This document shows, one piece after another, positions 1 through 53,711 of a stretch of DNA of 53,711 bases. The stretch spans positions 1 to 53,711 of the forward strand of contig JAJDUA010000022.1 in NCBI GenBank assembly GCA_022826905.1, written 5' to 3'. The translations under genes and the position numbers were made by a program. Below the pieces are notes generated by a model that did no database searches, was not told where the DNA came from, and saw only the letters and a program-made list of their open reading frames with translations. The stretch is from Candidatus Dadabacteria bacterium. Its GTDB lineage: Bacteria; Desulfobacterota_D; UBA1144; Nemesobacterales; Nemesobacteraceae. The first letter of the stretch is position 1. Every line of letters begins with the position of its first letter.

Positions 1-143
1 AATCACAGGTCTTGGGCAATGCTCTTCTTCGCTCGGGCTCGCCCTCGCTACGAAGAGCATTGCCCCCTGTCCATCTCCGTGCTAAACTCCCCTGAAAGAA
101 GATTATCTGAGTCAGTGTTGCACTTCGTACTTCAAGTGGCGAG
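1..143 (-). repeat. Left terminal copy of a dispersed hairpin repeat
   Basis: Bases 1-122 are the exact reverse complement of 53590-53711; similarity continues, with several mismatches, to about 143. Near the outer end the copy has a 14-bp inverted repeat (14-27 with 52-65) around a GC-rich loop that itself can fold. A diverged copy lies at 43084-43215 in the same orientation as the right-end copy. No coding region is visible. Two contig ends stopping at the same repeat position suggests an assembly break inside a multicopy element. Confidence 0.9.
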
Positions 144-168
144 TATGTAATCCCCATCCATTTTCCTG

Positions 169-885
169 CTAGTCATTTTCTCTGTACCACCCCGTTCCGT
201 AACCGGCTTTGTATTTTTTACTTCGGTATCCCTGCGTGTAAAGAAAACTTCCTCCGGCTATGGCTCCGCAGGCAAATCCCGACATGTGCGCCCACAGACC
301 CTCGGTTCCCGCGTCACCAATATAGCCGATTCCGGTCAGAAACTGAACGGCAAACCAGAAAATTATGAAAAGATAAGCCCTTATGCGCACGAAGTAGACA
401 AACACCAGGACTATGAAAAGCGTAAGAATCCTTGATCTTGGGAAAAAGAGCATGTACGCGCCCAAGACTCCGGAAATCGCCCCGCTTGCTCCTATTACCG
501 GAACTGCTGAGTGGGAGTTTAGAGCCACCTGGATGAATACGGCTATCAGTCCGCACACGAGATAGAAAAGCAGGTACCTTGCGTGGCCCAGAAGATCTTC
601 AATCGCGTTTCCGAATATGTAGAGAAAAACTAGGTTCCCGGCCAAGTGAAGCCAGTTTTCATGGATGAACATGGAACTGAAATATTTTGCCGTCCTGCCA
701 AGAAATCCGTAGGCTTCAAGGGCGGTTATCTTGCTGGGCACAATACCGTGCGTCTGGTAGAACATCTCAAGCGCTTCCCCTGTCAGAGAAAAGGTATATG
801 CGAAAACCACCACGTTTGCGGCGAGAAGCGCGTAATTCACATAGGGGATGATTTCGGTTTTTATTGTGCTTCTAATCGGTATCAT
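169..885 (-). CDS. Rhomboid-family intramembrane serine protease
   Basis: This 238-residue membrane protein should cleave transmembrane substrates within the lipid bilayer. The rhomboid signature is complete: HxxxxHxxxN around H75, H80 and N84, the GASGA box at 132-136 with nucleophile S134, and the catalytic partner H200 in AHMSG. About six hydrophobic segments follow a short N-terminus, the minimal bacterial rhomboid layout with no extra domain. It is transcribed away from the KdsC-like/queG operon, with only 45 bases between the two starts, so the promoters must overlap. Its substrate cannot be told from the sequence. Confidence 0.93.
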   Translation of the reverse strand: MIPIRSTIKTEIIPYVNYALLAANVVVFAYTFSLTGEALEMFYQTHGIVPSKITALEAYGFLGRTAKYFSSMFIHENWLHLAGNLVFLYIFGNAIEDLLGHARYLLFYLVCGLIAVFIQVALNSHSAVPVIGASGAISGVLGAYMLFFPRSRILTLFIVLVFVYFVRIRAYLFIIFWFAVQFLTGIGYIGDAGTEGLWAHMSGFACGAIAGGSFLYTQGYRSKKYKAGYGTGWYREND

Positions 886-930
886 TATCGTAATAATTAT
901 ACTTAAGGCAGTTCTGGGAGTTAGGGTAAA

Positions 931-1434
931 TTGCGAAAACGCCGCACGGATGTTCTGACGAGGATAAGAACGGATATGGAAAAGAGGTTCCGCGAGGCCT
1001 CTTGCCTCTTGGTAAACGTCAGGGTGTTTGACTCTGCCTCGAGCGGCGCCCTCGGGATTCCCGAAAACCTGTCTCCGCCCGAGCTTCTTCGGGAATTTCG
1101 TTCGCTTGGAGCGGAGATCGTCTTTTACGGTTCCGGTGGCGGAGACTTCGCCTCAACAAGCGGGTTCGGAGGCCTGATCGAAGAAAACGGTCACCGTATA
1201 ACCGATGATCGCGCTTACATTCTCGACAGGGCGGGGGGAAAGGACTGCGTGCTGCTGGGCTCTGAGCTTCTGGACATTGATTTTTTTCTCTCCGGGGTTT
1301 TTTCTGTAGTGCCAAGTTCCGCTCCGCTTGACCTCAAGACGGTTTCGAGCTACGTATCGAACTTCGATGGAGAAGCGGTTTTTACAGAGCTTGGAAACCT
1401 GATCGTTAACTCAAAAAGGAGAGATCGGGGATAG
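931..1434 (+). CDS. KdsC-like HAD-fold protein lacking the catalytic aspartates
   Basis: The C-terminal third (roughly residues 120-162: a short hydrophobic strand, then SAPLDLKTVSSYVSNFDGEA and ELGNLIV) follows the pattern of KdsC/YrbI phosphatases, where a VADA...YVT...GG.GAVRE..ELI pattern is usual. The N-terminal motif I, normally DxDGVLTDG, reads VRVFDSASSG, so the DxD pair of a HAD phosphatase is missing. Fold assignment is tentative. It starts at TTG (931) behind GGGAG; an in-frame ATG at 976 is an alternative. It ends 6 bases before queG and is probably cotranscribed with it. A structural or regulatory role is more likely than KDO-8-phosphate hydrolysis. Confidence 0.55.
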   Translation: MRKRRTDVLTRIRTDMEKRFREASCLLVNVRVFDSASSGALGIPENLSPPELLREFRSLGAEIVFYGSGGGDFASTSGFGGLIEENGHRITDDRAYILDRAGGKDCVLLGSELLDIDFFLSGVFSVVPSSAPLDLKTVSSYVSNFDGEAVFTELGNLIVNSKRRDRG

Positions 1435-1440
1435 GTTTTC

Positions 1441-2577
1441 ATGAAAGAAACTACGAGACTCTCGATGCTTATAAAGAATCATGCGCTTGCTCTGGGCTTT
1501 GACCTTGTGGGAATAAGCCCGGCCGAGAGTGATTACGCGGAAGCGGATTTTTTTGAGCACTGGCTCGGACAGGGCTACGCAGGAGAGATGAGCTATCTTG
1601 AGAGAGGGCTTCTTAAGAGAAAGGAAGTGGAGAGGGTTCTCCCCGGCGCCAAATCGGTCGTCTCCTGCGCCGTTAACTACAATACGGAGAATCCACGCTC
1701 GACGGAAGCTTCGGGCGGCGGCTGGATATCGAGGTACGCTTGGGGAGACGATTACCACGACGTAATGGGAGAAATGCTTGGCGGGATGGCCGACTACATA
1801 ACGGGTCTTCTTCCAGAAGAAGCCGGCGTCAAGGCTTACGTGGATACGGGGCCGGTTCTTGAGAAAGTCCACGCGAGTCGCTCGGGAATAGGGTGGGTGG
1901 GTAAAAACACCTGTCTTATAAATCAGAGGGTCGGCTCCTGGCTTTTTCTTGGGGAGGTGATAACCGATATCGAGCTTGACTACGACTCGGCTGCTGAGGA
2001 CCGTTGCGGTACCTGCACCAGGTGCATAGACGCCTGTCCCACCGATGCCATAATAGAGCCTTACGTGCTTGACGCCAGGAAATGCATCTCCTACCTCACG
2101 ATAGAGCTTAAAGGGAAAATGCCGCTTGAACTGAGGGAAGGGGTGAAAAACAATGTTTTCGGATGCGACGTGTGTCAAGACGTTTGTCCGTGGAACCGCG
2201 ATGCCCTTTTTACTCTCAAGGAAAGCTTCAGGCCGCGCCAAAAACTGCTCAGTCCCGATTTCAAGTGGCTTCTCGAGCTTGACGGCGACGGTTTCCGGGA
2301 TGTTTTCAGGAAGAGTCCGGTCAAGAGGGCCAAGCGCAGGGGTTTCATGAGAAATGTGCTCGTGGCTGTTGGAAATTCGGGAAATAAGGAGTATATAAAA
2401 TACGCAAGGAGTTTTCTCGGAGATAATGAACCGATTGTAAGAGCTCACGCGGTCTGGGCACTCTGGAGGCTGGGAGGAGAGGATTGTCGAGGTGAGCTTG
2501 AGTGCCTGCTTGAGACCGAAACCGACGGGGAAGTGCTGGAAGAAATTCACCATGCTATTGGTTCCCCGCAAAACTGA
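1441..2577 (+). CDS. queG: Epoxyqueuosine reductase QueG
   Basis: Catalyses the last step of queuosine synthesis, reduction of epoxyqueuosine to queuosine in tRNA, using cobalamin and two [4Fe-4S] clusters. Cys189, 192, 195 and 199 form one ferredoxin-like set and Cys215, 242, 245 and 249 the other. The YVDTGP motif with Asp135 is the family's catalytic acid, and a HEAT-like tail follows (about residues 300-378). Its 378 residues match the usual length. An ATG start sits behind the AAGGAGAG at the end of the preceding gene. It lies in an operon with the KdsC-like gene upstream and the NTF2-like gene 12 bases downstream. Confidence 0.96.
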   Translation: MKETTRLSMLIKNHALALGFDLVGISPAESDYAEADFFEHWLGQGYAGEMSYLERGLLKRKEVERVLPGAKSVVSCAVNYNTENPRSTEASGGGWISRYAWGDDYHDVMGEMLGGMADYITGLLPEEAGVKAYVDTGPVLEKVHASRSGIGWVGKNTCLINQRVGSWLFLGEVITDIELDYDSAAEDRCGTCTRCIDACPTDAIIEPYVLDARKCISYLTIELKGKMPLELREGVKNNVFGCDVCQDVCPWNRDALFTLKESFRPRQKLLSPDFKWLLELDGDGFRDVFRKSPVKRAKRRGFMRNVLVAVGNSGNKEYIKYARSFLGDNEPIVRAHAVWALWRLGGEDCRGELECLLETETDGEVLEEIHHAIGSPQN

Positions 2578-2589
2578 GGTTTGTTTTTC

Positions 2590-3012
2590 ATGAGTCATGA
2601 AAAAGACGAAATAATAAAAGCGAACAGAAAATTCTACAACGCCCGTAACCGCTACGATATTGAGCTCATAGAGCAGATCTGGCTTGCTGATGGCAGAGCC
2701 AAATGCGTTCACGCGGGCTGGCCGATAATTCTTGGATGGGAAGCGATAAGGGAAAGCTGGAAGACCATTTTCGAGACGGGTGGATTTGACCGCGTTGATA
2801 TTTCGAATTTCTTTGTTGATGTGAAGGGAAATTCGGCCTGGCTTAACTGCGTCGAGAGGGCAACTTACTCAATAGACGATCGCAGGGTTGTGGTGCTGGC
2901 CCAGGCGACCAACATATTCGAGCTTGCTGATGGAGAGTGGAAAATGGCGCTTCACCACGCCTCCCTGATGCCTATTCCTCGCAAGGAGATTGACTACGAG
3001 AATCTTCAGTAA
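2590..3012 (+). CDS. SnoaL/NTF2-like small protein (DUF4440-type)
   Basis: A 140-residue cone-fold protein of the NTF2-like superfamily. The typical pattern is visible: an N-terminal helix with a KFYNARN segment, a G-W-E-A-I-R-E-S-W turn (near residues 46-54), then beta strands ending in GEWKMALHHAS. Members of this type bind small ligands or form accessory subunits, and no enzymatic activity can be inferred. The ATG at 2590 is chosen over a TTG nine bases upstream because GAGG (2576-2579) is well spaced for it. It overlaps the convergent obgE by 41 bases, so the two transcripts collide at their 3' ends. Confidence 0.8.
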   Translation: MSHEKDEIIKANRKFYNARNRYDIELIEQIWLADGRAKCVHAGWPIILGWEAIRESWKTIFETGGFDRVDISNFFVDVKGNSAWLNCVERATYSIDDRRVVVLAQATNIFELADGEWKMALHHASLMPIPRKEIDYENLQ

Positions 3013-4009
3013 GGAACCTGAGTCTCTCCCCGATTAAGTAGACCAGTTGCTGGGAACCTTCTCCAGTGACCGCGGATATGCTCAGGGTCTCGATGTCCCT
3101 TTCCTTAAGCCGTCTCGCTGTCTCTGTGCCTCTGTTCCTGGCTTCCACGAGGTCGATCTTGTTGAGAACGACCACCTGGGGCTTTTCAGCAAGCTTCGCC
3201 GAGTACTCCCCTAGCTCCGAGTTGATCTTGTCAAAATCCTCTACGGGATCCCTCCCGGAAATCGGATCAAGATCAAGCATGTGAACCAGAAGGTGGGTTC
3301 TCTCCACGTGTTTTAGAAACTGAATGCCAAGCCCAAGTCCCTTGTGAGCTCCCTCGATGATCCCGGGGATGTCCGCGATCACGAAAGACTGGTGGTCTCC
3401 ATAGCTTACTACCCCGAGATTGGGAACGAGAGTTGTGAAAGGATAGCCCGAGATTTTGGGTCTTGCGGCCGAGATTTTCGATATTAGGGTTGACTTCCCC
3501 GCGTTCGGAAATCCGAGGATGCCGACGTCGGCAAGCACCTTAAGTTCGAGCTTTATTTCCCTACGCATGCCCGGCCTCCCACTTTCCACTTGCCTTGGCG
3601 CTCGGTTAGTCGGCGATACGAACCTTGAATTTCCCCTGCCTCCGCCTCCTCCCTTGGCTACGGTAAAGCTCTCGCCGTCCTCGGTCAGGTCAGCAAGCGT
3701 CTCCCCGTCTTCGAAGGAAGTTATCACGGTTCCCGAAGGAACGGGAATGATTAGATCGGAACCCGATTTTCCATGCTGGTCCTTGCCCCTTCCGGGCTGA
3801 CCGTTTTGGGCTCTGTATTCTTTTTTGTACCTGTAGTCAAGAAGGGAGGACATGTTTGCGTCTGCGACTACCACGACGTCTCCCCCCTTGCCGCCATCGC
3901 CGCCGTTGGGGCCTCCTTTGGGGACGAATTTCTCTCTTCTGAAGCTGATGCATCCGTCGCCGCCGTTACCTGATATAACGGTTATTTTCGCCTCGTCTAT
4001 AAACTGCAT
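2972..4009 (-). CDS. obgE: GTPase Obg (CgtA)
   Basis: Essential GTPase linked to late 50S ribosome assembly and stringent response. Residues 1-160 form the glycine-rich Obg domain (repeats such as GGDGGKGGD and GGGGGRGN). The G domain follows with G1 GFPNAGKST at 166-174, a DIPG G3 box and an NKID G4 box. Its 345 residues lack the long C-terminal extension of E. coli ObgE and match the short class. Genes rplU and rpmA, often next to obgE, are absent here. Its 3' end overlaps the convergent NTF2-like gene by 41 bases. Confidence 0.97.
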   Translation of the reverse strand: MQFIDEAKITVISGNGGDGCISFRREKFVPKGGPNGGDGGKGGDVVVVADANMSSLLDYRYKKEYRAQNGQPGRGKDQHGKSGSDLIIPVPSGTVITSFEDGETLADLTEDGESFTVAKGGGGGRGNSRFVSPTNRAPRQVESGRPGMRREIKLELKVLADVGILGFPNAGKSTLISKISAARPKISGYPFTTLVPNLGVVSYGDHQSFVIADIPGIIEGAHKGLGLGIQFLKHVERTHLLVHMLDLDPISGRDPVEDFDKINSELGEYSAKLAEKPQVVVLNKIDLVEARNRGTETARRLKERDIETLSISAVTGEGSQQLVYLIGERLRFLTEDSRSQSPCEE

Positions 4010-4121
4010 TTTTACTTTCTTGGGTGAAGATTGCTCTGCGAAGATTTCGGTTTCAGGGATGCCCTGCCTTAAGAACGTTAATCAAGACTAAGAGCTTGGG
4101 ACAATTTTAAAATCATGATAG

Positions 4122-4329
4122 TCAAAGTTCTGATTCATCAATCCCCGCTACTTTCATTTTTTTCCTCTGAAGACTCCGCCGTAAATCTCTTGAACCGTGG
4201 ACGGGAATGGAAAGAATTAGGTTGCCTCCCTCTTTGACATAAATGTGGTGACTGCCGGCAATCCGCTTCAACCTCCACCCCTTTTAATTCCACAAGGGCT
4301 CAAGCGCGCTTGCCTGTTATGGACTTCAT
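4122..4329 (-). pseudogene. Broken hicA toxin gene
   Basis: The ATG overlaps the hicB stop (ATGA). The reading then gives MKSITGKRA followed by TGA at codon 10. After a further frame change in the run around 4280, it continues GWRLKRIAGSHHIY, SIPVHGSRDL and a tail ending SEL with a stop at 4122. These are the conserved HicA blocks (GW.L.R..GSHH, the catalytic-His neighbourhood, and the VHG..DL loop). Two independent lesions, one stop and one frameshift, separate the start from the conserved part, so no active RNase can be made. Confidence 0.85.
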
Positions 4330-4643
4330 GCCCTTTGTTCAGCGGAAAGCAGGGGCAAAGCAAAATCTACGTTTTTTATCGCGTCAATATCTGTGAGGAG
4401 TTTTTTTAAAAGGTCGGAATATTCTCTGCACTTATCCATATCAAATTCGAAGTTATCCGTGGTCGAAAGAAGTTTTTCATAAAACATATCCTCTTTGACA
4501 AGCAAGCAACCTTCGACGGCCTCATGAATATTCTCAAACAGTTCCCGAATGGAATCGCCTTGAGTCATGCATCCCGGGATAGGTGGAACCTCAGCCCAAT
4601 ACCCACCCTCTTCTGCTTTATGAATCCTGACTTCCAACTCCAT
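4326..4643 (-). CDS. hicB: HicB-family antitoxin, partner toxin lost
   Basis: A 105-residue HicB-type protein with a partial RNase H-like fold: MELEVRIHKAEEGGYWAEVP, then PGCMTQGDS and an acidic helix with the AVEG turn. HicB normally neutralises HicA, an mRNA-cleaving toxin. Here hicA immediately downstream is broken, so hicB is an orphan whose product could persist as a repressor or as an anti-addiction factor. The C-terminal half is helical and does not clearly show a DNA-binding domain. A GGAGG-like site lies just upstream of the ATG. Confidence 0.88.
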   Translation of the reverse strand: MELEVRIHKAEEGGYWAEVPPIPGCMTQGDSIRELFENIHEAVEGCLLVKEDMFYEKLLSTTDNFEFDMDKCREYSDLLKKLLTDIDAIKNVDFALPLLSAEQRA

Positions 4644-4698
4644 TAGTTTCCTCCGGCTGTCTGTCTTGCCCTGAGAATTGACTGTAAAAATAAAAAAA

Positions 4699-4975
4699 CT
4701 ACTTAAGTAGGGGAATTATATACAATAGTTCAAACTGTATACTGTTCTTGGCCGAACGGCAACGTGCCGCTTCTTTTTCATCCTTCCGACCACTCGGGAA
4801 GCCTTTCAGCCATGATTCCCGCCCGAGTCTCTTTCGAGAGAAGGAATTTACTGAAGACCGGCACTTTCAGCCCTGCCTTCAGTAGAAAACAGTGTACGAA
4901 GTTGCCAACTCTCCTGCATTATATTGTAACTAACCACGGGAATTTTGGAACAAAGTATATAATTCCCTTAAGTAG
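4699..4975. mobile_element. MITE-like element with about 21-25 bp inverted repeats
   Basis: The left end at 4699-4723 (CTACTTAAGTAGGGGAATTATATAC) differs from the reverse complement of the right end at 4955-4975 only by a 4-base gain. The 277 bases between them hold no convincing gene. TA lies just inside each outer edge, compatible with a TA-targeting element, but no clear target duplication was established. It fills the gap between hicB and the hypothetical gene at 5078. A non-autonomous element mobilised in trans is the simplest reading; transposase identity is unknown. Confidence 0.6.
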
Positions 4976-5077
4976 CATTATAGCATAGTTTGACCGCGGA
5001 ATTATGCAAACCACAAAATCTGGACTTCAGACCGTGGAAATTGTCAGGCAGTTTTTCGAACTGTAGCATCCGGGAAT

Positions 5078-5500
5078 TCAGAGCTGTTTTTGATGCTCTG
5101 TTATTTCCTTTTTTACGTTTCCCGTTATGCCTTCCCAATATTTCCACCAGTAGGAATCCGGTTCGTGGTTTGCCTTCTGCTGCTCAGCCCAGATGAGAAC
5201 CTGCATGTGGTCTCCGTGATATAGCACCAATTTCTTCGCGGCGTCTGCAACCTCTTCCTCGTTTATCGGAAGTTTGTTGAGTTCCCCGTCAAAAATGGCT
5301 TTTATCTCTTTTATGTAGGGCGCTGCGGCGCTTGAGATTTTCTTGATTTCTTCAGCCGGGGTCACCACATCTCCCGGAAAAGATTCCTTTATGTTTTTCA
5401 TGAGGTCTACGAAGTCAAGAAGATTATCAAGAGAGTCCTGCGCCTTCTTAACCTCCTTAAGACATTGCGTTAGTTCTTTTACGTTTGTCTTTAAAGACAT
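5078..5500 (-). CDS. Hypothetical helical protein
   Basis: I do not recognise this 140-residue protein. It has no signal peptide or membrane segment and is rich in Lys, Glu and Leu. The first 60 residues have heptad-like hydrophobic spacing, suggesting a coiled coil or helical bundle, and the last 30 are aromatic-rich (SYWWKYWEG). A GGAGG-type site (RC of TGCCTCC) precedes the ATG. It is separated by 62 bases from the DUF1460 gene in the same direction and by a MITE-like element on its 3' side. Confidence 0.7.
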   Translation of the reverse strand: MSLKTNVKELTQCLKEVKKAQDSLDNLLDFVDLMKNIKESFPGDVVTPAEEIKKISSAAAPYIKEIKAIFDGELNKLPINEEEVADAAKKLVLYHGDHMQVLIWAEQQKANHEPDSYWWKYWEGITGNVKKEITEHQKQL

Positions 5501-5562
5501 TAACCTGCCTCCTTGGTTATGATCATGCCCCGCCCTGGGGCAGTTGTGACTCTAACACATAA

Positions 5563-6390
5563 TTACTTTACCCTGTATACAAGAAGCCCAGGCTTGTTTT
5601 TCATGTAAGCGGCAAGCTCCTCGTCCAGCACCTTTCCTCGTACCGTGGAAGCGTGACGCAGGTAAACCACGCCGTCCTTTCTGACGGCGATTCCCGTGTG
5701 AGAGACGTCAAGACCGTCTTTATCGGAGTATATCCCGAGGTAGTCCCCCGTTTTTATCCCCCGGAGAACTAACGGGCTTAATTTCTCAGAGGGGACATAG
5801 CTTATGTCTCTTTTTACTGTCGCTAGTCCCGGGAGCCAGGGAGAGCCGTCTGTTTTTCTGTTTAGCTCCTTGGTCACGGTTACCGTTGCGTCGCCCCCGA
5901 TTTCCCGGGTTACATCACGCACGTTCGTATCATTTCCGCTTACCCAATCGGAGAAGAAATGTCTCCTGTTCTCCCACCGTACAGTGCTGTCTTTGTATCT
6001 TGTTCTCGCAAGCTTTTCCTTGAATTCCCCGAAGTTTCCCGAAAGCCTGAGTGACTCCACGTAGTCGATATAGGTAAAGCAGTCAACCCCCGAGAAATCC
6101 ACTGTAAGCTGCTCCGTCTCGCCGCTTGCTCCCCCAAGGGTGTTTTCCGCGTAGGGAGTTCCGAGAAACTTCTCCGAGAGAAATTCTATTTGGGCATCGG
6201 AACCGTCTTTTAAGGCGGCCTGTCCCATGAGGGTTTCTATCTCCTGTTGGGTCCAGTCTCCAAGAATCACCCTTTCTGAGTGTGCGGTCGAGAGGTCTTT
6301 TCCGAAGACTGTAAGCAGAAACTTGGCTGCGATAACTATGACGACCAGAAGAAAGAGATTTTTGATTATCCTTTTGGGACTTATATACAT
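5563..6390 (-). CDS. DUF1460 N-acetylmuramoyl-L-alanine amidase-like protein
   Basis: A 275-residue exported or anchored protein with one N-terminal membrane segment (about residues 9-28). The DUF1460 core follows: FLGTPYAENTLGG, then GVDCFTYIDYVE with putative nucleophile Cys104, and SHTGIAV with His231. This is the NlpC/P60-like Cys-His arrangement, and the family contains murein amidases or endopeptidases. Its start lies 4 bases after the pilD stop, and it is the last gene of the CDC48-pilD-DUF1460 run. A role in peptidoglycan remodelling around type IV pilus or secretion machinery is possible but inferred from context only. Confidence 0.85.
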   Translation of the reverse strand: MYISPKRIIKNLFLLVVIVIAAKFLLTVFGKDLSTAHSERVILGDWTQQEIETLMGQAALKDGSDAQIEFLSEKFLGTPYAENTLGGASGETEQLTVDFSGVDCFTYIDYVESLRLSGNFGEFKEKLARTRYKDSTVRWENRRHFFSDWVSGNDTNVRDVTREIGGDATVTVTKELNRKTDGSPWLPGLATVKRDISYVPSEKLSPLVLRGIKTGDYLGIYSDKDGLDVSHTGIAVRKDGVVYLRHASTVRGKVLDEELAAYMKNKPGLLVYRVK

Positions 6391-6394
6391 AATT

Positions 6395-7261
6395 CTACCC
6401 CGGCGACCCGATATTTATTCCGGCAAGGAGGAAAAGATCATCTCCGAGCAGGTAAAGGATGGCCGAAAGCGAAAGAAAGGGGCCGTAGGCTATAGCGTGC
6501 CCCGGATCCTTCCTGCGCAGTATTATAACCGAGAGTCCGATCAGGGTTCCCAGAATTGAACTCAGGAATATTACGACCAGCACCCCCCACATTCCGAAAA
6601 AAGCTCCCAGCATCGCGACAAGCTTTACGTCACCCATCCCCATTCCTTCTTTTTTCCTCAAATGCCTGTATACAGTCGCGATTAATAAAAAGGTTCCCCC
6701 TCCGAGCAGCGCTCCCCCTATGGAATTAAAAATGGCGATACTGGCCGTTGCAGACAGAAAGTTCGCAAGGCCGGAGGAGAAGACCGCCTCGGCCGCGACT
6801 CCCCAGTCGGTTCTGATCGCATTTAGAGCAACCCCAGCCGCTATTCCAGGAAGCGTTATCATGTCGGGAATAATGAGGTGTCTTATGTCTATCAGTGTTA
6901 TGGCCACAAGCCCAGTGCAGAGCGCCAGATAGAAAAGCAGTTCCAGCGAGATTCCGAACTCTCTGTAGAGAAAAACCGCAAGCACTGCGCAGAGAAGTTC
7001 TACAAGCGGATACTCAACCGATATATGCTCTTCGCAGTGGGCGCATCTGCCCCTCAGGAAGAGCCAGCTCAGGAGCGGAATGTTGTGATGGGCCCTAATT
7101 GGGGTTTTGCAGCTTGTGCAGCGGGAACGGGGAGAGACTATGGAGACCCCGGCCGGAATTCTCCTTATGCAAACGTTTGCGAAGCTTCCAAGTGCCGCTC
7201 CCAGGATGAAAAACCATATTTCGGGAACGATGTTATGAAGAAAGAAAGAAGAACTTTCCAA
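6395..7261 (-). CDS. pilD: Prepilin peptidase PilD/GspO (A24 family)
   Basis: Bifunctional inner-membrane aspartic protease that cleaves type IV prepilin or pseudopilin leaders and N-methylates the new N-terminus. The zinc-binding methylase domain has Cys48, Cys51, Cys73 and Cys76 (CTSC and CAHC). The two catalytic aspartates are Asp125 in the LIDIRHLIIPD segment and Asp211 in GMGDVKL. Its 288 residues and about eight hydrophobic segments fit the family. No pilin or assembly ATPase gene is nearby; it is cotranscribed after the CDC48-type ATPase (29-base gap). Confidence 0.95.
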   Translation of the reverse strand: MESSSFFLHNIVPEIWFFILGAALGSFANVCIRRIPAGVSIVSPRSRCTSCKTPIRAHHNIPLLSWLFLRGRCAHCEEHISVEYPLVELLCAVLAVFLYREFGISLELLFYLALCTGLVAITLIDIRHLIIPDMITLPGIAAGVALNAIRTDWGVAAEAVFSSGLANFLSATASIAIFNSIGGALLGGGTFLLIATVYRHLRKKEGMGMGDVKLVAMLGAFFGMWGVLVVIFLSSILGTLIGLSVIILRRKDPGHAIAYGPFLSLSAILYLLGDDLFLLAGINIGSPG

Positions 7262-7290
7262 GGCGACTCCTGTCCCGGTTCCGGCTTTCG

Positions 7291-9390
7291 TTAAGTGTTT
7301 CTTTTCTGCAGTTCCGAAAGCGCCAGGTCAAAATGTCTTCTGCAGAGCTTGATGAATTTCCTGTTTTTCCCCAAGTGTTCTTTTATCGCGTGAAGAGAAG
7401 CTCTGTTGCATACGAGCCTTACGTCCGCTCCGGTCCTGCCTTCAAGCTTTTCCGCAAGCGCGGTGAGTTTCACGTCCGTTCCGAGAGGTTTTTTCCGGGT
7501 GTGGATTTTCAGGATCTGGAGAATCTCCCGTTTTGACGGAGTCGGAATCTCGACTATCAGATCGAATCTTCCCGGTCTCAGAAGTGCCGGTTCTATAATG
7601 TCAATCCTGTTTGTCGCGGCAAGCACCAGAACATCCGGAAGTTCCTCAACCCCGTCAATTTCGGCAAGCAGCTGACTTACCACCCTTTCGCTCACGCGGG
7701 TCGAGTTAGATTCGGAGCGTCTGGGGCAAAGAGCGTCAAGTTCGTCGAAAAACACTATGCAGGGAGAAACCTGCTTCGCCTTTTTGAAAACTTCCCTTAC
7801 TGCGCGCTCCGATTCGCCGACATATTTGGAGAGAAGCTCCGCCCCCTTTATGGAAATGAAGTTGACTTCCGTTCTGTTGGCAAGAGCTTTTGCGAGAAGG
7901 GTTTTCCCAGTTCCCGGAGGGCCGTGAAGCAGTATTCCCTTGGGTGACTTTACGTCCAGGGCCTCGTAGAAGTTTCTGTGCTTCATGGGCCATATGACGG
8001 ATTCAATCAGGTCGTCTTTTACGTTCTCAAGACCTCCGACGTCATCCCAGGAGGTTTTCGGTATCTCAGCCACTATCTCCCTTATTGCGGAAGGATGAAT
8101 ATTTCGAAGCGCGGAAAGGAAGTCTTCCATGGAGACTTCGACAAGAAAGCTGTGCGCGACGTTGGAGATGAAGTCCTGTTCCATGTCCGGCAGAATGTTT
8201 GTAAGAGAATTTATGGCCGCCTCCCTGCAGAGATTCTCTATGTCGGCTCCCACGTAGCCGCTTGAGAGTTCGGAGAGTCTCTGAAGGTCCACGTCGTTTG
8301 AAAGAGGCATGTTTCTTGAATGAATCTGGAATATCTCCAGGCGGGCCTTGGTATCGGGGACCGGAAGGTGGATTTCCCTGTCGAACCTGCCCGGGCGGCG
8401 AAGCGCGGGATCGATCATGTCCGGGAGGTTGGTCGCTCCGATAACGGTAACGTTTCCCCTGTGCGTGAGACCGTCCATAAGCGAGAGAAGCTGTGCCACC
8501 ACCCTTTTTTCAACGTCTCCCGTAACCTTGTCCCGGCGGGGAGCTATCGCGTCTAGTTCATCCAGAAATATTATGGACGGCTGGTTCTTCGTCGCATTCT
8601 CGAATATCTGGCGCAGCTTGGCTTCGCTCTCTCCGTAGAACCTGTGAATTACCTCGGGGCCATTTATTACCTGGAAATTTGAATCCGTCTCAAACGCTAT
8701 GGCTTTTGCAAGCAGGGTTTTTCCGCTTCCCGGGGGGCCCGTGAGAAGGATTCCCCTGGGCGGCTGAACCCCGAGCTTTTCAAAAAGCGAAGGGAAGCGT
8801 ATTGGAAGTTCGAGAATCTCTTTTATTCTTTTTATCTGGCTTGAAAGTCCCCCTATGTCGATATACGAAACCTTTTCCGCGTCCACCTTTGTTCTCGGCC
8901 TGTGTATCACGTCCATGCGGGTTTTCTGGCTTATTACAACCGAGTGCTCGGGCATCGTGGTAAGCACGTCGAAATCTTCGGTCTTGGCGGCGGACACTCT
9001 CACAGATACCCTGTCTCCGACCGTTACGGCGAGCCCTTCGAGCCTGTTGCAGAGACGCTTGCTTTTGGCCGGGTCGTAGAGAAACGCCTTGTTTCTCGGA
9101 CACAGGGTTATCCTGCTTGCCTTCTCAAGGTCGGCTTTCGTCACTATTACTATGTCGTCAAGCTCAACTCCCGCATTCTCTCTGGTTACGGTGTCTATTT
9201 CTATTACGGACTCCGTCTCCAGTTCTTCGACGTCAAGCGGCAGGGCTCTTGCGACGGTTTTCTTCCTTCCGTCTATCTGCACCAGATCCCAGGAGGTAAG
9301 GCCCAGTTCCTGCATATCCAAGGGGCTTATTCTAGCATAACCCTTTCCCGAGTCTCTTGAGTGGATTTCCGAAATTTTAAGCGATATCAT
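7291..9390 (-). CDS. CDC48/p97/VAT-type double AAA+ ATPase
   Basis: A 699-residue homologue of the archaeal VAT and eukaryotic CDC48 segregase/unfoldase. Residues about 1-85 form the double-psi-barrel half of the CDC48 N-domain and 90-165 the second half. D1 has Walker A GPPGSGKT (218-225), Walker B IIFLDELD (273-280) and arginine-finger RRPGRFD. D2 has GPPGTGKT (490-497), IVFFDELD (545-552) and LRPGRFD. All ATPase residues are intact in both rings. The C-terminus lacks an HbYX tail for proteasome docking. Such proteins are rare in bacteria and usual in archaea and eukaryotes. It heads the operon with pilD and is divergent from recF. Confidence 0.93.
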
Positions 9391-9501
9391 AAGTCAGCAC
9401 CTTTCAAAAAAGATATTAACGCTTAAAATTTTATGGTCAAGAAAGCGCCTGCGGGAAAGGGGTAAGCGGTTTTTTCCAGAGAAAAACGGTCGGCAAGTCA
9501 A

Positions 9502-10593
9502 GTGCAGCTTAAACATCTGAGCCTCAGGAACTACAGAAATTACGAAAATCTCTCCCTTCCGTTCTATACGGGACTGAACGTCATCCACGGACGAAACGCC
9601 CAAGGGAAAACCAACCTTCTCGAGGCAATCTATCTTGTCTGCGGGATGCGGCCTTTTTCGGGTGCGAAAAACTCCGAGCTTGTGCGCTTTGGCTGTGAAG
9701 CCTCGCTCGTTAAGGGAGAGATTCTTTCCGCAAACGGTCTTAACGAAGTGCACATAACCATAAAAAAAGAGGGCCGCCACACGCGGCTTAACTCAAAGAC
9801 CGTGCGGAGCATAAGCCAGCACTTCGGTCGCTTCAAGGTTGTTCTGTTTCTTCCCTCGGACATAGAGATAGTTAAGGGCGGTCTTCAGGCGAGGAGGAAT
9901 TATCTCGATTCCGTTGTAAGCGCCATTCACCCGGCCCACATAAAGCAGCTTCGCGACTATCAGAGGGCTGTAAGCCAGAGAAACCACATGCTCGGATTAA
10001 AAGAGAAAGTGTCCCCGCTTTCCGTGGAACTCTGGGACGATCAGATAGCCAGAATCGGAGCCGATATCGTGGGCAGGCGCATCGAGATGATAAAAAGCTT
10101 TAACCGCAAGCTCGCCGAGGTTTACGGGGAGCATGGGGAATCGGACACGTCGGCACTTGTGAGCTACGGCTTTTCGTTTGAACGCGGGGCAAATATCGTG
10201 GAGGCAATAAGGGAAGCGCTTTCCAGGAACTTTCCTTCTGACAGAAAAAGGGGTCACACGACTGTGGGCCCCCACAGGGACCGGGTCGGTTTTCTGCTTA
10301 ACGGGAAGGATGCTTCGCGCTTTGCCTCACAGGGACAATCGAAAAACCTGATTCTGGCACTTAAAGCCTCTGAGATAAGACTTTTTAAGGAACACACGGG
10401 GACTAACCCCATACTTCTTCTCGATGACATAACGAGCGAACTTGACATAAAGCGCAGGAGCTTTCTTTTCAGAACTCTCTTGGAATTCACCGGGCAGGTG
10501 TTTGTCACCTCGACCGATAAGAACGAGATACCCCGCCGGGGGGAATTTCACTCGTTTCTCGTTGACTCAGGCCGGGTAAAAGCCGGCGCTTAA
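9502..10593 (+). CDS. recF: DNA replication/repair protein RecF
   Basis: SMC-like ATPase that loads RecA at single-strand gaps with RecO and RecR. Walker A GRNAQGKT is at 30-37; near the C-terminus are the signature (SQGQSKNL region) and Walker B (ILLLDDITSELD). The 363 residues match the family. Start is GTG at 9502. It is not next to dnaA, dnaN or gyrB, unlike in many bacteria. The divergent CDC48 start is only 111 bases away, so the promoters share that gap. recO is at 29014 in this window. Confidence 0.96.
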   Translation: MQLKHLSLRNYRNYENLSLPFYTGLNVIHGRNAQGKTNLLEAIYLVCGMRPFSGAKNSELVRFGCEASLVKGEILSANGLNEVHITIKKEGRHTRLNSKTVRSISQHFGRFKVVLFLPSDIEIVKGGLQARRNYLDSVVSAIHPAHIKQLRDYQRAVSQRNHMLGLKEKVSPLSVELWDDQIARIGADIVGRRIEMIKSFNRKLAEVYGEHGESDTSALVSYGFSFERGANIVEAIREALSRNFPSDRKRGHTTVGPHRDRVGFLLNGKDASRFASQGQSKNLILALKASEIRLFKEHTGTNPILLLDDITSELDIKRRSFLFRTLLEFTGQVFVTSTDKNEIPRRGEFHSFLVDSGRVKAGA

Positions 10594-10699
10594 GAGATTC
10601 TGCACTCTGCGGTCAATAGGTTTTAAACAGAAGTCAGAGAAGTTATCATAAAGAGTTAACCAAAAGGTCAAATCATATCAGTTGAAAGGAGGTAGTGAA

Positions 10700-11161
10700 A
10701 TGTATAAAATCACTCTGGTTCTGATAGCGGGCTTAATAGCTATTATGCCGACATTGGCGGCCGCGGACGATTGCAGTACGGTTGAAAACAATAATCTTGC
10801 GATTCACGCGGTGCCGGAACTCGTTCACCAAAAGGTCACGTTTGATGTAACGGCGTCGCATACCCCGTTTGATGAAAAGTACTCGGAGCTTGACAATATC
10901 AGCGTGTTTACAGGGGGAGCGGGCTTCAAGGTAGCGGGGGTGAAACTGGGTATGGGCATCAGCCACTATACAAACGGGTCGTCTTACCCGGTAAAGGGCG
11001 GAGATTTTTGCGTAGGTAATACCGCGTTGGCCTTGGCGGGTTTTGTTAATCTGGGCGAGACCGCAAGGCTGAAACTGGGAATTGCCAGAAGCAGTGACTT
11101 AATAGACTCACCATCAATCGACAACACTACTTTTCACGCAGGTTTGCGTTTCGGATTCTAA
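10700..11161 (+). CDS. Small exported protein, possible outer-membrane barrel
   Basis: A 153-residue protein with a clear Sec signal peptide (MYKITLVLIAGLIAIMPTLAAA, cleavage near AAA/DD). The mature part alternates glycine and hydrophobic residues: GGAGFKVAGVKLGMGISHY, then ALALAGFVNLGETARLKLGIA. It ends in Phe (GLRFGF), as outer-membrane beta barrels and YadA-type anchors do. Two Cys remain in the mature region. ATG 10700 is chosen over TTG 10682 because a strong AAGGAGGT lies between them. No family is recognised with confidence. Confidence 0.75.
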   Translation: MYKITLVLIAGLIAIMPTLAAADDCSTVENNNLAIHAVPELVHQKVTFDVTASHTPFDEKYSELDNISVFTGGAGFKVAGVKLGMGISHYTNGSSYPVKGGDFCVGNTALALAGFVNLGETARLKLGIARSSDLIDSPSIDNTTFHAGLRFGF

Positions 11162-11202
11162 AAAAACACGAGCAACAGTAATTTTCAGGAGGACAAAACC
11201 AA

Positions 11203-12099
11203 ATGGACTTAAAAATTATTGACCTTAATTTCTTTACGACTGAAACGATAGCCTCTTACGTTATCGAAACAGGCGAGGGGCCGATACTTATAGAGACGGG
11301 TCCCGAGACCGTGTTCGAGAATCTCAAAAGCGGGCTTTCGGACCTGGGATACGCTCCCTCGGATGTGAAGCACGTGTTCGTGACCCACATCCACCTAGAT
11401 CATTCCGGAGGCGCTTGGCGTCTCGCCGAGACGGGCTCGACAATATACGTTCACCCGGTGGGAGCTCCACACATTATAGAGCCGGAGAAGCTCATGAAAT
11501 CTGCGACGAGGATATATGGAGAGGATAACATGAAACGCCTCTGGGGCGAGGTTGGGGGAATTGATAAAGAGCGCGTGGTTACCATTGAGGACGGCCAGAG
11601 TATCAACATCGGAGGTGTTGAGATAAGGGTCGTGGAGACCGCCGGACATGCCGGGCATCATCACTGCTACCTGATTGAGAATGCGCTTTTTACCGGGGAT
11701 ACGGCGGGGTGCCTGATGGCGGGCGGTCCGATGATTCCCGCGACTCCTCCTCCCGAAATACACCTTGAGAAGTGGAACGCTTCCATCGACAAGATGAAGG
11801 AGATATCCCCCGACGTACTTTATCTGACCCATTTCGGCGGGTACACGGATGTGGGTCCCATGCTTGACGCCGCCGCCGAGAAGATCGAAGAGTGGTCTGA
11901 GTGGATCGGCCAGAGAGTATCAGCCGGAAAGAGCGACAAGGAGGTAACCGAGGAATTCGGCGCTTTCTTCAGCGAGATATTCGAGCGTGAGGGCGTAAAC
12001 GAAGAGGTCTATAAAAAGTATGATCTTATGGCTCCCTATCACATGAATGCCGGCGGCCTTATAAGGTACTGGAAGAAATACAGGCTTCCGTCTTCTTGA
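11203..12099 (+). CDS. MBL-fold metallo-hydrolase
   Basis: A 298-residue cytoplasmic metallo-beta-lactamase-fold enzyme. The metal-binding THIHLDHSGG box is at 61-70, followed by the GHAGHHH segment (near 147-153) and ALFTGDTAG, with a distal THFGG histidine, the usual two-metal ligand set. The C-terminal 80 residues are helical. Members hydrolyse thioesters, lactones or other substrates and the specific one cannot be deduced. An AGGAGG site lies 11 bases before ATG. The next gene downstream is tRNA-Pro. Confidence 0.92.
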   Translation: MDLKIIDLNFFTTETIASYVIETGEGPILIETGPETVFENLKSGLSDLGYAPSDVKHVFVTHIHLDHSGGAWRLAETGSTIYVHPVGAPHIIEPEKLMKSATRIYGEDNMKRLWGEVGGIDKERVVTIEDGQSINIGGVEIRVVETAGHAGHHHCYLIENALFTGDTAGCLMAGGPMIPATPPPEIHLEKWNASIDKMKEISPDVLYLTHFGGYTDVGPMLDAAAEKIEEWSEWIGQRVSAGKSDKEVTEEFGAFFSEIFEREGVNEEVYKKYDLMAPYHMNAGGLIRYWKKYRLPSS

Positions 12100-12165
12100 G
12101 CTTTTTATCAGAATTGCGGTTTTGTTTTCTTCGGATACTGTCGTTATAATTACTCGTTTTTGAAT

Positions 12166-12241
12166 CGGGGTGTGGCGCAGCTGGGAGCGCGCAGCATTTG
12201 GGATGCTGAGGTCGGAGGTTCGAGCCCTCTCACCCCGACCA
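12166..12241 (+). tRNA. tRNA-Pro(TGG)
   Basis: A 76-nt cloverleaf with acceptor CGGGGTG pairing CACCCCG, anticodon loop TTTGGGA (anticodon TGG) on a CAGCA/TGCTG stem, T-loop TTCGAGC, and encoded CCA. A short T-run follows. Confidence 0.95.
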
Positions 12242-12275
12242 TTTTTTTGTGATTCGACGCATGTTCGGGTTTTCC

Positions 12276-12350
<75 letters not shown>

Positions 12351-12518
12351 CACTTCAGTTGATTCCAGCCGGGAAACACTTGGAGTTTCAGTGAGAATCA
12401 CTGTTCACTTTCGATGAGAATATGCAGTTTTAGGCTGTTTTTCATGGCTGTTTGTCTCTCTTTTTCCGACAAACTTTTCGTGGTTCAGTTTCTGTCTGCC
12501 TTCTGCGAAAAATCCGGG

Positions 12519-13847
12519 CTATGCCTGAGGGTTTTCCCACAGCATACGAAGAGGTATGGCCCACATTCTATCGCCATACCTAAGACAGGTGTTACCGTCG
12601 TAAAGCACTGCCCCGCAAACAAAACGGCGACCCACAGTTTTTTCAAGCTTGTTAAGGCCGCGGAAATCTGCCTTTGTAACTGTACCCGATGCCTTGATTT
12701 CTATACCTGCTACCGCTAAAGCTCCGCGCTCAATAACGATGTCTACCTCAGTGCCTTTCCTGTCGCGGTAGTGATAGAATGACAAACGAGCTTTATGCCA
12801 GCTTGCCTGGCGACGCATTTCCTGGAGGACGAATGTTTCCAGAAGCTGACCCAGCAAGGGTCGGTTTTGCATCAATCCATCGGCGTCTATGCCCAGCAGG
12901 GCGCACGCTAGTCCCGTATCGCACATATGAAGTTTCGGGGTTTTGACGAGACGGAGGTTGAGATTTCTGTACCATGGGGGTATTCGTTCAAGCAGAAAAG
13001 CCATTTCAAGCAGCTTTATGTAGCTTTTCACGGTATGTCTGCTTAGTTCAAAAGATGAACTTATATCGGATACGTTGAACAGGCCTGCGGTCCGCGTTGC
13101 CGCTATAGTAAGTAGTTGCGGCAATGTTTCAAGCGTGCTTATCCTTGCAAAGCCGCTTACGTCTTTTAGCAGTTGAGTCATTATGTAGCTGTCGTACCAA
13201 TCAAAGCGGCGTTGACCGGGCGGCAGAGCGAGCGCGGCAGGATATCCTCCCGCCGATATCCGTTCGCCGAGTTCCCCGCCCAGTCGTCTGGTCTGGCAAA
13301 CCTTGAATCCGTTTTCAAACAGAGTGTCTAGAAAGCCTGGTGGCGGCTGGTTCTCCATCTCGCACTGTGCCAGAGGATGCAGACGAATCATAAGCATACG
13401 GCCCGCGAGCGAATCTGAGAGTCCTGGAACCTGCAGCACGTTGGCTGAACCGGTCAGGAGAAAACGGCCCGGAACGCGGTTGCGGTCCACTTCTATCTTC
13501 AGAGCCTCGAACAACTCGGGCACTTTCTGTACTTCATCCAGAATAACGCGTTGCGGAAGAGCAGAGGCAAACCCTACGGGATCGTTTTTTGCGAATTCGC
13601 GCGGCCCTTTGTTGTCAAAGCTTATATACGTGTACTCACCGAATTTATCATCAGCCGGACTTGCTGTCCGGTATTTGCGTTCTGTCGAGTCGTTATTCCA
13701 TGAAGGATTTCCGGGTGCGCATACAGTCTGTGCCAGAGTGGTCTTTCCGCACTGGCGAGGACCATAAATAAGGACGACCGGAGAATCCTCCAACGCGTCT
13801 TTGAGACGTTGCTCTATATAGCGTGGATAAAAACCGATACTGGGCAT
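12519..13847 (-). CDS. AAA+ ATPase with DUF4143 domain
   Basis: A 442-residue AAA_14/DUF4143 protein. The N-terminal P-loop GPRQCGKTT (29-37) is followed by Walker B VILDEVQ and a sensor-like LLTGSANV. The C-terminal DUF4143 region ends in a restriction-fold-like segment with EVDIVIE and EIKASG, matching the D...ExK pattern of that fold. Family function is undefined; members are widespread, often patchily distributed and associated with mobile DNA. It sits between tRNA-Arg and a cluster of 23-bp repeats, with its 3' end facing the tRNA. A second member at 36658 shares the architecture. Confidence 0.92.
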   Translation of the reverse strand: MPSIGFYPRYIEQRLKDALEDSPVVLIYGPRQCGKTTLAQTVCAPGNPSWNNDSTERKYRTASPADDKFGEYTYISFDNKGPREFAKNDPVGFASALPQRVILDEVQKVPELFEALKIEVDRNRVPGRFLLTGSANVLQVPGLSDSLAGRMLMIRLHPLAQCEMENQPPPGFLDTLFENGFKVCQTRRLGGELGERISAGGYPAALALPPGQRRFDWYDSYIMTQLLKDVSGFARISTLETLPQLLTIAATRTAGLFNVSDISSSFELSRHTVKSYIKLLEMAFLLERIPPWYRNLNLRLVKTPKLHMCDTGLACALLGIDADGLMQNRPLLGQLLETFVLQEMRRQASWHKARLSFYHYRDRKGTEVDIVIERGALAVAGIEIKASGTVTKADFRGLNKLEKTVGRRFVCGAVLYDGNTCLRYGDRMWAIPLRMLWENPQA

Positions 13848-13867
13848 AAATCCATTATAAGTTCTTT

Positions 13868-14042
13868 CGGGGCTGATTGCAACTTAAAAATGGCATGGAT
13901 TGGAAGTTCAAGGTGGTGCTAATTGGAAGTTTTTACAATTACAATTCAGATCTTGATCTGAAATTAAAGGTTATATAACAGGAAAAATAAAAGTTTAGGG
14001 CGGTGCTGATTGGAAGTTTAGGGCGGTGCTGATTGGAAGTCC
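13868..14042 (+). repeat. Cluster of 23-bp direct repeats (GCTGATTGGAAGTTTAGGGCGGT)
   Basis: A perfect unit at 14005-14027 abuts a partial unit (14028-14039) and is preceded by AGTTTAGGGCGGT. Degenerate units occur at about 13870, 13898 and 13917, spaced by an AT-rich stretch with a short TCAGATCTTGATCTGA palindrome. The arrangement, several near-identical short repeats at an element edge, resembles the multiple terminal repeats of some insertion sequences such as IS21-type ends, but no transposase is present. Too few and too irregular for CRISPR. Confidence 0.7.
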
Positions 14043-14114
14043 AGAACAGCTTAGCGAAGCCGGTCACGGTATAAACAGGCAAAAGCTTATCTCTCACGTA
14101 TCGGCCTCAGAGTC

Positions 14115-15488
14115 TCATAACAGTGCCGCTCCCAGAAAAAGGTAGAAAGCCGTTCCGAATATATCGTTGAACGTAACCAGAAACGGTCCCGAGGATACCG
14201 CCGGATCCATTTTCAGTCTGTTAAGAACGAGGGGGCCAGCAACCCCGAGGAAGGAAGTCGTAAGAGTCGCTCCGACGATTCCCGCGAATATTACAAGAAA
14301 CAGTCTTGTGAAATCTGTATCCGCGGTATTCAGCAGAAGCCCGATTAGGGAGCCCAGAAGGCCGCTTATGATTCCGAGCACCAGTCCCACCTTAAGTTCC
14401 GCCAGAAGAAGACTTTTTATCTGATCTTTCAGGAAATCGCCGGTGGCAAGCACCCTGACAGTGATGGTGTTCGTCTGAACTCCCACGTTTCCGCCGGTAG
14501 CCATCACAAGGGGAAGCAGAGCGGCCAGAATAATGAAATTCTCAAGAGTGGTCTGAAATTTCTGCATTATTATGAAAGCCACCAGAAGTTCACCAACAAG
14601 GGCGAGCATTATCCACGGGGCCCTTAGCCTGACATTGTCGTATATGGACGTGTGTATGGGGTGGAGTCCCTCGCCGGCTATCCCTCCGAGTTTGTATATG
14701 TCTTCCCCGGCTTCTTCTGAGATAACGTCGAGTATGTCATCGGCGGTTATCCTGCCGAGCAGCACTCCAGAATCGTCAACCACAGGGAGCGACATTTCAT
14801 CGTATTTCCTGAAAATTTTGGCTACTTCCTCCTGGTCCATGTTCGGAGTGAGCGTCACCTCGACCGGATCCATTATGGTCCAGAGAGGAGAATCAGGCGC
14901 CGCGGTTGAGAGCTTAAGCGGGAACACCCTTCCGACAAGCCTTCCCGTTTCGTTAACCACGTAGACCATGTGCAGGTCCTCCACGTCGTCTTCATCTTCC
15001 TCCTCGATCTTTCTTATGAGTTCGACGATTTCCCTCGAGGTGGCGTCGTGTGCACTTTTCAGAATCTCCGTCTGCATGATTCCGCCCGCGGAATCTTGCG
15101 CATACTTTAGGAGCGGCGTCACCTCTTCGCGTTCTTCCGGATCCATGGATTCGAGAACCTTCTTGGCCACCTCTTCCGGCAGTTCTCCCAGGAAGTCGGC
15201 GGCATCGTCCGATTCCATTTCTTCGGCCATCGCGGTGAGGGATGTCTCCCGCATGGACTTCAGTATGCTTACGCGTTCCTCGGGGTTAAGCTGGAAATAA
15301 ACCTCGGATGCTACCTCCGCGTCGAGAGCCTCAAGTATCAGGTGTTTTTCTTCCCGAGAGGAAGCCTGTATAAGCGACGCTATTTCGGAGGGGTGCATGG
15401 ACTGGGTTATGCTTCTTATGGCATCCCAGTTCCCCTTTTTAAGAGCCCTGTCTATTTTCCTTACCGTCTTTTTCACATTAACCGCCAT
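14115..15488 (-). CDS. mgtE: Magnesium transporter MgtE
   Basis: A homodimeric Mg2+ channel gated by its cytosolic domains. Residues about 1-130 form the helical N-domain (SDDAADFLGELPEE motif, DPEEREEV). Two CBS domains follow (about 135-260), the first with LVGRVFPL and the second with VLLGRITADDILDVI. Five membrane segments lie at about 285-457 and include a PLVMATGGNVGVQ stretch, the selectivity segment of the family. Its 457 residues match known MgtE. It is transcribed convergently with nothing on the left (the repeat cluster) and follows the broken DUF4160 gene. Confidence 0.96.
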   Translation of the reverse strand: MAVNVKKTVRKIDRALKKGNWDAIRSITQSMHPSEIASLIQASSREEKHLILEALDAEVASEVYFQLNPEERVSILKSMRETSLTAMAEEMESDDAADFLGELPEEVAKKVLESMDPEEREEVTPLLKYAQDSAGGIMQTEILKSAHDATSREIVELIRKIEEEDEDDVEDLHMVYVVNETGRLVGRVFPLKLSTAAPDSPLWTIMDPVEVTLTPNMDQEEVAKIFRKYDEMSLPVVDDSGVLLGRITADDILDVISEEAGEDIYKLGGIAGEGLHPIHTSIYDNVRLRAPWIMLALVGELLVAFIIMQKFQTTLENFIILAALLPLVMATGGNVGVQTNTITVRVLATGDFLKDQIKSLLLAELKVGLVLGIISGLLGSLIGLLLNTADTDFTRLFLVIFAGIVGATLTTSFLGVAGPLVLNRLKMDPAVSSGPFLVTFNDIFGTAFYLFLGAALL

Positions 15489-15711
15489 CGCGTTACTCTC
15501 GGTTTCGTATTTTTTCAGGAGGAGTGTTGAGCCACTGCCCCTTTTCTGAACAGATTAGAATACAGTTTTCGGTATCGATTACTACAAAAAATATATTCCG
15601 CGGTTTTTTGTTATTCCAGCTTTCAATCGCGAAACAAATTTTTGTGAAGCTACTGTCTTGGCAATTTGATGTTCTGCTTTGCGCGGTTATTCCAAAGAAG
15701 CGATTTTGTCG

Positions 15712-15960
15712 GGTGTTTCCATTCGCTTTATTCCAAGCTTTCCGCAGTTCCTCTTGCCGGAGAGATGCCTATTCAACAACTAACCCATGAGCACGCGGAG
15801 GAAGGTGTCCGCGCAGTACAGCCAGGGTTTCGATATCCATCAGTACTTGATATTCACTGTAAAATGCGTGGAAGTGAGGAGGTGCGTGGTTATCTGGAAG
15901 CGAGACCTGATCGGCGAGCGAGATTTCGCAGAGAAATAAGAGAAAAAGAGTCGTGGCCAA
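15712..15960 (-). pseudogene. DUF4160 gene interrupted by an amber codon
   Basis: On the minus strand, the DUF4160 core is readable: a DNHAPPHFHAFY box, then MDIETLAVLRGHLPPRAHGLVVE. The next codon is TAG (15769-15771), where the family has Trp in an E-W-A pattern. The same frame resumes with ASLRQEELRKAWNKANGN, the usual family end. One base change (TGG to TAG) explains the break. The N-terminus is also atypical and overlaps the terminator hairpin. DUF4160 genes often pair with DUF2442 genes; none is present. Confidence 0.8.
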
Positions 15961-15991
15961 GGCGAAAAGGGATACTTCCCGCCTTGGCCAC
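15953..15991 (-). terminator. Rho-independent terminator of the aceBA operon
   Basis: A perfect 12-bp stem (GTGGCCAAGGCG at 15953-15964 with its complement at 15980-15991) has a 15-base loop. Read on the minus strand it is followed by a T-rich tract (GACTCTTTTTCTCTTATTTC). It lies 34 bases after the aceA stop. Confidence 0.85.
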
Positions 15992-16025
15992 GCAAAAGAC
16001 AGGCTTTTTTCAATCCGGCATTTCG

Positions 16026-18299
16026 TTACTTTTTCTTGCGTCTGCCGGTTTTTTTCGCGATGAGCTTCTTCAGTTCCCTGCGGTCGGGGCTCAGTAACTC
16101 TTTTACGTAATCGACGTTTACCTTGGTCACTATTATATGGCCGACTTCGGTGTTGACCGATTCGTAGATTCCGAGCTTCATCATTCCCTTGGTCTGCATG
16201 AGGTTGTCTTCCGTGGGGCTTACGTAATGCACGAAATCCGTTCTGTAACGGTGAATCAGGAACAGGTGAAGCATAGTCGCGAGGCGTTTCCGGCGAAGGG
16301 ATGTATCAAAATTGTTCTCATCCCTTACGGTGAGTATTTTCTCTCCTTTTCTGTCCTGCAGTATCTCGAATATGACGTCCGCCACTTTCTCGCCCTTGCT
16401 GTTTAGGATATTAAGTTCAAGAACGAAAGTTCCCACGGTGTGGGGCTTAAGTTCGGCGGTGAATGTGTCCTTGATTTTATAGTGCCTTGTCCAGGACTCA
16501 AGCCACTCCTCAAGAAGCTTGATGGAAACCTCCGTCTGGACCAGATGCTGGAACTGCGTCGAACCCTTGCCCATAGCCTTCGTGGTTGCGGTTCTTCCGG
16601 AACTTGCCACGAGCGCTCCGTCCATGCGGGGTCCTCCGACATGGGTCTGAGGAGTCTTGTAAGGCGAATCTATGAGCCTCAGCCTTCTCTGCACGCGGGC
16701 CAGGGCGAGCATTCCGTCTTCCATAAGCGCGGTTGCGAACTCTTCTGCAGCCATACCGTCGATTTGGTGGCCTCCGTAGGTTATGAAATCGAACACGAAG
16801 CCGAGCTTCCCTATCTCCTCTGGGAATTTCTTCATTTCCTCGTCGGTCATTCCCGTCGTGTCCCAGTTAAAGGAGGGAGAGAGGTTATAGGCAAGCATCT
16901 TGTCTGGAAAAACTTCGTGTATGGCGTCTGCGAACTGCCTTGCGTCCTCAAGGTCCGCCGTCTTGGTCTCCATCCAGAGCAGGTCGGCAAATGGCGCCAC
17001 AGCAAGCGACTTGGCAATCGCGTATTCGATCCCGCCTTTTACCTGGGAGTACCCCTCGGGCGTTCTTGAAATCTCGGGGTCCCATATGTAGTCGATTCCC
17101 AGGGAATCGGCCTTCTCCATGGCGTCTTTCGTGGAAGCGGTCTTGGCAAACTCCCTCCACTGCTCAACGGTCATGTCGAACTCAATGCCCTGCTCCATGT
17201 TAAACTCCATTAGCGTCTCTATCGTTTCGCCGAAGGTGCTTAAGCCGGATTCCTCTTCCCATATCTCGACGAACTTGGTGACTACGGAATCCAAAGCGGT
17301 TTCAAGATTCTGGGTATCCCCTTTCATTGCCTCTATGTTCTCGTCCACAAACGACGCTATGCCGGTTTCCTCAAGCCACTTGTCCGTCTCCGCGTAGGTC
17401 TCTTTGCTTATCTTGTAGAGCTTGTGGCCGTTTATCTCCTTTACGCCTTTTTCGTGGATTCTTCTAAGGATCGCGAGGTAGGCGTTCTTGTAGCTGGGGA
17501 TATTGAGCTTGGTTGCTCCCAGGATAAACGGCTGGTCCCGCTCGTCCCCGTTTCCGTCAAGAAGGGTGGCGGCTTCGGCGTCAGTCCTTGAGACTATTAT
17601 TCCAGGCACTTCCATGATATCGAGCTGGAACCGGGCGGCGTTAAGCCTCTTTATCTGCTCGTCGGAAGGAACAAGAACCTTTCCGCCCTGGTGACCGCAT
17701 TTCTTGGTTCCGGGCTTCTGGTCTTCTATGTGATAGCCTGTAACGCCCGCCTCGACGAACCTTCTGATAAGGTTTCTAACGTGGGCGTCTCCGCCGTGCC
17801 CAGTGTCCGCGTCGGCGACTATGAATGGGCTGTAGTCGATCTCGGGCGTCTGCTTCCTTTCCTTCTCTGTCATCCTTGCGCGGTTGTATCTCTGGTTCTT
17901 GTCCGCGGCCAGAAGAGCCCTCACTATGGGGGCCGCCTCATCTGGCACCTGGCTAAGCGGATAGCTCGCGAGATCCGCTCCCTGGTCCTCGCCGATCGAT
18001 CCCTTTGCCGACGTGGCCCATCCGCCGAGATATATGCCCTCTATTCCCTTTCTTTTCATCATGACCGCCTGGCCGGGCGAATAGGGGCCGAAGGACGTTA
18101 TCTGCTTTCGCTCCGAGAAAAGCTCGCGGAGTCTCTTGTAGAACGCCCCCGCGGCGTTTTTCGCGATCGAGTAGTCCCTTCTTATGGTTCCTCTCTGCTC
18201 CACCACCTGGCGGGGCGAGTAAAGACGGGTTATTCCCCTGAAGCGCGCGCTTGAGAAATACCTTTTCGTCTTCCTTATCTCAGCTTCTAACTGGCTCAT
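16026..18299 (-). CDS. aceA: Isocitrate lyase, long ICL2 type
   Basis: Cleaves isocitrate to succinate and glyoxylate, first step of the glyoxylate shunt, allowing growth on acetate or fatty acids. The active-site loop KKCGHQGGK has Cys201; the DADTGHGG metal/substrate segment is at 163-170. At 757 residues it is far longer than the 430-residue E. coli enzyme and resembles mycobacterial ICL2. It has an insertion in the barrel and an extra C-terminal region (roughly 590-757), which in ICL2 is an acetyl-CoA-responsive domain. It lies 44 bases downstream of malate synthase and is followed by a strong terminator. Confidence 0.95.
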
Positions 18300-18343
18300 C
18301 GATATACTCTCCTGAAAATAAAAATGGTTGTTTCTTCGGGAAC

Positions 18344-20227
18344 CTAGATTACGAAATCGAGGTTCTCGGTGATTCTCGTGTCATTGCCCGCAAACTCAGT
18401 CATGTAGAGCTCGATCCTCTGCGAGGCCACGTCGTGGTCGTGGTTATTTAGGTTTATGTTGAGCAGGTCTATGTACCACGGCACCTTTACGTCGTCAAGC
18501 ACGTAGGCTCTCACTATCTGCTTCGCTATCGGAAGGGTGGTGGGCTTTGAGATGTCGTGGACGTCCCTGTCGCTTGCCTCCTGGAGTTTTGTGTACTCTT
18601 CCTCAAGAAGCCTCTCGAAGACCTCGACGGTGAACGTGTCCCCGGCCTTAAGCCCGGTCTCGGGGTCGTCCTCGGTGAGCTTCGCTCCCTTGTGGACCCA
18701 TTCCCAGAGTATGCTGAGCCTTATCTCCCCGGTTGCGGCGTCCTCCATCAGGTAGAGGATGTCGTCGTTTCCGAAGAAGTCGGCGGGCTTAAGCGCCGCG
18801 GCCTGGAATCCCTGGCCGAACGCGTTTCCGTACTGAAGTCCGACGCTGAGCAGGTTGCGTGCGCCCCTTATCGTTCTCGGGGCGGGCTCAAGAAGTATGA
18901 GGCCGTCTGCGTCCTCCTGTGTATATGTGAGGGGAGGGAACTCTCTTCCGAGCTGGTTCTCCTCGCCGGCCTTTTCCCAGACGGGTCTTATTATGTGAAC
19001 CATCTTCCAGTGGGCGACCCATTTGCCGCTGGCGCCTTCCTGCTGCTCCCTTACGGCCCCGGCATAGGCTTTCTCCATGCTGCTCTCTACCCCTTCCTTC
19101 GACCCCACCGGTATGTTCGGTTCCATGCCTCCCTGCCAGAGTGCGAAGTTGCCGTTTACGTCAGGGGTGTTTACAGCCCTTCTCACTCGGTCCTCGTAAT
19201 TTCTCATGTATCCGTAAGTCATGGTGATAGACTCTATGTTCGGGTTAATGAAATCCTCATCCCACGCCACGGCGTCTGAGACGCTGTTTATGTAATCCCA
19301 TCTGCCGGTGTTAAACCCGGCGAAGTGCTTGCCGAGAACTGCCCTTATCTCCATGAGCTGGAACGTTTCCTCAAGTTGCTCTATAAGCACATATACCTTT
19401 ATCGTGCCTTCGGGAAGCCCGATGTGGCCCTCAAGGGCGGTAAGCATCTCGTTCCAGAGCGCGGCTTCCTCGGCGGTCTGGATCTTCGGCAGGTAAAGGA
19501 CTATGGATGAGTTTCTCTTGGCGAGTTCCCTGTAGTTGTTAACGACAAAAAGCGTCATGTCGACCACGGAAGCAGAAAGCGCTACGCCGTCGGCGTCGCG
19601 TATGTGGCGGTCATCCAGATGAAGTCCTCTCGCCCTGAAGATAACGGTGGTGAAGTCAAGCTGCTTTTCCCAGTCCTCTATTATGTCGTGCCCGAAAAAG
19701 CTCTGCCCCCACCTGTTCATCTCCCCGGCCACTCCTTCAGCCGTTTTCATGAACACTTCGTCCCTCGCGATTGCGAGCTTGAGGTTGCGCTGGTTGTCAA
19801 GAGACATGGTCGAGATCTGCCCGAGGGCATCCTCGCCGTCGAACATCCAGCCGTCTGCGCCCGAGAGAAGGGCGTAGGCGACGTTTCTTATGCTTTTTTC
19901 AACCGGGGAGTTCGGTTTTGCCGCAGGTCCGGTTCCCTGTATCCACTGTCTTCTGAGATCGTGGGGAATCTCCGGCCCCTCAAATTTTCCGTCCCTTGCG
20001 TCTTGGACCTTCATGTCGGTGCGCGGTATGAGGGAATCGGGATCAAGAAAGTTTATTCTTTCCTTGGATTCGTAGCGTCTTTTTCTTCTCTGGGTCCTTT
20101 TTTCCATAAGGGTCTTCTGTTCGCCGTTATAGCGGGCCATGAATTCAAGGGCCTCTAGCGCCTCCGGCGTGTAAACGTCCCCGTAGGATTGCTCGATGTT
20201 GTCTCTTATGTGCAGTGTGGTGCCCAT
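18344..20227 (-). CDS. aceB: Malate synthase
   Basis: Condenses glyoxylate with acetyl-CoA to malate, second step of the glyoxylate shunt. The conserved [12 protein letters not shown] block carries the catalytic arginine, and [19 protein letters not shown] corresponds to the family's catalytic-aspartate region. At 627 residues it is longer than E. coli AceB (about 530) because of an N-terminal extension rich in Arg/Lys (residues about 40-70). aceB-aceA form a two-gene operon, and no glcD or iclR regulator gene is present. The 190 bases upstream must contain the promoter. Confidence 0.93.
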
Positions 20228-20416
20228 TGGTTCTTTGCTCCTCGGATGCCTGTTATGATTGAATAAAAACTGACTAGTATAAACAAGTTCTCGATTAAAT
20301 CAAATATGACGAGACGTGCCCCTTTCAGGCCGATTCCGGTTTGCCTTCACGCTTGCAATATCTGCTTTTGGCGCGGGTTCTTCTGGAACTGCGAAATCAG
20401 TTGGATGTTGTGGAGA

Positions 20417-20866
20417 TTAAGCTTGGTATTCTGTCCACGGGTTAACTGTATTGGCGCCTGTATTGCGGAATTCGCGCTCGTTGAGTGTAACAATGGTAAG
20501 TCCATGGCAAACGGCAGTAGCGGCAATCATTGCATCTGGTAAATGACTGTCAAGGGGTTCACCTCTTTGGCGCTTCGTTTCCATGATGTGGGCACAGATA
20601 CTGGCATCGGCTATGCTCCATTCAAGAACTCGCTGCTCGAAAACATTGTCCAGCAGTTCTTGGAATCGCTTGGCAATATCATCTCTGCGTTGTCCCCGGT
20701 CAAGTCGGCCGATGCCATTGAGGATTTCCCAGACTGTGACGGATGAGAGGCCGAAACTTTCAGAGGGAATCGCATCAAGAAACTCAGCGACGCGCTGCTC
20801 CGGTTCTGAGCGCATCATCTCTGATACAACATTAGTATCCAGAAGCCAGAACACAGGCACGATCAT
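20417..20866 (-). CDS. vapC: VapC/FitB-type PIN-domain toxin
   Basis: A 149-residue PIN-domain RNase. The acidic centre is intact: Asp10 in LLDTNVVSE, Glu47 in VWEIL and Asp111 in LPDAMIAA, with TLNEREF as the last strand. Toxins of this family usually cleave tRNA or rRNA. The ATG overlaps the antitoxin stop (ATGA), so translation is coupled. It belongs to the FitAB subtype by its partner. It sits in an accessory block with codon use (more CGN arginine) unlike aceBA. Confidence 0.92.
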   Translation of the reverse strand: MIVPVFWLLDTNVVSEMMRSEPEQRVAEFLDAIPSESFGLSSVTVWEILNGIGRLDRGQRRDDIAKRFQELLDNVFEQRVLEWSIADASICAHIMETKRQRGEPLDSHLPDAMIAATAVCHGLTIVTLNEREFRNTGANTVNPWTEYQA

Positions 20867-21123
20867 GGTTGCTTTTCATCCGGGAGAGAGACTGGTTTGT
20901 ACCCATAACGTACAGGTAATGGGAGTTCAACCCCGTGATCCGGCCCGAAGTAGTGCCTGAACGCCTCCGAAAGCTTGGTATAGCGGGTTTCCGATCTCTC
21001 ACGCCGTTCATGTATCAGACGACGTACAAGTTCCTCCATTGAAATGCCCTGATGACGGGCCTCGCGTCTGAGCCAGGATTTGTCTCCCGGATCAATATTA
21101 CGGACAGTTATGACTGAACTCAT
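20863..21123 (-). CDS. vapB: FitA/VapB-type ribbon-helix-helix antitoxin
   Basis: An 86-residue protein with an N-terminal ribbon-helix-helix (VITVRNIDPGDKSWLRREAR then GISMEELVRRLI), the FitA pattern. A C-terminal tail should wrap around the toxin. It should bind VapC and repress the shared promoter upstream of 21123. It ends with the ATGA overlap into vapC. Confidence 0.92.
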   Translation of the reverse strand: MSSVITVRNIDPGDKSWLRREARHQGISMEELVRRLIHERRERSETRYTKLSEAFRHYFGPDHGVELPLPVRYGYKPVSLPDEKQP

Positions 21124-21354
21124 TACAGTATCCTCACAGTATTAAACATGGGAAGAATAATGCTGCTAGCGGCATGCGCTGTCAATGCCTGGTGGTGCAA
21201 ATGAACTTAGAAGCCGTTATTTTTCTAATTGATGTGCTCGGAATCTTCCAAGGCAGCAACCCGGCAGTTCTCTCTGTCGCGTGCTTTTGCAGAAATGACC
21301 TTGTCACGGTCACTTGTATCCCCCGGGCTTCTGCACTCCGCCTGCTTCAGCTGC

Positions 21355-23115
21355 TCAGTCAGATGAGTGGACAGGCGCCTTCACCCGGACCGTAAGGATA
21401 TCCATGTCGTGATACTGCTGATGTTGTACCGACGAGGCGATGTGTTTTAACAGTCTCAGAGACATCTCTTGTTCAATCGGGGCTTCCGTCGCCCGCTCGC
21501 CTAGCAGCGCGATCTGGTCCTGGAGATTTTCTTCGGTGGCTGATGCAACGAATTCAAGCACAGCCTCGTCGCCTTCCTTGTGCGCAATAATGTGCAGCCG
21601 CCGCGAAGGTTCTTCCTGATCTGATGCTGTTCTCTGCTCGAGCAGTGTGAGCAGGGTTTCTTCACTAGCAATGTCAAGGCGGTCAGCCATCGCCTCCTCC
21701 CAGCCGCTTTTGGAAGCAAATGATCGCAGAAACTCTCGTATTTTCGGCAATGCCGTAATGTGGAACGGAAGCTCTATGCGTCTCCGCCGAGGTTCAGTGA
21801 CTTCGACAAAAAGCGTCAAGAGCAGAGCGGTGAGACCACCTGCTGTCATGCCGTTCTGCAGCAAGCCGCCGGCAAATTCCGCGAAATATTCGGGGAAGAT
21901 CACACCGTTCTGGAAGCCGACGCCTACCCAGAATGAAACTCCCGCAATCATGCCTTTGCGGTAGTCAATTCCGTCTTGGACGACAACCTTCATTCCAACC
22001 ACAAACAGCATAGCCACTAGGATGGCTAGGTACCCCGCGGCCACCGGACTCGGAATTGCAAGAATTACGCTGAGGGCCTTGGGGAAGCACGCCAAGATTA
22101 GAAAGATTGTGCCCGTAGCAATCCCGACTCCCCGAGCTCCCACTCCGGTAAGTTCCGTTACCGATACGCTGGAGGAGTACGTTGTGTTTGGAACCGTGCC
22201 GGCGCACCCGGATAGCAGGTTGCCTACCCCATCGGCGGCCACAGCTCCCTGAACAGAACGGAAGTCTACGGCTCGCGGCCGTCGCCACGAAATGCGCTGA
22301 ATTGCTACGGAGTCGCCAATTGTTTCGATTGCCCCAATCACGGTGACAAAGATGAACCCGGGCAAGAGCGTCCAGAACGTCGGTCCAAAGCTCAGATCGA
22401 AGCCGGGCCAGCCTCCCTGCGGAAACCCGATCCAGGCAGATTCGGAAATTCCCGCCGTGTCGTAAATTCCCAAAAAACCCCCAACAATGGATCCTGCTAC
22501 GATCCCTGCTACGGGTGCCCAGAGTCGGAATACGCCGGTACCCTTGATTGCGATGGCGGTGATGACAAGTACGGTCACAAGCGCGCTGAGCGGAGCGGCT
22601 TGGGGATGTGCGGCGTCCTGAACGTTGTCCAGGAGATCGAAAATTATTGGCATCACGGTGACGGAAATCAGCATGATTACCGTGCCCGCGACTGTGGGGG
22701 TGATGATCCGGCGTAACAGGGAAAGCCGTCTCGCCAAGGCAAACTGGAACAAGGACGAGATAATTACGAGCGTGGCCAACATAGCGGGCCCGCCTTGTGC
22801 GATCGCAGTAATGCAAATTGCGATGAATGCGCCGGAGGTGCCCATCAGGAGAACATATCCCGCGCCGATTCGACCAATTCTGACGGCCTGCAATATCGTG
22901 CTGACCCCGCTGATTACGACTGATGCGAATATCGCCCACAGCATGTAACTCTCGGATCCGCCGGCCGCCTTGATCACGATAAGTGGCGTGAGGACAATCC
23001 CCGATATGGTGAGAATGGCAAGCTGTAAGCCTAGTCCGGCTACCAGTAGCCTTGGCGGCCTGTCGTTAGGTTCGTAGCGGACGTCTGATTGGAAAGCGGA
23101 GGTGTCGGCAGACAT
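21355..23115 (-). CDS. NCS2-family permease with extra C-terminal domain
   Basis: Residues about 20-445 form a UraA/UapA-like NCS2 transporter for uracil, xanthine or related bases. It has about 14 hydrophobic segments, a TSGAFIAICITAIAQGG segment, and a GAIETIGDSVAIQ box followed by GNLLSGCAGTVPNTTYSSS, a recognisable NCS2 core. Residues about 455-586 are soluble and not part of normal NCS2 proteins. The pattern DIASEETLLTLLEQ, then RRLHIIAHKEGDEAVLEFVASA and LRLLKHIAS resembles a degenerate RsbW-like HATPase. It lies in the accessory block between aceB and tRNA-His with no purine or pyrimidine catabolic gene beside it. Confidence 0.85.
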   Translation of the reverse strand: MSADTSAFQSDVRYEPNDRPPRLLVAGLGLQLAILTISGIVLTPLIVIKAAGGSESYMLWAIFASVVISGVSTILQAVRIGRIGAGYVLLMGTSGAFIAICITAIAQGGPAMLATLVIISSLFQFALARRLSLLRRIITPTVAGTVIMLISVTVMPIIFDLLDNVQDAAHPQAAPLSALVTVLVITAIAIKGTGVFRLWAPVAGIVAGSIVGGFLGIYDTAGISESAWIGFPQGGWPGFDLSFGPTFWTLLPGFIFVTVIGAIETIGDSVAIQRISWRRPRAVDFRSVQGAVAADGVGNLLSGCAGTVPNTTYSSSVSVTELTGVGARGVGIATGTIFLILACFPKALSVILAIPSPVAAGYLAILVAMLFVVGMKVVVQDGIDYRKGMIAGVSFWVGVGFQNGVIFPEYFAEFAGGLLQNGMTAGGLTALLLTLFVEVTEPRRRRIELPFHITALPKIREFLRSFASKSGWEEAMADRLDIASEETLLTLLEQRTASDQEEPSRRLHIIAHKEGDEAVLEFVASATEENLQDQIALLGERATEAPIEQEMSLRLLKHIASSVQHQQYHDMDILTVRVKAPVHSSD

Positions 23116-23498
23116 GCCAATACTATACTAAGAGTAGTCGAATCTTTCCACAGAACGATAAGTGCACGTCGGAAGCATGACAAGGGGGTTCAAATCCAGC
23201 GCAAGATGCCACTTTGACCAATAATCCATTCTGATCTTTTTATCGTGCCGATTCGAGATATTTATTTTGCTTGCGCTGCAAGGAAAAGAATGGATACTGC
23301 TGAATCAGGCCTGCTTGTTTCCCCGGGTATAGCTCCAATTGATAACCTCTTGCCGAGGTTGACGACTGACATTCCGACCTCACTTAACTGGTTCGGTCAC
23401 GTTTCTTTAGGTTGACAAAACTTGATGATGCAACCTCGCAGAATGGGTATAATCTCCCTCAACTACAATTCCCCCAAAGAACTTCCGAGGTCTAACTC
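23116..23498. other. Intergenic region between divergent permease and DUF418 genes
   Basis: 383 bases with no supported gene. A TTGACA (23412) and a TATAAT (23448) occur, but 30 bases apart, so they are not one classical promoter; TTGATG at 23422 with a 20-base spacer is a weaker alternative for the rightward gene. A stretch near 23180-23215 has a TTCAAAT T-loop-like heptamer, but its flanks do not pair as a tRNA arm. Confidence 0.5.
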
Positions 23499-24560
23499 TT
23501 GACCAACTCGATGATACCACCTGCCAAGGGACGCTTAGACGGTCTCGACCTCGCACGCTATTTCGCCTTCGTTGGAATGGTTATCGTTAACTTCAGGGTT
23601 GTGATGAGTGATGGAGACGGCAGTTGCCTGTTAAGCCAACTCACCGGGGCACTGGAGGGGCGAGCGGCGGCGACCTTCGTTGTTATAGCTGGTATCGGTT
23701 TGGGACTTGCTGGTGCGAAGAACATCGACCAGACAATCTCGGTAACGACAAAGAGGGCTGTTTTCTTGCTCGTGTTGGGGTTGGTAAACACGCTCGTTTT
23801 CGATGCTGATATCATACATTACTATGCATTCTATTTCTTTTTCGGCATGCTCTTGCTTCCATATAGCAACCGTCTGCTGGTTGTCGGAATTCTATTGCTG
23901 AACATTCTGTTTGTCATATTGATTCTGACCTTGAATTACGATTTAAACTGGAACTGGGAAGATTACAGCTACGCCGATTTCTGGACACTCTCCGGATTTG
24001 TGCGGAACTTGTTTTTTAACGGCTGGCACCCGGTAATACCGTGGCTGGGTTTCCTGCTGTTCGGGGTAGTGCTGAGCCGTCTTCCTCTTTCAAAGCGACC
24101 CGTGCAACGGAACCTGATTTTCGCAGGAGTGCTGGCTATTGCAGTTGCCGAGGGATTGAGTGCCATGATTTCACCAGTCCTCGCGTCAATCGACGTTGAA
24201 CTGGCAGTCCTTGGTTCGACGCAACCTGTACCGCCGATGCCGCTGTATACGCTAGCCGGGATTGGTGCCGCTTCCGTCATTGTCGGCTTCTGTCTGATGA
24301 TGGCGGAGTGGGCTAGTAAGCACGGTATTGTTCAGGTCGTCGTTCCTGCTGGCCGCCAGACATTATCTCTGTACATTGCACATATTCTTGTCGGCATGGG
24401 AATCCTGGAAGCGCTTGGGATGCTTGGGGGGCAGTCTATCACGGTAGCTGTCACAGCGGCGGTATTGTTCTGTGTCGTTGCGACAATTTATTCATTGCTA
24501 TGGGCGCGGTGGTTCCGGCGCGGACCGCTTGAGACGTTGATGCGTACTCTGGCGGGTTAA
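23499..24560 (+). CDS. DUF418-type multi-pass membrane protein
   Basis: A 353-residue integral membrane protein with about ten hydrophobic segments. The N-terminus RLDGLDLARYFAFVGMVIVN matches the DUF418/acyltransferase-like start (R..sLDv.RGfAl.Gi..vN), and the C-terminus WARWFRRGPLETLMR matches the W...F..GPLE..wR end of DUF418. The family is related to heparan-glucosaminide acetyltransferase-like proteins; its function is unknown. TTG at 23499 is used because GAGG lies 8 bases upstream; ATG 23511 is an alternative. Codon use differs from flanking core genes, with CGN frequent. Confidence 0.85.
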   Translation: MTNSMIPPAKGRLDGLDLARYFAFVGMVIVNFRVVMSDGDGSCLLSQLTGALEGRAAATFVVIAGIGLGLAGAKNIDQTISVTTKRAVFLLVLGLVNTLVFDADIIHYYAFYFFFGMLLLPYSNRLLVVGILLLNILFVILILTLNYDLNWNWEDYSYADFWTLSGFVRNLFFNGWHPVIPWLGFLLFGVVLSRLPLSKRPVQRNLIFAGVLAIAVAEGLSAMISPVLASIDVELAVLGSTQPVPPMPLYTLAGIGAASVIVGFCLMMAEWASKHGIVQVVVPAGRQTLSLYIAHILVGMGILEALGMLGGQSITVAVTAAVLFCVVATIYSLLWARWFRRGPLETLMRTLAG

Positions 24561-24686
24561 ACCGAACTTCATTTAGCAAAACCGCACCCTGCCAGAGAAA
24601 CTATCTAAGGCAATTTTGTCTGTTAACGAGGTTGCCGGTATATTAACGACCTTGGTTTTTACCCTATAGATAATGAAGATTTCAGT

Positions 24687-24765
24687 GGTGGGTGTAGCTC
24701 AGCCCGGTTAGAGCACTTGGTTGTGGCCCAAGAGGTCGCCGGTTCAAATCCGGTCATCCACCCCA
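24687..24765 (+). tRNA. tRNA-His(GTG)
   Basis: A cloverleaf with the extra G-1 of tRNA-His opposite discriminator C, acceptor GTGGGTG pairing CATCCAC, anticodon loop TTGTGGC on a CTTGG/CCAAG stem, T-loop TTCAAAT, and encoded CCA. It marks the right edge of the accessory block. Confidence 0.95.
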
Positions 24766-24789
24766 TTTTCCAAAAGGCGGCTCAATATT

Positions 24790-25890
24790 ATGGGACTTCG
24801 ATGCGGAATAGTGGGACTCCCGAATGTCGGGAAATCGACTCTTTTTAACGCTCTTACAAACGCCGGTGCGGCGGCCTCAAACTTTCCTTTCTGCACCATA
24901 GATCCAAATGTGGGAGTTGTCGGGGTCCCGGACCCGAGGCTTTATGCCCTCTCCAATATCGTAAAACCCCAGAAAACCACTCCCACCAGCCTGGAGATAG
25001 TAGACATCGCAGGCCTTGTGAAGGGGGCTTCTGAGGGAAAGGGAAGGGGAAACGCTTTTTTGTCACACATAAGGGAAGTTGACCTTATACTCCATGTCCT
25101 GAGATGTTTTGAGGATGAAAACGTGATCCACGTTGAGGAGGGAATTGATGCCATCCGCGATATCCGTACTATCGAGGACGAGCTTATCCTCAAGGATCTC
25201 GAGACTGTGGAGAAAAGGGAGGAAAAACTCGCAAATCAGGCCAAAAGCAGGGATAAGGACGTAATAAGGGAGCTTGAAACGGTGAGATCGCTTCGGGAGT
25301 TTGTCGAGACAGGGCGGCGTGCCAGGGATTTCCCGCATCCGGAAGGAAGCGCAGACACCGTAAGAGATCTTTTTCTTTTGAGCGAAAAGCCCGTTATCTA
25401 TGTCTGCAACGTCTCCGAGGAGGAGATCTCGGGGACTGGGGAAAACACCGAGGTCCAAAAAGTAAGGAATCACGCGGAGCGCTCGGGAGACGACGTCATC
25501 GTCGTTTCGGCCAGGATAGAGGCAGAGATAGCCGAGCTTGAGGGTGAGGAGAAGGCTGTTTTTCTCGAGGAGATGGGACTTCGCGCTTCCGGCCTTGACA
25601 GGCTTGTTAACTGCGCGTACTCAAATCTCGGGCTTCTTACCTATTTCACCACGGGACCGAAAGAGGTTAGGGCTTGGACGGTCAGGTGCGGAACCAAGGC
25701 CCCCCAAGCGGCCGGGATCATCCACACCGACTTCGAAAGGGGCTTCATAAGAGCCGAGACCATATCCTACGAGGATTACGTGAGGGAGGGTTCCGAGCAG
25801 ATGGTAAGGGAGGCCGGGAAGATGAGGCTTGAGGGAAAGGATTACGAGGTCTGCGACGGGGACGTCATGTTTTTCAGGTTCAACGTCTGA
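24790..25890 (+). CDS. ychF: Ribosome-binding ATPase YchF (EngD)
   Basis: An Obg-family P-loop protein that prefers ATP and binds 70S ribosomes. G1 GLPNVGKST is followed by the DPNVGVV switch segment, DIAGLVKGAS and the C-terminal TGS domain (TYFTTGPKEVRAWT, then DYEVCDGDVMFFRFNV, the usual end). The family length is about 363 residues, and the ATG at 24790 gives 366. A longer upstream frame would run into tRNA-His and is rejected. The gene follows the tRNA by only 24 bases. Confidence 0.97.
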   Translation: MGLRCGIVGLPNVGKSTLFNALTNAGAAASNFPFCTIDPNVGVVGVPDPRLYALSNIVKPQKTTPTSLEIVDIAGLVKGASEGKGRGNAFLSHIREVDLILHVLRCFEDENVIHVEEGIDAIRDIRTIEDELILKDLETVEKREEKLANQAKSRDKDVIRELETVRSLREFVETGRRARDFPHPEGSADTVRDLFLLSEKPVIYVCNVSEEEISGTGENTEVQKVRNHAERSGDDVIVVSARIEAEIAELEGEEKAVFLEEMGLRASGLDRLVNCAYSNLGLLTYFTTGPKEVRAWTVRCGTKAPQAAGIIHTDFERGFIRAETISYEDYVREGSEQMVREAGKMRLEGKDYEVCDGDVMFFRFNV

Positions 25891-25949
25891 TCCGTCCGCG
25901 CCCGGTTTTGCCTGCTGACGCCTTGTTCGGATAGAATTCTCAAAAGGGC

Positions 25950-27056
25950 ATGATCTATAAAACTTTCCTAAGGCCGGTTCTTGACCGTTTTGATTCAGAA
26001 ACGTGGCACCATAACGTAAAGGAACTCATGCACCTCTGCGAGTTCTCGGGTCTTACCCTGAGACTGCTTGAATTAGCCGCAAGCGGCGGAAGCAGGTTCG
26101 AGGACAGAAGGTTAGGCGTCACCGTGGCCGGCGTGCCTTTTGAGAACCCTCTTATCGTGGGCGCCGGGTGGGACAAGACCGGGAGGGCACTTCGGGCACT
26201 TTACTCGCTTGGGTTTGCAGGGGTCGAGGTGGGTTCGGTTGTGGAAAGGCCTCAGAGGGGAAATCCCAGACCTAGGCAATTCATGGTAACCCCCGATGTG
26301 TGTCTTAATTCCCTTGGCCTGAACAGCCCGGGGATGGACGCTGTTTTAGAGAACCTCAGGTGGTACGGCCGCCTCGATATGCCCGTGGGAATAAACCTGG
26401 GCATAAACTCTGACACAAGCCATGAGGATGCCCCGCGGGCCTACGCCGCCGTCGCGCGGAAATTCCGTGGGGATGCTTCCTACTTCGCCATAAATGTGAG
26501 CTCCCCGAACACCCCGGGGCTTAGGAAGCTTCAGGACGGAGGACGACTTGAGGAGATAATACGTGCGGTAACGGAGTCACTCGTTGATTCCTCGGGCGCG
26601 GGGAAACCACTGTTTGTAAAAATCTCCCCGGATCTTTCCATGGGAGCGATAGACGATCTCCTTGGGGTCGTGATCGATTCCGGGATTTCGGGCGTAATCG
26701 CCACCAACACGAGTGACAACCGGGCTCTCAAGGCAAAATACGGCGCGAAGTGGGAAGGCCTTCCCGGGGGAATAAGCGGAAACGATCTTGAGTACAGGTC
26801 GCTTTCAACATCGATTATTTCCCATGTTTACCGTACCGCTGGCGGGGAGCTTGAGATAATCGGGGTCGGGGGCGTTAGCGACACGGCTTCTGCTCTTGAG
26901 AAGCTTCGCGCGGGCGCAAAGGCTCTCCAGGTGGTCACGGGTCTTCGCGGCGAGGGGCTTTCGGTTGCGAACTCGATAAACAGAGGGCTTTTGAAATTCA
27001 TGGATAAAAACGGAACCCGAAATCTGAGTGAAATTACCGGTTCGGACCATGGATGA
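25950..27056 (+). CDS. pyrD: Quinone-dependent dihydroorotate dehydrogenase (class 2)
   Basis: Oxidises dihydroorotate to orotate in pyrimidine synthesis, passing electrons to membrane quinone. The N-terminal amphipathic part (residues about 1-40) is the membrane-docking helical region of class 2 enzymes. The FMN barrel follows with NVSSPNTPGLR (catalytic Ser), KISPDLS and IIGVGGVSD. At 368 residues it fits class 2, not the soluble class 1. The organism's quinone is likely menaquinone, as its biosynthesis genes are at 29.9-34.1 kb. Confidence 0.95.
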   Translation: MIYKTFLRPVLDRFDSETWHHNVKELMHLCEFSGLTLRLLELAASGGSRFEDRRLGVTVAGVPFENPLIVGAGWDKTGRALRALYSLGFAGVEVGSVVERPQRGNPRPRQFMVTPDVCLNSLGLNSPGMDAVLENLRWYGRLDMPVGINLGINSDTSHEDAPRAYAAVARKFRGDASYFAINVSSPNTPGLRKLQDGGRLEEIIRAVTESLVDSSGAGKPLFVKISPDLSMGAIDDLLGVVIDSGISGVIATNTSDNRALKAKYGAKWEGLPGGISGNDLEYRSLSTSIISHVYRTAGGELEIIGVGGVSDTASALEKLRAGAKALQVVTGLRGEGLSVANSINRGLLKFMDKNGTRNLSEITGSDHG

Positions 27057-27219
27057 ACTGAACAAGCACACGAGGAAATGATGCTGAGGGGTGTACGGGC
27101 AAAAACTATATCTGTTGTGGCGACGGTTGCGACGCGTTCAAAGTCACTCGATTTATCTTGGCTGACGGTACAGTTTCCAGGTTTGATGGTTACATAATTC
27201 CCTAAAAAATGCATTGTGT

Positions 27220-27225
27220 TATAAT
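27220..27225 (+). promoter_or_regulatory. Possible -10 (TATAAT) giving a near-leaderless hicBA mRNA
   Basis: A consensus TATAAT lies 7 bases before ATG 27233, so transcription from it would start at or next to the start codon. The -35 position (ATTCCC) is poor. The ATG at 27209 would put this box inside the coding region. Confidence 0.4.
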
Positions 27226-27232
27226 CCTAAGT

Positions 27233-27460
27233 ATGAAGGATTTTGCGGTGTTAATAAGAAAAGAAGGAAATACTTATGTATCTCTTTGTCCAGTAACTCT
27301 GGTTTCGAGTTATGGAGAAACGGAAGAGGAAGCCATTGAGCACCACAAAGAGGCAATGGAGTTGTTCCTTGAAGGTATGTCAGAGGCGGAGATCCAGGAA
27401 ATAACTGCCTTTATGTCTCCTATGAATATCAGTTCAGTGCAAATTTCTTTAGCAGGGTAG
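27233..27460 (+). CDS. hicB: HicB-like antitoxin (short)
   Basis: A 75-residue HicB/UPF0150-type protein: KDFAVLIRKEGNTYVSLCP, a central YGETEEEAIEHHKEAMELFLEG helix and a short C-terminus with no DNA-binding domain. It should neutralise the HicA encoded 4 bases downstream. An in-frame ATG at 27209 adds eight residues (MHCVIILS); it is rejected because a TATAAT box lies between. It is the second hic locus in the window and, unlike the first (4.1-4.6 kb), is intact. Confidence 0.87.
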   Translation: MKDFAVLIRKEGNTYVSLCPVTLVSSYGETEEEAIEHHKEAMELFLEGMSEAEIQEITAFMSPMNISSVQISLAG

Positions 27461-27464
27461 GGTT

Positions 27465-27689
27465 TTGAGCCGCCTTGTCCCTCTGCCTTTCAACAAAGTA
27501 AGAGAAATCTTGTTGAACTCGGGATTTGTGCTCAAGAGTTCAAAAGGCAGTCATTTCAAGTATGAAAACAAGCGGACTGGAAAAATTGTAATTGTCCCTC
27601 GTCATAGCAACAAAGATATTCCAGTTGGTACACTCCATGCCATTATAAGTCGCTCGGGCCTCTCAAGGGAACTGTTTGTTGTAAGCTAA
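27465..27689 (+). CDS. hicA: HicA-type mRNA interferase toxin
   Basis: A 74-residue double-stranded-RNA-binding-fold RNase. Conserved blocks are readable: KVREILLNSGFVLKSSKGSH with the catalytic His of GSHFKYE, then VPRHSNKDIPVGTLHAIISRSGL. Toxins of this family cleave mRNA during translation. TTG start at 27465, 4 bases after the antitoxin stop, so translation is likely coupled. Order is antitoxin first, the reverse of the classical hicAB. Confidence 0.9.
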   Translation: MSRLVPLPFNKVREILLNSGFVLKSSKGSHFKYENKRTGKIVIVPRHSNKDIPVGTLHAIISRSGLSRELFVVS

Positions 27690-27797
27690 GTCTGCAAACA
27701 ACATGTGTGCTGTTATATTAGGGGATTATGTATTAGATATACCGAATGCCAAGACTGGATTCTGCTTGGGGAGATTAGTTTTAGGTGCACTTGCGAA

Positions 27798-28976
27798 ATG
27801 AAAAACACACCGGGATTTCTGCTAAGCGGCGTATCCGCCGGGCTTAAGAAAAACGGAAAGAGAGATCTGGCGCTTATATTTTCAACAGTTCCGGCCCACG
27901 CGTCCGCCATATTCACGAAAAACTTAATAAAAGGTGCCCCCGTGCTTGTTGGGCAGGAGAGAATCGCAGGCGGGTTCTGTCAGGCGCTGATAGTAAACAG
28001 CGTAAATGCTAATGCTTTTACGGGCCAAAGGGGCTACGAAGACTCACTTGAAGTTGCGAACACGCTCTCCGGGCGACTCGGAATAGATGAATCGCTAGTG
28101 ATTCCTTCGTCAACCGGGGTTACGGGGGAGTGGTTGCGCGTCGGGAAAATCAAAAAGTCCATTCCCAAGCTCATAAAAGCTCTTGGAGAGGACAATGTCC
28201 GCGAGGCGGCCGAAGCCATCATGACGACCGATTCCTTTCCCAAGTACGCGTCAAGGCAGCTTGCCGTGGGAGAGAAGACCGCCACCGTCTCGGCTATCGG
28301 CAAGGGGGCGGGGATGATATGCCCTGATATGGCGACCATGCTCTGTTTTATAATGACCGACCTTAATATTGAGCGGAAAGCTCTTTCAAAAGCTCTTTTG
28401 GCAGCGGCAGGCGGCTCTTTTAACGCCATTACGGTTGACGGGGACACTTCCCCCAACGACTCCGTTTTTATCCTCGCGAACGGGGTTCTGGGAAACAGGC
28501 AGATCACGGAGAAAAGCGGGGATTACGGCAGGTTCGTGGACGTGCTTTCGTCTTTATGCGGGGAGATCGCCGAAATGATAGTAAGCGACGGCGAAGGGGC
28601 TACGAAGGTTGTCAGGATCAATGTTGCCGAAGCCAGAACCGAGAGAGACGCCGAGAAGATCGCGAGGACTATAGCCACTTCCCAGCTTGTTAAGACCGCG
28701 TTTTACGGAGAGGACGCGAACTGGGGAAGGATAGTGGCGGCCGCCGGAAGGGCCGGCGTGAAGTTCGATCCGGAAAGAATAAAGCTTCATTTTGGCGGAG
28801 TGGAGGTGTTTTCAAAAGGGGTAAGGTCCAAACCGGAATCAAGGTTTGCCTCCGTGTTCAAAAAACCGTCCTTTACCGTGACGCTTAGCCTCGGGGAGGG
28901 GGAAGCGGCCTACTCGATTCTCACAAGCGACCTAAGCCACGAGTACGTCTCGATCAATTCCGATTACAGGACCTGA
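27798..28976 (+). CDS. argJ: Arginine biosynthesis bifunctional protein ArgJ
   Basis: Glutamate N-acetyltransferase, and in some species also N-acetylglutamate synthase, of the cyclic arginine pathway. The precursor self-cleaves before Thr180 in the conserved KGAGMICPDMATML segment; the new N-terminal Thr is the nucleophile. A VDGDTSPNDS motif follows at about 215. ATG 27798 gives 392 residues, close to the family norm; an earlier start at 27705 adds an unrelated Cys-rich stretch and is rejected. Other arg genes are not in the window. Confidence 0.95.
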   Translation: MKNTPGFLLSGVSAGLKKNGKRDLALIFSTVPAHASAIFTKNLIKGAPVLVGQERIAGGFCQALIVNSVNANAFTGQRGYEDSLEVANTLSGRLGIDESLVIPSSTGVTGEWLRVGKIKKSIPKLIKALGEDNVREAAEAIMTTDSFPKYASRQLAVGEKTATVSAIGKGAGMICPDMATMLCFIMTDLNIERKALSKALLAAAGGSFNAITVDGDTSPNDSVFILANGVLGNRQITEKSGDYGRFVDVLSSLCGEIAEMIVSDGEGATKVVRINVAEARTERDAEKIARTIATSQLVKTAFYGEDANWGRIVAAAGRAGVKFDPERIKLHFGGVEVFSKGVRSKPESRFASVFKKPSFTVTLSLGEGEAAYSILTSDLSHEYVSINSDYRT

Positions 28977-29013
28977 CCCGGGGGGCCTACGGCGGAGACT
29001 CTGCCCTTCATCC

Positions 29014-29700
29014 TTAGGCTTCGTCCGCAAACCCGTTTTTTTCTAGACGCCTTCCGGTACGGTATTCGGCGTATCTCGTGAGAACCCTTATGTTGTTTTT
29101 TACCTTCTCTGGGTTTGTGTCCATGATTTCAGGGCGTCTCATTATGTCCATGTGGAAGGGGTAGATGTTTCTTTTCCCGCGTGTTTTCTCAAGATTGCCG
29201 AGTCTCCCGTTCTCAACGTCAAACCCCGAAATGTCTTTTTCCTTGTCAAAACGCAGATCGGGCCTGTAGCCGCAAAGGGTAAGCGCGCGTAGGAGGAAAA
29301 CGAGAAAAACGGAGTACGGTTCCCGTTTTTTCGAAAGAAGCCCCAGTGTGTCCGCAGCGAGGTCGAACAGTTCGCCCGTAGGCTCTTGTTCGGGAGTGAG
29401 GAGATCAAGCAGTTCAAGAACCCGGGTTCCTGTGACGAAAGAATCCACAGACTCGGCTATTTCCCTGTAGCTTTCCTTAAGTATGACGTCCCCGATAAGA
29501 TTGAATCTTCTTTTGTTCAGGGTTACTTCAATTGCTAGGCGGTTAAAGAAATCGAGACGTCCCCCGAAGCGCTTTTGGCTTTTTTTCGCGTTTTTGGCAA
29601 GCGCCCTGAATTTCCCGAACTCCCTTGAGAAAAGGGTCACCAGGAGATCGGCTTCCCCGTAGCTTGATTTCCTTAAAACAAGCGCTTCACATGTTTCCAT
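29014..29700 (-). CDS. recO: DNA repair protein RecO
   Basis: Recombination mediator that anneals single strands and, with RecR and RecF, loads RecA. The N-terminal OB-fold start ETCEALVLRKSSYGEADLLVTLFSREFG is typical, followed by the helical region with LLDLLTPEQEPTGELFDLAADTL. The usual zinc-binding Cys cluster is missing (only C4 and one isolated Cys), as in many family members. It is divergent from the menaquinone cluster, with 176 bases between the two starts. Confidence 0.93.
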   Translation of the reverse strand: METCEALVLRKSSYGEADLLVTLFSREFGKFRALAKNAKKSQKRFGGRLDFFNRLAIEVTLNKRRFNLIGDVILKESYREIAESVDSFVTGTRVLELLDLLTPEQEPTGELFDLAADTLGLLSKKREPYSVFLVFLLRALTLCGYRPDLRFDKEKDISGFDVENGRLGNLEKTRGKRNIYPFHMDIMRRPEIMDTNPEKVKNNIRVLTRYAEYRTGRRLEKNGFADEA

Positions 29701-29876
29701 CGTCTGTTTCCGGACTCAAAACTTTGATTTTCATTGAAATTTCCCGTGTGTTCGAGAAGATTACTGTTATTTTAGATGACAGGCAAAGTAAGCTGCGGAT
29801 GTGTTCTCTGCGGGCGACTATCCGCCCGAAAGATCGTCCGCACGGACGAAACATCCGGTAGAATTCCGTATCCAAA

Positions 29877-30719
29877 ATGACGTTTTTAAAGAATCTCTCG
29901 GGATTTCTTAGAATAGAACATACGTTTTTTTCCCTTCCGGTCATTTTCGCGGGAGCTTTTCTTGCCGCCAGCGGGATATTCAGCGCCCGGCTTTTTGTGC
30001 TGATTGTGCTCGCGGGAACGGGAGCGAGGACTGCTGCGCTTGCGCTTAACAGGATTTTTGACCGGGAAATAGACCGGGAGAACCCGAGAACCGCGCAGAG
30101 AGAGATTCCCTCGGGCAAGATGAGCATGGGCGAGGCTTTGGCCGTGGCGGCCGCTGGGGCCCTGCTTTACTTTGTCTCCGCCTATCTCATATGTCCGCTT
30201 GTATTCCTTCTCTCCCCGCTTCCGCTTGTGGTGTTTACGGTCTACCCCTTAATGAAGAGATTCACCAGCCTCTGTCATTTCGGCGTGGGACTCTCCCTCG
30301 CGCTCGGTCCGCTTGGCGGATGGCTTGCCGTGAGGTGTTCTTTTGAGGAGATGGTCCCGGCGATTGTGCTTTCGGTTTTCACTTTCCTCTGGATTTCGGG
30401 CTTTGACATAATATACGCCACGGCCGACGAGGAGTTTGACCGCCGCCGCGGAATTTACTCACTTGTTGCCCGTTTCGGCAGGCAGAGGGCGCTGCTTGTC
30501 TCGAAGGTCTCTCACCTGCTTTCGTTCGCCTGCCTCGTGTTTCTCTATCTTCTATCGTTTCGGACCCTGTTCGCGTTTTTGCCGCTTTTATTCTGTGGCT
30601 ACCTGCTTTACCTTGAGCACGGAAGCTTCGGGAAGGTTGATTCCGCTTTTTTCAGAACCAACATCCTGATAGGTTTTGCGGTTTTGTTTTTCACCCTCGC
30701 GGGTATATACTTACCCTGA
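29877..30719 (+). CDS. mqnP: UbiA-family polyprenyltransferase (probable MqnP)
   Basis: Integral membrane prenyltransferase of about nine segments. The first Asp-rich motif is NRIFDREID (Asn58, Asp62, Asp66) and the second is DIIYATADEEFD. In the futalosine route MqnP attaches the polyprenyl tail to 1,4-dihydroxy-6-naphthoate; UbiA acts on 4-hydroxybenzoate. The MqnP reading rests on adjacency to ubiX, ubiD and mqnE within a tight run (2-base gap to ubiX). A promoter must lie in the 176 bases shared with recO. Confidence 0.85.
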   Translation: MTFLKNLSGFLRIEHTFFSLPVIFAGAFLAASGIFSARLFVLIVLAGTGARTAALALNRIFDREIDRENPRTAQREIPSGKMSMGEALAVAAAGALLYFVSAYLICPLVFLLSPLPLVVFTVYPLMKRFTSLCHFGVGLSLALGPLGGWLAVRCSFEEMVPAIVLSVFTFLWISGFDIIYATADEEFDRRRGIYSLVARFGRQRALLVSKVSHLLSFACLVFLYLLSFRTLFAFLPLLFCGYLLYLEHGSFGKVDSAFFRTNILIGFAVLFFTLAGIYLP

Positions 30720-30721
30720 CC

Positions 30722-31273
30722 ATGAGAACCATAGTAGGAATTACGGGAGCTTCCGGAGTCGCTTACGGGGTTGATTTCCTCAGAAGATGTCCCGACGAGA
30801 AATACCTTGTGGCAAGCAAGTGGGGAAAGAGGGTTCTTCACGAGGAACTCGGCCTCAAGGTTGAGGAAATGCGCCCCTGGGTAACCGATATTTATAATGA
30901 TTCTGACCTCGCGTCCCCTTTTTCCTCTGGAAGCAATCATTTCGACTCCATGGTCATAGTGCCCTGTTCGGTTTCCACCCTGGCGAAAATCGCAAACGGC
31001 ATAGCCGACACCCTGATAACGAGAATAGCCGCCGTGGCGCTCAAGGAAAAAAGAAGGCTCATAATCGCCCTGCGCGAGACGCCACTTGGCACTATCGCCC
31101 TTGAAAATGCGCTTCGGCTCTCCCGCGAGGGAGTGGTGATCGCTCCTATCTCTCCTACTGATTACATGGGGGCCGAATCGGTCTCAGACATGGTGGGCGG
31201 TTACGTGGACAAGCTTTTGGGTCTTGTCGGCGTCGATACCGGTAGGGGATGGAAAAGGGAAGAACTGGAGTAG
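30722..31273 (+). CDS. ubiX: UbiX-type flavin prenyltransferase
   Basis: Makes prenylated FMN, the cofactor of UbiD-family decarboxylases. The start RTIVGITGASGVAYGVDFL is the FMN-binding loop; the conserved RETPLGTIALENALRLSREG block is near residues 118-137. 183 residues matches the family. It is immediately upstream of its client ubiD (9-base gap), as expected for a supply-and-use pair, and 2 bases after mqnP. Confidence 0.94.
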   Translation: MRTIVGITGASGVAYGVDFLRRCPDEKYLVASKWGKRVLHEELGLKVEEMRPWVTDIYNDSDLASPFSSGSNHFDSMVIVPCSVSTLAKIANGIADTLITRIAAVALKEKRRLIIALRETPLGTIALENALRLSREGVVIAPISPTDYMGAESVSDMVGGYVDKLLGLVGVDTGRGWKREELE

Positions 31274-31282
31274 CATTTTCCC

Positions 31283-33052
31283 ATGCCCCCAAAAGGTTTT
31301 CCCAATCTGCAAAGCTTTATAAGCCATCTTGAAAGCATAGGCGATCTCAAGAGAATAAAGACCAGGGTCTCTCCCGATCTTGAGATAACGGAGATAGCGT
31401 CGCGGACGATAAGAGACGGCGGTCCCGCTCTTTTGTTTGAAAATGTCGAGGGGTCGGACTTTCCCTTGGTAATAAACCTCTTCGGCACGGAGCAGAGAGT
31501 GGAGCTTGCTCTCGGCAGAAAGCCCTCGGACGTCGGCGAGGAACTCGTCGAGATATTCCGCAAGGTGAATCCTCCGACGATAAAGGGGATTTTTTCCGTG
31601 CTTCCGAAAGCCACAGGCCTTCTCTCTATGAGAACCAAGACCGTGGGGCGCGGCGACGTTCAGCAGATTGAGACAGAACCCGACCTCTCGAGGCTTCCCG
31701 TTATGAAGTGCTGGCCGCGCGACGGTGGGAAATTCGTTACGTTCGGCCTGGTACTGACAAGAGATCCAGCGACGGGCTCTAGAAACCTCGGAATCTACAG
31801 GCTTCAGGTGTATGACCGCAGGACTACGGGGATGCACTGGCACGCGCACAAGGGAGGAGCGGCGCACTACCACGAGGCGAAAAAGCTGGGAAGAGACCTT
31901 GAAGCCGCAGTAGTCCTCGGGGGGGACCCCAGAATGATCTTCTCCGCGGTCGCTCCGCTTCCCGACGGCATGGATGAGCTTGCGTTTGCGAGCTACCTTC
32001 GGGGAAGCCCGATGCCGATGGTAAAAGGAAAGAGTATCTCGCTTCACGTTCCTGCCGAGGCGGAATTCATACTGGAAGGCTCAGTTCCCAGGGATGTGCT
32101 GAGACAGGAAGGACCCTTCGGGGATCATTTCGGTCACTACTCGATGGAGGCCGATTTCCCCGTTTTTAACCTGAGCGAAATAACCCACAGAAGAAGTCCC
32201 GTGTACCCTTCCATCGTGGTTGGTAAACCCCCCAAGGAGGATGTCTACCTTGGTATTGCCGCTGGCGAGATGTTCTCCCCGCTTATAAGAATAATACAGC
32301 CCGAGGTAAAAGACATGTGGGCGTATCCCGAGGCGGGATTCCACAATCTTCTCGCTGTTTCCGTTGACGAGCGCTATCCCAAGGGCGGGGTAAAGGCGAT
32401 GCTCGCGCTCTGGGGAACCGGGCAGTTGCTTCTCACAAAGTGCATGATCTGCGTTTCAAGCGACGTTAACCCGAGGGATTTCTCGGCGGTGCTTCACGAG
32501 ATCGGGGAGAACTTCGATCCCAGGGAGGATTTCCTCATGATACAGTGGGCTCCCCTCGACACCCTTGACTTCACGAGCAACAAGTTCAATGTGGGAAGCA
32601 AGATGGGGATAAACGCCGTAAGGAAGAACTCTCCCGAGAGAAAAACCTACGCCAGGGAAGTTCTCGATCCCAGGGAAAAACACTTGGAGATAACGGGATT
32701 CAGACTTCTTTCGGGAGGTTTCTGCGTCGTGCGGATAGATGAGTCTCGGACTGACCCCAAGGGGATGATACGCAGGCTGTTCGATACTCCGGGGCTTGAG
32801 GGGGTGCGCATAATCGCGCTCGTGAGCCCGGATATAGATTTAAATGATGACACGGAGCTTATCTGGGGTATCTTTACTAGGTTCGATCCTTACCTGGATG
32901 TTCTGTTTGAACATACGGAACTTCGTGGTTCAGCGGTTGTTTATGACGGCAGGATGGGGATTGACGCCACAGTTAAGCGGTGGTATCCCCCGGTAATAGA
33001 GATGTCAGAGGATATAAAGGACAAGGTTGAGGCGAGATGGAGCGAGTACTAG
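31283..33052 (+). CDS. mqnL: UbiD-family decarboxylase (menaquinone, MqnL-type)
   Basis: A 589-residue prFMN-dependent decarboxylase. The N-terminal part has the LESIGDLKRIKTRVSPDLEITEI segment, followed by GIYRLQVYDRRTTGMHWHAHKGGA near 162-185. The EGPFGDHFGHYS active-site block, with the conserved acidic residue, is near 274-285. Given mqnE directly after it, the substrate is probably 1,4-dihydroxy-2-polyprenyl-6-naphthoate carboxylate in futalosine menaquinone synthesis. It overlaps mqnE by 16 bases. Confidence 0.92.
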   Translation: MPPKGFPNLQSFISHLESIGDLKRIKTRVSPDLEITEIASRTIRDGGPALLFENVEGSDFPLVINLFGTEQRVELALGRKPSDVGEELVEIFRKVNPPTIKGIFSVLPKATGLLSMRTKTVGRGDVQQIETEPDLSRLPVMKCWPRDGGKFVTFGLVLTRDPATGSRNLGIYRLQVYDRRTTGMHWHAHKGGAAHYHEAKKLGRDLEAAVVLGGDPRMIFSAVAPLPDGMDELAFASYLRGSPMPMVKGKSISLHVPAEAEFILEGSVPRDVLRQEGPFGDHFGHYSMEADFPVFNLSEITHRRSPVYPSIVVGKPPKEDVYLGIAAGEMFSPLIRIIQPEVKDMWAYPEAGFHNLLAVSVDERYPKGGVKAMLALWGTGQLLLTKCMICVSSDVNPRDFSAVLHEIGENFDPREDFLMIQWAPLDTLDFTSNKFNVGSKMGINAVRKNSPERKTYAREVLDPREKHLEITGFRLLSGGFCVVRIDESRTDPKGMIRRLFDTPGLEGVRIIALVSPDIDLNDDTELIWGIFTRFDPYLDVLFEHTELRGSAVVYDGRMGIDATVKRWYPPVIEMSEDIKDKVEARWSEY

Positions 33053-34143
33053 AACTGACCAAGAGCTTCTGCACCGACCCGAACCTGCTTCCCATAATGG
33101 AGAAGGTCGCCGAGGGTCGCAGGCTTTCCTTTGAAGATGGGCTTTCGATACTTGATTCTCCCGATCTTAACACCGTCGGTATGATGGCGGATTACGTTAA
33201 GAGAAAGAAATCGGGAGAGAAGGTCTACTTTGTCGTGAACCGCCACATAAATCCTTCAAACATTTGCGCCATATCGTGTCGGTTCTGCGCTTTCGGAACC
33301 ACAAAAAAGTCCCCCAACGCCTACGAGCTCTCAGACGAGCAGATGCTTTCCATGCTGAGCGAGGAGATGAAGGAGGTTCACATAGTCGGGGGCCTTCACC
33401 CCGACTGGGAGTTCGATCATTACCTAGACATAGTGAAGATGATAAAGCGTCACTTCCCGAGCATTCACGTAAAGGCTTTCACCGCGGTTGAGATCGACTG
33501 GTTCTCTGAGATAAGCGGCCTTTCTCTTAAGGATGTGCTTCTTGCCCTCCAAGACGCGGGTGTTGACGCACTTACGGGCGGGGGAGCGGAGATACTGCAC
33601 GAAGAGGTGAGAAAGAAGATCTGCGCGCCGAAAACGGTTGCGACAAGATGGGAGGAAATCCACCGCTTGGCTCACACGCTCGGCATTCCTACAAATGCCA
33701 CCATACTCTACGGCCATCTTGAAAAGCCTTTCCACGTTGTTGACCACATGGAGAGGTTGAGAAGAATAGAGGACGAGTCCCCGGGGTTCTTTGCCTTCAT
33801 CCCCGTTCTTTTTCAGCCTGAGAACACGGGTCTTAAGGACGTAAGACCTTTTCCCGCCTCATACGACATGAAGGTTCACGCGCTTGCAAGGCTCTATCTT
33901 GACAACTTCCCCCACATAAAGTCCTACTGGATCACCCTCGGGGAAAAAGCGGCCCAGGTGGCCCTGCATTACGGCGCGAGCGACGCAGACGGAACGATAA
34001 TGAGGGAGAAGATCATCCACGACGCTGGCGCTCCCTCGGAAGTGGGTCACAGCAGGGATTTCATGATAAAGATGATCCGGGATTCGGGGTACGTTCCCGT
34101 TGAGAGGGACGCGCTTTATAACGAAATAAGGGTGTATAACTGA
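33037..34143 (+). CDS. mqnE: Aminofutalosine synthase MqnE (radical SAM)
   Basis: Radical SAM enzyme that joins the MqnA product and S-adenosylmethionine-derived radical to give aminofutalosine. The [4Fe-4S] Cys set is C77, C81 and C84 in NICAISCRFCAF. The GGLHPDWEFDHYL and GGGAEILHEEVR blocks and the C-terminal VERDALYNEI end are typical of MqnE rather than MqnC. The ATG lies within the last 16 bases of ubiD, so translation is coupled. mqnA, mqnB, mqnC and mqnD are not in the window. Confidence 0.95.
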   Translation: MERVLELTKSFCTDPNLLPIMEKVAEGRRLSFEDGLSILDSPDLNTVGMMADYVKRKKSGEKVYFVVNRHINPSNICAISCRFCAFGTTKKSPNAYELSDEQMLSMLSEEMKEVHIVGGLHPDWEFDHYLDIVKMIKRHFPSIHVKAFTAVEIDWFSEISGLSLKDVLLALQDAGVDALTGGGAEILHEEVRKKICAPKTVATRWEEIHRLAHTLGIPTNATILYGHLEKPFHVVDHMERLRRIEDESPGFFAFIPVLFQPENTGLKDVRPFPASYDMKVHALARLYLDNFPHIKSYWITLGEKAAQVALHYGASDADGTIMREKIIHDAGAPSEVGHSRDFMIKMIRDSGYVPVERDALYNEIRVYN

Positions 34144-34215
34144 TTCCCCTCAGGGGGCGGTTCTACGGGTTTTCGGAGCCGGTAATTTCCCGGTTTTTGG
34201 TTGGTGTGAAGAGAA

Positions 34216-34872
34216 ATGAGACGTGATTTCTGGTCCAGAGTTTTTATCTCGATGCTTGTTGTGCTTGCGGGCGTGGCTTTCCCCGTGTACAACGAAAGTG
34301 TAGGGGAGGTTAAAGACATGGAAAGCGGAAAAAACAGCGGTTACATGGAGGCGACTTTCGCCGGGGGATGCTTCTGGTGCATGGAGCCTCCTTTTGACAG
34401 CCTAAGCGGGGTTGTCGAAACGATAGTGGGCTACTCGGGGGGAAAGGAGAAAAACCCTACATATGAGCAGGTCTGGCAGGGCAGAACGGGCCACGCAGAA
34501 GCGATAAGGGTCGTTTACGATCCCGCGAAGATAGACTACGAAACCCTTCTTGAGACTTTCTGGATAAACATTGATCCGACCCAAGTGGACGGGCAGTTTG
34601 CCGACAGGGGAAGGCACTACAGAACCGCCATTTTCTACCACGATGATTCGCAGAAGGAAAAGGCCCTTCTCTCGAAAAAGAAACTCGAGGAGTCGGGAAA
34701 ATTCAAAAAGCCGATAGTCACCTCGGTAGAAAAGTTTGTCTCTTTCTACAGGGCGGAGGAATACCACCAGAATTACTACCAGAAAAACCCGATTCACTAC
34801 GGCAATTACAAAATAGGTTCGGGGAGGGCAGGTTTCATTGAAAGGAACTGGGGAAAGCAGGATCTTCAGTGA
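34216..34872 (+). CDS. msrA: Methionine-S-sulfoxide reductase MsrA, exported form
   Basis: Reduces (S)-methionine sulfoxide residues. The nucleophile is Cys52 in GCFWC (51-55), and HYRTAIFYHDDSQKEKA and EEYHQNYYQKNP are family blocks. Unlike cytosolic MsrA, residues 1-30 form a hydrophobic signal segment (RVFISMLVVLAGVAFPV), so the enzyme should work in the periplasm or at the membrane. It follows mqnE by 72 bases. The usual partner msrB is not adjacent. Confidence 0.94.
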   Translation: MRRDFWSRVFISMLVVLAGVAFPVYNESVGEVKDMESGKNSGYMEATFAGGCFWCMEPPFDSLSGVVETIVGYSGGKEKNPTYEQVWQGRTGHAEAIRVVYDPAKIDYETLLETFWINIDPTQVDGQFADRGRHYRTAIFYHDDSQKEKALLSKKKLEESGKFKKPIVTSVEKFVSFYRAEEYHQNYYQKNPIHYGNYKIGSGRAGFIERNWGKQDLQ

Positions 34873-34939
34873 ACCGGCAAACCCGAGGGATTTTCCTGAG
34901 TGAGCGGCCGTCACGCTAAAGAGATTTTATCCTGAACCG

Positions 34940-35620
34940 ATGACCGTTTATTTTCTCGATTCCCGAATAAGGTTTCCTGATCCATCAGAAGCGGAGCCAG
35001 AAGGCCTTCTGGCTGTCGGAGGCGATCTTTCTCCCGAGAGGCTTCTTTTGGCCTACGAAAACGGCATTTTCCCCTGGTATTCCGAGGGAGACCCCATTTT
35101 ATGGTTTTCTCCTGACCCGAGAATGGTTTTTCTCCCGGGGGATTTCAGGTTTTCAAAAACTCTTTTAAAAACGGTAGCTTCCGGAAAGTTCTCAGTTAGG
35201 GCCGATACGGATTTCGCCACGGTCGTTGAGAACTGCGCGCAGGTCCAGAGGAAGGGGCAGAGCGGGACATGGATAACCGAGGAGATGAAGGCAGCTTACG
35301 GGAAACTGCATGAACTGGGTTACGCCCATTCTTTTGAGACCTACTTGGAGGGAAAGCTTGTCGGCGGTCTTTACGGAGTGTCTCTCGGAGGCGCGTTTTT
35401 CGGAGAATCGATGTTTCACCTCGAAACCGACGCTTCCAAGGTGGCCCTTTTCCATCTGGCCCGGAAATGCTGGGAATCCGGTTTTGATCTCATAGATTCC
35501 CAAGTTCCGACGGATCATATGAGGACTCTCGGAGGAAGAGAAATCAGCAGAAAGGAGTTTCTGTCCGCGCTTGAATCCTCTCTTGAGAAAAAGACCCTGC
35601 GCGGCAAGTGGGAGATCTGA
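34940..35620 (+). CDS. aat: Leucyl/phenylalanyl-tRNA-protein transferase
   Basis: Adds Leu or Phe from aminoacyl-tRNA to N-terminal Lys/Arg of proteins, marking them for ClpAP (N-end rule). The family signature is complete: YENGIFPWYSEGDPILWFSPDPR near 44-66, then GTWITEEMKAAY, GGLYGVSLGGAFFGESMFH and IDSQVPTDHMRTLGGREI. 226 residues is typical. It is cotranscribed with msrA (67-base gap) and the amidotransferase gene that follows. Confidence 0.96.
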   Translation: MTVYFLDSRIRFPDPSEAEPEGLLAVGGDLSPERLLLAYENGIFPWYSEGDPILWFSPDPRMVFLPGDFRFSKTLLKTVASGKFSVRADTDFATVVENCAQVQRKGQSGTWITEEMKAAYGKLHELGYAHSFETYLEGKLVGGLYGVSLGGAFFGESMFHLETDASKVALFHLARKCWESGFDLIDSQVPTDHMRTLGGREISRKEFLSALESSLEKKTLRGKWEI

Positions 35621-35677
35621 ACTGTCCCCAGTCCGGCGAAATGACAGGGGCCGGAAAAGTGGTTAAAATCCTGCCTC

Positions 35678-36427
35678 ATGCCGAAACTCCTTGTCTTCCA
35701 GCATGTGCCTCACGAGATACTGGGAACGCTTCATCCAATGCTCAGAAGCGCCGGTTTCAGAATACGTTACGTGAACTTCGGCCGGTCCAATTACAGCATC
35801 CCCAAACTTCGCAACTACGACGGTCTCGTGGTTCTCGGAGGTCCGATGAACGTGGACGAGACCGACGAGTATCCTTATCTGGTACCGGAGACCGAATCCA
35901 TAAGGGAGTTTATCGATATGGACGCTCCGGTGCTCGGCATATGTCTCGGTTCGCAGCTGATTGCCAAGGCCCTCGGAGCGCGGATTCATAAGAATCCGGA
36001 GAAGGAAATCGGCTGGTATGACGTTTCCACTACAGAAGAGGGGAAGAAGGATTGTCTTGTAGGCGCATTCGGCGCGGTTGAAAAGGTCTTTCAGTGGCAT
36101 GGGGATACTTTTGAGATTCCACCGGGCGCCGTGCATCTGGCTACCTCTCCCGCGTGTGCGAACCAGGCGTTTAGATACGGAGACAAGGTATACGGTTTCC
36201 AGTTTCACCTTGAGGTGGACGCGCCCATGATAGAGCGCTGGCTCGTTGCTCCGGTGAACAAAAAGGAAATCGAAGAACTCGGCGGCAAGATAAATCCCGA
36301 CATTATAAGATCCGAGACGCCCAAATACATAGATACCCTTTCCGATCTCAGCAGGCGGACTTTCGGCGGTTTTATCGATCTGCTCGGGGGCACCTCGGAG
36401 AAGAAGGCGCATATGCCTTCTGTTTGA
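35678..36427 (+). CDS. Class I glutamine amidotransferase (GMP-synthase-like)
   Basis: A 249-residue triad-type amidotransferase. The nucleophile elbow GICLGSQ has Cys89, and His177 and Glu179 lie in FQFHLEV. It is a single-domain protein, like YfeJ-type amidotransferases, without a synthetase partner. The GGPMNVDETDEYPYLVPETESI block is common in this subgroup. Substrate unknown; some relatives deaminate or hydrolyse small amides. Start ATG 35678; it begins 57 bases after aat. Confidence 0.88.
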   Translation: MPKLLVFQHVPHEILGTLHPMLRSAGFRIRYVNFGRSNYSIPKLRNYDGLVVLGGPMNVDETDEYPYLVPETESIREFIDMDAPVLGICLGSQLIAKALGARIHKNPEKEIGWYDVSTTEEGKKDCLVGAFGAVEKVFQWHGDTFEIPPGAVHLATSPACANQAFRYGDKVYGFQFHLEVDAPMIERWLVAPVNKKEIEELGGKINPDIIRSETPKYIDTLSDLSRRTFGGFIDLLGGTSEKKAHMPSV

Positions 36428-36520
36428 AGCTTTGGCACCTACGGACTGTTCGGTGGTTTTCTCATTAACCGGGGAATAACATACAACACTAGCCAATCTG
36501 CACAAGATTATTTAAAGACT

Positions 36521-36675
36521 TCAGAGGGTTATGATTGGCTGAGAAACCACGGAAAACAGGGATTCTAAGAACAAGCCCGTCTTTGCCCACCTCTCGTTCT
36601 CAAAATACTTCCTCGCAAATTCCTCATCTGGGAACTGCTTCAAGGATTTGTAGAAGCTTACTTTGTTTGTACCGT
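36521..36675 (-). pseudogene. IS1595-family transposase N-terminal fragment
   Basis: On the minus strand one frame reads FYKSLKQFPDEEFARKYFEN, then ERWAKTG, the conserved start of IS1595 transposases (FPdEe.aR.Yfe..RW...). The zinc-ribbon and catalytic domains are missing; the frame continues with unrelated sequence to a stop at 36521. No start codon is evident. It overlaps the 3' end of the DUF4143 gene by about 18 bases, suggesting that gene's tail was reshaped by the element. Confidence 0.65.
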
Positions 36676-38121
36676 GGACTTTGATAGCTCTTCTCCGAAT
36701 TCAGGAGTGTCTAAAGACTGCCCTAATAGAAAACAATAGAGACTTGTGGGAATGAACGCGACTTCTTTGTCGCCGTAGTGTCGGGTATCTTGCTTTGTAA
36801 GCGTGGTACAACCCAGAGGGTGTGGCCTGACAAATTCATTTTTTTCGGCGAAATCAAGCAGTCCTTTAATCTCCGAGAAGTCTTCAAGCGGTCTGTCAGA
36901 CCACTTGATTTCAACTGCTACTCTTATTCCTTCCGCGTTCATGTCTACTAGGTCTACTTCTCCATTTTTCCAGCGTGCGTAATATGTTGTCTCTGATTGT
37001 CCGGGCCAGTGAAAGGAGTTACTGAAGAACGCTGTTTCCGCCAGTCTACCAAGAATGGTTTTGTTATTTTCTTCTATAGTACCGAACAATGCCGGGTACA
37101 TGGAGGCGTTTGTAAGGTAGACTTTGAATTTGTGTTCTCTTTTAAACTTTCTAGCGTTTCTGTCGATTCTGCTAACGCGTTTTATCAGAAAAGCTGCTTC
37201 GAGATATTCCAAGTACTTTGATATTGTTCTCTTCCCTACGTTTGAGTCTTGAGCGATGCCCGGCAGGTTGATTTCCTGCCCGGTGTTATGGGCAAGTGCT
37301 ACAAACAGTCGGTTAAGTTCTGGGATATCACTGATTCCATACAGGCTTGGCAGGTCCCGCAGAAGTACCTTCTCTATAATGTCATTCCTGATGAAGCGAC
37401 CAGGGTTCCCTCTGATCTCTTTTGAGAATACGGCTTCGGGATAGCCTCCGAAGTTTATGTAATCTATAAATTTCCTATTCAGATCTTCAATTTTTTCAAG
37501 AAGAAAGGGAAGTAAGATATGGTCAGGCTTTTGTCCCTGAACAAAAAATCTTTCTTCTTTGTCCGAGAACATAACGTATTCGTAAAATGTCAATGGAGGA
37601 AGAATGAAGTCGGTGAACCTTCCGGCACCGGACTCGTCGCTTTTCAGTTTTAGTACTGCGGCAGCCGAACCGGTTGCTATGAAACGGTGCTGCGGATAGG
37701 AATCGACTAGAGATTTCAAATGCCGCTCCCAATCGCTCAGATATTGAATCTCGTCAAAAAAAAGATAACAAGACTCTTCTTGCGCTATGGAGTTCAATTC
37801 GGTGAATATGAGAAGGATTTTTTCAAGCGACAAACCTGAATACAAAGGGTTGTCCAAAGGAACATATAGAATTCGTTTCGGATCAACTCTTTTCCTTATG
37901 AGTTTGGCAACTGCCTGATGAACCATAACGGTTTTACCGACCCTGCGTGGGCCCATCAGCACAACTGCCCGATTGATCTTTTTCTCGTATATTAGTTCAA
38001 AAAACGGGGAGAAATAGACCCTTTTGGGAGAATCTTTCCATCTGACATCATTTCGATCTTCCCACCAAGGGCTGTCGGTGTGGAGACGCCGAAGGATTTC
38101 CTGTTCAGAAACGCTAAACAT
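36658..38121 (-). CDS. AAA+ ATPase with DUF4143 domain (second copy type)
   Basis: A 487-residue AAA_14/DUF4143 protein. The P-loop GPRRVGKT is preceded by VVLM; Walker B is YLFFDEIQ and a sensor FIATGSAAA follows. The C-terminal part carries GEVDLVDM and VAVEIKWSD, again the D...ExK pattern of the restriction fold. It is clearly distant from the 12519 copy, sharing layout but little sequence. ATG 38121 is preferred over TTG 38169, which lies inside the palindrome region. The 3' end abuts an IS1595 scrap. Confidence 0.9.
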   Translation of the reverse strand: MFSVSEQEILRRLHTDSPWWEDRNDVRWKDSPKRVYFSPFFELIYEKKINRAVVLMGPRRVGKTVMVHQAVAKLIRKRVDPKRILYVPLDNPLYSGLSLEKILLIFTELNSIAQEESCYLFFDEIQYLSDWERHLKSLVDSYPQHRFIATGSAAAVLKLKSDESGAGRFTDFILPPLTFYEYVMFSDKEERFFVQGQKPDHILLPFLLEKIEDLNRKFIDYINFGGYPEAVFSKEIRGNPGRFIRNDIIEKVLLRDLPSLYGISDIPELNRLFVALAHNTGQEINLPGIAQDSNVGKRTISKYLEYLEAAFLIKRVSRIDRNARKFKREHKFKVYLTNASMYPALFGTIEENNKTILGRLAETAFFSNSFHWPGQSETTYYARWKNGEVDLVDMNAEGIRVAVEIKWSDRPLEDFSEIKGLLDFAEKNEFVRPHPLGCTTLTKQDTRHYGDKEVAFIPTSLYCFLLGQSLDTPEFGEELSKSTVQTK

Positions 38122-38155
38122 AACGGTCAATATAATAGCGGGGAAAAAAAGGAAG

Positions 38156-38187
38156 TCAAATAAGCACAATTAATTGCGCTTATTTGA
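38156..38187. promoter_or_regulatory. 32-bp near-perfect palindrome upstream of the DUF4143 gene
   Basis: TCAAATAAGC then CACAATTAATTGCG then GCTTATTTGA pair as one long inverted repeat with a single A/C mismatch. It lies 35 bases before the ATG at 38121 and could be an operator or an AT-rich hairpin. Confidence 0.55.
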
Positions 38188-38470
38188 TCTTGAAGAAAAT
38201 AATTGAATGATAATTGAGAGTTATGAGTATCAAATAGCGATGACTGCAGTTAATTATAAAAGGCTAGTCGTCTGCAATTCAACTGTGCCTTAGAAAAAAT
38301 GGGGGTGTCATTGATAAAAAAACTTTCTCCCGCTTCTTTTCACGGAATTCTCGGCTAGCATTGTATACTATTTCCATTAATCGCTGTTGAAAAAAAACCG
38401 GACGTGTGTATAATCCGTGCGTCTTTCAGTTACTAATAGTCTTCTTTTAATCCACTCGACGAGGTAAATA

Positions 38471-38929
38471 ATGAGCAACTGGGAATGTAAAAATCACGGT
38501 CATCCGGACATAAAGCCTTCTTCTTCCAGAAGAGCCATATTCATCGGCAGGTATCAGCCCTACCACGCCGGGCACATAAGCCTTGTCAGGCAGAAACTCG
38601 ACAAGGGAGTTCCGTGCCTGATAATGGTAAGAGATATTCCTCCCGACCCGAAAAATCCCTTCACCACGGAACAGACCGTCGGAATGATAAGAAAATATCA
38701 CGAGAGCAAAGGGGATGACGTGGTCGTGATGGTGATTCCGGACATTGAATCGGTAAACTGGGGCAGGGGAGTCGGTTACGAGATGAACGAGTTTTTTCCG
38801 CCTGAGAACATAGGGTTCATATCGGCTACCAAAATACGCGAGTCGATAGCAAGCGGCAATGAGGAGTGGAGGGAACTGGTGGACGAGTCCATTCAGGATG
38901 ACGTGGTAAGTTACCTGAGCGGCGGCTAA
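38471..38929 (+). CDS. NadM-like nucleotidyltransferase
   Basis: A 152-residue cytidylyltransferase-fold protein. FIGRYQPYHAGH carries the HxGH nucleotide-binding motif (His32 and His35), and ISATKIRESI near the end is the ISxTxxR motif. This pattern is that of nicotinamide-nucleotide or similar adenylyltransferases. The N-terminus (about 20 residues, two Cys and two His) precedes the core and is unusual. A GAGG site lies just before ATG. No other NAD genes are nearby. Confidence 0.85.
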   Translation: MSNWECKNHGHPDIKPSSSRRAIFIGRYQPYHAGHISLVRQKLDKGVPCLIMVRDIPPDPKNPFTTEQTVGMIRKYHESKGDDVVVMVIPDIESVNWGRGVGYEMNEFFPPENIGFISATKIRESIASGNEEWRELVDESIQDDVVSYLSGG

Positions 38930-39020
38930 CCGTAGTTCCTGAAGTTAAAAAGACGACGTTGCTGACCACTCCGCACAAAAACCGTGCGGATATGTCCGAG
39001 GGGTGGAGCAAGGAAATCGC

Positions 39021-39839
39021 ATGTCGCAAAGAGCGCACCAAGGTGAAGTTGCCGGAACGCGCTGGACTCCCAGTCAGTACCTGAAGTTCTCTAGGGAACG
39101 TCTGCGACCGGCCCTTGAGTTGCTTGATCGTATACCCCTTGAGGTGCCGGATGTGATCTATGATCTGGGTTGCGGTTCGGGCCACATAACCCGTCTTCTG
39201 GCGAAGTGCTGGCCTTCATCCAAGGTCTACGGTATTGATAACTCACCGCAGATGCTGGCCGAGGCGGCCGCGGAGCCGTCGACCATACACTGGGCGAATG
39301 CCGATATCCGCAGCTGGGTGCCGGAGGAAAACCCGGACCTTATCTATTCCAATGCGTCTTTGCACTGGGTTAACGGTCACTCTGAGTTGCTCGCGCATCT
39401 GGTGAGCTACCTTAACCCGGGAGGCTGTCTCGCGGTTCAGATGCCGCTTAGCTGGGATCTTCCGTCTCACCGCCTGATGCGGGATACGTTGGCAAATGGC
39501 GGTCCCGACGGGACGCCCGTCGGCGAGGCCTCAATCCTTGCCGCCTTGTCAAACAAGTGGGTCGAGGATTCAGAGTTCTACTACGATATTCTTTCTCCCT
39601 GTGCGCGGCGCCTTGATATCTGGGAGACGCGGTATCTCCATGCGCTGGAAGGCGATGATCCTGTTTTCGAATGGGTTATGGGCAGCGGTCTGCGCCCGAT
39701 TCTAAATGGTCTGCGCGATACTGAGCGGAACCGGTTTTTAGAGGTATACAAGCAACGGCTTCGGGATGCTTATCCCAAGGGTTCGGGGGACCGTACGCTG
39801 TATCCCTTCCCTCGCCTGTTCATTATTGCGCTAGTCTGA
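39021..39839 (+). CDS. tam: Trans-aconitate 2-methyltransferase
   Basis: SAM-dependent enzyme that esterifies trans-aconitate, a citrate-cycle inhibitor formed spontaneously from cis-aconitate. Motif I is IYDLGCGSGHITRLL; the Tam-typical DIRSWVPEENPDLIYSNASL and QMPLSWDLPSHRLMRDT segments follow. ATG 39021 behind AAGGA is chosen over GTG 39003. About 272 residues. High TCA/glyoxylate flux, as with aceBA here, fits a need for this detoxification, but that link is inference. Confidence 0.88.
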   Translation: MSQRAHQGEVAGTRWTPSQYLKFSRERLRPALELLDRIPLEVPDVIYDLGCGSGHITRLLAKCWPSSKVYGIDNSPQMLAEAAAEPSTIHWANADIRSWVPEENPDLIYSNASLHWVNGHSELLAHLVSYLNPGGCLAVQMPLSWDLPSHRLMRDTLANGGPDGTPVGEASILAALSNKWVEDSEFYYDILSPCARRLDIWETRYLHALEGDDPVFEWVMGSGLRPILNGLRDTERNRFLEVYKQRLRDAYPKGSGDRTLYPFPRLFIIALV

Positions 39840-39905
39840 GGGTAGGGTGGACTTGGATCTTCTATAGTTTGCAACCACAATTGCACTAGCTGCACGTGGG
39901 CTATG

Positions 39906-40187
39906 CTATCGGCCTTGCTTGTTGTATTTTGGCTTTGTACGACGAATAACACGACCCTCAGTTTTTCTCGCTTCCTTAATACTCGGCTTTTGTTCAATCT
40001 GAACTTTTACGCCAGGTATATCGCTAGCGCGGAAATGCTCTTTAATCCTTGCTTGCGCTCTACCTCTCTTTGCTACCCCAACATAATTTGTCTTTCCCGC
40101 ACGAGTCTTGATTCTGTAAACTACCGGTTTATCCTGCGGTAGTTTTGATATTCCAAGTCGATTGAAGTTGACGGTCTTTTTTGCCAT
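39906..40187 (-). CDS. Single-domain GIY-YIG-like protein
   Basis: A 93-residue protein. The two half-motifs are readable: VVY (22-24) and NYVG (34-37), followed by RIKEHF (Arg47), Glu77 in TEGRVI and Asn89 in KPKYN. All five usual GIY-YIG positions (Tyr24, Tyr35, Arg47, Glu77, Asn89) are present, so nuclease activity is possible, although the GIY box is VVY. It is far shorter than UvrC or homing nucleases and lacks any DNA-binding extension. It is divergent from the HTH-Panacea gene, with a shared AT-rich regulatory region. Confidence 0.7.
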   Translation of the reverse strand: MAKKTVNFNRLGISKLPQDKPVVYRIKTRAGKTNYVGVAKRGRAQARIKEHFRASDIPGVKVQIEQKPSIKEARKTEGRVIRRTKPKYNKQGR

Positions 40188-40291
40188 GTTTCTACCTCCA
40201 TAAAAATGATTTTCCTGGCATGGTTAATCATTCTTCAAATTTTTGGTGTGTATAGTTAATACCAAATTAAAAATAGCCTACGCAATAAAAC

Positions 40292-40329
40292 ATTACAAGT
40301 CTTGTAATAAAACATTACAATACTATAAT
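40292..40329 (+). promoter_or_regulatory. Promoter with palindromic operator for the Panacea TA pair
   Basis: ATTACAAG-T-CTTGTAAT (40292-40308) is a perfect 17-bp palindrome overlapping a -35 of TTGTAA (40302-40307). A half-site ATTACAA (40314) and a -10 of TATAAT (40324-40329, 16-base spacer) follow. The first coding base is 40339, so the mRNA would be leaderless or nearly so. The HTH of the antitoxin is the obvious autorepressor. Confidence 0.75.
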
Positions 40330-40338
40330 AATATCACA

Positions 40339-41127
40339 ATGATTAAACCTGAGGAACTGGGAAAAAAGATAAGGCGGTTGAGAGAAGATAGGAAACTTTC
40401 TCAAGCAGAATTAGCAAAAGTTATTGGCACAAGCAGGGAAATTGTATCAAATATCGAAACCGGCGCGAGAATGCCAAAATTAAGTGAAATAAGCAAGCTG
40501 GCCAGTTTTTTTTACTGTTCCATTGATGATTTGATAAGCGAGGAGGAAAGCGTGGAAATCATTGTTAAAAAAAGCAAGAAAGCTAAGCCAGAAAAAGAGA
40601 CTTTGAGAATAAATGTACCTCAAAAGAATTTAAGTAAATTCAAAGAAGTATTTTTATACATTCTAAATGAAGTAGGAGCAAAACCGAACATAGGTGAATC
40701 CGTTCTGCTAAAAATGCTTTATTTCATTGACTTTGATTACTACGAAGAACACGAAGAGCAGTTAATCGGGGCAACTTATATAAGAAATAAATACGGCCCA
40801 ACGCCAATTGAGTTTATAAAAGTTATCGACGAAATGATTGATGCTGAAGACTTAGAGAAAGTTAAGTCTAGACATTATTATGAGCAGACTAAGTATCTAC
40901 CTTTACGCAAAGCGGACCTTTCAAATCTAAGCGCAAATGAACTAAACACAATTAATAAAGTTCTTGAAAGATTATCTGATATGAATGCAACACAGATCGC
41001 AGAGTATTCACATAACGACATACCTTGGCTTGCTACAGACGATAAAGAGAAGATTAATTATGAAGCTGTTTTTTACAGAACCCCCCCGTACTCAGTGAGA
41101 CAATACATTGAAGAAGATCAGTATTGA
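40339..41127 (+). CDS. HTH-Panacea (DUF4065) antitoxin
   Basis: A 262-residue protein. Residues 5-62 form an XRE-type helix-turn-helix (KIRRLREDRKLSQAELAKVI, then SREIVSNIETG). Residues about 100-262 form the Panacea/SocA-like domain (DUF4065): FLYILNEVGAKPNIGESVLL and KMLYFIDFDYYEEH, then YIRNKYGPTPIEFI. Panacea domains act as chaperone-like neutralisers of unrelated toxins. It is encoded just before a RelE-like toxin gene with a 20-base overlap. The region is much more AT-rich than its neighbours, a sign of transfer. Confidence 0.9.
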   Translation: MIKPEELGKKIRRLREDRKLSQAELAKVIGTSREIVSNIETGARMPKLSEISKLASFFYCSIDDLISEEESVEIIVKKSKKAKPEKETLRINVPQKNLSKFKEVFLYILNEVGAKPNIGESVLLKMLYFIDFDYYEEHEEQLIGATYIRNKYGPTPIEFIKVIDEMIDAEDLEKVKSRHYYEQTKYLPLRKADLSNLSANELNTINKVLERLSDMNATQIAEYSHNDIPWLATDDKEKINYEAVFYRTPPYSVRQYIEEDQY

Positions 41128-41473
41128 ATGGTTACCGTGTTTTGAAAAGGACTTTGAAAAGCTGCTAAAAAAATTTAGAACACTTAAAGAAGACTTAGAA
41201 ATCTTTATTAAGTACCAATTAAAGCCGTTTCATCTTTTGGATCAAGACAACCAAGGTATAAAACAGATTAGCAATTTAGGGATTGTAGAGCCTAAAATAT
41301 ATAAAGCTAGGAAGTTCACATCTAGATCTTTAAAAGGAAAAGGAGTTCAATCAGGAATCAGAGTTGTTTATGCTTACTTTGAAGATAAAAACAAAATTGA
41401 ACTTATAGAAATCTACTATAAAAGCAGTAAAGAACTGGAGAGTAGAAATCGTATTAAAGAACTTTATCTATAG
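41108..41473 (+). CDS. RelE/ParE-like toxin of the Panacea pair
   Basis: A 121-residue toxin candidate. The fold pattern EWLPCFEKDFEKLLKKFRTLKEDLE, a central KIYKARKFTSRSLKGKG strand and a C-terminal RVVYAYFEDKNKIELIEIYYKSSKE match RelE-like mRNases. Catalytic residues are not certain. TTG start at 41108 inside the antitoxin end, so translation is coupled. Together they form a Panacea-RelE toxin-antitoxin (PanAT) module. Confidence 0.8.
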   Translation: MKKISIEWLPCFEKDFEKLLKKFRTLKEDLEIFIKYQLKPFHLLDQDNQGIKQISNLGIVEPKIYKARKFTSRSLKGKGVQSGIRVVYAYFEDKNKIELIEIYYKSSKELESRNRIKELYL

Positions 41474-41598
41474 CTTGAGAGATACTTTGATCATAAGGGA
41501 AAGCGACCAAACCGTCTTTGTCATCTGATCAAACCGTTTTTGCATCTACATCTTACCTCACTCGGTTATGGCAAAAACGGAGCGCTTTTGAAACTTTT

Positions 41599-41880
41599 TT
41601 ACTGGGATTCGGTTTCCGCGGTCTCTTCCTCGGCGGACTTTTTCTGGTACTTGCGGCGGAATTTCTCGACCCTGCCTTCTTTTTTATAGTGCTTTTCCTT
41701 TCCGGTGTAGAAAGGGTGAGAGTCGCTTGAGATCTCCACGCTTATAAGCGGATACTCCTTTCCGTCTTCCCATTTGGTGGTTTCCTCCGATGTTCTGGTC
41801 GAGCGCGTAAGGAACATATGCCCGGTGAATGAATCCTTGAAAACCACATAGTTGTAATCTGGGTGAATATCTTTTTTCAT
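41599..41880 (-). CDS. rpmE2: Ribosomal protein L31 type B
   Basis: A 93-residue L31, [20 protein letters not shown], with no CxxC zinc ribbon, the type B form usually made when zinc is short. The [15 protein letters not shown] and [11 protein letters not shown] blocks are characteristic. The C-terminal 20 residues are an acidic, Ala/Glu-rich tail. It is followed (by 85 bases) by the oppositely ending hemB and may be read from the same promoter region. Confidence 0.95.
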
Positions 41881-41965
41881 CTTATCTGTCCAGTGTTTTT
41901 TTCGAGAAGCGGAATTCTATACGATTATAAAATTTTGTAAAGCGCTCGGTTGATCGGGTTTTTCC

Positions 41966-43006
41966 TCACCCCTCGGTTCTGCTTAGAATTTCGGCCGCCT
42001 TTTTCGCAAAATAAGTGATTAGGATGTCGGCTCCGGCCCTTTTTATGCTGAGAAGGCTTTCAAGGATTATTTTTTCCTCCTCAAGCCACCCCGATTGCGC
42101 GGCCGCCTTTATCATGAGGTACTCGCCGCTTACCTGATAGGCCACCACCGGCAGGTCCGTATTCTCCCGAAACTGGGATACCAGATCCAAGTAGTACCCC
42201 GCGGGTTTCACCATCACCATGTCCGCACCCTCTTCTTCGTCCAAAATGAGCTCCTTCAAGGCTTCTCTAGAGTTTGCGGGATCCATCTGGTAAGTCATCT
42301 TGTCCCCGTCTCTGGGCGCCGAATCGAGCGCTCCGCGAAACGGTCCGTAAAAAGAGGAGGCGTACTTTGCCGTGTACGACATTATCGAAACGTTCGTATG
42401 GCCCTCTTCGTCAAGGATCTCCCTGATCGCTCCGACCCTCCCGTCCATCATGTCGCTCGGGGCGACTATGTCGACTCCCGCGGCGGCATGGCATAGAGCC
42501 TGCTTGCAGAGCACCTCAACCGTTATGTCGTTAAGTATTTCCCCGGACGGGGACACCACGCCGTCATGCCCGTCGCTTGAGTAAGGATCAAGGGCGATAT
42601 CCGTTATGACGGCGACTTCTGGAACCTCTTTTTTGATGGCGGCTATGGCTCTTGGAACAAGACCCCTCGGATTATAGCACTCCTCGGCGAGGGGAGATTT
42701 AAGACCGTTTTCAATTGCCGGGAAAATCACTACCGCCCCAACGCCCAGACTGTGGGACTGCCTCACTTCCTCCACAAGACCCGGGATGCTCCACCTCTTG
42801 CATCCGGGCATCGACTCTATTTCTTCGTCGCCGTTTTTATCGTGGATAAAGAGCGGGTACACGAGGTCTCCCGGCAGAAGCGAAGTTTCCCGCACAAGGT
42901 TTCTTACGGAAGGGGATTTACGGTTTCTTCTCGGTCTTGCGGAGAGGTCAAGAGACGGGATATCTCTCTCCGGCGTTTTTATTCTAGGTTTTCTTCTTCT
43001 GTTCAT
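41966..43006 (-). CDS. hemB: Porphobilinogen synthase (delta-aminolevulinate dehydratase)
   Basis: Condenses two 5-aminolevulinates to porphobilinogen in haem and cobalamin synthesis. Schiff-base lysines are Lys214 in SYTAKYASSFYGPFR and Lys267 in VMVKPAGYYLD. The metal site reads DPYSSDGHDG (140-149), with Asp instead of the Cys triad of zinc enzymes, so it is the zinc-independent (Mg/K-type) form. This pairs with the zinc-free L31 next door. The first 25 residues are basic and variable. Confidence 0.95.
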   Translation of the reverse strand: MNRRRKPRIKTPERDIPSLDLSARPRRNRKSPSVRNLVRETSLLPGDLVYPLFIHDKNGDEEIESMPGCKRWSIPGLVEEVRQSHSLGVGAVVIFPAIENGLKSPLAEECYNPRGLVPRAIAAIKKEVPEVAVITDIALDPYSSDGHDGVVSPSGEILNDITVEVLCKQALCHAAAGVDIVAPSDMMDGRVGAIREILDEEGHTNVSIMSYTAKYASSFYGPFRGALDSAPRDGDKMTYQMDPANSREALKELILDEEEGADMVMVKPAGYYLDLVSQFRENTDLPVVAYQVSGEYLMIKAAAQSGWLEEEKIILESLLSIKRAGADILITYFAKKAAEILSRTEG

Positions 43007-43083
43007 GGCTTTTGCGGTCCTGGTTTTATAAACATGGGAGGAAAAGCGCTTTTACCGAGTGCGAAACCCCCTGGAAAATAATT

Positions 43084-43215
43084 CACTACTTGAATATTAA
43101 AGTAGACTACTCATTCGGAAATCTTCTTTGAGCAGGAGTTTAACACAGGGATGGACAAGGAACAATAATTTTGTAGCGAGGAGCAACTCAAGCGAAGAAG
43201 TCATTTGTCTTGGCT
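43084..43215 (+). repeat. Degenerate internal copy of the terminal repeat
   Basis: Starting at CACTACTTGAAT, this stretch aligns with 53571-53711: AATCTTCTTT, GGAGTTTA, GATGGACA, GTAGCGAGG and AGCGAAGAAG are shared in order, with about three quarters of bases alike by eye. The hairpin arms of the terminal copies are largely decayed. It lies in the 640-base gap between hemB and htpG. Confidence 0.8.
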
Positions 43216-43646
43216 CATCCCAATTTGGAAAAACCCGAAGATAAAAAACGTTCGATGCGCAAGTCAAAAAGTTTTTACCGTTTATTTCTAGGCTGGTTTT
43301 TCTCTCCAGGTACCGTTGAAGCGGACGAAATACGGGATTGCCACCATGGAGCAGCTCGATGACTGGCGCCGGGGGCTTGATTGAGTGGAAGGACACCCCT
43401 AGAGCACTGCGGTTTTTGCCTAGGGGAGCGACAGGGCGCAAATAGGATTGTCTTTGAGGCTCCATCCAAGACCTGACCCCATTCTTTTTTCTGAAGCTTT
43501 CCACGGTAAGCTCACTGTCTGGGACATTTACCGTATAAAAAAACGGTTCTCGGGCCGCGTGCACTTGTCAAGGGAGCAATCAGCCTTATTTTTACTAAGA
43601 GAAAACAGTTTTTCCAAGCGGAATTTGCCGCTTGATGGAGGTTTAG
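43216..43646. other. Intergenic remainder between hemB and htpG
   Basis: No supported gene. A minus-strand frame (43097-43564) has no recognisable domain, overlaps the repeat and lacks a ribosome site, so it is not called. An AAGACCTGACCCCATT stretch near 43470 looks like sequences often found beside transposon ends, but nothing else supports that. The htpG promoter must be near the right end. Confidence 0.5.
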
Positions 43647-45497
43647 ATGACCAAGGAGAAAACAGAAAAGCACGAGTTCCAGGCCGAAGTGCGAAGGCTG
43701 ATGGATATCGTGATCAATTCCCTTTATACCGACAAGGAGATATTCATCAGGGAGCTGGTTTCAAACGCTTCTGATGCGCTGGAGAAGCTGAGATACATAC
43801 AGCTTACTGAAAAAGAGATATACGACGAGACTCTCCCGCTTGAAATCGAAATATCCACCTCAAGCGAAGACAATACGATCACTTTTACCGACTACGGCAT
43901 CGGAATGAGCAGGAAGGACCTCGTTGAGAACCTGGGAACTATAGCCCGCTCGGGCTCAAGGGGCTTTCTTGATGCGATAGAGAAAAGCGGGACCGAGGGA
44001 GGAGACCTGATCGGGCAGTTCGGAGTGGGCTTTTACAGCTCCTTTATGGTTGCCGATTCGGTTGAGGTAGTGACCCGCAGCTACAGGAGGAACTCAGAGC
44101 ATCTCATCTGGCGAAGCAACGGGGATGGAGTGTTCGAGATAACAAAGGGAAAGGGGCATAGAAGGGGCACAAAGGTTATTGTGTCCCTCAGGGAGGATGC
44201 AAAGGAGTACTCCGATCCAGACGTGATAAAGGACATTCTGAGAAAGTACTCCGCGTTTGTTCCCTTCCCGCTTAAGCTAAACGGTGAGCAGATAAACACC
44301 ACGGAAGCCGTCTGGCTTCGCAACAAGAACGAGATTACGGACCAGGAGTACGGCGGCTTCTACAGGTTCCAGACGAACTCCTTTGACGAACCAAGATACA
44401 GGCTTCATTTCTCCTCGGAAGCCCCGATTGACATGAACGTGCTTCTGTTCGTGCCGGAGGACAACATGGAGCGCCTGGGATTCGGAAGAATGGACCTCGG
44501 AGTGAGTCTTTACTCAAGAAGGGTCCTTATAGATGTTTCTCCCAATAATCTTCTTCCCGAATGGGCGAGATTTCTGAAGGGCGTGGTGGACAGTGCCGAC
44601 ATTCCTCTTAACATCTCAAGAGAGACCATGCAGGACAGCTCCCTTATGAGAAAGCTTAATTCTACTATTACGAAAAGGTTCATAAGATTCCTTGAGCAGG
44701 GCTCGGCTGACGACCCGAAGAGTTACAGTGATTTCTACGGCAAGTTCGGTTTTTTCATAAAAGAGGGAGTGGCCTCGGATCTTGAGCACAAAGAGCAGCT
44801 TCGGGAACTGCTTCGCTTTGAGTCCTCGCGCAAGGGGAAAGGGGAGTTGGTTTCCTTTGAGGATTATCTCTCCGGGATGTGCGAAGGCCAGGAGGAGATC
44901 TATTACCTGTTCGGTTCCGCAAGAGACGCGCTTGAGAATGGACCCCACATGGAGTTTTTCCGCTCAGAGGATATCGAGGTTCTTTTTATATACGAGCCGA
45001 TTGACGAATTCATGATGTCGACTCTCGGAGAGTATAAGGAAAAAAAGATTGTTTCCGCCGACAGCGTTGACATAGGAGTTGCGGATAAGGATGCGGAGAG
45101 TCTTTCTGAGGATCCCTCCGAAGAGGAAAAATCGCTTTGCGGCTGGATGAAGGGAGTGCTTGGCGAGAGGGTCGGGGACGTGCGCATGAGCCGGAGGCTC
45201 GTTGAGAGTCCCGCTGCTGCGTTTAACTCGGATTCCACCATGACTCAGGGAATGAAAAGGATCATGAGGAACATAAGCGCGGGCGCCGACATGCGTTCCG
45301 TCGTCCGCCTTGAGATAAACGGCGACCATACGCTTATAAAAAATCTCGCTTCCATGAGAGAAGAAGACGGGGAATTCGCCGCAATCATAGTTGAGCAGCT
45401 CTTTGATAACGCGCTTTTGGCCGCAGGATACATGGAGAATCCCGGAAGCATGGTTGGAAGAATAACCAAGCTCCTTGAGCGGCTGAGTTCCGGATGA
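43647..45497 (+). CDS. htpG: Chaperone HtpG (bacterial Hsp90)
   Basis: Dimeric ATP-dependent chaperone. The N-domain GHKL ATPase motifs are IRELVSNASDALEKLRY, DYGIGMSRKDLVENLGTIARSG and GQFGVGFYSSFMVAD. The middle domain has GVVDSADIPLNISRETMQ (catalytic Arg) and the C-terminal dimerisation domain ends about residue 610. 616 residues is normal. No dnaJ, hslO or heat-shock element is recognised nearby. It is followed by acpH after 9 bases. Confidence 0.97.
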   Translation: MTKEKTEKHEFQAEVRRLMDIVINSLYTDKEIFIRELVSNASDALEKLRYIQLTEKEIYDETLPLEIEISTSSEDNTITFTDYGIGMSRKDLVENLGTIARSGSRGFLDAIEKSGTEGGDLIGQFGVGFYSSFMVADSVEVVTRSYRRNSEHLIWRSNGDGVFEITKGKGHRRGTKVIVSLREDAKEYSDPDVIKDILRKYSAFVPFPLKLNGEQINTTEAVWLRNKNEITDQEYGGFYRFQTNSFDEPRYRLHFSSEAPIDMNVLLFVPEDNMERLGFGRMDLGVSLYSRRVLIDVSPNNLLPEWARFLKGVVDSADIPLNISRETMQDSSLMRKLNSTITKRFIRFLEQGSADDPKSYSDFYGKFGFFIKEGVASDLEHKEQLRELLRFESSRKGKGELVSFEDYLSGMCEGQEEIYYLFGSARDALENGPHMEFFRSEDIEVLFIYEPIDEFMMSTLGEYKEKKIVSADSVDIGVADKDAESLSEDPSEEEKSLCGWMKGVLGERVGDVRMSRRLVESPAAAFNSDSTMTQGMKRIMRNISAGADMRSVVRLEINGDHTLIKNLASMREEDGEFAAIIVEQLFDNALLAAGYMENPGSMVGRITKLLERLSSG

Positions 45498-45506
45498 TAC
45501 CCGCAG

Positions 45507-46106
45507 ATGAACTATCTTGCCCATATCCGCCTTGCCGGGGATGACCCGGAATGCCTGATAGGAAATTTCCTGGGCGATTTTGTAAAGGGCAGGATTTCCG
45601 AGGATTGCTATGCCCCGGGCATAAGACGCGGGATAGTGATGCACCGCAGGATTGACGCCTGGACGGATTCTCATGAAATAACGAGGAAATGCGCCCGGCT
45701 TATAAGTCCGGAGCGCAGGCGCTGGAGCAGGGTTATTATTGACATCTTCTATGACCACCTGCTTGCCGTTAACTGGGAGAGGTATTCGGATGAAAACCTA
45801 AGGGACTTTCTTGACAGGGCGTACGGTATAATCCTCGGGGCGGCGGATATCTTCCCCGAGCGCGCGGCGGCCAGGATAGTCACCATTATCGAGGGCGGCT
45901 GGATAGAGAAGTATCGGAGCGTTTCGGGACTCAGCATTGTATTCGAGGGAATGTCAAGAAGGGTAAGGAGAAAAAATCCCCTTTCCGGGTCTGAGCGGGA
46001 ACTTGTCGCGCACTACGACGAGATGAACGAGTATTTCAACCGGTTTTTCCCGGAAATCATCGAATATGTAAAACATCTTGAGAAGGCGGATGAGGTTCAG
46101 TTCTGA
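45507..46106 (+). CDS. acpH: Acyl-carrier-protein phosphodiesterase-like (DUF479)
   Basis: A 199-residue HD-like protein of the AcpH family, which removes 4'-phosphopantetheine from ACP. The N-terminus MNYLAHIRLAGDDPECLIGN, a FLGDFVKG block, HRRIDAWTDSH and DIFYDHLLA are the conserved metal-binding regions. It follows htpG by 9 bases and is probably cotranscribed. A residue count of 199 matches E. coli AcpH (193). Confidence 0.93.
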   Translation: MNYLAHIRLAGDDPECLIGNFLGDFVKGRISEDCYAPGIRRGIVMHRRIDAWTDSHEITRKCARLISPERRRWSRVIIDIFYDHLLAVNWERYSDENLRDFLDRAYGIILGAADIFPERAAARIVTIIEGGWIEKYRSVSGLSIVFEGMSRRVRRKNPLSGSERELVAHYDEMNEYFNRFFPEIIEYVKHLEKADEVQF

Positions 46107-46285
46107 TGAATCCCGCGTTCTGGGGTCGGAGCGGAATTGGAATTTCTCCTATGTGCACTTGGAAAATCGAAGAATGCAGGCACCCGATACGAACACTTAG
46201 CGTATCGGCTTGCAAGATCAGCCAAGTACCTGCGGCGTCTCGTTTTTTCGCAGGATCCTGAGTCCGTCAAAAGTTATCCGGGAAC

Positions 46286-47155
46286 TCAGATGCCCAAACC
46301 GAATCCGATAGCGAAGGTGTAACCGACGTAGACTCCCCATTCGCTGATTTCAAAATCGTGATCAACTTTTGCCGTCGAGATGGTCAATCCATCTCCCGAA
46401 CTGGAATCAAATTTATACTTGGAGTAGGTAATCCTCAGATCAAGACGATTTTGTTCGCTTCCGAATTCTACTCCAGCTCCCACAAGCCAGGGCCACGCGC
46501 GAAATTCCTTGCGGGTCACGCCCGTAATCCGCTCGGTAGTGCCGTCGGGAAGAGCAACCATGCCGTCATAAGCACCGTCAAATGTGAAGTCCGCCCACTT
46601 AAGGCCTCCGACTAGGTAAATTGAACCGCCGCTTCCCAGAATGTCTTCCTGGGGTGACAACCCCAGCTTCGCGTTAAATCCCGCGCTGTAGTTCTTCTCC
46701 AAGTCCCAGTCTCCGGGAAACACGTCGGGAGCGTCCGGCGAGGAAGTGTCATCAACTCCTTTAAGTTGGCCGTCTACTTTTTTGTTCAGGTTAAAAGCGA
46801 AGTCAAGTTCGCCTGAAAAATAGGCTTGGCCGGGGAGGTCCCATCGATGTCCCAAGATGGCCTTGATGGAACTGATTCCACCCTTGCCGCTATCGCTTTC
46901 GTAATTTGACATGAGTTCCATGTTGGGAAAATTGTGAGTTACCGTTTTCTTATAGTCCGCGTCGGCGTATTCTCCTCCGAGCGCTCCTCCTATGTAAAAA
47001 CCACCCAGGCCCTCGGCGTTCGCGACCTGAGGTTGCAACGCGAAGCAAAAGGCTGCCAAGATTAAAGCCGCGGCAAGCTGCCGCAAACGGGTTGTCGACT
47101 GGTTAAAACACTGTGGAGCAGCATATACGGATGACCAGAAAGCTTCCTTTATCAT
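46286..47155 (-). CDS. Outer-membrane beta-barrel protein
   Basis: A 289-residue porin-like protein with a signal segment (RQLAAALILAAFCFALQPQVANA, cleavage near ANA/EG). A short N-region of about 20 residues precedes it. The mature part alternates in beta-barrel fashion (GGFYIGGALGGEY, AYFSGELDFAFNL, YLVGGLKWADF, LVGAGVEFG) and ends GVYVGYTFAIGFGLGI. It resembles OmpA-like or 8-10-strand barrel families without the peptidoglycan-binding domain. A strong AGGAGG precedes ATG 47155. Its function is not known. Confidence 0.85.
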   Translation of the reverse strand: MIKEAFWSSVYAAPQCFNQSTTRLRQLAAALILAAFCFALQPQVANAEGLGGFYIGGALGGEYADADYKKTVTHNFPNMELMSNYESDSGKGGISSIKAILGHRWDLPGQAYFSGELDFAFNLNKKVDGQLKGVDDTSSPDAPDVFPGDWDLEKNYSAGFNAKLGLSPQEDILGSGGSIYLVGGLKWADFTFDGAYDGMVALPDGTTERITGVTRKEFRAWPWLVGAGVEFGSEQNRLDLRITYSKYKFDSSSGDGLTISTAKVDHDFEISEWGVYVGYTFAIGFGLGI

Positions 47156-47412
47156 TTCGTTCTTAACCTCCTTACTTGTTTTGTCGTTATCGTTACTCTT
47201 TAATTTTGATGGTATTATTTTATCTCAAATAATCCCTAGAGTTCTACAAGGTTTGTAGCAGAGGTCTTTCATGAGGCTTTCTAAAGAAGGGGAACTCAGT
47301 TCAAGGAACAAAGAACTTGGGAAACCTAGAGAATTTTACATGGAACTCACACTCTTGGTTCGGATTGGCAGCTGACTAAACGCCCGAAGACTATTTATAA
47401 ACCGAGGCAAAA

Positions 47413-48081
47413 ATGATCGATCTTTACACGGCGGCCACGCCGAACGGCAAGAAGGTTTCAATAATGCTTGAAGAACTGGGAGCCGCCTACAAAGTTCACG
47501 CTCTCAACCTATCTGAGTTTGAGCACAAAGAGCCGTGGTTTCTCGAGATAAACCCGAACGGGAAAATACCCGCGATAGTAGATAATGATAACGGCACGGC
47601 GGTTTTTGAGTCAGGAGCCATACTCATATATCTTGCCGACAAATTCGGAAGCTTTCTTCCGCCGGTCGGGGACAGGCGCAGAACAACGTGTATCCAGTGG
47701 CTCATGTTCCAGATGTCTGCTGTAGGTCCCATGCAGGGACAGCTGAACGTCTTTTTGAAGTACGCCCCGGAGAAAATCCCCTACGCCATAAGGAGATACA
47801 CCGAGGAAACGAAAAGAATATACTCGGTGCTCGACGAAAGACTCTCAAGGGTGGAGTATGTTGCTGGAGAGTATTCAATTGTTGACATAGCCACTTGGCC
47901 TTGGATAAATGCCTACGATTGGGTCAGAATGGATCTTGAAGCTTTTCCGAATCTCAGTAGATGGCGCGCCACGGTAGGCGAAAGACCCGCCGTGATAAGA
48001 GGAAGTGGCATTCCTCCGAACTCAGAGGAAGAGGAAACGGAAGAAGAGAAGATAAAGAGAATCCAGAAACTGCTTTCATAG
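47413..48081 (+). CDS. Glutathione S-transferase (Nu/Ure2p-like)
   Basis: A 222-residue GST with an N-terminal thioredoxin fold (MIDLYTAATPNGKKVSIMLEE) in which Thr9/Asn11-like residues, not Cys or Tyr, mark the Nu/YfcG class. NPNGKIPAIVD and ESGAILIYLADKFG (glutathione contacts) follow, then the helical domain with IVDIATWPWINAY. The C-terminal 20 residues are Glu/Lys-rich. Members act in disulfide or organic hydroperoxide chemistry. A decayed gene follows at once. Confidence 0.92.
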   Translation: MIDLYTAATPNGKKVSIMLEELGAAYKVHALNLSEFEHKEPWFLEINPNGKIPAIVDNDNGTAVFESGAILIYLADKFGSFLPPVGDRRRTTCIQWLMFQMSAVGPMQGQLNVFLKYAPEKIPYAIRRYTEETKRIYSVLDERLSRVEYVAGEYSIVDIATWPWINAYDWVRMDLEAFPNLSRWRATVGERPAVIRGSGIPPNSEEEETEEEKIKRIQKLLS

Positions 48082-48083
48082 CT

Positions 48084-48290
48084 TTTCTATGTCTGAGACG
48101 GGGGAGGCGGAAAAATTTCTGTCTGCATCTCGAAGTCGATCCCGCCGAAAAAGGCAGTCGGATAACGCAGACGGCCGTTTTCCAGCTTCTGGGTCTCGGC
48201 GGTCTGCTTTACTGGTATGGCCTTTACCCCATCCACTGGATTATTTTCAGGCGGATGCTTAAAGAAATTGCAAGACGCGCGGCTTATTAA
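48084..48290 (+). pseudogene. C-terminal remnant of a DUF2867 protein
   Basis: One plus-strand frame gives LEVDPAEKGSRITQTAVFQ, then GLGGLLYWYGLYPIHWIIFRRML and a stop at 48290. This is the distinctive end of DUF2867 (gsrltqtAvFeprGlaGllYWYallPlH.liFrgm), usually fused to an SDR-type NAD(P)-binding domain. The upstream part is unreadable and no start is present. It begins directly after the GST stop. Confidence 0.7.
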
Positions 48291-48421
48291 TTCCCTAAGA
48301 TATACCCTTACCTGCTATGAAACCGAGCGAAAAGCTGAAATTCCATATTGCCGAGCAGAGGTGCGAACTGTCCGTCTGAAGTGCGCCATGGGGTCGCCGG
48401 AGCACTAGGGAATGCGGGGGT

Positions 48422-49393
48422 CTAGAGGGGTTTACGCGCCAGGAAACAATATAACGGCGTGAAGATTCCGGTCTTGCCGCCCGCGATGTAGGCGTTGGCG
48501 GTCCGATCCATTAGCCTCAGGACTTCCGTGGAGCCTTTCGGGAACATCCCCAGTATCTCAGCTAGCCTAGATGCCCCGTTGAACACCTTGCGACCCAGCC
48601 GAGTCCTGTACAGAGGGTTGCCCAGCGTTCCGTGCCGGGTCTCCATAGGTTGATACCACGGCGTGGTAGAATCGTTTTTCTCGGCGGCCCGGTCTATCCC
48701 CTCGATAACCTGGAATCCCGCGGTCTCAAGCGCTTGGTTTACCTCGTCCATCGTCGCAATATCCTTGAGCGCGATGCCGTGCATCAGTTCCTGCTTGATG
48801 GCCCGGTGCCGATTGTCGTCGGGATCGAACTTGTCCGTAACGCACATTTCTTGACCCCAAAAGATGGCTCCGGGTTTCAGCACGCGGTAGATCTCAGCAA
48901 AAGCGTCCGCTTTTATTGGCGCATGGCATGTCGATTCGATCGCATAGGCCCGGTCGAAAGTGTTGTCCGCGACGGTGCTCATATCCATGAAGCTGCACGC
49001 GAGGTAGTCAACCATGTGGTCGAGTCCTGCCTCGGTGTTCAGCAATTTTGCTTTGTCAAGCTGGATTTCATTGTTGTTGACCCCGACCACTCTGACTCCG
49101 GTCTCGCGGACGACCCGGCGCATCGGGCCGCCGACCCCGCAACCGATATCGACCACCGTCATGCCCTCGCGCAGCTCCAGTTTGGCAATCATCAGCCGCT
49201 GATGCCGGATCTTGGAGTCCTCTAGGCTCTCGCGGGGCGATAGCGGTGCGAAGTGAAGGGATTCGCCCCAGCCGAACACCATGAACTCGCTGCAAAGGTC
49301 GTAGTATTCCTTGACGGTTTGGGTGTGGTCGTAGCTCGCCGCACCGGTATTTTCCGCGGATACTCTGTCTGTCCATCCATTGAAGTATTGCAC
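48422..49393 (-). CDS. Sterol C-24 methyltransferase homologue (ERG6/SMT-like)
   Basis: A SAM-dependent methyltransferase closest in pattern to eukaryotic sterol C-24 methyltransferases. From GTG 49393, sterol region I is YYDLCSEFMVFGWGESLHFA (30-49), motif I VDIGCGVGGP (81-90), then NNNEIQLDKAK and YAIESTCHAP (150-159). TPWYQPM and the C-terminal GGKTGIFTP complete the family order. Cyclopropane and tocopherol methyltransferases lack this full set. It should alkylate a delta-24 sterol side chain, though substrate is untested. Start is uncertain: the frame is open for 30 codons upstream (to 49484) through an A8G10 run. It is divergent from the Rieske gene. Confidence 0.85.
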   Translation of the reverse strand: MQYFNGWTDRVSAENTGAASYDHTQTVKEYYDLCSEFMVFGWGESLHFAPLSPRESLEDSKIRHQRLMIAKLELREGMTVVDIGCGVGGPMRRVVRETGVRVVGVNNNEIQLDKAKLLNTEAGLDHMVDYLACSFMDMSTVADNTFDRAYAIESTCHAPIKADAFAEIYRVLKPGAIFWGQEMCVTDKFDPDDNRHRAIKQELMHGIALKDIATMDEVNQALETAGFQVIEGIDRAAEKNDSTTPWYQPMETRHGTLGNPLYRTRLGRKVFNGASRLAEILGMFPKGSTEVLRLMDRTANAYIAGGKTGIFTPLYCFLARKPL

Positions 49394-49410
49394 GCGGTGG
49401 GCGATGTTTG

Positions 49411-49428
49411 CCCCCCCCCCTTTTTTTT
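49411..49428. repeat. C10T8 homopolymer (A8G10 on coding strand) at the methyltransferase start
   Basis: Ten C followed by eight T, 18 bases, in frame with the methyltransferase on the minus strand. It lies 18 bases before GTG 49393. Slippage could alter translation of an N-terminal extension or promoter spacing; it is also a likely sequencing-error site. Confidence 0.7.
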
Positions 49429-49869
49429 GTACGCGGCCTTCAGTCTGTTCGATAGTTTGCGGAGTTTTAAGATGTGTTTCTACCTACCTACCCTCTATTA
49501 CTTGCTCAGAAATTTTATCCAACTAAGATATTGAATCAATTAATTTTCCGCAAACTTTTCAACTGGTTTCTGCGGAAAGCGCTGCAACCCAGTGCTTGAG
49601 GAGGATTCCGAAGCGATATCAGACAATGGGAAAATCCGCATCTTTTTACCAATACTCTTTTTGATTACGCACTTTTACTTCCCAAGGCCATATTTGCAAG
49701 CCCTTCTCTCATGGGATTTCAAAGTAAATACATCTATTAATCCTGCCGTCCGCCGTAGGCATATAGGGAACTTATAATGTTTACACTCTTTCTATTTATA
49801 TATAATCTTCAAAGCTAATAGCAAATGCATTTCTGGTACTTGACGCTGGATAAGCGGAGATAACGGCAA
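49429..49869. other. Divergent intergenic region of the sterol-type locus
   Basis: 441 AT-rich bases between the methyltransferase and the Rieske gene. Two TATAAT boxes (49773-49778 and 49801-49806) point right, toward the Rieske gene; the second has TTTACA 15 bases upstream of it. GGAG at 49855 precedes the Rieske ATG. No other gene or clear operator is seen. Confidence 0.5.
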
Positions 49870-50913
49870 ATGAATCCAAACCCAAACGTGCGCAAGGATG
49901 AAGCCTTGCTTTACCCATTTCCGGAAGGCTGGTATTTTGTCGCCAGCCGCAAGATGATTGAAAAAAAAGGACTCCTGAAGAGAACCTGGCTTGGAGAACA
50001 GATTGTTGTCTGGTGCAACGGGGAAGGGGAAGTTTGTGTTGCTGAGGCGATCTGTCCGCATCTTGGCGCCGATCTTGGTCCTGAGGTAGGAGGGCGGGTA
50101 CGCGACGGTTGCCTCGTATGTCCTTTTCACGGCTTCGAGTTTGATGTGAGCGGTCAATGCGTGGCGACACCATTCGCTCCTCCGCCAAAGACCGCCAAGC
50201 TTAAGGTGTTCGAGACACGTGAAATTGAGGGTCTTATATTCGGTTGGTGGGGCAATGGCGGTCGAGAACCTCAATGGTACCTGCCTGAACTTCCCGCGAC
50301 GGATACCGACTGGAGTGGGATGGAATTCTGCCACCTCCATTTCCCAGGACATCCTCAGGAAATTGCTGAGAATTCCGTGGATGCTGCACACCTTAACTAT
50401 GTGCATCACTACGACAGTGTGAACATTGTCGGTTCGGTATCAATTGACGGCACCATGCTCAGGAACTCCTTTAACTTCAAACGTAGCCTTACGGTTGCTG
50501 GCATCAAGCTTTTCGAGTACGACGTTTCTGCGGTCGCCAGCATACACGGGCTTGGCTATTCAATTGTCGAGGTTCACGAGCATTCGATCAACATGGACAC
50601 CCGCATGTGGGTGCTCGCAACGCCGATTGACGGCAAGTTTATTGAGATGACGTTGGTGAGCCAAGTGCGACAACTCCGTAATCCGAAGGGGCTGGGCCAC
50701 GGGCTGCGACTCCTTCCCCTGGGACTCAGGAACCGCATCATGAACAAGGTTCTCATTGCTTCCCAGAAGCATGATGTTATGCAGGATGTCGTCATCTGGA
50801 GCAACCTGAAACATCGGTCACTTCCGAGGCTTTGCAGTGTTGACGGCGATATCGGGAAGTATCGACGCTACTGCAGGCAGTTCTATCCGGATGGTCAGTA
50901 TTATAATCCGTAG
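49870..50913 (+). CDS. Rieske non-haem iron oxygenase (DAF-36/KshA-like)
   Basis: A 347-residue Rieske oxygenase alpha subunit. [2Fe-2S] ligands are C62-x-H64 in CPHLGAD and C84-x-x-H87 in CPFHG. Mononuclear iron ligands are in N168-x2-D171-x2-H174-x4-H179. The opening (FPEGWYFVASRKM, then TWLGEQIVVWCNG) and the single-subunit length fit DAF-36/Neverland cholesterol 7-desaturases and KshA 3-ketosteroid hydroxylases. It lies between a sterol-methyltransferase homologue and an RND transporter. A partner reductase is not in the window. Sterol use is inferred. Confidence 0.85.
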   Translation: MNPNPNVRKDEALLYPFPEGWYFVASRKMIEKKGLLKRTWLGEQIVVWCNGEGEVCVAEAICPHLGADLGPEVGGRVRDGCLVCPFHGFEFDVSGQCVATPFAPPPKTAKLKVFETREIEGLIFGWWGNGGREPQWYLPELPATDTDWSGMEFCHLHFPGHPQEIAENSVDAAHLNYVHHYDSVNIVGSVSIDGTMLRNSFNFKRSLTVAGIKLFEYDVSAVASIHGLGYSIVEVHEHSINMDTRMWVLATPIDGKFIEMTLVSQVRQLRNPKGLGHGLRLLPLGLRNRIMNKVLIASQKHDVMQDVVIWSNLKHRSLPRLCSVDGDIGKYRRYCRQFYPDGQYYNP

Positions 50914-50968
50914 AGATAAGTAGAGATGTTTGTGCCGATTTCGGCGCCGTGCAGTGGAATCTCTGGAT

Positions 50969-53299
50969 CTATGCGGTTGAGCCTCTCAATCGTTTCCTGA
51001 TCTGCTCACTGGTCTCTTTGGTCTCGTCAAGCAGCATCAAAAGTGGCGGGAGGAAGAGAAAATCTGCCACAAGGGCGATAATTACCGTTATTCCTACCAA
51101 AAGACCAAGCACCTGGTTTCCAACCAGCCCGGATGTTCCAAATACCATGAAGCCCAGTCCGAACACTATGGTAGTCGTGAACAGCGCCCGGCCCACAGAG
51201 CGAAAGGCAATTTGAACGGACTCCGAAGGCAGTTTCCCCGCTTTTCTGCTTTCCGTGTATTTTGTCATGAAATGGATCGTGTCGTCTACAATGATGCCGA
51301 ATGCTATAGCGGTGACGACCGCTGCCGGGACTCCGACCTCTCCCACCAGATGTCCCCACAGTCCCATGGCCATGGCGGCCGGAATAAAATTGGGGATCAG
51401 ACTGACCAGTCCCAGGCGTATGCTTCTGAATATGGCGAACAGCAGCAGGGAGACAATCACCATCGCCACAAAAGTGCCTTGCAACATGTTTTCAATGTTC
51501 CTCTGGATCGAATGAGACCCCACAATCGAAATTCCCGTAGCGCCGGTCTCCATGCTGGGGGCATTTTGCTGCAGCCATGCACGCGCGCGATTGTCGAGAT
51601 TGATTTTTTCCAGGCTGGACATGCTTTTCACTGAAACTGTTACGCGTGTTGTCCTCCGGTCATGGTCGATCAGATTGTTCAGGTCGCGGCCTACCGGAAG
51701 GGAAAATTCGTAAAGCAGAAGATACTGCGCGGCGAGTTCAGGGTCGTCGGGGAGTGCGTAGTAATCCGGGTTGTCACCATGCAGATTCTTGTTCAGACGC
51801 TTCATGATGTCGGCAATCGAGAAAATATGGACAAATTCCGGTTGCTCGCGGTACCACTGCGCGAACGCATCGACCTTCTTGAGGTATTCTATGTCCGTGA
51901 TGGCGCCTTCACGTCCGGAGTCAAGAGAGTACTCATAGGTTTCCACTCCAGGGAAATTCTCACTCAGGAAATCCGCGGATCGCCGGAACTCATAACTCTC
52001 ATCAAGAACCTCAAGCCAGTTTTCCCTGAGTTCGATCTTGGAGATGCCGGCAACCAGCAGTAAAGTTACAACGCCAAAGGAGCAGAGAAGGACCGTACGA
52101 TGAGAGATGACAAAACGACTGAGACGATCGAAAAAATCCTGTCTGTTCTCGTGGGTCTTCCGGGCACGAATGGGTAGTATCGACAGGAATGCGGGCAGCA
52201 GGGTCACCGAAAAGCCAAAAGCGCATATGCAACCGAACGCCACGATGTTCCCCATGACCTGAAACGGCGGCATATCTACGAAATTCAAGCTCAGAAATCC
52301 GATTGCAGTTGTGAACGAGGTAAGAAAAACAGGCCACACGTTCACTCGCACAGCATGGATCGCCGCCTCTGTTCTCTCCATGCCCTGGCGTAGGCCCCCT
52401 GCCATTCCCTCAATAATGTGCACGGAATGAGCGACGGTCACAGCCATCAGTACGAACATTGCGGCGCCGCTTTCACCAAACAGTTTTAAGCCTGTCCACC
52501 CGGCAAAGCCCATCGCGGATGGGATGACGGCAGCAATCATCAGCACAATGGCAAGTGTCCCCCATATCGAACGTATCAGAATCAGGGCGACAAGCAGCAT
52601 GGTTCCAAGAGCAATAGGAGCAAGGATGGCCGTTTCATCGTCAAGCGCGTCACCTATGACACGATTGAGGATAAGTCCGCCTAAAAGGTGGTAGTCAATG
52701 GATGTATATTCCCCCCGGGCGTCGGCAACAGTCTCATACAGGTAGTCGGTAACCTCTCGCTTAGCCAATTCCCGATTATCGTCAGGAAGCGTAATACTGA
52801 CAACCAGACCTGCAACCCGTCCGTCACGGGAGACAAATCGCCCGGCAACTTCCTCAGTACTGAGAGCGATATCCATGATTCGCTGTATGTCGGTATCGCT
52901 CAGGGAACTGGCTTCGTCGATAAGCTGCTCAACAACCAACTCATCTTCGAACCCCTCGCTATGTGTATAGTTTGAAATAGAGTCGACGCGGGTGGCGTAC
53001 GGGGTGCGCCAAAGCTGCTCAGTCAGCTCTTCAATGGCAACAAGCGTTTCCGGTGTGAAAATGGTGCCGTTGTGCGGCGCTATGGCAACCAATACAGCAT
53101 CGGATAGTGCATATGTCTCTTCAAGCTGTTCAAGCGCGATGAGGTGTGGATCGGATTCACCAAAGTGATTACGGAAGTCTACACCCACCACAGTCAAGCG
53201 TGTGGCCCCCGCAGCAAGGACCAGCATAACAAGCAAAGAGAGCAGGATAGTCAACCATCGACGGGTGACTATCTTCGAGATGCAGGATTCCAGCTTCAT
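50969..53299 (-). CDS. RND/MMPL-family transporter (two-repeat, sterol-sensing-like)
   Basis: A 776-residue inner-membrane RND protein with the two-fold layout: a membrane helix, a large periplasmic loop (about 35-200 and 400-570), and two bundles of five or six helices. The C-terminal bundle has GIIVDDTIHF, the usual Asp pair for proton coupling; in the N-terminal bundle AVTVAHSVHII replaces it with Ala/His. Relatives include HpnN (hopanoids), MmpL proteins and eukaryotic Patched/NPC1 sterol carriers. It is convergent with the Rieske gene (55 bases apart). Cargo is unproven. Confidence 0.87.
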   Translation of the reverse strand: MKLESCISKIVTRRWLTILLSLLVMLVLAAGATRLTVVGVDFRNHFGESDPHLIALEQLEETYALSDAVLVAIAPHNGTIFTPETLVAIEELTEQLWRTPYATRVDSISNYTHSEGFEDELVVEQLIDEASSLSDTDIQRIMDIALSTEEVAGRFVSRDGRVAGLVVSITLPDDNRELAKREVTDYLYETVADARGEYTSIDYHLLGGLILNRVIGDALDDETAILAPIALGTMLLVALILIRSIWGTLAIVLMIAAVIPSAMGFAGWTGLKLFGESGAAMFVLMAVTVAHSVHIIEGMAGGLRQGMERTEAAIHAVRVNVWPVFLTSFTTAIGFLSLNFVDMPPFQVMGNIVAFGCICAFGFSVTLLPAFLSILPIRARKTHENRQDFFDRLSRFVISHRTVLLCSFGVVTLLLVAGISKIELRENWLEVLDESYEFRRSADFLSENFPGVETYEYSLDSGREGAITDIEYLKKVDAFAQWYREQPEFVHIFSIADIMKRLNKNLHGDNPDYYALPDDPELAAQYLLLYEFSLPVGRDLNNLIDHDRRTTRVTVSVKSMSSLEKINLDNRARAWLQQNAPSMETGATGISIVGSHSIQRNIENMLQGTFVAMVIVSLLLFAIFRSIRLGLVSLIPNFIPAAMAMGLWGHLVGEVGVPAAVVTAIAFGIIVDDTIHFMTKYTESRKAGKLPSESVQIAFRSVGRALFTTTIVFGLGFMVFGTSGLVGNQVLGLLVGITVIIALVADFLFLPPLLMLLDETKETSEQIRKRLRGSTA

Positions 53300-53568
53300 A
53301 CGATCATGCAGAATTACGCAATATGTGTAGGTTCTAGGTCTGGCATTTCCTCTTCACTTTGCCACGTCAAGACCTATATGCCTTTACAGCGGTATATTTA
53401 CTGAACACAGGATAACTATAGCACGACAAACAATTTAACTGACTCTTTACATCTTGAGAATCCGAGATTGCCCAGATGCTGGCAACTTCCTATCTTAAAG
53501 AGTCTAAAAGAAACCAGTTTGCCTCTATGAACCAGATAGGCGTTGCTTTTGATTGCCGCTTGTTTCAC

Positions 53569-53711
53569 CTCACCACTTGAATTCCGAAATGCAACACTGA
53601 CTCAGATAATCTTCTTTCAGGGGAGTTTAGCACGGAGATGGACAGGGGGCAATGCTCTTCGTAGCGAGGGCGAGCCCGAGCGAAGAAGAGCATTGCCCAA
53701 GACCTGTGATT
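53569..53711 (+). repeat. Right terminal copy of the dispersed hairpin repeat
   Basis: Bases 53590-53711 are the exact reverse complement of 1-122. The hairpin arms are GGGCAATGCTCTTC (53647-53660) and its complement (53685-53698). The repeat appears to begin near CACTTGAA at 53573, the point where similarity to the left and internal copies also begins. The sequence 53300-53568 between the transporter start and this repeat holds nothing I can identify. Confidence 0.9.

Follow-up and report, generated by a model that had tools for sequence, protein, structure and literature searches.

A probable sterol-remodelling gene island, with one end in a contig of Dadabacteria related to sponge symbionts

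Functional bacterial sterol methyltransferases (SMTs) have been published, including those of sponge-associated bacteria, and an active enzyme was obtained from a Chlamydiae MAG in which no other sterol genes occur; the use of acquired sterols has accordingly already been proposed (Brown et al. 2023, PMC10070321). At the time of that study the enzymes of 26-methylation had yet to be discovered; its main text does not contain the words Dadabacteria, Rieske, P450 or transport. In Ircinia symbionts, steroid gene clusters with a cyclase were found to be shared horizontally among many phyla (Kelly et al. 2022, PMC9531527); the main text of that work makes no mention of Dadabacteria. An SMT-family methyltransferase that edits an acquired sterol is known from nematodes, namely 4-SMT (PMC8172173). 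The sources of unusual sponge sterols are disputed, and hence so is the meaning of the fossil steranes that date the first animals. Here we describe a trio of genes which, judged by sequence, probably lies at the edge of a gene island for remodelling sterols, in Dadabacteria that are relatives of sponge symbionts, and which would act on acquired sterols.

The trio and the rest of the island

The whole stretch of DNA analysed here (the window, 53,711 nucleotides) corresponds to contig 51 in a genome of 1.78 Mb with a completeness of 93%, and the nearest named relatives of this genome are Candidatus Dadabacteria MAGs. From the isolate codes of the relatives we presume that the nearest Dadabacteria MAGs, as well as most of the other loci compared below, are of sponge origin. 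The first-pass annotation had placed an SMT, a Rieske oxygenase and an RND protein next to each other near the right end of the window, and all three open reading frames are indeed present there:

46286-47155, minus strand: outer-membrane beta-barrel protein, kept neighbour (OMP_b-brl 33 bits; same position in relatives)
47413-48081, plus strand: GST-family protein, conserved next to the island within the genus (GST domains; same position in relatives)
48422-49393, minus strand: SMT1, sterol-methyltransferase family, divergent clade (Sterol_MT_C, tree, region I)
49870-50913, plus strand: KshA/DAF-36-type Rieske oxygenase (KshA_C and Rieske domains, iron ligands)
50969-53299, minus strand: RND/MMPL transporter (MMPL and a weak Sterol-sensing match)
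53300-53711, no strand: right end of the window, by synteny running on into contig C13 with the remaining island (alignment)

The SMT and Rieske genes are divergent, while the Rieske and RND genes are convergent. As the strands alternate (-, +, -), the three genes are neighbours and a single operon is ruled out. Directly upstream of the SMT1 start lie C10 and T8 homopolymer runs (window 49403-49430), which might reflect slippage or an error of assembly. Elsewhere in the window we noted adjacent genes for isocitrate lyase and malate synthase (16026-20227), that is, a glyoxylate shunt, and a CDC48/p97-like AAA ATPase with a CDC48_N domain (7291-9390); ATPases bearing this domain are commoner in archaea and eukaryotes.

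The trio, at first taken to be the unit, is the edge of a larger island that numbers about a dozen genes; the rest of it is found on contig C13 (locus L006):

L006 7353-8735: flavin oxidase
L006 8892-10913: GPP34-P450 fusion
L006 11196-12335: ERG4/ERG24-type reductase
L006 12424-13425: SMT2
L006 14790-16133: DUF1302-like protein
L006 16279-17391: SMT3
L006 17427-18248: LolA-like protein

Since the right end of the window and the left part of contig C13 align to neighbouring stretches of two relatives (G002 and G007), the two contigs very probably adjoin in the genome. In relatives, where the island mostly lies on one contig, it shows the outer-membrane barrel, GST, SMT1, Rieske and RND genes and continues, after several kb with sensor and regulator genes, to the flavin oxidase and the P450-GPP34 fusion. 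Further on come the ERG4/ERG24 reductase, SMT2, a 447-aa barrel and, in some relatives, another SMT; a LolA-like protein, a second RND and an acyl-CoA dehydrogenase follow. The reductase adjoins the RND gene in G007 and G008.

Proteins of the island

SMT1 has 323 aa from a GTG start, with an open frame reaching about 30 codons further upstream, and bears a Sterol_MT_C domain (61.1 bits, Pfam cut-off 21.7) after the SAM methyltransferase domain. It had been credited with a full ERG6-type motif set. This holds for YAIESTCHAP, which is exact, and only in part for the aromatic sterol region I, which reads FMVFGWG compared with FYEYGWG in canonical SMTs: GWG-ESLHF is retained and YEY is replaced by MVF. 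Such a change marks nearly the whole SMT1 clade (FMVFGWG or near variants), most canonical SMTs of our scan having FYEYGWG or FYEFGWG; in SMT2 and SMT3 the region is FCERGWG.

In a tree rooted on seven other methyltransferases, an outgroup from which tocopherol methyltransferases were left out, SMT1 and canonical SMTs jointly formed a clade (99/97). SMT1 is therefore placed with the SMTs, and the other methyltransferases of its own and related genomes fall outside. Within this group the SMT1 clade (99/96) is sister to the canonical SMTs (85/81), and SMT2 and SMT3 lie inside the canonical clade. Two eukaryotic SMTs (yeast and Arabidopsis) also fell among canonical SMTs, which we treat as a lead and not as a test. 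With its altered region I and a position outside the canonical clade, SMT1 does not qualify as a canonical C-24 SMT, and both features rule out a plain ERG6 orthologue. C-24 alkylation by SMT1, as initially proposed, is thus an assumption only, because this is a deep sister clade with an FMVFGWG region I. The altered region suggests instead that SMT1 may use a substrate or a methylation position other than those of canonical SMTs; that SMT-family enzymes with other target positions exist is illustrated by the nematode 4-SMT (PMC8172173).

The Rieske oxygenase (347 aa) matches KshA_C with 94 bits and Rieske with 64 bits (Pfam). CxH, CxxH, DxxHxxxxH and the distal Asp are all found, and the Rieske and mononuclear iron ligands are invariant in 24/24 aligned relatives, so the earlier statement that no ligand is missing can be extended to these. 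In its KshA_C domain, CxH and CxxH pairs and mononuclear iron ligands, the protein agrees with the KshA_C type. Its best solved-structure match is 3-ketosteroid 9alpha-hydroxylase (82 bits). Its identity as SdmA, the 4beta-methylsterol monooxygenase, is ruled out by an NCBIfam score of 34.3 bits, far under the cut-off of 600. The nematode protein DAF-36 is another Rieske oxygenase that edits an acquired sterol. We also observed a second type of SMT locus (L151, L117 (G009); L100, L103), in which a canonical SMT stands beside another Rieske protein, with 26-28% identity to that of the window and a weak SdmA match.

The third protein (776 aa) belongs to the RND superfamily, as first assigned: it scores 128 bits for MMPL and 26 bits for Sterol-sensing (Pfam cut-off 22.3). 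Its predicted model (mean pLDDT 65) matches structures of the MmpL, HpnN and NPC1 classes, a fold class which fits lipid cargo and does not give the identity of that cargo. Scores far under the NCBIfam cut-offs rule it out both as a BstA sterol transporter (34 bits, cut-off 1400) and as an HpnN hopanoid transporter (107, cut-off 752). As for its partners, the 447-aa island protein matches DUF1302 under the Pfam cut-off, and its structure model was not usable (pLDDT 31). This sub-threshold match, together with a LolA/DUF1329-like protein and the RND protein, suggests an envelope-spanning lipid route.

The closest solved structure to the island reductase is delta14-sterol reductase; among 41 relatives, an ERG4/ERG24-type reductase above the cut-off occurs in genus members only. 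The fusion of a GPP34 (GOLPH3-like) domain with a cytochrome P450 (L006:8892-10913) recurs in 34 homologues from other loci, across phyla, with the heme Cys kept in 34/34 and His where the Cys loop usually has Arg. Its best solved match is CYP51, weakly (73 bits), and its best NCBIfam scores are terpene and peptide oxygenases. The I-helix motif is LGDGFSF, presumably unlike the CYP51 signature. The flavin oxidase resembles LkcE, a polyketide pathway enzyme.

On one hand, the closest matches of the reductase (delta14-sterol reductase), the P450 (CYP51) and the Rieske protein (a steroid hydroxylase) support a sterol reading. On the other hand, no sterol-specific signature was found in the P450, the flavin oxidase or the RND protein, which counts against it. 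One might thus consider a different imported or self-made isoprenoid or lipid as the substrate, the SMT1 clade being the methyltransferase of such a compound. The differing region I of SMT1, the terpene and peptide oxygenase scores and the likeness to LkcE would agree with this idea, but the same island holds an ERG4/ERG24 reductase and the canonical-type SMT2 and SMT3, and SMT1 has kept its Sterol_MT_C domain, so we regard it as very unlikely.

Distribution and the lack of sterol synthesis

SMT1 is present in 11 of the 14 genus genomes, and the Rieske (identity at least 78%) and RND (identity at least 84%) proteins occur in exactly these 11. All three are missing from G001, G005 and G010, which counts against a sterol-remodelling island; these are draft assemblies, contigs of G001 and G005 end inside the island, and part of the absence could therefore be gaps. 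The trio is missing from the sister genus, and other members of the order have no close match. Wherever contigs permit the check, Dadabacteria SMT1 genes keep the Rieske-RND pair as neighbour, with SMT1 beyond the Rieske gene in some species and beyond the RND gene in G009, G011, G012 and G013. It had been suggested that the three might be independent accessory genes, neighbours by chance, and the alternating strands would suit this. Perfect co-occurrence within the genus, which is the outcome of the check in relatives, and repeated association in other phyla leave it with almost no probability.

SMT1 is not kept everywhere, as it has an internal TAG in G009 (L136:18775-19743) and is split by a frame change in G012 (L139:10395-11359), through decay or assembly error. 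These two broken copies, like the lost YEY of region I, count against sterol remodelling. Monophyly of all nine Dadabacteria SMT1 genes was rejected (p 7e-5), while without G004, whose gene groups with an alphaproteobacterial one, it was not (p 0.11); separate acquisition of three SMT1 lineages in the genus is thus only partly supported.

Our scan of bacterial and archaeal genomes, with MAG taxonomy and binning taken as given, revealed SMT1-clade relatives (54-80% identical) in MAGs of Chloroflexota, Actinomycetota, Acidobacteriota, Gemmatimonadota and Pseudomonadota. Around many of these genes we find the series MMPL, SMT1, P450/GPP34, Rieske and flavin oxidase, in some cases with ERG4/ERG24, so SMT1, the P450-GPP34 fusion, the Rieske protein and the flavin oxidase form a cassette that recurs in five phyla besides Dadabacteria. 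Among loci drawn from this one scan, P450-GPP34 was near 34/49 SMT1 loci and 0/14 canonical-SMT loci (Fisher p 2e-6), and a Rieske gene near 29/49 and 0/14, respectively (Fisher p 4e-5), p values which are descriptive because the genomes are related. The most widely conserved SMT1 partners are the GPP34-P450 fusion, the Rieske protein and the flavin oxidase. Close linkage of the RND family is limited to Dadabacteria and a few alphaproteobacterial loci; a Defluviicoccus locus combines the cassette with an RND protein (70% identical) and a LolA-like protein (73% identical) within about 11 kb.

A Rieske protein of the KshA_C family, with KshA as its best solved match, could also mean that the island serves to break down host sterols as a carbon source, with the Rieske enzyme opening the rings and nearby beta-oxidation genes removing the side chain. 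Genes for acyl-CoA dehydrogenase, hydratase, hydroxyacyl-CoA dehydrogenase and thiolase do adjoin the island in G007, and glyoxylate shunt genes lie in the window. Yet three SMTs and a sterol reductase speak of building and not of breakdown, and for the acyl-CoA dehydrogenase the top-scoring family is a short-chain acryloyl-CoA-reductase type. Moreover, the Rieske protein of the window is the only KshA_C protein of its genome, and no beta-oxidation genes are found in the cross-phylum cassette. We find degradation quite unlikely.

No squalene/oxidosqualene cyclase, squalene epoxidase or squalene synthase was found in 15 genomes (14 of the genus and one of the sister genus). These absences rest on family searches in which control genomes gave matches each time, and the genus includes one genome assembled as a single contig of 1.59 Mb. 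The lack of cyclase and epoxidase, at first noted for the window, is therefore true of the whole genome and genus, with squalene synthase absent too. This rules out a de novo sterol biosynthesis cluster and strengthens the proposal of acquired-sterol modification; to judge by the genes, the island enzymes most likely edit acquired sterols. In other genomes bearing the SMT1 clade (G085, G087, G090, G092, G093 and G096) we observed cyclase matches whose open frames measure 1146-1300 aa and resemble fused squalene epoxidase-cyclase proteins.

A related scenario is that the island finishes lanosterol-type intermediates from sterol-making co-symbionts by means of a CYP51-like C-14 demethylase, a C-14 reductase, a Rieske C-4 demethylase and an SMT. 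The best matches of the P450 (CYP51, 73 bits) and the reductase, the weak SdmA match of the Rieske protein, the long cyclase frames in some cassette-bearing genomes and the published CYP51-ERG24-cyclase clusters in sponge bacteria of many phyla (PMC9531527) all fit it. The SdmA score of 34 against a cut-off of 600 and the weakness of the CYP51 match do not. Nor does the LGDGFSF I-helix, which presumably differs from the CYP51 signature. We thus hold this scenario to be rather unlikely.

Proposed function and comparison with known systems

If the island indeed remodels acquired sterols, a cell without triterpene synthesis would obtain them from outside, be it a sponge host, the diet of that host or sterol-making bacteria nearby. 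Carbons would then be added by the SMT-family methyltransferases; the likeliest target of SMT2 and SMT3 is a delta-24 side chain, and SMT1, with its altered region I, may act at a different position or on a different substrate. The KshA/DAF-36-type Rieske oxygenase and the GPP34-fused P450 would carry out oxidation, the ERG4/ERG24-type reductase would saturate the sterol, and two RND proteins, the LolA-like carrier and the DUF1302-like barrel would move the lipid across the envelope. What the sequences show is gene content, linkage and co-occurrence, the cross-phylum cassette, the missing upstream enzymes and the intact catalytic motifs and iron and heme ligands; sterol as the substrate, its uptake, the reactions with their order and position, the direction of transport and a benefit to the cell we infer.

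A bolder scenario, speculative though worth stating, is that the SMT1 clade methylates sterols at a new position or by a new chemistry (as a 26-methylase, a cyclopropane-forming enzyme or a ring methylase, for example), and that with the P450-GPP34, Rieske and flavin oxidase it makes up a mobile cassette turning acquired sterols into unusual sponge sterols in many phyla. As the core gene set is common to several bacterial phyla, bacteria may help to make such sterols, and the SMT1 clade with its recurring partners offers a short list of testable enzymes. A symbiont-related lineage unable to make sterols, but equipped with three SMTs, a pair of oxygenases, a reductase and transporters, would imply that the sterol profiles of host and symbiont have to be read together.

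The trio had been put forward as an undescribed bacterial system. In the literature (main texts) we found no description of this cyclase-free island, of the SMT1 clade or of the GPP34-P450 fusion, and no sterol paper on a GPP34-P450 link or on a steroid DUF1302/DUF1329/RND module; both bacterial SMTs and steroid gene clusters in sponge bacteria are on record already (PMC10070321, PMC9531527). With Brown et al. 2023 (PMC10070321) our locus shares SMT-family enzymes in sponge-associated and other bacteria, but the clusters named there contain erg and sdmAB homologues. The Ircinia clusters (PMC9531527) are similar in that they belong to sponge bacteria from many phyla, show genes shared from one phylum to another and include ERG24, CYP51 and SMT; their core is ERG24-CYP51-lanosterol synthase, whereas here we find SMT1, GPP34-P450, Rieske and flavin oxidase in a genus without cyclase. 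Nematode remodelling of dietary sterol (DAF-36 and the 4-SMT STRM-1) is alike by description, an acquired sterol being edited by a Rieske and an SMT-family enzyme, in other organisms. DUF1302/DUF1329/RND modules for lipid or hydrocarbon export (AmeD, PMC6394551) also unite RND, LolA/DUF1329-like and DUF1302-like proteins, but the DUF1302 match of the island is under the Pfam cut-off. Finally, the SdmAB/BstABC sterol locus of Methylococcus capsulatus (PMC10942540) likewise encodes both a Rieske oxygenase and an RND protein; it differs in that the SdmA and BstA models give 34 bits each here (cut-offs 600 and 1400), and in that the partners in our island are LolA-like and DUF1302-like proteins instead of BstB and BstC.
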